Shown here: positions 1 through 32,656 of the stretch, in pieces | Layout: the number at the start of each line of letters is the position of its first letter | Position numbering within the stretch: position 1 is the first letter of the stretch | Assembly (NCBI GenBank): GCA_902598295.1 | Contig: CACKBA010000012.1 | Coordinates: forward strand, 1 to 32,656 | Origin: an uncultured Bacteroidota bacterium | Lineage (GTDB): Bacteria; Bacteroidota; Bacteroidia; Flavobacteriales; Flavobacteriaceae | Length of the DNA stretch: 32,656 nt | Reading direction: 5' to 3' | Program-made: the position numbers and the translations under genes | The notes under the pieces: generated by a model | Seen by the model: the letters and a program-made list of their open reading frames with translations, nothing else | Databases searched by the model: none | What the model was told of the DNA's origin: nothing

Positions 1-265
1 GTTCTTGATTAATCCTGAAACCTCTATCAGCACCAATAGCAAGAGCTTTTTTTAAAATTTGATCTGTATTTTCTAAACCAACTGTTATAACATCAATCTC
101 AGCACCACCATTTTCTTTAAACCATATTGCTCTAGTGAGTCCAAACTCATCATTTGGATTTATAATGTACTGAATTTGACTGCTATCAAATTCAGTATCA
201 TTATTTTTAAAATTTATTTTTGAAGTTGTATCAGGTACACAACTTATACATACTAAAATCTTCAT
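1..265 (-). CDS. etfB: Electron transfer flavoprotein beta subunit, N-terminal part (cut by window edge)
   Basis: Reading the minus strand from the ATG at 263-265 gives 88 codons of an open frame that runs off the window. The product begins MKILVCISCVPDTTSKI and contains INPNDEFGLTRA and KALAIGADRG, which I recognise as the EtfB N-terminus. EtfB pairs with EtfA to bind FAD and AMP and passes electrons from acyl-CoA dehydrogenases to ETF:quinone oxidoreductase. The full family length is about 250 residues, so roughly two thirds is missing. A GGAGG lies only 3 nt before the start (269-273 on the plus strand), unusual in a phylum that rarely uses Shine-Dalgarno pairing. The gene is divergent from pdhB, with the 92-bp gap holding a perfect dyad. 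Confidence 0.93.
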   Translation of the reverse strand, partial: MKILVCISCVPDTTSKINFKNNDTEFDSSQIQYIINPNDEFGLTRAIWFKENGGAEIDVITVGLENTDQILKKALAIGADRGFRINQE

Positions 266-297
266 TTTCCTCCATATAAATATAATAAAAATCAATT

Positions 298-315
298 TAC
301 TATGCACGCATAGTA
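298..315. promoter_or_regulatory. Perfect 18-bp dyad, candidate operator between etfB and pdhB
   Basis: The sequence TACTATGCACGCATAGTA has 8-bp arms (TACTATGC and GCATAGTA) around a 2-bp centre and no mismatch. It lies in the divergent gap and ends one base before the TTTG that serves as -33 element of the pdhB promoter. The symmetry and size suit a dimeric regulator of the MarR or TetR type. The link to acyl-CoA or pyruvate control is inferred only from the flanking genes, and the regulator is not in the window. Confidence 0.6.
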
Positions 316-316
316 T

Positions 317-350
317 TTGAATATTTTTAAAATAAATATTTATATTTTTG
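317..350 (+). promoter_or_regulatory. Predicted Bacteroidota-type promoter of pdhB
   Basis: A TTG at 317-319 and TATTTTTG at 343-350 match the flavobacterial consensus TTG-N17-23-TAnnTTTG, with a 23-nt spacer. Transcription would start around 355-358, at or just before the pdhB ATG at 358, so the message would have almost no 5' leader. The dyad at 298-315 abuts the -33 element, so a bound repressor would block this promoter. Confidence 0.5.
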
Positions 351-357
351 TATTAAG

Positions 358-1338
358 ATGAGAGAAATTCAATTTAGAGAAGCTATTTGTGAAGCAATGT
401 CTGAAGAAATGAGAAGAGATAAAACTATTTATCTAATGGGAGAGGAGGTTGCAGAATACAATGGTGCTTACAAAGCATCCAAAGGAATGCTTGACGAATT
501 CGGAGATTCTAGAGTTATAGATACTCCAATAAGTGAATTAGGTTTTTCTGGAATTGGTGTAGGATCTACAATGACAGGAAATAGACCAATTATTGAGTTC
601 ATGACATTTAATTTTTCTCTAGTAGGCATTGATCAGATAATAAATAATGCTGCAAAAATCAGACAAATGTCTGGAGGTCAATTCCCTTGTCCAATTGTTT
701 TTCGTGGTCCAACAGGGTCTGCTGGTCAGTTGGCAGCAACACACTCGCAAGCATTTGACAATTGGTTTGCAAATTGTCCAGGTTTAAAGGTAATTGTTCC
801 TTCAAACCCATATGACGCAAAAGGTTTACTAAAGTCTGCAATTCGAGATGATGACCCTGTTATTTTTATGGAATCAGAACAAATGTATGGAGACAAAGGA
901 GAAGTACCTGAAGAAGAATACACAATACCAATTGGTGAAGCTGAGGTAAAAAAACATGGTAGTGATGTCACAGTTGTCTCGTTTGGAAAAATAATAAAAG
1001 AGGTCTATAAAGCTTCTGACAAATTGAAAGAGGAAAATATTGATTTAGAAATTATTGATCTCAGAACAATCAGACCACTTGACATTGAAACAATAATAAA
1101 CTCAGTTAAGAAAACTAATAGATTAGTAGTTGTCGAGGAGGCTTGGCCATTTGGAAATGTCTCTACCGAAATATCTCATCAAATCCAAAATAAATGTTTT
1201 GATTATTTGGATGCACCAATAGAAAAGTTAAATACTGCTGATACTCCTGCACCTTATTCACCTGTTTTACTGGCAGAATGGCTTCCCAATCAAAATGACG
1301 TAATTAAATCTGTTAAGAAAGTACTATATCAAAAATAA
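358..1338 (+). CDS. pdhB: Pyruvate dehydrogenase E1 component, beta subunit
   Basis: This 326-residue protein forms the E1 alpha2-beta2 heterotetramer that decarboxylates pyruvate with thiamine diphosphate and hands the acetyl group to lipoyl-E2. Visible landmarks are GEEVAEYNGAYK (28-39), TPISELGF (56-63) with Glu60 as the expected cofactor-activating Glu, the substrate-channel stretch HSQAFDNWFANCPGLK near 130-145, and a transketolase C-terminal domain from about 195 (IDLRTIRPLD, VVVEEAWPFG). The length is normal. The E1 alpha and E2 genes are not adjacent, so subunits are made from separate loci, as in other Flavobacteriia. The start is fixed by the family N-terminus MxxIQFREAICEAM. Confidence 0.95.
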   Translation: MREIQFREAICEAMSEEMRRDKTIYLMGEEVAEYNGAYKASKGMLDEFGDSRVIDTPISELGFSGIGVGSTMTGNRPIIEFMTFNFSLVGIDQIINNAAKIRQMSGGQFPCPIVFRGPTGSAGQLAATHSQAFDNWFANCPGLKVIVPSNPYDAKGLLKSAIRDDDPVIFMESEQMYGDKGEVPEEEYTIPIGEAEVKKHGSDVTVVSFGKIIKEVYKASDKLKEENIDLEIIDLRTIRPLDIETIINSVKKTNRLVVVEEAWPFGNVSTEISHQIQNKCFDYLDAPIEKLNTADTPAPYSPVLLAEWLPNQNDVIKSVKKVLYQK

Positions 1339-1342
1339 ATTC

Positions 1343-1350
1343 TATTTTTG
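1343..1350 (+). promoter_or_regulatory. Possible -7 box upstream of hppA
   Basis: TATTTTTG matches the TAnnTTTG consensus 20 nt before the hppA start. I see no TTG at the matching -33 distance, so hppA may also, or only, be read from the pdhB promoter across the 32-bp gap. Confidence 0.3.
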
Positions 1351-1370
1351 AGCCCTAAATTTTTAATAAA

Positions 1371-3737
1371 ATGAATTTCAATCCAATACTTGTTCCAATA
1401 GTTTTATCATTAATAGGTTTAATATTTATGTTTTTCAAAGCTCGTTGGGTAAAAAAACAAGATCCCGGTAATGAAAAAATGGTTTCAATAAGTTCTTCAA
1501 TTAAAAAAGGAGCATTGGCCTTCCTAAATGCAGAATACAGGTTATTATTCATTTTTGTAATAATCGCATCTTTTTCCCTATTTGGTATTTCACTTATGGT
1601 AGAAACAACCAGTTGGATGATTATACCAGCATTTGTTGTTGGGGCTGTTTTCTCCGGTTTAGCTGGAAATATCGGAATGCGAATAGCAACGGATGCTAAC
1701 AGTCGAACAACACAAGCTGCTAGAACAAGTTTGCCAAAAGCATTGAATATTGCTTTTGGCGGTGGAACAGTCATGGGGCTTGGTGTTGCTGGTTTGGCTG
1801 TGCTAGGATTAAGTTTATTCTTTATGTTTTTTATGCACCAATTTATATCAGGTGATGGAGGAAATTTTTATAATGAAATGACTATAGTACTTGAGGCATT
1901 AGCTGGTTTTTCATTAGGTGCTGAGTCCATAGCATTATTTGCTAGAGTTGGGGGAGGTATTTATACAAAAGCTGCTGATGTAGGTGCCGATTTAGTTGGA
2001 AAAGTTGAAGCTGGGATTCCTGAGGATGATCCAAGAAATCCTGCTACGATTGCTGACAATGTAGGAGATAATGTTGGTGATGTTGCTGGTATGGGGGCTG
2101 ATCTATTTGGAAGTTACGTCGCAACTGTTTTGGCATCAATGGTATTAGGTAATTATATTATTAAGGACATGAGTGACTATGCACAAGAACAATTTAATGA
2201 CCCATTCGGTGGTATTGGTCCTATTCTTTTGCCATTATTCATTGCAGGGGTTGGGATTGTTGCATCAATAATTGGAACATTATTAGTCAAAATAAAAAAT
2301 AACGATGCAAAAGAAGCACAAGTGCAGAGCTCTCTAAATTTAGGGAATTTAATATCAATAATTTTTACTCTTGTTTCATGTTGGTTCCTAATTGACTTAT
2401 TACTTCCAGATACAATAAATGGAATGAAATTTTTTGGCGAAAATTCAAAAAATGTTCCAAGTCATAATATTTTCTATTCAACAATTGTAGGATTAGCTGT
2501 TGGGTATCTAATTTCGGCTTTTACTGAATACTACACAGCCTTAGGTAAAAGACCTGTTTTAAATATTGTTCAAAACTCATCTACAGGTGCTGCTACTAAT
2601 ATAATTGCAGGTCTTGCTACCGGTATGAAATCCACATTTTCATCTGTAATTCTTTTTGCTGTTGCAATTTGGGGTGCATATGAGCTTGGTGGTTTTTACG
2701 GTGTTGCAATTTCTGCTTCAGCAATGATGGCTACGACTGCAATGCAGTTGGCTATTGATGCATTTGGTCCCATCTCTGATAATGCAGGTGGTGTTGCTGA
2801 AATGAGTGAGTTGCCAAAAGAAGTGAGAGAAAGAACAGATATTCTAGATTCCGTAGGTAATACAACTGCCGCTACTGGTAAAGGATTTGCCATTGCTTCA
2901 GCGGCACTTACAGCGTTAGCACTTTTTGCGGCATATGTTACATTTACTGGGATTGACGGAATCAATATCTTTAAAGCTGACGTCCTTGCTGCACTTTTCA
3001 TTGGAGGAATGATTCCAGTAATTTTCTCAGCACTTGCCATGGAATCAGTAGGCAAAGCAGCAATGAAAATGGTGCAAGAGGTCAGAAGACAATTTAAAGA
3101 AATACCAGGAATTTTGGAGGGTAAATCTAAACCAGATTACGAAAAATGTGTTGAAATATCCACAAATGCAGCCTTAAAAGAAATGCTTTTACCTGGTATT
3201 TTAACTATTGTAACACCTGTCATAATTGGGTTTTTAATGGGACCTGAATCTCTTGGAAGTTATATGGCAGGGGTAGCTGTGTCAGGTGTTCTATGGGCTA
3301 TTTTCCAGAACAATGCCGGTGGAGCTTGGGATAATGCAAAAAAATCATTTGAGGCAGGAGTTGAAATAAATGGTAAAATAGAAAAAAAGGGTTCAGATGC
3401 ACACAAAGCAGCTGTGACTGGTGACACCGTTGGTGATCCATTTAAAGATACGTCAGGTCCCTCAATGAATATTTTAATTAAACTCACTTGTTTGGTAGGT
3501 CTGGTTATTGCTCCAATTTTAGGTAATCATAGCAGCGGCATGTCAGCATTCAGTGATTATGAAAATATTAATAAAAGTGTCATTCTTGAAGTAAATGAAG
3601 AGAATCCAGATGAAAGTACATTAATTATTACAACTAAATCTAATACAAATGGGGTAGTAGTTGAGGATACTGAAAAATGTTATGGTTCAAAGACCGAACT
3701 TCTTTTAAAAGTTGCACAAATTAAAGGGGATAATTAA
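1371..3737 (+). CDS. hppA: Membrane-bound ion-pumping pyrophosphatase
   Basis: This 788-residue, highly hydrophobic protein hydrolyses cytoplasmic pyrophosphate and pumps H+ or Na+ across the inner membrane. The pyrophosphate-binding signature [11 protein letters not shown] is at 203-213, followed by the acidic [19 protein letters not shown] block. [10 protein letters not shown] (496-505) has Ala500 and Gly503 where K+-independent enzymes carry Lys and Thr, so a K+-dependent enzyme is expected. The helix-6 position that holds Glu in many family members (after GSY) is not acidic here ([10 protein letters not shown]), while a Glu appears in helix 5 (GAESIALF, Glu185). As I recall, this is the arrangement of Flavobacterium johnsoniae-type H+ pumps, so H+ is the likelier ion. 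The C-terminus carries a roughly 60-residue hydrophilic tail. Confidence 0.95.
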
Positions 3738-3740
3738 GAA

Positions 3741-4355
3741 TCAGAAAATACTTTCTAACTTTTTATCAATCATTTCGGTAATTAATTCAAAATCGTTTTT
3801 ATTTTCCACAAAATCAATATCATCTACATCAATAATAAGTAAATTACTACTATCGTATTTTTCTATCCAAGCTTCATACCTTTCATTCAACCTACTTAAA
3901 TATTCTATGCTGATTGAGTTTTCATAATCTCTTCCTCTTTTATGAATTTGATCGACCAGATTCGGTATTCCACTTCTTAAATAAATCAATAAATCTGGAT
4001 TTTTGACATAAGATTTCAGTGTTTTGAAAATTGATTCATAGTTTTTGTAATCACGATTTGTCATAAGCCCCATTGATAATAAATTGGGAGCAAAAATATT
4101 AGCATCTTCATAAATAGTTCTATCCTGAATTGTATCTTTTTCATTGTTAGCACAATCTATCATTTGGTTAAACCTGCTATTTAGAAAATAAATTTGAAGA
4201 TTAAAAGACCATCTTTCCATCCTTTCGTAAAAATCATCTAAGTACGGATTTTCTAAGACATCTTCATAATATGGCACCCAACCATAATACTTTGAAAGCA
4301 TTTTGGTTAATGTTGTTTTTCCAGCTCCAATATTTCCAGCTATTGCTAAGTGCAT
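3741..4355 (-). CDS. Deoxynucleoside kinase
   Basis: This 204-residue protein belongs to the deoxynucleoside kinase family, which phosphorylates deoxynucleosides in the salvage pathway. The P-loop GNIGAGKTT is at residues 7-15, the substrate-side EDVLENPYL follows at about 32-40, DRTIYED replaces the family ERS-type motif, and RGRDYE forms the LID Arg cluster. The length matches bacterial dAK/dGK enzymes; substrate preference cannot be read by eye. It converges with hppA, with only 3 bp between the two stop codons. I see no clear promoter in the 91-bp gap that separates it from the GLPGLI gene. Confidence 0.88.
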   Translation of the reverse strand: MHLAIAGNIGAGKTTLTKMLSKYYGWVPYYEDVLENPYLDDFYERMERWSFNLQIYFLNSRFNQMIDCANNEKDTIQDRTIYEDANIFAPNLLSMGLMTNRDYKNYESIFKTLKSYVKNPDLLIYLRSGIPNLVDQIHKRGRDYENSISIEYLSRLNERYEAWIEKYDSSNLLIIDVDDIDFVENKNDFELITEMIDKKLESIF

Positions 4356-4446
4356 GGTTTTTGATTAATAATAAATGTAAAATATAAAATTGAGAATTTT
4401 TTAAACTTTTTAAATTTTTTTCTGTCAAACAATTAATACAAAAAAT

Positions 4447-5268
4447 ATGAAAAAACTATTTTATCTATTACTTCTATTTCCAATACTGAATTTATCACAA
4501 AACTTTCAGGGAAAGGCCTACTACATGTCAAAAATATCAGTTGACAAGTCCTGGCTCGATAATCCAAGGTATGCATCAAGAAAAGGTTATATGAATGATA
4601 TGATTAAGAGAAATACTGAAAAAGATTATGTATTAGAGTTCAATTCTATAGAATCAACATATAAGGAAATTGAAAAACTAGAATCTGAGGGTCAAGGTTT
4701 TAATTGGATGGCTAATTACGTTGGTGAAAATATTGGAAAAATATATAAAAACGCACAAGATAAAATTTCAATAAATGAAACAGAGATGATGGGCAAATTC
4801 TTTTTGGTGACAGAAAATCTTGAAAATACAAAATGGAAAATGTCTGGTGAATCAAAAAAAATTGGACAATACACTTGTTATAAGGCAACTTATACAAAAC
4901 AAGTTGAAGAAAAAGTGTTCTCATTTGGCAGTTGGAATCAGAACAATCAAAATAAAAAGCCAAAAAAAATGAGAGATGTGGAGGTTGTTGCTTGGTTTAC
5001 GCCTCAGATACCGGTTTCAAGTGGTCCTTCTTGGTACCAAGGTTTACCAGGTCTAATATTGGAGGTTACGGATGATGATACTAAAATTCTCTGTACAAAG
5101 ATTGTGATGAATCCTAAAGAAAAAACTAAGATAAAGAGACCCAAAAAAGGTAAAGTTATTTCAAATCAAGATTTTGTAACACTTCAGGATGAGAAAAGAG
5201 AAGAGGCCGCTGAAATGTGGAGACAATCAAGGCAAAGAAGACAATCATCTTCGGCTAGACTAAGATAA
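4447..5268 (+). CDS. GLPGLI family secreted protein
   Basis: This 273-residue protein begins with a signal peptide (hydrophobic MKKLFYLLLLFPILNLS, with cleavage near residue 17-18) and carries the defining GLPGLI motif at 199-204 in the context SGPSWYQGLPGLILEV. The family is restricted to Bacteroidota and its function is unknown; members are exported and often encoded beside large outer membrane receptors. That arrangement is seen here, since the next gene starts 9 bp downstream. The C-terminal 45 residues are rich in Lys, Arg, Gln and Ser and end in SSSARLR. The ending RLR is shared with the neighbouring barrel protein. Confidence 0.9.
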   Translation: MKKLFYLLLLFPILNLSQNFQGKAYYMSKISVDKSWLDNPRYASRKGYMNDMIKRNTEKDYVLEFNSIESTYKEIEKLESEGQGFNWMANYVGENIGKIYKNAQDKISINETEMMGKFFLVTENLENTKWKMSGESKKIGQYTCYKATYTKQVEEKVFSFGSWNQNNQNKKPKKMRDVEVVAWFTPQIPVSSGPSWYQGLPGLILEVTDDDTKILCTKIVMNPKEKTKIKRPKKGKVISNQDFVTLQDEKREEAAEMWRQSRQRRQSSSARLR

Positions 5269-5277
5269 ATTAGATAA

Positions 5278-8034
5278 ATGAAATATATTATAATATTATT
5301 ATTTCCCTATTTGATTTTCTCTCAAGTCAGTATCAGTGGTGAAATTAAAGATCAAACTGGATATCCAATCATGGGAGCCAATATTATTGCTGTAAATAAT
5401 GAAACTCAAATTTTAGATGGTTTTGGCATCTCTAATGATAATGGATATTTCAGTTTAAATCTAAAAAAAGACACAGAATTTAACATTAAAATCACATTTA
5501 TTGGATATAAGCCAGTTGAATTAAATATATCACTAAGTGAAGATACTGTTAAAGATTTTATTCTTGAGGAACAAGCTGAGGCACTTGATGAAGTTGAGTT
5601 GGTGTATGAAATGCCTGTAGAAATTAAAGGTGACACGATTGTATACAGTGCGGATGCTTTTAACACAGGAACTGAAAAAAAATTATCTGATGTTTTAGCA
5701 AATATGCCCGGAATTGAAGTTAATGAAGATGGAAGAATTGAAGTAGAGGGACAAGAAGTAAGAAAAATACAAATTGAGGGCAAAGATTTTTTTGATGGTG
5801 ATACAAAACTAGCCGCTCAAAATTTGCCAGCTAAGGCAGTTGGAAAAGTTGAAGTATTAAGAAACTTTACGGAAGTTGGACAACTAAGAAGCGTTCAAAA
5901 CAATGAGGACAACTTTGCTATTAATATTAGACTAAAGGAGGGAAAAGATAAATTTTGGTTTGGTGAAATTTTAGCTGGAACAGGACCTGACGATATTCAT
6001 ATGATTGCTCCAAAAATATTTTATTATGATAAACAATTTAATTTTAGTGTACTTGGTAATTCAAATGATGTGGGAGCTCCTGCTTTAAGCAGAAGAGATT
6101 TTTATAGGTTTTCGGGTGGATTTAATAATTTAAATTCAAGAGCTGGAACATCAATTAATATAAGTTCAGATTTAGCAGGAATTGGAAGCCTGCAAAACAA
6201 CAGGGCAAAGTTAATTGAATCTGAATTCGGCGCAGCTAATTTTTCTGTTAATAATGACAAAGGACTTGAAATTTCTGGTTTTAGTGTTTTTACAACAGTC
6301 ACTAATGATATTGAGGAGCAAATTAAAAGAACTTACAATGCCACCGAGGTTGTTGAAAATACTAGTGAATATTCTCTTCAAAAGAGTACACTCGAACTTT
6401 ATAAATTTAGTCTTGAGTACGAACCAAGTGAAATTTTTCAGTTGGAATACAATATATTGCTTAATAGTTCCGATCAATCAGAGGTCAATGATTTGACCTC
6501 TATATATGGTAGATTGAATGATAGGGTAGAGGAAAACCTTGACTTAACGAGAACTCAAACTCCTAAAGCCCTAAACCAAGAATTAAAAGTATATTATACT
6601 TTGAATGATAATCACATATTTTCATTTGAAGCACAGCACTTGGATCAAACTGAAGATCCTATTGGGAGAGCAGTGAGGGACAGGAACCCATTCTTGTCAT
6701 TAATTCCTTTTGACTCAGATGTACAGAGATTTGATATTTCTCAAAATAGGTTAATTGAAACACAAAAACTGGAAGCAAAATTGGATTATTTTTACCTGAT
6801 TAATAATCAATCAAATATTAATCTAAGTATTGGTTTCACCAATGTTAATCAAAATTACTTTTCAAATTTTGATCAGTTTTTAGATGACGGCAGAAGAAAA
6901 TTGTTTGATGATGATCAATTCAATAATGATGTAGATTTTAGTTTCAAGGACCTTTATTTTGCCCTCAATTACAGAATTAGAACAGGAATATTTACAATTG
7001 ACCCAGGTTTAACACTTCATTTTTATGAAAATAACAACACCCAACTGGGGGTGACATATGCAAGAGACATTTCAGATATAAGACCAAACTTAAGAGTTAA
7101 TATGCAGTTCAAGAAGAATGAAAATTTAAGGTTTACATATAGAAAAAATACCCAATTTACGGATGTTAATAATATTTCGGAGGGTTATGTTTTTAATAAT
7201 TATAACAGCATATTTAAAGGAAATAGAGAGTTGGAAGCGGCAATAGTTAATTCATATAATTTGAATTACAGAAGTATTAACCAATTTACTTTTACAAATA
7301 TTTTCTCGAACATATCCTATTCCAAAAGAGAAAACTCTATTCAATCACGAGCTGCAATAGATGGTATTAACTCAGTCAGAACAGCGGACAATTCAATATT
7401 TCCCAGGGAAACCTATTCTGCGAGAGCCAGATTAGATAAGCGGTTTAAAAATATTAAAATAAATTTGAGTGCTAATATTAGATATAGTGAGTTTTCAAAT
7501 ATTATTAATGATGTGGTTAATAATGCCGAGAGTTTTAACCAAGATTATGAAGCAAGCTTAGAAACAAACTTTAGAGATAAACCAAACTTTGAGATAGGAT
7601 TAAAATACAATCTAAATAATTATAAGAATGCAAACATCGAAAATAAATTTGTGAGAGAGACGCCGTTTATCAGGACTGATGCATATTTTGGAAGAGGATT
7701 TGTATTCACAGCAGAGTACAGTTATAATAAATACAAAAATCAAGATCAAGTATTGAATTACTTTAGGTTCCTCGATGCAGATATTTCTTACAACAAGGAA
7801 GGTTCGAAATGGGAGTATTCTGTCGGCATAACTAATTTATTAAACGATACTTCTACCAATAGAGACTCATTTAATCAGTTTTTTACTCAAACAAGAAGTT
7901 ATATAATTCAACCCAGGTATATACTTTTTAAACTTAAATATGATTTGACTCTGTTTGGAGGTAAAGAGAAAAAAAATAATCAAAATCAACAAAAAAATAG
8001 AAGAGGTAACTCTGGGGGAGGTCGTCTTAGATGA
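5278..8034 (+). CDS. TonB-dependent receptor-like outer membrane barrel with carboxypeptidase-regulatory-like domain
   Basis: This 918-residue protein has a signal peptide (about 1-16, MKYIIILLFPYLIFSQ), then a carboxypeptidase regulatory-like beta-sandwich (about 18-100, ISGEIKDQTGYPIMGANI). A plug-like region follows (KKLSDVLANMPGIEVNEDGRIEVEGQ, roughly 135-160), and the rest is a long run of alternating aromatic and polar beta strands. It probably forms an outer membrane barrel with the GLPGLI protein made just upstream. I see no obvious TonB box. The protein does not end on an aromatic residue as classical barrels do, but runs on into a basic tail (KEKKNNQNQQKNRRGNSGGG) and ends RLR. The transported substrate is unknown. 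Confidence 0.85.
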   Translation: MKYIIILLFPYLIFSQVSISGEIKDQTGYPIMGANIIAVNNETQILDGFGISNDNGYFSLNLKKDTEFNIKITFIGYKPVELNISLSEDTVKDFILEEQAEALDEVELVYEMPVEIKGDTIVYSADAFNTGTEKKLSDVLANMPGIEVNEDGRIEVEGQEVRKIQIEGKDFFDGDTKLAAQNLPAKAVGKVEVLRNFTEVGQLRSVQNNEDNFAINIRLKEGKDKFWFGEILAGTGPDDIHMIAPKIFYYDKQFNFSVLGNSNDVGAPALSRRDFYRFSGGFNNLNSRAGTSINISSDLAGIGSLQNNRAKLIESEFGAANFSVNNDKGLEISGFSVFTTVTNDIEEQIKRTYNATEVVENTSEYSLQKSTLELYKFSLEYEPSEIFQLEYNILLNSSDQSEVNDLTSIYGRLNDRVEENLDLTRTQTPKALNQELKVYYTLNDNHIFSFEAQHLDQTEDPIGRAVRDRNPFLSLIPFDSDVQRFDISQNRLIETQKLEAKLDYFYLINNQSNINLSIGFTNVNQNYFSNFDQFLDDGRRKLFDDDQFNNDVDFSFKDLYFALNYRIRTGIFTIDPGLTLHFYENNNTQLGVTYARDISDIRPNLRVNMQFKKNENLRFTYRKNTQFTDVNNISEGYVFNNYNSIFKGNRELEAAIVNSYNLNYRSINQFTFTNIFSNISYSKRENSIQSRAAIDGINSVRTADNSIFPRETYSARARLDKRFKNIKINLSANIRYSEFSNIINDVVNNAESFNQDYEASLETNFRDKPNFEIGLKYNLNNYKNANIENKFVRETPFIRTDAYFGRGFVFTAEYSYNKYKNQDQVLNYFRFLDADISYNKEGSKWEYSVGITNLLNDTSTNRDSFNQFFTQTRSYIIQPRYILFKLKYDLTLFGGKEKKNNQNQQKNRRGNSGGGRLR

Positions 8035-8050
8035 TAATATTTTAGGTAAT

Positions 8051-8058
8051 TAATTTTG
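8051..8058 (+). promoter_or_regulatory. Predicted -7 box of the aromatic amino acid operon
   Basis: TAATTTTG matches TAnnTTTG exactly. A weak -33 element (TTAG, 8027-8030, where TTG is expected) lies 20 nt upstream, over the end of the preceding gene. Transcription would begin near 8064, giving a short leader of about 25 nt before the leader-peptide ATG at 8091. Confidence 0.5.
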
Positions 8059-8090
8059 TGATAACTAAATACTATATTACATTTGAAGGC

Positions 8091-8165
8091 ATGTTAACAA
8101 AAATTTATTATCAAATTTTTTCTTTTTTCTTTTACTACCAGTATAAGTTCAGGATTTTTTGTTAA
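8091..8165 (+). CDS. Phe/Tyr-rich leader peptide of the pheA operon (putative)
   Basis: A 24-codon open frame runs from the ATG at 8091 to a double stop, TAA TAA, at 8163-8168. Six codons are Phe (residues 10, 12, 13, 14, 20, 23) and five are Tyr (6, 7, 15, 16, 18), with an uninterrupted run FFFYY at 8124-8138. No other gene here begins like this. The frame lies between a predicted promoter and a strong terminator, directly before genes that make Phe and Tyr. This is the classic layout of an attenuation leader whose translation senses charged tRNA-Phe and tRNA-Tyr. An in-frame GTG at 8058 could extend it, but that codon falls in the -7 box. The T-rich stretch could give some Phe codons by chance; the Tyr codons and the RNA structure argue against that. 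Confidence 0.78.
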   Translation: MLTKIYYQIFSFFFYYQYKFRIFC

Positions 8166-8216
8166 TAAATGTAAAAATTTAAGCGATGAGTCCTGATAAT
8201 CAGGACTTTTTTTTTT
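8149..8216 (+). promoter_or_regulatory. Transcription attenuator: alternative antiterminator and terminator
   Basis: Segment 8149-8157 (TCAGGATTT) can pair with 8188-8196, giving six Watson-Crick pairs plus U-A and two G-U pairs. Segment 8189-8196 can instead pair perfectly with 8200-8207 as a terminator stem. The two structures exclude each other. The upstream segment lies inside the last codons of the leader peptide gene. A ribosome that reaches the stop at 8163 covers it, freeing the terminator; one stalled in the aromatic run at 8124-8138 leaves it free to form the antiterminator. The geometry therefore fits ribosome-mediated attenuation. Confidence 0.75.
8189..8216 (+). terminator. Intrinsic terminator of the leader, just before pheA
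   Basis: AGTCCTGA (8189-8196) and TCAGGACT (8200-8207) form an 8-bp perfect hairpin with a TAA loop, followed by ten consecutive T (8207-8216). It is the strongest intrinsic terminator in the window, and it sits 4 nt before the pheA start rather than at an operon end, which points to regulation. Confidence 0.88.
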
Positions 8217-8220
8217 GATT

Positions 8221-9039
8221 ATGTTAGTATCTATTCAGGGTATAAAAGGTTCTTATCATCACGACGTTGCTTGTGCGTTATATGGAGATAAAGTAAATAT
8301 TTTAGAATGTTTATCATTTGATAAGATGGCAGAAAGTGTTTTTGAATCAAAAGCACAAATAGGAATTATGGCAATTGAAAACTCAATTGCAGGTTCCATA
8401 ATTCCAAACTATGCTATAATTGATAAACTAAATTTAAAGATTGTAGGTGAGTATTATATTAATATAAATCATAACTTGTTGGTCTACAAGGGAGTGAAAA
8501 TTTCTGATGTTGAAAAAATATCTTCCCATCCTATGGCATTTTTACAGTGCAAGGATTACCTAAAAAAAATTGATAAGATACTTATTGAAGATGTAGATAC
8601 TGCTCATGTTGCAAAATTAATTTCGGAACAAAAATTAAAAAATGTTGCTGCAATCGCTAGCGTAAATGCAGCAAAAATTTATGGATTGAAAATTTTGGAA
8701 AAAAATATACAATCTGTAAACTATAATCAAACTCGCTTTGTGATAATATCAAAAAAAGTCGATCCAAAAATAAAAGAGCTAGCAAATAAAGCTTCCATTA
8801 AATTTATCTTGAGTCATAGAAATGGAAGTCTTGCAAACGTTTTAAATATAATTGCAAACTATGATATAAATCTAACAAAAATTCAAAGCATTCCAATTGT
8901 TGAATCACCATGGAAATACTCTTTTTTTGTTGACTTAACTTTTCCAAGTTTAAAGAATTATAGAAATTGTTTCAATGATTTAATGTCAGTTTCTGAGGAT
9001 ATTAAAGAATTTGGAGTTTATAATAATTTTAAAAAATGA
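8221..9039 (+). CDS. pheA: Prephenate dehydratase with C-terminal ACT domain
   Basis: This 272-residue enzyme converts prephenate to phenylpyruvate, the committed step to phenylalanine. It opens with SIQGIKGSYHHDVA, has the family IENSIAGSI motif, the catalytic TRF (NYNQTRFVI), and a C-terminal ACT domain (GSLANVLNII, NLTKIQSIP, KYSFFVDL). The Phe-binding ESRP motif of well-studied PheA enzymes is QSIP here. A TTG at 8215 opens the same frame but lies in the terminator T run, so the ATG at 8221 is chosen. No chorismate mutase domain is fused; that activity comes from the gene at 11037. The stop overlaps the next start (ATGA). Confidence 0.93.
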   Translation: MLVSIQGIKGSYHHDVACALYGDKVNILECLSFDKMAESVFESKAQIGIMAIENSIAGSIIPNYAIIDKLNLKIVGEYYININHNLLVYKGVKISDVEKISSHPMAFLQCKDYLKKIDKILIEDVDTAHVAKLISEQKLKNVAAIASVNAAKIYGLKILEKNIQSVNYNQTRFVIISKKVDPKIKELANKASIKFILSHRNGSLANVLNIIANYDINLTKIQSIPIVESPWKYSFFVDLTFPSLKNYRNCFNDLMSVSEDIKEFGVYNNFKK

Positions 9040-10184
9040 TAAAACCTGCGCAAAGATTAAACGATATTAAAGAGTACTACTTTTCAACAAAGTTGAGGGA
9101 GATTAGTGAACTTAACAGAAGAGGTAAAAATATAATTAATATGGGAATTGGTAATCCTGATTTATCACCACCTGAAAATGTAAGCAATGCACTAGAAAAA
9201 GCAACAAAAGATAGTGGTTCGCACAAGTATCAACCTTACAAGGGTATTAATCAACTTAGAATGAGTATCTCAGATTTTTACAGAAAAAATTACAATGTAT
9301 CCTTGGATTATGAGAACAACATCTTACCTCTAATCGGTTCAAAAGAAGGGATAATGCATATTTCATTAGCATTTCTTAATAAAGGTGATAAAGTTTTAAT
9401 ACCAAATCCAGGTTATCCAAGTTATAAATCAATATCAAAATTAGTAGGTGCAGAACCACTGTTTTACCCTCTTCTTGAAAAAAATAATTGGCTTCCAGAT
9501 TTAGATTCACTAAAATTATTAGTATCCGATAATGTAAAATTGATGTGGATAAATTATCCTAATATGCCAACAGGTAAAAATTCAAATATTGAGTTTTTTA
9601 AAAAAATATATGATTTTGCAGCTTCTAATGATATTCTTGTAATTAATGATAATCCTTACAGCTTTATTTTAAATGAGAACCCACTGAGCTTTTTGTCTGT
9701 TGATTCCAGTTTTAATCATTGTTTGGAACTTAATTCATTGAGTAAGTCCCACAATATGGCAGGATGGAGAGTTGGTATGGTTGTGGGTTCCAAAAAAAAT
9801 ATAGATACAATTCTTAAGGTTAAATCTAATATCGATTCTGGTATGTATTATGGTATTCAAAAGGGTGCAATTGAGGCACTGTGTTTGAACAGGTCATGGT
9901 ACACATCACTCAATAAGATTTACAGAAAAAGAAGAGAAATTGTTTATAAAATTTGCGATAAACTAAAGTTGACATATGATAAAAATTCATCTGGTATGTT
10001 TGTTTGGGCAAAAATCAAAAGCCTAGATATATCATCAACGGAATTTGTTGATAATCTTCTTTACAATAAAGAAATTTTTATTACCCCAGGATCAATTTTT
10101 GGAACAAATGGTGAAGGGTATGTTAGGCTTTCACTCTGTTTGAGTCAAGATAAATTAAAAGAGGCATTAAATAAATTATTATGA
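9036..10184 (+). CDS. PLP-dependent class I aminotransferase, likely aromatic
   Basis: This 382-residue fold-type I aminotransferase has the PLP-binding Lys237 in SLSKSHNMAGWRVG, the NYPNMPTG signature (173-180), Asp205 and Tyr208 in NDNPY, and the carboxylate-binding Arg in YVRLSLCL near the C-terminus. Its place between prephenate dehydratase and prephenate dehydrogenase, with 4-nt overlaps on both sides, suggests that it transaminates phenylpyruvate and 4-hydroxyphenylpyruvate to Phe and Tyr. Aspartate or other 2-oxo acid substrates cannot be excluded from sequence. The NNPTG consensus reads NMPTG. Confidence 0.88.
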   Translation: MIKPAQRLNDIKEYYFSTKLREISELNRRGKNIINMGIGNPDLSPPENVSNALEKATKDSGSHKYQPYKGINQLRMSISDFYRKNYNVSLDYENNILPLIGSKEGIMHISLAFLNKGDKVLIPNPGYPSYKSISKLVGAEPLFYPLLEKNNWLPDLDSLKLLVSDNVKLMWINYPNMPTGKNSNIEFFKKIYDFAASNDILVINDNPYSFILNENPLSFLSVDSSFNHCLELNSLSKSHNMAGWRVGMVVGSKKNIDTILKVKSNIDSGMYYGIQKGAIEALCLNRSWYTSLNKIYRKRREIVYKICDKLKLTYDKNSSGMFVWAKIKSLDISSTEFVDNLLYNKEIFITPGSIFGTNGEGYVRLSLCLSQDKLKEALNKLL

Positions 10185-11035
10185 AACTTGGTATAATAGG
10201 TATTGGTTTAATGGGAGGCTCTTTTGCTCATGATTTTCGATCTACATATAAAAATTCAAAAATTTATGGCTTTGATGTCGACATTGAAAATTGTCAATAT
10301 TCAATTGACAATAAAATTGTGGATGAATTATTAAATGAAACAAGTTGTAAAGAGTTAGATTTTCTTATTGTTTCAGTACCTGTTCATATTATACCTAATG
10401 TTATTAAAAAGTATTTAGATTTTGTTGGACCCAATACATTAGTTATTGATTTGGGTTCAACCAAAAACAGTATATGTAATTTTTTAGATACTCATCCAAA
10501 AAGAGATCAATTCTTAGCAGCACATCCAATTGCAGGCACAGAGAATAGTGGTCCAAAATCTGCTGTTAAAGACCTATATAAAAATTCGACAATTATTATA
10601 TGTGAGTCTGATAAAACTAGGTTAGAATTGCTGGAAAAAGCCTTTAAATTATTTAAAAATTTAAAGATGAAAATTATTGATATGAATCCCTTAGACCACG
10701 ATAAAAATATTGCTTATGTATCTCATTTATCTCACATATCATCTTTCATGTTAGCTAAAACCGTTATTGAAAAGAAATTACTTAGAAAAAATATTTTTGA
10801 TTTAGCAGGCAGTGGTTTTGAGTCAACTGTCAGGTTAGCTAAAAGTTCACCTGAAACATGGAGCTCAATTTTCAATGATAATAAATCCAACATTTTAGAA
10901 GCGTTAAATGAGTATATTGATAACTTAAACAACATAAAAAGTCTAATAGAAAAAAGTAAAAATGATTTAATTTTTGATGAGTTAAATAAAATAAATTTAA
11001 TAAGAGAAATTTTATTAGGAATTAAAATAAAATAA
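10181..11035 (+). CDS. tyrA: Prephenate dehydrogenase
   Basis: This 284-residue NAD-dependent enzyme oxidatively decarboxylates prephenate to 4-hydroxyphenylpyruvate for tyrosine. The Rossmann glycine motif GIGLMGGSF is at 7-15, the conserved HPIAGTENSGP at 115-125 carries the substrate-site His115, and SHLSH is at 181-185. There is no ACT or chorismate mutase extension, so no built-in Tyr feedback domain is visible. It overlaps the aminotransferase by 4 nt and is followed after 1 nt by the DAHP synthase fusion gene. Confidence 0.92.
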   Translation: MKLGIIGIGLMGGSFAHDFRSTYKNSKIYGFDVDIENCQYSIDNKIVDELLNETSCKELDFLIVSVPVHIIPNVIKKYLDFVGPNTLVIDLGSTKNSICNFLDTHPKRDQFLAAHPIAGTENSGPKSAVKDLYKNSTIIICESDKTRLELLEKAFKLFKNLKMKIIDMNPLDHDKNIAYVSHLSHISSFMLAKTVIEKKLLRKNIFDLAGSGFESTVRLAKSSPETWSSIFNDNKSNILEALNEYIDNLNNIKSLIEKSKNDLIFDELNKINLIREILLGIKIK

Positions 11036-11036
11036 A

Positions 11037-12119
11037 ATGAAAAATAATACTAAACTTAAAGGTTGGCTAGACGATTTTAATCTTGATCACCCATTGGTGA
11101 TCGCTGGACCTTGTAGTGCAGAAACTGAATCCCAGGTTTTGCAAATTGCTCATGAACTAAAAAATAGTGATGTTTCAATTTTTAGAGCTGGTATTTGGAA
11201 ACCCAGAACTCGCCCAGGAAATTTTGAAGGTGTTGGATCTATAGGTTTAAAATGGCTTCAGAAAGTGAAACAAGAAACAGGACTTTTAATAACAACTGAA
11301 GTTGCAAATCAAAATCATGTTAAACTTGCTCTTGATCATGATGTAGATGTTCTATGGATTGGAGCTAGATCAACTGTTAGTCCTTTTATAGTTCAAGAAA
11401 TTGCAGATGCACTCAAAAATACAGATAAAATTGTGCTTTTGAAGAATCCTGTTAATCCTGATCTTTCCCTATGGTATGGTGGGATTGAAAGATTGTATAC
11501 TGCTAATATTAAAAAACTAGGTGTTATACATAGAGGTTTTTCAACCTACACTAAGACAAAATTTAGAAATAATCCTGAATGGCAGATTCCAATTGAACTA
11601 CAAAATAGGTTTCCAGATTTGCCATTGATTTGTGATCCCTCTCACATATGTGGAAGAAGAGATATTATTCAAGAAATTTCTCAAAAAGCACTTGACCTAA
11701 ACTTTGATGGTTTGATGATTGAAACTCATAATGACCCCGACACTGCTTGGAGTGATGCTGCACAACAAATAACTCCAAAAAATTTAATTAAACTCATGAA
11801 AGATTTGGTAATTAGGAACGAGTTGATTGAAGAGCGTAGTTTTATTAATGAATTAGAAAATTTGAGGGAAAAAATTGATGATGCAGATTCACAAATTTTG
11901 GATATACTTGGAAATAGAATGAAGATCTCTGATGAAATTGGTAAGATTAAGAAAAAACAAAATGTTGCAATTCTACAGTCGGAAAGATGGAAAGATATTT
12001 TAAAAAAAATGATTTCAGACGGTAAAGAAAAGGGGTTAAGTGAAGATTTTATTTTAAAAATATTTAAAGCTATTCATCAAGAATCAATTAATCATCAAGA
12101 AAAAATTTTGAAAAATTAA
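11037..12119 (+). CDS. Bifunctional DAHP synthase / chorismate mutase
   Basis: This 360-residue fusion carries the first step of the shikimate pathway and the branch-point step to prephenate. The N-terminal part (about 1-260) is a DAHP synthase of the KDO8P-synthase-like type: GPCSAETE with metal ligand Cys26, KPRTRPGNF (55-63), CDPSHICGRR with His203, and ETHNDPDTAWSDA supplying Glu229 and Asp240. The C-terminal part (about 270-358) is an AroQ-type all-helical chorismate mutase with Arg277, Arg294 and Lys305 in the expected order. This domain order is the usual one in Bacteroidota. It is preceded by tyrA and its stop overlaps the rsgA start (TAATG). Confidence 0.93.
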   Translation: MKNNTKLKGWLDDFNLDHPLVIAGPCSAETESQVLQIAHELKNSDVSIFRAGIWKPRTRPGNFEGVGSIGLKWLQKVKQETGLLITTEVANQNHVKLALDHDVDVLWIGARSTVSPFIVQEIADALKNTDKIVLLKNPVNPDLSLWYGGIERLYTANIKKLGVIHRGFSTYTKTKFRNNPEWQIPIELQNRFPDLPLICDPSHICGRRDIIQEISQKALDLNFDGLMIETHNDPDTAWSDAAQQITPKNLIKLMKDLVIRNELIEERSFINELENLREKIDDADSQILDILGNRMKISDEIGKIKKKQNVAILQSERWKDILKKMISDGKEKGLSEDFILKIFKAIHQESINHQEKILKN

Positions 12120-13030
12120 TGCAAGGTTTAGTTTACAAGTCAACAGGGAGCTGGTACTCGGTAAAAGATAAAAAAAGCAGTTTTATTGAATGTAAACTTG
12201 CTGGAAAACTAAGAAATTCAGATTTAAAGTCTACAAATCCTGTATGTACTGGTGACTTTGTAACAATAAAAATTGATAAAAATAAAACACCTGTCATCGA
12301 ATCGGTTTTAAATCGAAAAAATTACATAATAAGAAAGTCAGTTAAACTCTCAAAACAATATCAAATAATAGCTTCTAATATAGACATATGTTTTTTGATA
12401 ATAACTATTTCTAGACCTCAAACATCTACAATGTTTATTGACAGATTTTTGGCATCCAATTTCGCATATAATATTGATACGTGTCTTTTGTTTAATAAGA
12501 TTGATGACTTGGAAATTGAAGAAAAATCCAAAGTAGATGAATTATTCGATTTATATAAAAGTATAGGTTATAAATGTTTTAAAATCTCAGGAAAAAAATT
12601 ATTAAATCTTGATTCCTTAGTATCTGAAATGAAAAACAAAACCTGTGTATTTACAGGTCACAGTGGTTCTGGGAAATCAACTTTGTTGAACTCAATAGAT
12701 AGTTCATTAAATATTAAAACATCCCCAATTTCAAGTTCAAATTTGACGGGTCAACATACCACCACATTTTCAAAGATGTATGATTTAAAAAACGGATCAA
12801 AAATAATTGATACACCTGGAATTAAAGGCTTCGGACTCTATGATTTCGATGAGGCTCAGCTTAAAGATTGTTTTATGGAGTTTTTGAAATACAATGACTG
12901 TAAATACAACGACTGTTTACACAAAGACGAACCAGGTTGTGATGTAAAGTCAGCAGTTGATAAGGGGTTTATTTCTGAAAGTAGATATAAAAATTATTTG
13001 GAACTTTTTTCCGATTTAAATGGTATTTAA
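12119..13030 (+). CDS. rsgA: Ribosome small subunit-dependent GTPase A
   Basis: This 303-residue circularly permuted GTPase helps the late maturation of the 30S subunit. An N-terminal OB fold (about 1-70) is followed by G4 NKID (126-129), then G1 GHSGSGKST (180-188), then G3 DTPG (231-234), the permuted order typical of RsgA. The C-terminal zinc site has Cys261, Cys266, His268 and Cys274. The start overlaps the previous stop, so it is translated as part of the aromatic operon. Confidence 0.95.
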   Translation: MQGLVYKSTGSWYSVKDKKSSFIECKLAGKLRNSDLKSTNPVCTGDFVTIKIDKNKTPVIESVLNRKNYIIRKSVKLSKQYQIIASNIDICFLIITISRPQTSTMFIDRFLASNFAYNIDTCLLFNKIDDLEIEEKSKVDELFDLYKSIGYKCFKISGKKLLNLDSLVSEMKNKTCVFTGHSGSGKSTLLNSIDSSLNIKTSPISSSNLTGQHTTTFSKMYDLKNGSKIIDTPGIKGFGLYDFDEAQLKDCFMEFLKYNDCKYNDCLHKDEPGCDVKSAVDKGFISESRYKNYLELFSDLNGI

Positions 13031-13036
13031 TTTGAA

Positions 13037-13489
13037 ATGAAAATAGTTATTCAGAGGGTCAAAAGTGCAGAACTTTTTGTTGAAAACAAGTTTTACTCAA
13101 AAATAGGATTTGGATTGATGGTATTAGTTGCTATATCTAAGGAAGACAAACAGGAAGATATAAATTGGATAGCCAACAAATTAGTGAATTTGAGAATATT
13201 TAATGATGAAAATAATCAAATGAACCTTTCAGTCACTGATGTTGAAGGAGATTTAATGATTGTTAGCCAATTTACATTATACGCATCTACAAAAAAAGGC
13301 AATAGACCATCGTTTATACAATCTGCTAGTGGAAAATTTGCAGAAAAAGTATATTTAGATTTCATTGATATGCTTAACAGAATTTATAAGTTTAAAGTAA
13401 AAACTGGTAAATTTGGTACATATATGAATATAGTTTTAAATAATGATGGACCTGTTACTATCGTTATTGATTCTAAATCCAAAGAATAG
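13037..13489 (+). CDS. dtd: D-aminoacyl-tRNA deacylase
   Basis: This 150-residue enzyme removes D-amino acids, classically D-tyrosine, from mischarged tRNA. The family motifs SQFTLYA (77-83) and NDGPVT (136-141, with the Gly-cis-Pro pair Gly138-Pro139) are both present and the length is standard. It follows rsgA after 6 bp inside an operon for Phe and Tyr synthesis, a suggestive setting for an enzyme that polices D-Tyr-tRNA. Confidence 0.95.
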   Translation: MKIVIQRVKSAELFVENKFYSKIGFGLMVLVAISKEDKQEDINWIANKLVNLRIFNDENNQMNLSVTDVEGDLMIVSQFTLYASTKKGNRPSFIQSASGKFAEKVYLDFIDMLNRIYKFKVKTGKFGTYMNIVLNNDGPVTIVIDSKSKE

Positions 13490-13490
13490 T

Positions 13491-13817
13491 ATGAACTTAA
13501 AAAAATTACAAATAGTAGTTGATGAATGGATAAAAAAATATGGAGTTAGATATTTCGATGAACTTACTAATATGGCTCAATTGACTGAAGAAGTTGGGGA
13601 AGTTGCAAGAATTATATCTCGAAAGTATGGTGAACAGTCTTTTAAAGAAAATGAAGAGTTATCTGATTTGGGTGAGGAACTTGCAGATGTTTTATTTGTT
13701 TTAATTTGTATTGCAAATCAAACTGGTATTGATCTAGAGTCATCATTCATAAATAAATTGAATCAAAAAACAGCACGTGATAAATCAAGACATATGGATA
13801 ATCCTAAACTCAAGTGA
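13491..13817 (+). CDS. MazG-like nucleotide pyrophosphohydrolase
   Basis: This 108-residue all-alpha protein resembles the single-domain MazG-like NTP pyrophosphohydrolases. Two acidic clusters that bind Mg2+ are visible: LTEEVGEVAR and the later LGEELADVLFVL. The same frame stays open 16 codons further upstream, but those codons lie inside dtd, and the ATG at 13491 immediately follows the dtd stop, so it is the better start. The substrate (canonical or damaged NTP) is unknown. Its stop overlaps the aroA GTG start. Confidence 0.85.
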   Translation: MNLKKLQIVVDEWIKKYGVRYFDELTNMAQLTEEVGEVARIISRKYGEQSFKENEELSDLGEELADVLFVLICIANQTGIDLESSFINKLNQKTARDKSRHMDNPKLK

Positions 13818-15049
13818 ACACTCTTAAAATTTCAGGATTTAATATAGTCTCTAACGAAAAGATTATTATTTCTGGGTCAAAAAGTGAATCAAATAGAGTT
13901 TTAATTCTGAAATATTTATTTAACAGTAACATAATAATCAATAATTTATCAACCTCTGACGACACCAAAGTTTTATTAAAGGCTTTAGAAAATCAAACAG
14001 ATATAATTGACATCCATCATGCGGGTACAGCAATGAGATTCTTAACATCATTTTATGCTGTAACTAATAAAAAAAATATAACATTGACCGGTTCGGATAG
14101 AATGCTACAAAGACCCATAGGAGAACTTGTTGATTCGCTAAAAAGTTTAGGTGCAGATATTATTTATGAGAAAGAAATAGGTTATCCCCCATTGAGATTT
14201 AATGGTTTTAATCAAATGAATAAATCAATTGAGTTAAGATCCGATATCAGCAGTCAATTTATTTCTTCACTAATGTTAGTTGCTCCCTATCTTAATGATG
14301 GTTTACAAATAAAGTTAGTTGGAAACATTTTTTCTAGACCATATATTTTATTAACATGTGAGTTAATGAAAAACTTTGGTTTTGATTGCTTTATTAATAA
14401 AGATGAAATCAAAATTATTCCACACAAAAAAATATCAATAAAAAATTATTCTATAGAATCTGACTGGAGTTCTGCCTCTTATTTGTATTCAATTGTTGCT
14501 CTTTCTGGTATTGAGTTAAATTTATCCTCATTCAAATCAAACAGTTTACAAGGTGATAGCAAATTGTCCAAACTTTATGAAAATTTTGGAGTTAAAACTT
14601 ATTTTGAAGATGACGAAATTATTTTAAAAAAATCAAAATCTCATAGAATAAAAAAATTTATTGAATTAAACCTAATTGAAAATCCTGACCTAGCACAAAC
14701 AATAATAGTTACCAGTCTTGGTTTATCAGTTCATACAAAATTGACTGGATTAAACACTCTGAAGATTAAAGAAACCGACAGGTTAATTGCATTAAAAAAT
14801 GAAATTACTAAATTCAATACGGATGTAATAATTGATGAAAACTCTATTGAAATCAAAAACTTTCCAAAAAAACTTCCTGAAAACGTTGAAATAGATACCT
14901 ATAACGATCATAGAATGGCATTAGCATTTTCGCCATTATCTGTTTTGGTTAACTTAGTAATCAATGATTGTAATGTAATATCCAAATCATTCCCAGAATA
15001 TTGGACTATTTTAAAAAAATTAAATTTTAATTTAAAATTTGATAATTAA
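13814..15049 (+). CDS. aroA: 3-phosphoshikimate 1-carboxyvinyltransferase (EPSP synthase)
   Basis: This 411-residue enzyme joins shikimate-3-phosphate and PEP, the sixth step to chorismate. GSKSESNR (21-28) holds the PEP/S3P-binding Lys23, followed by AGTAMRFLTSF, GSDRMLQRPI, the SSQF element, WSSASY, KIKETDRL and YNDHRMAL, all in family order. The length is a little below the usual 420-440. The start is GTG, overlapping the previous TGA (GTGA), and no ATG fits. An AT-only inverted repeat covers its last codons. It is probably the last gene of the attenuated operon, because a good promoter for queA follows. Confidence 0.93.
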   Translation: MNTLKISGFNIVSNEKIIISGSKSESNRVLILKYLFNSNIIINNLSTSDDTKVLLKALENQTDIIDIHHAGTAMRFLTSFYAVTNKKNITLTGSDRMLQRPIGELVDSLKSLGADIIYEKEIGYPPLRFNGFNQMNKSIELRSDISSQFISSLMLVAPYLNDGLQIKLVGNIFSRPYILLTCELMKNFGFDCFINKDEIKIIPHKKISIKNYSIESDWSSASYLYSIVALSGIELNLSSFKSNSLQGDSKLSKLYENFGVKTYFEDDEIILKKSKSHRIKKFIELNLIENPDLAQTIIVTSLGLSVHTKLTGLNTLKIKETDRLIALKNEITKFNTDVIIDENSIEIKNFPKKLPENVEIDTYNDHRMALAFSPLSVLVNLVINDCNVISKSFPEYWTILKKLNFNLKFDN

Positions 15050-15061
15050 TCGCTTTTTTTC

Positions 15062-15093
15062 TTGACAACCCCCATTTCCAAAATGTATATTTG
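15062..15093 (+). promoter_or_regulatory. Predicted promoter of the queA operon
   Basis: TTG (15062-15064, in TTGAC) and TATATTTG (15086-15093) are both exact matches to the flavobacterial consensus TTG-N17-23-TAnnTTTG, with a 21-nt spacer. Transcription would begin near 15099, about 12 nt before the queA ATG. Confidence 0.72.
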
Positions 15094-15110
15094 CGCATTC
15101 AAATTTACAT

Positions 15111-16160
15111 ATGAAACTATCTAATTTTAATTATGAACTGCCAAAAGATTTATTGGCAGAATATCCTTCTGATCAACGCGATGAATCCAGACTGATGATT
15201 TTGGACAGAAAAAATCAAAAAATTGAACATAAAACTTTCAAAGATTTAATTGATTATTTTGATGACGGAGATGTTTTTGTACTAAATAATACAAAAGTTT
15301 TTCCCGCCCGTTTGATGGGGAATAAAGAGAAAACAGGTGCTAGTATTGAGGTTTTTCTTTTAAGAGAGTTGAATAGAGACCAACGTCTTTGGGATGTTTT
15401 AGTTGACCCAGCCAGAAAAATTAGGATTGGAAATAAATTATATTTTGGAGATGACGATAGTCTTGTTGCCGAAGTTATTGATAATACAACCTCTCGAGGA
15501 AGGACTCTGCGTTTTTTATATGATGGTTCATATGAAGAGTTTAGAAATAAACTTTTAGATCTTGGTCAAACACCTTTGCCAAAATATATTAAAAGAGACG
15601 AAGAAGAATTAGATAAAGACAGATATCAAACAATATATGCAAAACATGAAGGTGCGGTAGCAGCACCAACAGCGGGCTTGCACTTCTCTAAACATTTGTT
15701 AAAAAGATTACAAATTAAGGGTATCAATTTGGCTGAAATAACATTGCATGTTGGGTTAGGAACCTTTAACCCGGTTGAAGTTGAGGACTTATCTAAACAT
15801 AAAATGGATTCCGAAGAATTATTCATTGATACACAAGCATCAAATTATGTAAATAATGCACTCAAAAATAAAAATAAAATTTGTGCGGTAGGTACTACTG
15901 TAATGAGGGGTCTTGAGTCTTCAGTTTCGTCTATGGGCACCTTGAATCCATACAATGGTTGGACACATAAATTTATATTTCCACCATACAAGTTTAGCAT
16001 AGCAGATTCATTAATAACCAACTTTCATATGCCAAAATCAACACTTCTTATGATGGTTTCAGCATTTTGTGGGCATGATTTTGTAATGGAAGCATATTCC
16101 GAAGCAATTAAAGAAAAGTATAGGTTTTATTCATATGGTGATGCAATGCTGATAATTTAA
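15111..16160 (+). CDS. queA: S-adenosylmethionine:tRNA ribosyltransferase-isomerase
   Basis: This 349-residue enzyme transfers the ribosyl part of SAM to preQ1 in tRNA, making epoxyqueuosine at the wobble position. The N-terminus ([20 protein letters not shown]), the central [10 protein letters not shown] and the following [14 protein letters not shown] are family signatures, and the C-terminal [18 protein letters not shown] is typical. The length is normal. It starts a new transcription unit behind a strong promoter match and is followed by rlmN after 1 nt. Confidence 0.95.
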
Positions 16161-16161
16161 T

Positions 16162-17199
16162 ATGCATATAAGCTCTGACATAAGATCATTAGATATAGAA
16201 AAACTTGAAAGAATTTTGTTAAAACAAAATTTTGAAAAGTACAGAGCAACCCAGATTTTTGATTGGTTGAGTAAAGGAGATACTCGATCATTTGACCAGA
16301 TGAAGAATTTACCCAAAGACTTAATTCTGTTTTTAAATTCCAGATTTATAATTAATAATGTTATAATTAAATTGGTAACAAAAAGTGATGACGGCACTGT
16401 TAAGTTTTTGCTTTCTCTCTGTGATGATAATATAATTGAGGCTGTTTTAATTCCATCAGAAAATAGAATTACTGCTTGTGTTTCTTGTCAAGTTGGTTGT
16501 AGTCTGGACTGTGATTTTTGTGCAACAGCAAAAATTAAAAGAATGAGAAATCTTGACTTTTATGAAATATTTGATCAGTCAATGATTCTAAATTTTGAGT
16601 CTGTTAAATTGTTTGGTAAATCAATATCAAATATTGTTTTCATGGGAATGGGGGAACCCTTATTAAATTATAAAAATGTTTTGAAGGCCATTGAAATGAT
16701 TTGTTCAAAAAAAGGTATTGGAATTTCCAAGAAGAAGATTACAGTATCTACATCTGGAATGTCAAAAATCATAAAACTTTTAGCTGATAACAATGCAAAA
16801 TTTAAATTGGCTGTATCACTTCACTCTGCAATAGAAAAAACAAGAAATGATATTATGCCGTTTTCAAAAGATTTCCCTCTTTCAGAACTGATGGATAGTT
16901 TAAATTATTGGTATAAAAAAACCAAATCAAAAGTTACAATTGAATATTTGGTATGGGAATCTATAAATGATAATATGGATCATATTAAAAGTCTAGTTGA
17001 ATTTTGTAAAAGAGTTCCCTCTAAAGTCAATATTATAGAATTTAATGATATCGGATATTTAAAATTTAAGCGTGCTGAAACCAGTTGGATTCAAAAATAT
17101 ATTGAAATTCTTAAGATTAATAACATTCCTGTAAGTATAAGAAGATCTAGGGGGCAAGATATAAATGCTGCATGCGGACAATTAGCAAATAAAATATAA
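16162..17199 (+). CDS. rlmN: 23S rRNA/tRNA adenine-C2 methyltransferase, radical SAM
   Basis: This 345-residue radical SAM enzyme methylates C2 of A2503 in 23S rRNA and A37 of some tRNAs. The cluster motif CxxxCxxC is Cys113, Cys117 and Cys120 in QVGCSLDCDFCATA. Cys106 corresponds to the conserved Cys118 of the E. coli protein, and the methyl-carrying C-terminal Cys is Cys338 in AACGQLA. GMGEPLLNY marks the SAM-binding region. It sits 1 nt after queA, so two RNA modification enzymes are co-expressed. Confidence 0.95.
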   Translation: MHISSDIRSLDIEKLERILLKQNFEKYRATQIFDWLSKGDTRSFDQMKNLPKDLILFLNSRFIINNVIIKLVTKSDDGTVKFLLSLCDDNIIEAVLIPSENRITACVSCQVGCSLDCDFCATAKIKRMRNLDFYEIFDQSMILNFESVKLFGKSISNIVFMGMGEPLLNYKNVLKAIEMICSKKGIGISKKKITVSTSGMSKIIKLLADNNAKFKLAVSLHSAIEKTRNDIMPFSKDFPLSELMDSLNYWYKKTKSKVTIEYLVWESINDNMDHIKSLVEFCKRVPSKVNIIEFNDIGYLKFKRAETSWIQKYIEILKINNIPVSIRRSRGQDINAACGQLANKI

Positions 17200-17202
17200 A
17201 TT

Positions 17203-18180
17203 TTGAGGAATCTATTTAAAATTAGAAAACCAATTAATCATGAAATGGAAATTTTTGAGGAAAAATTTTCCAATCTTATGTTGTCTAAAGTTCCTCTATT
17301 AAATAGAATAACTCATTATATCATTAAAAGAAAAGGGAAACAGATGAGGCCAATGTTTATTTTCCTTTTTTCTAAACTATTAAATAATGGAATTGTCAAT
17401 GAAAAAGTATACAGGGGAGCATCAGTAATTGAGTTGATTCACACAGCAACACTTATTCATGATGACGTGGTCGATGATAGTAAAAGAAGAAGAGGTTTTT
17501 TTTCAATTAATGCTATTTGGAAAAATAAAATTGCTGTATTGGTAGGTGATTTTTTATTATCAAGAGGAATGATATTATGTATAGAAAATAAAGATTATGA
17601 TCATTTGGATATTATATCAGAATCAGTAAAAAAAATGAGTGAAGGTGAATTACTTCAGATTGAAAAAAGCCGTTCATTAGACATTGATGAGACAGTTTAC
17701 TTTGACATAATAAAAAAGAAAACAGCTTCATTAATTAGCTCATGTTGTAAGATAGCAGCGGTTTCAGTAACCCAACAAAAAGAAATTATTGAATCCGTTT
17801 CAAATATTGGTGAGAATATTGGGATTGCTTTTCAGATAAAAGATGATTTATTTGACTATGGGAAAACAAAAATTGGTAAACCAAGAGGTATAGATATAAA
17901 AGAAAAAAAATTAACATTACCTTTAATATATACTTTAAATGAAGTTGACAAGAAGAAACGAAAATGGTTGATTAATTCGATTAAGAAGTATAACAAAGAT
18001 AAATCTAGAGTCAAAGAAATAATTTCTTTAGTAAAAGATACGGGCGGGTTAGATTATGCAATTGAAAAAATGAATTATTATCATAGGATTGCACTAGATG
18101 ACCTTAAGAATTTGCCTAACAATGAATTTAAGGAATCACTAATTGATATGATTAATTATGTGATTGAAAGAGATTTTTAA
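17203..18180 (+). CDS. Trans-isoprenyl (polyprenyl) diphosphate synthase
   Basis: This 325-residue enzyme extends allylic diphosphates with IPP, most likely to make the side chain of menaquinone. Both aspartate-rich motifs are present: DDVVD (87-91, in LIHDDVVDDS) and DDLFD (214-218, in QIKDDLFDYG), plus the GKQMRP motif at 45-50. The start is TTG at 17203, 3 nt after the rlmN stop; starting at the first in-frame ATG would remove conserved N-terminal residues. Chain length cannot be read from sequence. Family members in Flavobacteriia are usually annotated as polyprenyl synthetase. Confidence 0.9.
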   Translation: MRNLFKIRKPINHEMEIFEEKFSNLMLSKVPLLNRITHYIIKRKGKQMRPMFIFLFSKLLNNGIVNEKVYRGASVIELIHTATLIHDDVVDDSKRRRGFFSINAIWKNKIAVLVGDFLLSRGMILCIENKDYDHLDIISESVKKMSEGELLQIEKSRSLDIDETVYFDIIKKKTASLISSCCKIAAVSVTQQKEIIESVSNIGENIGIAFQIKDDLFDYGKTKIGKPRGIDIKEKKLTLPLIYTLNEVDKKKRKWLINSIKKYNKDKSRVKEIISLVKDTGGLDYAIEKMNYYHRIALDDLKNLPNNEFKESLIDMINYVIERDF

Positions 18181-18181
18181 A

Positions 18182-20110
18182 ATGATTTCAAAAATAACAA
18201 TAGAAAAAGTTTTTCAAACTGCACTTGTAGAGGAAGTTGTGGGTGACTTTATACAATTAAAAAAATCAGGTTCAAATTATAAAGGGTTAAGTCCATTTAC
18301 AAATGAAAAAACACCCAGTTTTATGGTTTCCCCAACTAAGCAAATATGGAAAGATTTTAGTAGTGGAAAAGGCGGTAATGTGATTGCTTTTTTGATGGAG
18401 CATGAGCAATATTCATATCCTCAAGCTATTAAATATTTAGCTAATAAATATAATATCGAAATCATTGAAACAAAACTAACAGATAAACAGAAAGATGATA
18501 ACAATCTTAAAGAAAAGTTATTCCTCATTTGTGATTTTGCAAAAAATTATTTTTTGACTCAATTTAATGACTCGCACTTTGGAATGTCAATTGCCCGTGC
18601 ATATTTTCATGAAAGAGGTTTTAATGATGAAACTTTATTAAAATTTGAGATTGGATGTTTGGGATCTGAAAAGCAAAATCTCAGAAATTATTGTTTATCT
18701 AAAGGATATGTTGTTGAGGATTTAGTTGCTTTAGGTCTTGTCTCCTCAAAAAATCATATTGATATATACAGGTCTAGGTTGATATTTCCTATAAAATCGA
18801 TTTCTGGAAGAACAATTGGGTTTGGAGCTAGAATCTTAGATAAGAATACTAAATCAGCAAAATACATCAATAGTCCTGATTCTAAAATCTACAACAAGAG
18901 TAATGTTTTGTTTGGACTATACAATTCAAAAAATGAAATCGTAAAAAAAGATAATTGTCTAATTGCAGAGGGTTATACTGATGTCATGAGATTCCATCAA
19001 ATTGGAGTGAGTAATATTGTTTCATCCTCTGGTACCGCATTGACTATAAACCAAATAAACTTAATAAGACGATTAACAAAAAATGTTACTTTGTTATTTG
19101 ACTCCGACAAGGCTGGAGTTAATGCAACTGAGAGAGCGGTGGAGCACTTACTTTCACAGGGTATGAACATTGATATATGTATTTTGCCTGATGGTGAAGA
19201 TCCTGATTCTTTTGGCAGAAATAAAACCCTTGAAGAGATAAATAATTACATACAAGAAAACTCTGTTGATTTTATTCAATTTAAGTCAAATATGCTTGGA
19301 GAGTCTATTAAGAGTTCACCTTCCAAAAAGACTAAAATTGTCAATGAAATCATCGCACTAATATCGAAAGTTACTGATCCAATCAAACAAGAAATATATA
19401 TTAAGGATTGTTCTTCCTCATTGGATATTTCAGAAGGAGTTTTGTTTAATTCATTAGCACAAATTAAGCACCTTGATACACAACAAAAACCATTTCAAAA
19501 AACACCTACAATTACTAAAAAATCAAAAAAACTAAATCAAATAGAAATCCTTGAACAAAAGATTATAGAAATTCTACTTCTTTATGGAAATCATGAAGTT
19601 GTTTTTGATGAAATTTCCATGATTAAAGGAAATGATGGAGAATTGACATATAAGCCAATTAAACAAGAGTCAAAAGTTTATAAAAAAATATACTTAGATC
19701 TTCAGGCAGATGAGATTGAATTTGCTAATGAAGATTTTAAAAAACTTTACACTCTTTTAATCAATGATTTTCAAAAAAATAACAGTTTTGATTTAAAAAC
19801 ATTTATTAATAATCTTTCTCCTGAATTATCTACTCAAGTAACATCGATAGTAATGAACAATGACTTACACCAATTACATAATTGGCAATCCAAAAATGTT
19901 TTTGTTAAAGACAAAAAAAAGAAAATAACCCAACTTGTTACAGAGTCAATTTTAACACTAAGAACTTTATTGATAAACAAAAAGGTATCCGAGTTAAGTA
20001 AAAAAACAAAAAATTCTAGTAATCAACAGGGTGAGGAATTAATGGAGGAGATTGTTAATTACTACCAGTTGAAATCATTATTATCAAAAAAACTAAATAG
20101 AGTTATTTAG
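18182..20110 (+). CDS. dnaG: DNA primase without zinc ligands
   Basis: This 642-residue protein makes RNA primers at the replication fork. The Toprim catalytic core is intact, with IAEGYTDVMRFHQ and LLFDSDKAGVNATERA. The N-terminal zinc-binding domain keeps its fold sequence (NYKGLSPFTNEKTPSF, KQIWKDFSSGKGGN), but the four metal ligands of the CHC2 motif are replaced: Cys to Ser37, His to Thr40, Cys to Asp58 and Cys to Ser61. Zinc binding there is therefore not expected. I recall similar losses in other flavobacterial DnaG proteins, so this may be lineage-wide. An in-frame TTG at 18164 overlaps the previous gene; the ATG at 18182, 1 nt after its stop, is preferred. Confidence 0.94.
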   Translation: MISKITIEKVFQTALVEEVVGDFIQLKKSGSNYKGLSPFTNEKTPSFMVSPTKQIWKDFSSGKGGNVIAFLMEHEQYSYPQAIKYLANKYNIEIIETKLTDKQKDDNNLKEKLFLICDFAKNYFLTQFNDSHFGMSIARAYFHERGFNDETLLKFEIGCLGSEKQNLRNYCLSKGYVVEDLVALGLVSSKNHIDIYRSRLIFPIKSISGRTIGFGARILDKNTKSAKYINSPDSKIYNKSNVLFGLYNSKNEIVKKDNCLIAEGYTDVMRFHQIGVSNIVSSSGTALTINQINLIRRLTKNVTLLFDSDKAGVNATERAVEHLLSQGMNIDICILPDGEDPDSFGRNKTLEEINNYIQENSVDFIQFKSNMLGESIKSSPSKKTKIVNEIIALISKVTDPIKQEIYIKDCSSSLDISEGVLFNSLAQIKHLDTQQKPFQKTPTITKKSKKLNQIEILEQKIIEILLLYGNHEVVFDEISMIKGNDGELTYKPIKQESKVYKKIYLDLQADEIEFANEDFKKLYTLLINDFQKNNSFDLKTFINNLSPELSTQVTSIVMNNDLHQLHNWQSKNVFVKDKKKKITQLVTESILTLRTLLINKKVSELSKKTKNSSNQQGEELMEEIVNYYQLKSLLSKKLNRVI

Positions 20111-20113
20111 ATC

Positions 20114-20398
20114 ATGAATTATACAAATGAATTAAAAAACAAGGGTTTCAAAATTACTTATGATAGAGTGGCTGCTACAAGAGATGGATATGATTTAATA
20201 GTAGATATCAGTAAAAATAATAGTTATTTAAAGTGTTCTTTTTCAATGAGTCATCAAATAGGTTATTATTTTAGTTTAGAACCTTTTGATTATGATTCCT
20301 CAGATATAAAATACTTTGATGGTGATGAAGAATGGGATTTTGATTATGAGGCGCTATTGTGTGAATATTATGGTGTTGAAGAACTAATAGAGATGTGA
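20114..20398 (+). CDS. Small acidic protein of unknown function
   Basis: I do not recognise this 94-residue protein. It starts 3 nt after the dnaG stop. It is strongly acidic in its C-terminal half (FDYDSSDIKYFDGDEEWDFD) and rich in Tyr and Phe, with no signal peptide, membrane segment or Cys-pair metal motif. The mixture of charged and aromatic residues suggests a small folded cytoplasmic protein. Codon use looks like its neighbours. Spacing suggests co-transcription with dnaG, but a shared function is not shown. Confidence 0.72.
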   Translation: MNYTNELKNKGFKITYDRVAATRDGYDLIVDISKNNSYLKCSFSMSHQIGYYFSLEPFDYDSSDIKYFDGDEEWDFDYEALLCEYYGVEELIEM

Positions 20399-20444
20399 TT
20401 TAATTGAAAAGTCTCACTCAGAATGAGCAAATTATTTAGTTGCA

Positions 20445-21257
20445 TTAGTTTTTTAATCTTTCTGGTATTTTACAAATTGGTATTGGAATCATTTTGTGTT
20501 TGTTCTGAAAATTAAATCTTGTTAATATTTCAATTACTTCTTTATTCCTTCCCTCAAAATCTGTAGATTTTTTTCCTTTTTCAATCTCGTTCATGGCCCA
20601 TTCTAGTTCATCATAATTTGCTCCAATTTGCTCCTCATCAGTTCTGGTATCATCCCATAGACCGTCTGTTGGTTTAGCTAAAATAATTTCACTATTAATT
20701 TTTAAAAATTCTGCAAGAGATTTCACTTCACTTTTCATTAGATCAGCAATAGGGGATATATCAACACCACCATCACCATACTTTGTGTAGAAACCTACAC
20801 CAAAATCTTCAACTTTGTTTCCAGTTCCTGCTACTATGTAATTATTTGATGTAGCGTGAAAATATAAGTTTAACATTCTAAGTCTAGACCTAGTGTTGGC
20901 TAAAGCTAGTTGCTGTTTTTCATTAAAATAACGTTGGGAATTTGTAAAATTGGATTTAGTTTTAACGAATTCATCATAAATTGATGATAGATTATCCTCA
21001 ATAGAATTAACATTTTTAAACTTTTCTTCTAACCATTTTATGTGATTAGTTGACCTGATAATCTCATTTGTAGATTGGTGAATTGGCATTTGAATACATA
21101 AAACCGGTTTCTTAGTCATTGAACATAAAGTGGAGGTTAAGGCAGAATCAATCCCTCCTGAAACACCAACAACAAAACCATTGACTGAATTCATATCACA
21201 ATAGTTGTTCAACCAGTCTACTATGAAGTTGATTATTTTTAAATTATCTTTAAACAT
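20445..21257 (-). CDS. nadE: NH3-dependent NAD+ synthetase
   Basis: This 270-residue enzyme amidates deamido-NAD+ with ammonia and ATP, the last step of NAD+ synthesis. The ATP-pyrophosphatase P-loop SGGIDS is at 33-38, and GTGNKVEDFGVGFYTKYGDGGVD and KPTDGLWDDTRTDEEQIG are family signatures. There is no N-terminal glutaminase domain, so ammonia must come from elsewhere. It is transcribed divergently from gldB, the two start codons being only 34 bp apart. Downstream, 46 bp separate its stop from the end of the small gene on the other strand, with only a weak 4-bp hairpin between them. Confidence 0.95.
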   Translation of the reverse strand: MFKDNLKIINFIVDWLNNYCDMNSVNGFVVGVSGGIDSALTSTLCSMTKKPVLCIQMPIHQSTNEIIRSTNHIKWLEEKFKNVNSIEDNLSSIYDEFVKTKSNFTNSQRYFNEKQQLALANTRSRLRMLNLYFHATSNNYIVAGTGNKVEDFGVGFYTKYGDGGVDISPIADLMKSEVKSLAEFLKINSEIILAKPTDGLWDDTRTDEEQIGANYDELEWAMNEIEKGKKSTDFEGRNKEVIEILTRFNFQNKHKMIPIPICKIPERLKN

Positions 21258-21291
21258 GAGTATAATTAGAACCTTTCAAATTACTTGCCAA

Positions 21292-22251
21292 ATGATTTTT
21301 TCTAAAGACTATTTTTCGTTGATTTTAATTGTTTTTTTTCTAGTTATATTTTCTTGTAAAAACACAAAGTATGAAGATAGTAATTATACTAGTAAGATTG
21401 AAGTAATTAGATTTGAAAAACTTTTTTTTGAATCTAATATTGACTCAATTTTATCACTCAAAAGCAAATTTCCTTATTTATTTCCTAACCAATTTTCAAT
21501 TGATGAATGGAAGGAAATATATAATGATTCATTGAGAAGAAATATTTTTAATATGTCTAATCATGCATTTAAAGAATTTGATTCTTATAAAATTGAAATT
21601 GCAAAAACGATTAAAAAAATAGAGAATGAATTTGGAAGTTTTAACATTCCAAAAATTATTACCGTTAATAACGGTATCGATTATAATTATAATATTATTA
21701 AGACAGATTCATTATTGATAGTTTCTACTGATTGCTACATGGGCGATAATATCTATTACAAATCAATTCCAAATTATATTTCAATGAAGATGAATAAAGA
21801 TTATTTTGTAAAAGATATATCCCAAATATTTCTTGAAGATTTTATTAAATATCCAAATGACAGAAGATTTATTTCAAAAATTATTTACTATGGTAAAATT
21901 ATTTCCATGATGGAAAAAATAACAGATTTTGATATTGAAGAAATCATAGGTATTAATAAAGAGAATGCAAATTGGTTGTATGAAAATGAATATGAAATAT
22001 GGGAGTACTTTGTTAAAAATAACTTGATTTTTTCAACTGATATTTCACTTGAAAAAAGATTTATTAATGATGCTCCATATTCAAAATTTGGACTATCAAT
22101 AGATTCCGAATCTAGTCCTATGGCAGGTCAATGGATTGGTTATAATATAGTTAAATCTTATCAAAATAAATATAACGTTAAGTTGAAGGACTTAGCAATT
22201 ATGAACGAATATGATTTATATTTGAAATCTAATTACACCCCTAGAAAATGA
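21292..22251 (+). CDS. gldB: Gliding motility lipoprotein GldB
   Basis: From the ATG at 21292 the product is 319 residues and begins with a clean lipoprotein signal: a short basic start, a hydrophobic core (SLILIVFFLVIF) and lipidated Cys22 in IFSC. ATGs further upstream in the frame would overlap nadE and spoil the signal. The body shows GldB features (IRFEKLFFE, FPYLFP, STDCYMGDN, MAGQWIGYNIV). GldB is needed for gliding in Flavobacterium and is thought to act with the type IX secretion and gliding machinery at the cell envelope. gldC overlaps its stop by 4 nt. Recognition is by overall pattern and neighbour, so slightly less certain than for enzymes. Confidence 0.88.
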   Translation: MIFSKDYFSLILIVFFLVIFSCKNTKYEDSNYTSKIEVIRFEKLFFESNIDSILSLKSKFPYLFPNQFSIDEWKEIYNDSLRRNIFNMSNHAFKEFDSYKIEIAKTIKKIENEFGSFNIPKIITVNNGIDYNYNIIKTDSLLIVSTDCYMGDNIYYKSIPNYISMKMNKDYFVKDISQIFLEDFIKYPNDRRFISKIIYYGKIISMMEKITDFDIEEIIGINKENANWLYENEYEIWEYFVKNNLIFSTDISLEKRFINDAPYSKFGLSIDSESSPMAGQWIGYNIVKSYQNKYNVKLKDLAIMNEYDLYLKSNYTPRK

Positions 22252-22583
22252 AAAAAATAAAAAAAGATATAATTATTAATGTAGAACTCGACAAAAATAA
22301 GATTCCTGAAAATATAATGTGGTCTGCAGAGGATGGAGGTGTTACCAATCAAGATGTAAAAGCATTAATTTTAAGTACTTGGGATTTTGATAAAAAGGAA
22401 ACCTTAAAAATTGATTTATGGACTAAAGATATGCCACTTGAGCACATGAACATATTTATCTATCAAACCCTAGTTAGTTTATCAAAAACTCATCTGCGCT
22501 CAACCAATAATGAAAAAATATTTAAGGCGTTTTCTGATTTCTGTGATTATTTTGCTGAAAAATTAGATCTCAGAAAAAAATAA
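22248..22583 (+). CDS. gldC: Gliding motility protein GldC
   Basis: This 111-residue soluble protein follows gldB with an ATGA overlap. The stretch DKNKIPENIMWSAEDGG followed by DVKALILSTWD and TKDMPLEHMNIFIYQTL is typical of GldC. The protein has no signal peptide, fitting a cytoplasmic role. In Flavobacterium johnsoniae GldC supports but is not strictly essential for gliding. The pair gldB-gldC is a usual flavobacterial unit. It converges with engB, 5 bp away. Confidence 0.9.
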   Translation: MKKIKKDIIINVELDKNKIPENIMWSAEDGGVTNQDVKALILSTWDFDKKETLKIDLWTKDMPLEHMNIFIYQTLVSLSKTHLRSTNNEKIFKAFSDFCDYFAEKLDLRKK

Positions 22584-22588
22584 TTTTC

Positions 22589-23167
22589 TTATTTCATAAT
22601 AAAGTTTAAAATATCTTGTCTCCCACTTTTTGTTGTTGATGAACTTATAAAAAACTTATTGTCTAAATACTGTGAGTCAATTTTTTCAATATAGTTAGTT
22701 GATTTGTTTACTAAATCAGTCTTTTTTATTTTATCAGCTTTGGTAAAAATTATATTAAATTTTTTCCTTATTTCGTTGAGATAATTGATAAAAAACAAGT
22801 CGGTGTTTAACGGGTCATGTCTAATATCAATCAATAAAAATAGTTTGAATAGATTATTGCGATTCTCTAGGTAATCTTTAATTAGAAAGTTAATTTTTTT
22901 TGTTTCACCTTTTGAAAGCTTAGCATAACCATATCCAGGTAAGTCAACCAATAGAATTTCATCGTTAATCATAAAATGATTAATCAACTTAGTTTTGCCT
23001 GGTTTTTTTGAAATCTTGGCTAAATTCTTGTTGGCAAAAAGCATATTAATTAAACTAGATTTACCCACATTTGACCTACCAATGAATGCAAACTCCTTTA
23101 AAGTAGTTGCAGGGCACTCGGTTACTTTAGCACTACTTTTTAAAAATTTTATTTTTGAAATTTTCAT
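22589..23167 (-). CDS. engB: Ribosome biogenesis GTPase EngB (YihA/YsxC)
   Basis: This 192-residue GTPase acts in assembly of the large ribosomal subunit. G1 is GRSNVGKSS at 30-38, G3 is in LVDLPGYGYAKLS, and G4 is TKAD. The length and the lack of other domains match EngB rather than Era or Der. Its start codon shares one base with the stop of the upstream hydrolase gene (TAATG read on the minus strand), so the two are translated together. Confidence 0.95.
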   Translation of the reverse strand: MKISKIKFLKSSAKVTECPATTLKEFAFIGRSNVGKSSLINMLFANKNLAKISKKPGKTKLINHFMINDEILLVDLPGYGYAKLSKGETKKINFLIKDYLENRNNLFKLFLLIDIRHDPLNTDLFFINYLNEIRKKFNIIFTKADKIKKTDLVNKSTNYIEKIDSQYLDNKFFISSSTTKSGRQDILNFIMK

Positions 23168-23916
23168 TAAAAGTTATTTTTTAATAACCATGATTTGAGA
23201 ATCTCATTAAATTTCTTTGGATGTTCCATCATGGGTGCATGACCACATCTACTAATCCAAAATAAATCAGAGTTTGGCATTAATTTATTAAACTCTAATG
23301 CAACTTCCGGTGGGGTTACATTATCATTTTCTCCCCATATTAATGCTGTAGGTATTTTAATTTTAGGCAAATCTTTTGACATATTATGTCTTATTGCACT
23401 CTTTGCCAATGCAAGTATTTTTATTAATTTTTTACGATCATTTACGGTTTGGTAAACTTCATCTACAATTTCTTTTGTTGCAATTTTTGGGTTATAAAAA
23501 ACACCTTCTGTCTTGGTTTTAATGAAATTATAGTCTTCTCTTTTTGGATATGAATCACCCATTGAATTTTCATAAAGACCTGAACTGCCAGTTAGTACAA
23601 GTCCCTTCACTAAGTCAGGATACATTTTTGAAAATATTAATCCAACATGGCCACCCATTGAGTTTCCTAGAAGTATAATATTATTTAATTTCAAATGCTT
23701 AATAAATGAGTATATATATTTTGAAAAATATTTCAAATTTGTATCAAGAATATTTGATTTGTAAACTGGAAGTTCAGGTGCAATCACTTCATAACCAAGC
23801 TTTGGGAAAAAATCAAATACATCTTTAAAATTGCTTAACCCTCCCATTAGCCCATGCAGAATTACAATGGGTTGCCCAGTGCCTTTTGACAAGTATTGAA
23901 AATTTGTATTTGACAT
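23167..23916 (-). CDS. Alpha/beta hydrolase
   Basis: This 249-residue protein has the alpha/beta hydrolase fold with the nucleophile elbow GNSMGG (Ser86), the oxyanion-hole motif HGLMGG (21-26), an acid residue in GENDNVTP and the catalytic His in the C-terminal CGHAPMMEHP. The cap region between about 115 and 180 is helical. The fold fits esterases or carbon-carbon bond hydrolases, and the substrate is unknown. It has no signal peptide. It is co-transcribed with engB, and the 160 bp on its other side separate it from the MraZ operator. Confidence 0.85.
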   Translation of the reverse strand: MSNTNFQYLSKGTGQPIVILHGLMGGLSNFKDVFDFFPKLGYEVIAPELPVYKSNILDTNLKYFSKYIYSFIKHLKLNNIILLGNSMGGHVGLIFSKMYPDLVKGLVLTGSSGLYENSMGDSYPKREDYNFIKTKTEGVFYNPKIATKEIVDEVYQTVNDRKKLIKILALAKSAIRHNMSKDLPKIKIPTALIWGENDNVTPPEVALEFNKLMPNSDLFWISRCGHAPMMEHPKKFNEILKSWLLKNNF

Positions 23917-24078
23917 AAAAAACTAATTCAAATTGTCGATGCTAAAGTAATCATATAGAAAACACTATTTATTAAAAGATGATTTTTTATTAAAAAAAAA
24001 TCAAATATAACTCTTAAATATCTGATTTAAAGGTGATTATCATTTAAAAACTAATCTATTTACATATTTATTAACAAT

Positions 24079-24103
24079 GTGGGAAAAAGTGGGAAAAAGT
24101 GGG
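24079..24103 (+). promoter_or_regulatory. MraZ operator: three GTGGG repeats
   Basis: GTGGG occurs at 24079-24083, 24089-24093 and 24099-24103, an exact 10-bp period with AAAAA spacers. MraZ is known to bind direct TGGG-type repeats with this spacing upstream of its own operon. The repeats occupy the region where the -33 element would lie for the -7 box at 24114-24121, so binding would control the dcw promoter. Confidence 0.88.
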
Positions 24104-24113
24104 ATAAAATATA

Positions 24114-24121
24114 TATATTTG
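24114..24121 (+). promoter_or_regulatory. Predicted -7 box of the dcw promoter
   Basis: TATATTTG matches TAnnTTTG exactly, 10 nt downstream of the last GTGGG repeat. No TTG is visible at the -33 position, which is taken up by the operator. Transcription would start near 24127, about 13 nt before the mraZ ATG. Confidence 0.6.
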
Positions 24122-24139
24122 AAAGAAGGCGTTTCGAAT

Positions 24140-24604
24140 ATGACAAAACTAACTGGAACTTTTGAGTGTAAAATTGATAATAAAGGCAGGATTCTTTTAC
24201 CATCACAGTTAAAAAAACAACTTGATGGAAATTTAAAAAATAGCTTTATTATAAAAAGATCAGTGTTTCAGAATTGTCTTGAACTTTACCCAATGGTTGA
24301 GTGGAAAAAAGTAATGGACAAAATAAATTCACTAAATAGATTTATAAAAAAGAATAACGATTTTATTAGAATTTTTAGCGCTGGAGTCAGAACACTTGAG
24401 TTGGATTCCAATTATAGACTTTTAGTACCAATCGATTTAATAAGCACCTCAAATCTTAAAAAAAATGTAGTTATGGCATCTGCCATAAACATAATTGAAA
24501 TTTGGGACAAGGATAACTATGAAAAATCAATAAATGATAAAAATATTGATTTTATAAAGCTAACTGAACAAGTAATGGGTAATCAAAACAATGAGTTATC
24601 ATAA
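24140..24604 (+). CDS. mraZ: Transcriptional regulator MraZ
   Basis: This 154-residue DNA-binding protein autoregulates the division and cell wall cluster. It begins MTKLTGTFECKIDNKGRILLPSQL, the standard first AbrB/SpoVT-like domain, and repeats the pattern with LELDSNYRLLVPIDL in the second. The frame is open from an ATG at 24077, but that start would translate the operator and the -7 box; the ATG at 24140 matches the family N-terminus and is chosen. The gene overlaps rsmH by 14 nt. Confidence 0.93.
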   Translation: MTKLTGTFECKIDNKGRILLPSQLKKQLDGNLKNSFIIKRSVFQNCLELYPMVEWKKVMDKINSLNRFIKKNNDFIRIFSAGVRTLELDSNYRLLVPIDLISTSNLKKNVVMASAINIIEIWDKDNYEKSINDKNIDFIKLTEQVMGNQNNELS

Positions 24605-25487
24605 GCCTGTACTATTAAGTGAAAGTGTAGATAGTTTGGAAATTCGATGCGATGGAGTTTATGTTGATATGACATATGGTGGAGGGGGTCATTCACGTGA
24701 AATACTAAATCGTTTGGGGAGCAAAGGAAGGTTGATTGCTTTTGATCAGGATTTAGATTCACAAAGTAACATAATTGAGGATGAAAGATTAATTTTTTTT
24801 AGGCAAAATAATATTTATTTAATGCAGACTCTTGATTTTTTAAAAATTAAAAAAGTTGATGGAATATTAGCCGACCTAGGTGTTTCATCTCATCAACTCG
24901 ATAAAAAAAATAGAGGATTTAGTTTTCAACCCGGATATAAATTGGATATGAGAATGAACCAAAAACAAAATTTAGACGCTATAGGTGTAATTAATAATTA
25001 TACAGAAACTGAACTCTCAAATTTGTTTTTTTTAAATGGTGATTTAAAAAATTCAAAGAAAATTGCAAAGGAAATCTGTATTGAAAGAACAAATAAAAAA
25101 ATTACTAAGACAAATCATTTAAATTCTGTTTTGGAAAAATTCTTTAATCACAACACTAGAAATAGCTTTTTAGCTAGAGTCTACCAATCTATTAGGATTG
25201 AAGTAAATAAAGAGTTAGAATTTTTAAAGGAAATATTGACCCAGTCTAAAAAAATTTTATCAAAAAACGGAATTATGTCTGTAATAACTTATCACTCAGC
25301 AGAGGACCGTTTAGTAAAAAGATATTTTAAAAATGGATGTTTTGATGAAGAGCCTATTAAAGATGAATTTGGAAACTCTTTAAATCCTTTTAAACTGAAA
25401 TTTCAGTTTTTGAAACCAAGTGAATCTGAATTAAAATTTAACGTAAGATCGAGGAGTGCAAAACTAAGATCTGCCTTAAAACTATGA
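24591..25487 (+). CDS. rsmH: 16S rRNA C1402 N4-methyltransferase
   Basis: This 298-residue SAM-dependent enzyme methylates N4 of C1402 in 16S rRNA. The SAM-binding VDMTYGGGGHSREIL lies near the N-terminus, followed by DGILADLGVSSHQLD, GFSFQPGYKLDMRM, and the C-terminal ITYHSAEDRLVK and NVRSRSAKLRSA. The gene (formerly mraW) is second in the dcw cluster, as expected. It overlaps mraZ by 14 nt and ftsL by 4 nt. Confidence 0.95.
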   Translation: MSYHKPVLLSESVDSLEIRCDGVYVDMTYGGGGHSREILNRLGSKGRLIAFDQDLDSQSNIIEDERLIFFRQNNIYLMQTLDFLKIKKVDGILADLGVSSHQLDKKNRGFSFQPGYKLDMRMNQKQNLDAIGVINNYTETELSNLFFLNGDLKNSKKIAKEICIERTNKKITKTNHLNSVLEKFFNHNTRNSFLARVYQSIRIEVNKELEFLKEILTQSKKILSKNGIMSVITYHSAEDRLVKRYFKNGCFDEEPIKDEFGNSLNPFKLKFQFLKPSESELKFNVRSRSAKLRSALKL

Positions 25488-25798
25488 GAAAGAAAATTTT
25501 AGACATAATCAACGGGAGACTAATAATTGAACAAACAAATCTCAAAAATATAAGGTTCGTTATGTTCTTGTTTTTTCTTGCAGTAATAATGATTTATTCA
25601 TCACACAGTGTTGATACTAAAATCTACAAATTGAATGATTTATCTAAAAAGGTCGTCATGGTCGAAAATGAATTTATTGAAAAAAGAAAAGAAATAGTAA
25701 AAATAAAAATGGAGTCAAATATCAAAATTCAATTATCTGATAGAGGAATAGCTCCCTCATTGAATCCGCCTACAAAAATTGTTATTACAAAAGAATAA
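25484..25798 (+). CDS. ftsL: FtsL-like cell division protein
   Basis: This 104-residue protein has a short cytoplasmic N-terminus, one membrane helix at about residues 25-43 (RFVMFLFFLAVIMIYSSHSV) and a helical, heptad-like periplasmic segment (about 48-85). That is the bitopic layout of FtsL, which with FtsB and FtsQ activates FtsWI septal peptidoglycan synthesis. Sequence similarity in this family is low, so the call depends on topology plus position between rsmH and ftsI. It overlaps both neighbours. Confidence 0.85.
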   Translation: MRKKILDIINGRLIIEQTNLKNIRFVMFLFFLAVIMIYSSHSVDTKIYKLNDLSKKVVMVENEFIEKRKEIVKIKMESNIKIQLSDRGIAPSLNPPTKIVITKE

Positions 25799-27603
25799 TG
25801 GAAAATAATTTTTTATTAAGACTTTACGTTGTTGGTATTCTAATGCTAATATTTTCTTTGGGAATTTTTTATAAGTTATTTCAAATTCAATTTATTGATG
25901 GAGATAAATATAGAAAGATAGCAGAGGATAAAACAGTAAAGAATTTTATAACTGAGCCTGTAAGAGGTAATTTATATTCAAACGACGGTAGCATATTAGC
26001 CACTAGTGTTTTAAAATATGACATATTTGTTGACACAAAAATCATATCCGATAAAATTTTCCAAACTGAGGTTAGTTCTCTTTGTGAAAAAATCTCAAAA
26101 TTCAAAAAATCTAATTCTAATTATGAATGTACGAGAATAAAAAAGGCTAGGAAAAATAATAATAGATATTTGAACCTTTTTAGAAATGTAGATATAAAAT
26201 CACTAGGAAAAATTAAAAGATTCCCCATTCTGAAATACGGATCAATAAAGGGAGGATTAATAATAGAAAATAAAATCAGCAGAGAATATCCCTTTGGAAA
26301 AATTGCAGAAAGAACTATTGGATATGAAAGAATAGATGAAAACGGAAACTTTAGGGGGGTTGGTTTGGAGCATGCTTTTGGAAGGTTTTTGAGAGGCAAA
26401 AACGGTCTCGTAACCAAGAGAAAGATTTCCAACGGACAGTGGAAAATTTTGGATAATAATCTAAACATTAGTCCCGTTAACGGATCAAATGTATATACAA
26501 CGATTGACATTGAAATTCAGGACATAGTTCATGACAATCTACTAGAGCAAACTATAAATTTCGAAGCTGATCATTCATCAGCAATTGTTATGGAGGTGAG
26601 TACAGGTAAAATCAAAGCAATATCAAATTTTGGAAGAACTGTTGAAGGTAAATACTATGAAAAATTGAATTATGCAGTTGGAGAATCTATAGAACCAGGC
26701 TCAACTTTCAAATTAATGTCTGTTATCTCTTTGTTTGAAGATAATGCAATTGATACGATTCAAAAAATAGATACAAAAAATGGTAAACTAAACTTCTATG
26801 GTTTTGATGTAAGAGATTCAAAAGAGGGTGGTTACGGAGAGATAAATATGATGGACATATTTAGATTATCATCAAACACAGGAATTGTTTCAGCAGTAAA
26901 TGATTTTTATAAAAATAGACCAATAACATTTGTAGATAGAATTTCCAATATTGGAATTGATAGGTCATTGGGTATAGAAATAAAGGGAGAACCAAAGCCC
27001 AAATTCCCTCACCCTGATGATAATACTTGGAACGGATTATCATTACCATGGATGGCATATGGATATGGAATATCATTAACTCCACTCCAAATTTTAACAT
27101 TTTATAATTCAATAGCCAACAATGGTGAGATGGTAAAGCCAAAATTTTTAGAAAGAGTTACCACTTCCGATGGGCATGATTATAAATTTAAAAAAGAGGT
27201 TATAAATTCATCTGTTTGCTCAAAAAACACCTTAGATATTGTTAATAAAATGCTTTATGATGTTGTGCAGCATCCAAATGGAACAGCTTATAATATCAAG
27301 TCTAAATATTTTAATATATCAGGAAAAACCGGTACAACTCAAGTAGATTATAATTCAGACAGTATAAATTATAATTCAACTTTTGTTGGTTTTTTCCCAT
27401 CTCATAAACCCAAGTATTCATGTATAATCACAGTTAATAAACCAAACAAAAAAATAGGATATTACGGTTCAACAGTTGCTGGTCCTGTTTTCAAAAATAT
27501 TGCAGAAAAAATTATGTCTAAGTACCCAAATCATCTTGAATTTTCTGTTGAAGAAATAGAAAGAGAATTAATGGACAATAGAATAACCAGTATAAATCAA
27601 TGA
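25798..27603 (+). CDS. ftsI: Septal peptidoglycan transpeptidase (penicillin-binding protein)
   Basis: This 601-residue class B penicillin-binding protein cross-links septal peptidoglycan. A membrane helix at about 7-27 is followed by a pedestal region (EPVRGNLYSNDGSILATS) and the transpeptidase domain, with active-site Ser302 in STFK (302-305), SSN (358-360) and KTG (510-512). Flavobacterial homologues are usually longer and end in a PASTA domain; here the protein ends about 35 residues after VAGPVF (559-565), so that domain is missing. The stop overlaps murE by 4 nt, which argues against a sequencing frameshift. Confidence 0.95.
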   Translation: MENNFLLRLYVVGILMLIFSLGIFYKLFQIQFIDGDKYRKIAEDKTVKNFITEPVRGNLYSNDGSILATSVLKYDIFVDTKIISDKIFQTEVSSLCEKISKFKKSNSNYECTRIKKARKNNNRYLNLFRNVDIKSLGKIKRFPILKYGSIKGGLIIENKISREYPFGKIAERTIGYERIDENGNFRGVGLEHAFGRFLRGKNGLVTKRKISNGQWKILDNNLNISPVNGSNVYTTIDIEIQDIVHDNLLEQTINFEADHSSAIVMEVSTGKIKAISNFGRTVEGKYYEKLNYAVGESIEPGSTFKLMSVISLFEDNAIDTIQKIDTKNGKLNFYGFDVRDSKEGGYGEINMMDIFRLSSNTGIVSAVNDFYKNRPITFVDRISNIGIDRSLGIEIKGEPKPKFPHPDDNTWNGLSLPWMAYGYGISLTPLQILTFYNSIANNGEMVKPKFLERVTTSDGHDYKFKKEVINSSVCSKNTLDIVNKMLYDVVQHPNGTAYNIKSKYFNISGKTGTTQVDYNSDSINYNSTFVGFFPSHKPKYSCIITVNKPNKKIGYYGSTVAGPVFKNIAEKIMSKYPNHLEFSVEEIERELMDNRITSINQ

Positions 27604-29057
27604 AAAAAATTGAGCAAATATTAATTGACGTCGACACAATTCAAGTAATTGGTAGACTTGATTTTATTGTTTACGATATTTCAAAAAATTCTAATGAAAT
27701 CAAAAGTAATTTTTTATTTATAGCAATTGAGGGCAATAAATATGATGGACATAATTATATAAATAATGCTATCGAACATGGTGCTTCATCAATTATATGT
27801 GAAAAATTTCCAGAGACATTGCTTGAAGGTATAACTTATGTAAAAGTTAAATCAAGTAGAAAATCATACGCAAAAATTTGCTGTAATTTTTTTGGCAACC
27901 CTTCAAAAAAGTTAAAACTGATTGGTGTAACAGGCACAAACGGAAAAACAACAACAGTCTCTTTATGCCATGAATTAATGTTGTATATGGGTTATAAAAG
28001 TGGTTTAATTTCTACAAATACAATTAAAATTAATAATAAAAATTATAAAACGGATTTGACTACACCAGATTCATATGATACTAACATGTATCTAAGAAAA
28101 ATGGTGGAATCAGATGTTAATTTTTGTTTTATGGAAGTGTCTTCCCACTCAATTCATCAAGAGAGAATTGATTCATTAGAATTTTTCATCAGTGTATTTA
28201 CAAATATAACTCATGACCACCTGAATTATCATGGCGACTTCAAAACTTATTTAAATACTAAAAAAAGACTATTTGACAACTTAAAAAATAATCAAAAATC
28301 GTTGGTCAATATTGATGACAAAAATGGCATGTATATGATTCAGAATACAGTTTCTGAAACTTATACAATGTCCATGAAGAAACCTGCAGATTTTAAATTA
28401 CTTGTAATTGAAAATTCTTTTGATGGAATGACATTAAAACTTGATAATAAAGAAATTCAAACTTCTTTGATTGGAAATTTTAACGCCTACAATATACTAT
28501 CAGTAGCGTCAATAGCTAAACTCCTCGAATTAAATGAAAAAAATATTTATAAAAATTTAACTCTTTTACAACCACCCAATGGAAGATTTGAAATTATTAG
28601 GAATGAAAGGGTAACAGCTATTGTCGATTATGCCCATACACCAGATGCATTACTTAATGTTTTGAATACAATTAATAATATAAATATTAATAAATCTAAA
28701 GTAATTACAGTGATAGGCTGTGGAGGAGGAAGGGATAAAAATAAAAGAAAAAAAATGGGTTTAATTGCAATGAATAATAGTTCTTTTTCTGTTTTTACAT
28801 CTGATAATCCTAGAAATGAAAATCCAGAAAATATAATTGAAGATATGATATCTGGTATTGAAAAAATAGAATTAAAAAAAGTAATGATTGAGATAGATAG
28901 AGAAAAAGCTATAAAACTTGCATTGTCAATGTTAGATGAAAAATGTATAGTTCTTATTGCTGGTAAGGGACATGAAAACTATCAAATTATAAAATCAAAA
29001 AAAATAGAATTCAATGATGTACATGTTGTCAAAAAATCATTAAAAATTGCAGTCTGA
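27600..29057 (+). CDS. murE: UDP-MurNAc-tripeptide synthetase (meso-diaminopimelate adding)
   Basis: This 485-residue cytoplasmic ligase adds the third amino acid to UDP-MurNAc-L-Ala-D-Glu. The ATP loop is GTNGKTTT (112-119), the Mg2+ region contains MEVSSHS and HDHLNYHG, the likely carbamylated Lys is Lys221, and DNPR at 402-405 is the motif that marks meso-diaminopimelate rather than lysine as substrate. The length is normal. Starts and stops overlap with ftsI and mraY. Confidence 0.95.
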
Positions 29058-30250
29058 TGTTATATTATTTATTTGAAATATTAGAGAAGGAGTTTCAATT
29101 GATGGGAGCTAGTTTGTTTCAATATATTTCATTTAGATCTGCAATTAGTTTTATTCTAGCTCTTTTAATTTCAACAATTTTTGGGAAGAGAATAATAAAC
29201 TATTTAAGACAAAAACAAATAGGTGAGAACATTAGAAATCTCAGTTTACCGGGTGAAAAAGATAAAGAAGGAACACCAACTATGGGAGGTATTATAATAA
29301 TATTATCAACAATAATACCCATTTTATTATTCACTGATTTTAAGAACATTTATATAGTAATTCTAATCATTTCTTTGCTATGGTTAGCATTAATCGGATT
29401 TGCAGATGATTATATTAAGGTTTTCAAGAAAAAAAAATCAGGGATTAGCAGTTGGGTAAAAATTCTTGGTCAGACTTTTTTAGGATTATTTATTGGTTTT
29501 ACAGTTTACTTCCACCCTGAGATAGAAGTCAAGCAAAATAATGAGTTTAACGCTGAACAAAATATAATTTCCAATCAAAAGTCATTAAAAACAACAATTC
29601 CATTTGTAAAAAATAATGAATTAGATTATGTCCAAATATTTAAAATTTCAAAGAATAATATTAATTGGATATTTTATGTTTTAGTCATAACCTTTATAAT
29701 CATTGCAGTCTCAAATGGATCTAATTTAACAGACGGTCTTGATGGCCTAGCAGCTGGAACCTCATCAATTGTAGTTTTTATTCTTGGAATTCTGGCCTGG
29801 GTCTCGGGTAATTTTATTTTTTCAGATTACTTAAATATAATGTATATACCAGGAATAGGTGAAATACTTGTTTTTGTCTCTGCACTTCTTGGTGGATTGA
29901 TAGGTTTTTTGTGGTATAATACCCACCCTGCACAAGTTTTTATGGGTGATACAGGTAGTTTATCAATCGGAGGAATAATAGCAGTTATTGCAATCCTTGT
30001 TAGAAAAGAATTAATGCTTCCTATTTTGTGTGGTATTTTTCTAATTGAGACAGTATCTGTAATTATTCAAGTAAGTTTTTTTAAGTACACAAAAAGAAAA
30101 TATGGAATTGGAAAAAGAATTTTTTTAATGAGTCCAATTCACCACCATTTTCAAAAAAAAGGATTGAGTGAAACTAAAATTGTTACACGGTTCTGGATAA
30201 TTTCAATTTTACTAGCCATACTAACTCTAATTACCTTAAAATTAAGATGA
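29057..30250 (+). CDS. mraY: Phospho-MurNAc-pentapeptide transferase
   Basis: This 397-residue polytopic membrane enzyme makes lipid I from UDP-MurNAc-pentapeptide and undecaprenyl phosphate. Catalytic motifs are FADDYIK (Asp117, Asp118), [14 protein letters not shown] (from 223), FMGDTGSL (Asp298) and the HHH of 362-364. A hydrophilic insert at about 152-200, absent from the shorter E. coli enzyme, accounts for the extra length and is normal for Bacteroidota. A second ATG 15 codons in is possible, but the first shares a base with the murE stop (TGATG). Confidence 0.95.
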
Positions 30251-31599
30251 CAAGAAAAAATAAAATAGTTATTCTTGGTTCTGGAATTAGTGGAGTTGGT
30301 GCTGCACAATTGGCCCAAAAAAATGGTCTGGATATTTTTCTTTCGGAATCAAAAAATATCAAACCAGAAACAAAAAAAATATTAACTGAATTAGGTATTG
30401 AGTATGAGGAATTAGGTCATTCGGAAAATACTTTAAATAACTCTGATGAAATTGTAATTAGTCCAGGAATTGATTTTAATTCACTAATAAAGTCTAAACC
30501 ATCCTTAAAAAATAAGAATATTATCTCAGAAATTGAATTTGCTAGTAGATACACCAATGCATTTATTATTGCTGTAACTGGAACAAATGGAAAAACAACA
30601 ACATCTAAATTAATTTACCACATCTTAAAAAATAGTGGATTTAATGTTGGTTTAGCAGGAAATATTGGATACAGTTTTTCAACCTCTTTAGTTGAAAATC
30701 AATTTGATTATTATGTTTTGGAAGTTAGTAGTTTTCAGTTAGATCATATTATAGATTTTAAACCTGATATCTCATTAATAACCAATATAACAACAGATCA
30801 TCTAGACAGATATGAAAATAAATTAGAAAATTACATAAATGCAAAATTCAATATCACAAGTAATCAGAAAAGTTCGGATTACTTTATTTACAGTGGTGAT
30901 TGTGAAAACACAATAAATAAAATTAATGGATTAAAAACTGAAGTTTTTACTATTCCCTTCTATACAGGAAATAATATAAGTCCACAAAAAAATCATTTAA
31001 TGCTTCAGAAAAATCAAATCAAATTATCAATAAATAACAACGAAAATATGATAGATATTAGTAAAACCTCATTGACTGGGTTACATAATGTAAAAAATTC
31101 AATGGCAGCAATTGCTGTTTCAGAAATTTTAAATATTTCAAATAAAAAAATTATTGAAAGTCTAAAGACTTTTCAAAATATTCCTCATAGGTTGGAACAT
31201 TTTTTAACCATACACAAAGTAAAGTATATAAATGATTCTAAAGCAACAAATGTAAATGCAACATTCTATGCTTTAAATTCATATAAAAGTCCAATTGTTT
31301 GGATAGTAGGAGGAGTAGATAAAGGAAATGATTATAATCAATTGATTCCCTTGGTTAAAAAAAATGTCAAAGCAATTATTTGTTTAGGTACTGATAATGA
31401 AAAAATAATTTCCACATTTTCCCAGCATTGTAATCTTGTAGTTTCCACAAATAAAATAGCAGATGCAGTTAAAAGCGCATATGATATTTCAAAAAAAGGT
31501 GATGTAGTTTTATTATCTCCTGCATGTGCAAGTTTTGATTTATTTAAAAATTATGAGGATAGGGGAAATTTATTTAAAAATGAGGTTAGAAAACTATGA
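30247..31599 (+). CDS. murD: UDP-MurNAc-L-alanine:D-glutamate ligase
   Basis: This 450-residue cytoplasmic ligase adds D-Glu to UDP-MurNAc-L-Ala. The N-terminal Rossmann-like UDP-binding region has [10 protein letters not shown] (11-20), the ATP loop is GTNGKTTT (112-119), and [28 protein letters not shown] and GGVDKG follow in the usual Mur ligase order. The C-terminal [19 protein letters not shown] is the MurD hallmark. It overlaps mraY and ftsW by 4 nt each. Confidence 0.96.
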
Positions 31600-32656
31600 G
31601 TGTACTTAAAAATATTCGTGGTGATAAGGCTATTTGGATTGTAGTTCTAACCTTAGCAATATTTTCATTCTTACCGGTATACAGTGCCAGCTCAAACTTT
31701 GGAACTAATTTAATTTTTTCAAACATTATCAAACATATCTCAATTATATTTATTGGTATTATGATTATGTATTTGACACATTTAGTCGAATATAAATATT
31801 TCAAAGGTCTTTCCTTAATTGCTCTTCCATTGGTAACATTTTTATTATTTTTTGCATCTTTTCAGGGTAATATCATTGAAGGTGCAAATGCAAATAGATG
31901 GCTTAATATACCCATATTAGAAATCTCGTTTCAACCTTCAACCTTAGCATCAATTTTCTTATTGATTTACTTGTCAAATTTTTTGTCTAAAGAAAAAAAT
32001 AAGAATCTTAGTTTCATTAATACTTTTTTATTAATGTGGTTTCCAGTTATATTAGTAGTAGCATTAATTCTTCCGTCAAACTTTTCAACTGCATTATTAG
32101 TTTTTATTATGTCAACAATGCTAATCTTTGTTTCAGGATATAAGCTTAAACATCTTACCGCATTATTCTTTTTGTTTGTTTTTATCCTGTCATCGTTTTT
32201 ATTTGCGGTTAATAAATATCCTGAAGTAATTCCTAACAGGGTTGATACATGGACTAACCGAATTGAAAGCTTTGTTAAGAATGACCTAGATGATGCATCA
32301 AATTATCAAATTAACAGAGCAAAAGCGGCAATTGCAAATGGAAAAATATTTGGTGCAGGTGCTGGTAAAAGTTCTATGAAGTATGTTTTACCGCAAAGCA
32401 CCTCAGATTTTATTTTTGCCATTATTGCAGAGGAATATGGTATTATAGTCGCCTTTATTATATTGTTATTATATATAATATTATTCTTTAGAATTATAAT
32501 TACTTCATATAAGTCTGAAACAAAATTTGGGCAATTAGTATCGCTTGGTGTAGGTATTCCTGTAGTTTTCCAAGCTTTTACAAACATGGCAGTTGCTGTC
32601 CAACTAATTCCAGTCACTGGACAACCACTTCCATTAGTAAGTACTGGTGGAACTTC
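31596..32656 (+). CDS. ftsW: Septal peptidoglycan polymerase FtsW (cut by window edge)
   Basis: From the ATG at 31596, which overlaps the murD stop as ATGA, the frame stays open for 353 codons to the window end. It encodes several hydrophobic helices and the SEDS-family landmarks ANANRWLNIP, QPSTLASIF, IAEEYGI and finally PLPLVSTGGTS, the conserved C-terminal signature, at the edge. FtsW polymerises lipid II at the septum together with FtsI. Only a short C-terminus (perhaps 30-50 residues) is missing. In Bacteroidota the cluster normally continues with murG, murC, ftsQ, ftsA and ftsZ. Confidence 0.95.
   Translation, partial: MSVLKNIRGDKAIWIVVLTLAIFSFLPVYSASSNFGTNLIFSNIIKHISIIFIGIMIMYLTHLVEYKYFKGLSLIALPLVTFLLFFASFQGNIIEGANANRWLNIPILEISFQPSTLASIFLLIYLSNFLSKEKNKNLSFINTFLLMWFPVILVVALILPSNFSTALLVFIMSTMLIFVSGYKLKHLTALFFLFVFILSSFLFAVNKYPEVIPNRVDTWTNRIESFVKNDLDDASNYQINRAKAAIANGKIFGAGAGKSSMKYVLPQSTSDFIFAIIAEEYGIIVAFIILLLYIILFFRIIITSYKSETKFGQLVSLGVGIPVVFQAFTNMAVAVQLIPVTGQPLPLVSTGGT

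Follow-up and report, generated by a model that had tools for sequence, protein, structure and literature searches.

The operon for phenylalanine and tyrosine synthesis in a marine flavobacterium is preceded by what is very probably a ribosome-mediated transcription attenuator set by the supply of Phe and Tyr, a reading to which we give a probability of roughly 0.92. Its leader frame, terminator, alternative pairing, covariation and switch position were read from sequence and comparison, and from these we infer translation of the leader, stalling of the ribosome, its timing with the polymerase and a change in read-through, which would respond to Phe/Tyr supply. The element falls in a known kind, the ribosome-mediated leader-peptide attenuator: we find a frame rich in codons for the products, a terminator before the first gene, an antiterminator that excludes this terminator (its folding upon a stall being a prediction) and a cognate operon. 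Since nearly all relatives carry both leader and terminator, it appears to be a classic and conserved ribosome-sensing attenuator of known type. New here are an explicit leader for two amino acids, triple covariation, spread across the class and a predicted near-leaderless start in the genus.

Leader, terminator and operon in the window

The window, by which we mean the whole stretch of 32,656 nucleotides analysed, belongs to a 1.24-Mb genome that is 75% complete. The leader and terminator sit between an outer-membrane gene, which ends at 8034, and pheA, which begins at 8221; all features given below lie on the forward strand. An ATG at 8091 opens the leader frame MLTKIYYQIFSFFFYYQYKFRIFC, which extends with its two stops to 8168: codon 24 occupies 8160-8162 and is followed by TAA at 8163-8165 and a second TAA at 8166-8168. 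Eleven of the 24 codons specify Phe or Tyr, and the sequence thus bears out the original observation of a 24-codon frame with 11 such codons and a double stop. Conservation and a Phe/Tyr enrichment specific to this frame argue that it encodes a leader peptide. Folding downstream of a stalled ribosome marks the stretch from Y6 to Y16 (8106-8138), which holds eight of the 11 Phe/Tyr codons, as the predicted control codons.

A putative intrinsic terminator, called from its sequence and its conservation, follows at 8189-8216. Its hairpin, AGTCCTGA-TAA-TCAGGACT, spans 8189-8207 with a perfect 8-bp stem, whose right arm (R4) lies at 8200-8207. The stem is as originally described; the first of the ten T assigned to the tail (8207-8216), however, is the final stem base, which leaves nine T after the stem. 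The left arm of the terminator belongs to R3, GAGTCCTGA (8188-8196), which would be common to terminator and antiterminator, as judged from pairing and comparison of arms. Its proposed partner, the antiterminator left arm R2, TCAGGATTT (8149-8157), lies within the final leader codons and can form 9 bp with R3, two of them G-U pairs. A complementarity of TCAGGA to the left arm of the terminator had been noted before; the pairing holds, but R2 is longer than that motif, at 9 nt.

Around R2, the segment GGATTTTTTGTTA (8152-8164) is almost unchanging across the loci of the genus. It is also present in four loci (L014-L016 and L020) whose leaders stop upstream of it, which indicates that it is conserved for the RNA (or DNA) and not for the peptide. 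The segment continues past GGATTT, and R2-R3 pairing accounts for only part of that portion.

Upstream of the leader we predict a Bacteroidota promoter at 8056-8085 from its sequence and its conservation in the genus, with a TTG near -33 and a -7 box, TACATTTG, at 8078-8085, where a TAnnTTTG box had been correctly recognized. Box and TTG are retained throughout the genus, 4-7 nt ahead of the leader ATG (5 in the window); elsewhere in the family, box and ATG are usually separated by 16-22 nt. A scan for sigma-70 type promoters gave background level only and was left out of the promoter call. In Flavobacterium johnsoniae the -7 box lies 4-5 bases from the transcription start (PMC6847099), and this spacing would place the start in the window at about 8090-8091. 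The promoter position therefore predicts that the leader in this genus is leaderless or nearly so. In the flavobacteria studied, only a small share of mRNAs is leaderless, amounting to 5.5% in F. psychrophilum according to its transcriptome study (PMC9723704).

The operon downstream makes Phe and Tyr, the amino acids that the leader would sense. The order pheA, aminotransferase, tyrA and DAHP synthase/chorismate mutase, proposed earlier from the letters of the sequence, is confirmed by profile matches. The first gene, pheA (8221-9039), encodes a prephenate dehydratase with an ACT domain (Pfam PF00800, E 2.5e-51). Downstream of it lies a class I/II aminotransferase gene (9036-10184; PF00155), as it does in 139 of 146 related loci. 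Next come tyrA, for prephenate dehydrogenase (10181-11035; NF006307, 328.9 bits against a cut-off of 295), and a DAHP synthase fused to chorismate mutase (11037-12119; PF00793 and PF01817). Later in the same close-packed run lies aroA, for EPSP synthase (13814-15049), whose TIGR01356 score of 265.4 bits just misses the cut-off of 287.25. Between the fused gene and aroA (12119-15049) we observed rsgA, a D-aminoacyl-tRNA deacylase gene (dtd) and a MazG-like gene; given the tight packing of the run, Phe/Tyr control may extend to these three genes as well.

Conservation among relatives

The search for PheA covered the genus (23 genomes), the family (about 300) and samples at the level of order, class and phylum, together with a set of named genomes. 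In the genome collection, near relatives are represented by assemblies from single cells and metagenomes that bear the labels uncultured Bacteroidetes, Flavobacteriaceae or Cryomorphaceae. In 273 distinct pheA upstream regions a script located a strong terminator and then the preceding short frame richest in Phe/Tyr. Of 168 distinct Flavobacteriaceae regions, 167 have leader and terminator ahead of pheA: 18/18 regions from the genus, 148/149 from elsewhere in the family and the window's own region. Further out, both were present in 7/20 regions from the remainder of the order, 31/59 from the remainder of the class and 4/26 from outside the class, so that roughly half of the other Bacteroidia sampled carry them. 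Few pheA matches were obtained in the class; when the class was searched again, this time with PF00800, the query proved not to be the cause. None of 819 dinucleotide-preserving shuffles (three per region) combined a strong terminator with a Phe/Tyr-rich leader. Set against 167/168 family regions, this indicates that the element does not arise by chance.

The leader frame holds on average 8.9 Phe/Tyr codons, compared with 3.1 and 3.8 in the other two frames, and it was the frame richest in these codons in all 218 leaders kept. Both Phe and Tyr occur in every distinct leader.

Several minor observations were made in the same set of regions. The four regions from outside the class (L081, L083, L223 and L226) could reflect either an older origin or transfer along with pheA. 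A Trp codon is present in 80 of 142 distinct family leaders (for example L026 and L100), mostly three codons ahead of the Phe/Tyr block (YFWNGFYFYFFF), and in none of the phe leaders of the window's genus; it may mean that a third amino acid is sensed, or else reflect an RNA constraint. One record titled as a 'Rhizobium sp. Q54' metagenome-assembled genome (L150, CALPLL020000010.1) holds a Flavobacterium-type pheA, 50% identical to the window PheA, together with a phe leader, and its contig or title thus looks misassigned.

Covariation of the three arms

To assess the R2-R3 pairing we scored the best ungapped pairing between the end of each leader and the left arm of its terminator, and compared it with the scores obtained after permuting arms between sequences. 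When each of 23 families contributed a single sequence, own pairs reached a mean of 18.1 compared to 13.4 for permuted pairs (sd 0.58), a value attained in 0 of 20,000 permutations. The 44 distinct arms from outside the family gave 19.5 against 14.2 (0/1000). The 109 distinct arms inside it gave 18.4 against 14.7 (0/300), in a permutation that ignores kinship; the test with one sequence per family is the safeguard against kinship in these family-wide permutations. As a control, the 60 bases before the leader gave 10.4 against 10.5 outside the family, which is no pairing excess, and 10.8 against 10.5 (4/100) inside it, a marginal one.

Judged by these permutations, the predicted R2-R3 pairing is lineage-specific. 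The arms R2, R3 and R4 vary jointly (at R2 positions 2 and 3, for instance, G-C-G is replaced by A-T-A) and occur as types such as CGGGACT/AGTCCCG/CGGGACT, CAGGATT/AGTCCTG/CAGGACT and TGAGACT/AGTCTCG/CGAGGCT. A comparison of pheA upstream regions in relatives had been proposed along with the original prediction; run here, it shows that relatives retain a frame rich in aromatic codons together with terminator and alternative pairing, and that the three arms covary, which supports the interpretation of the element as an attenuator.

Predicted switch and mechanism

When the ribosome is placed at any of Y6-Y16 in the window, the freed RNA is predicted to form the hairpin of R2 with R3, at about -16.6 kcal/mol, both before and after R4 has been made. 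With the ribosome at codon 18 or later the terminator fold alone remains, and the predicted switch therefore lies between codons 16 and 18. Forcing either helix gives a consistent picture. With RNA free from 8145 (a stall at Y15) the antiterminator reaches -16.6 kcal/mol against -14.6 for the terminator, and with RNA free from 8155 the values are -9.2 and -14.6. With the whole leader free (from 8090) the terminator is favoured, at -23.0 against -20.0 for the antiterminator. If the whole leader is free and folding is considered before R4 is made, the antiterminator is predicted in the window, and likewise in 191 of 218 leaders with the ribosome at codon 1. With the ribosome at the stop, the terminator is predicted in 218/218.

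Across the 218 leaders, the final codon still compatible with the antiterminator falls no more than three codons from the end of the Phe/Tyr block, mostly at +1. Tyr 18 and Phe codons 20 and 23 of the window lie at or past the switch, and slow decoding at these codons alone is predicted to leave the antiterminator unformed. No clear conservation was seen for a 1:2 hairpin like that of E. coli.

The folding test applied leader by leader is weak taken alone, as a loose threshold called an antiterminator in 157 of 300 shuffled leaders. We therefore dropped minimum-energy folding as sole proof of the switch in favour of the R2-R3 permutation test, and place the weight on conservation, covariation and switch position.

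Based on these results, we propose that a ribosome would begin the leader frame at or very near the transcript's 5' end. Under a shortage of charged tRNA-Phe or tRNA-Tyr, it would stall on codons 6-16 and leave R2 unpaired; the free R2 would then pair with the emerging R3, and the polymerase would continue into pheA. When both charged tRNAs are plentiful, the ribosome would reach the stop codons and cover R2, so that R3 would pair with R4 and transcription would stop in the T run.

Alternative explanations

One rival account would take the hairpin for a mere terminator of the upstream gene at 5278-8034, which encodes the outer-membrane protein, and would explain the Phe/Tyr frame as a by-product of T-rich DNA. 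The gene does end on the same strand 155 bases ahead of the hairpin, and the leader and hairpin region is indeed T-rich. A predicted promoter, however, is located between the gene and the hairpin, the element recurs in 167/168 family regions and 0/819 shuffles, and the Phe/Tyr enrichment is confined to one frame. The covariation of R2 with R3 already contradicts this account, which we regard as very hard to credit. The proximity of hairpin and gene could also mean that the hairpin serves mainly to hide the start of pheA and block its translation, since in the genus the T run finishes just a few bases ahead of the pheA ATG. Among related loci, though, the distance from hairpin to pheA ranges from 6 to 235 bases and the hairpin with its T run is retained; we consider this explanation improbable, if slightly less so than the previous one.

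Pairs of terminator and antiterminator are common to riboswitches, T-boxes and systems governed by RNA-binding proteins, and the window element could in principle be under such ligand or protein control, with the peptide incidental. Against this, an Rfam scan of the window gave no family at its gathering score, T-box and metabolite riboswitches included, and long conserved structure is absent outside R2-R4. The part that is conserved is instead the Phe/Tyr codon block at the switch point. Control by a ligand or protein thus seems scarcely plausible, and attenuation by a translating ribosome is the reading that we retain.

Relation to known systems

The E. coli pheL element (RF01859, Phe_leader) works alike: a Phe-rich leader and a terminator lie ahead of pheA, and the stalled ribosome selects between two hairpins. 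The window scores 17.6 bits against RF01859, for which the gathering score is 55, and it thus stands outside the pheL sequence family despite the similar working. In contrast to pheL, the window leader has both Phe and Tyr codons, in an operon that makes both amino acids, and lacks a Shine-Dalgarno start; in the genus it is predicted leaderless. Within Bacteroidetes, the Bacteroid-trp RNA (RF01692) is likewise a leader-peptide element with cognate codons, and two of four trpE loci tested reach its gathering score. It differs in its Trp codons and trp genes, and the phe element of the window has no match to it. Early comparative work on attenuators by Vitreschak and colleagues in 2004 may reportedly list Bacteroidetes cases.

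A phe attenuator in the phylum has been described in part, through the sibling Bacteroid-trp and a pheA 5' element in the F. psychrophilum transcriptome study of 2021 (PMC9723704). The main text of that study describes strong signs that operons for amino acid biosynthesis are attenuated through leader peptides. It also lists structured 5' elements upstream of pheA and of hisG, which are shared by further genera of the Flavobacteriaceae and have no Rfam match. The same main text gives no leader sequence, antiterminator or covariation test and does not call the pheA element an attenuator. For this listed element we now provide an explicit leader, the predicted switch and the phylogenetic spread, including that outside the family. 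Besides these two, no earlier description was found in the open-access literature searched.

Leaders of other amino acid operons

We lean slightly towards a broader reading, in which leader-peptide attenuation would be a class-wide control of phe/tyr, his, trp and ilv operons that operates without Shine-Dalgarno sequences. A pioneer ribosome would, in the genus, start on a leaderless AUG, and two amino acids, possibly with Trp in many relatives, would be sensed. Translation in Bacteroidota initiates without Shine-Dalgarno pairing (PMC6847099, PMC9976891), and if the class-wide reading is true, transcription and translation by such ribosomes must be closely timed. The literature searched contained no report, positive or negative, of transcription-translation coupling in Bacteroidota, and the phe element offers a compact and testable reporter for ribosome-polymerase timing in this phylum.

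The script used for the phe leaders was also applied to his, trp and ilv operons of Flavobacteriaceae. Upstream of hisG (L319-L348), His-rich leaders with terminators were present in 30/30 loci, for example MTFIQSHHHHFHTCTQAS in L335; we thereby supply a peptide for the hisG element, which PMC9723704 names without one in its main text. Upstream of trpE (L349-L378), Trp-rich leaders, mostly with WWW, and terminators were likewise present in 30/30. Ile/Val-rich leaders with terminators preceded ilvD in 14 of 30 loci (L379-L408; for example MKLRVVIISVIVIIIIPW in L381), and the ilvD loci lacking a leader were mostly without a terminator inside the 650 bases examined. These leaders suggest that attenuation is a general device in Flavobacteriaceae, which supports our reading of the phe element. 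In the window's own genome, inspection by eye revealed no Ile/Val/Leu leader at ilv, and its trpE (L409) is preceded by a GTG-started WW leader with a terminator, 4 bases past a -7-like box, TATATTCG.
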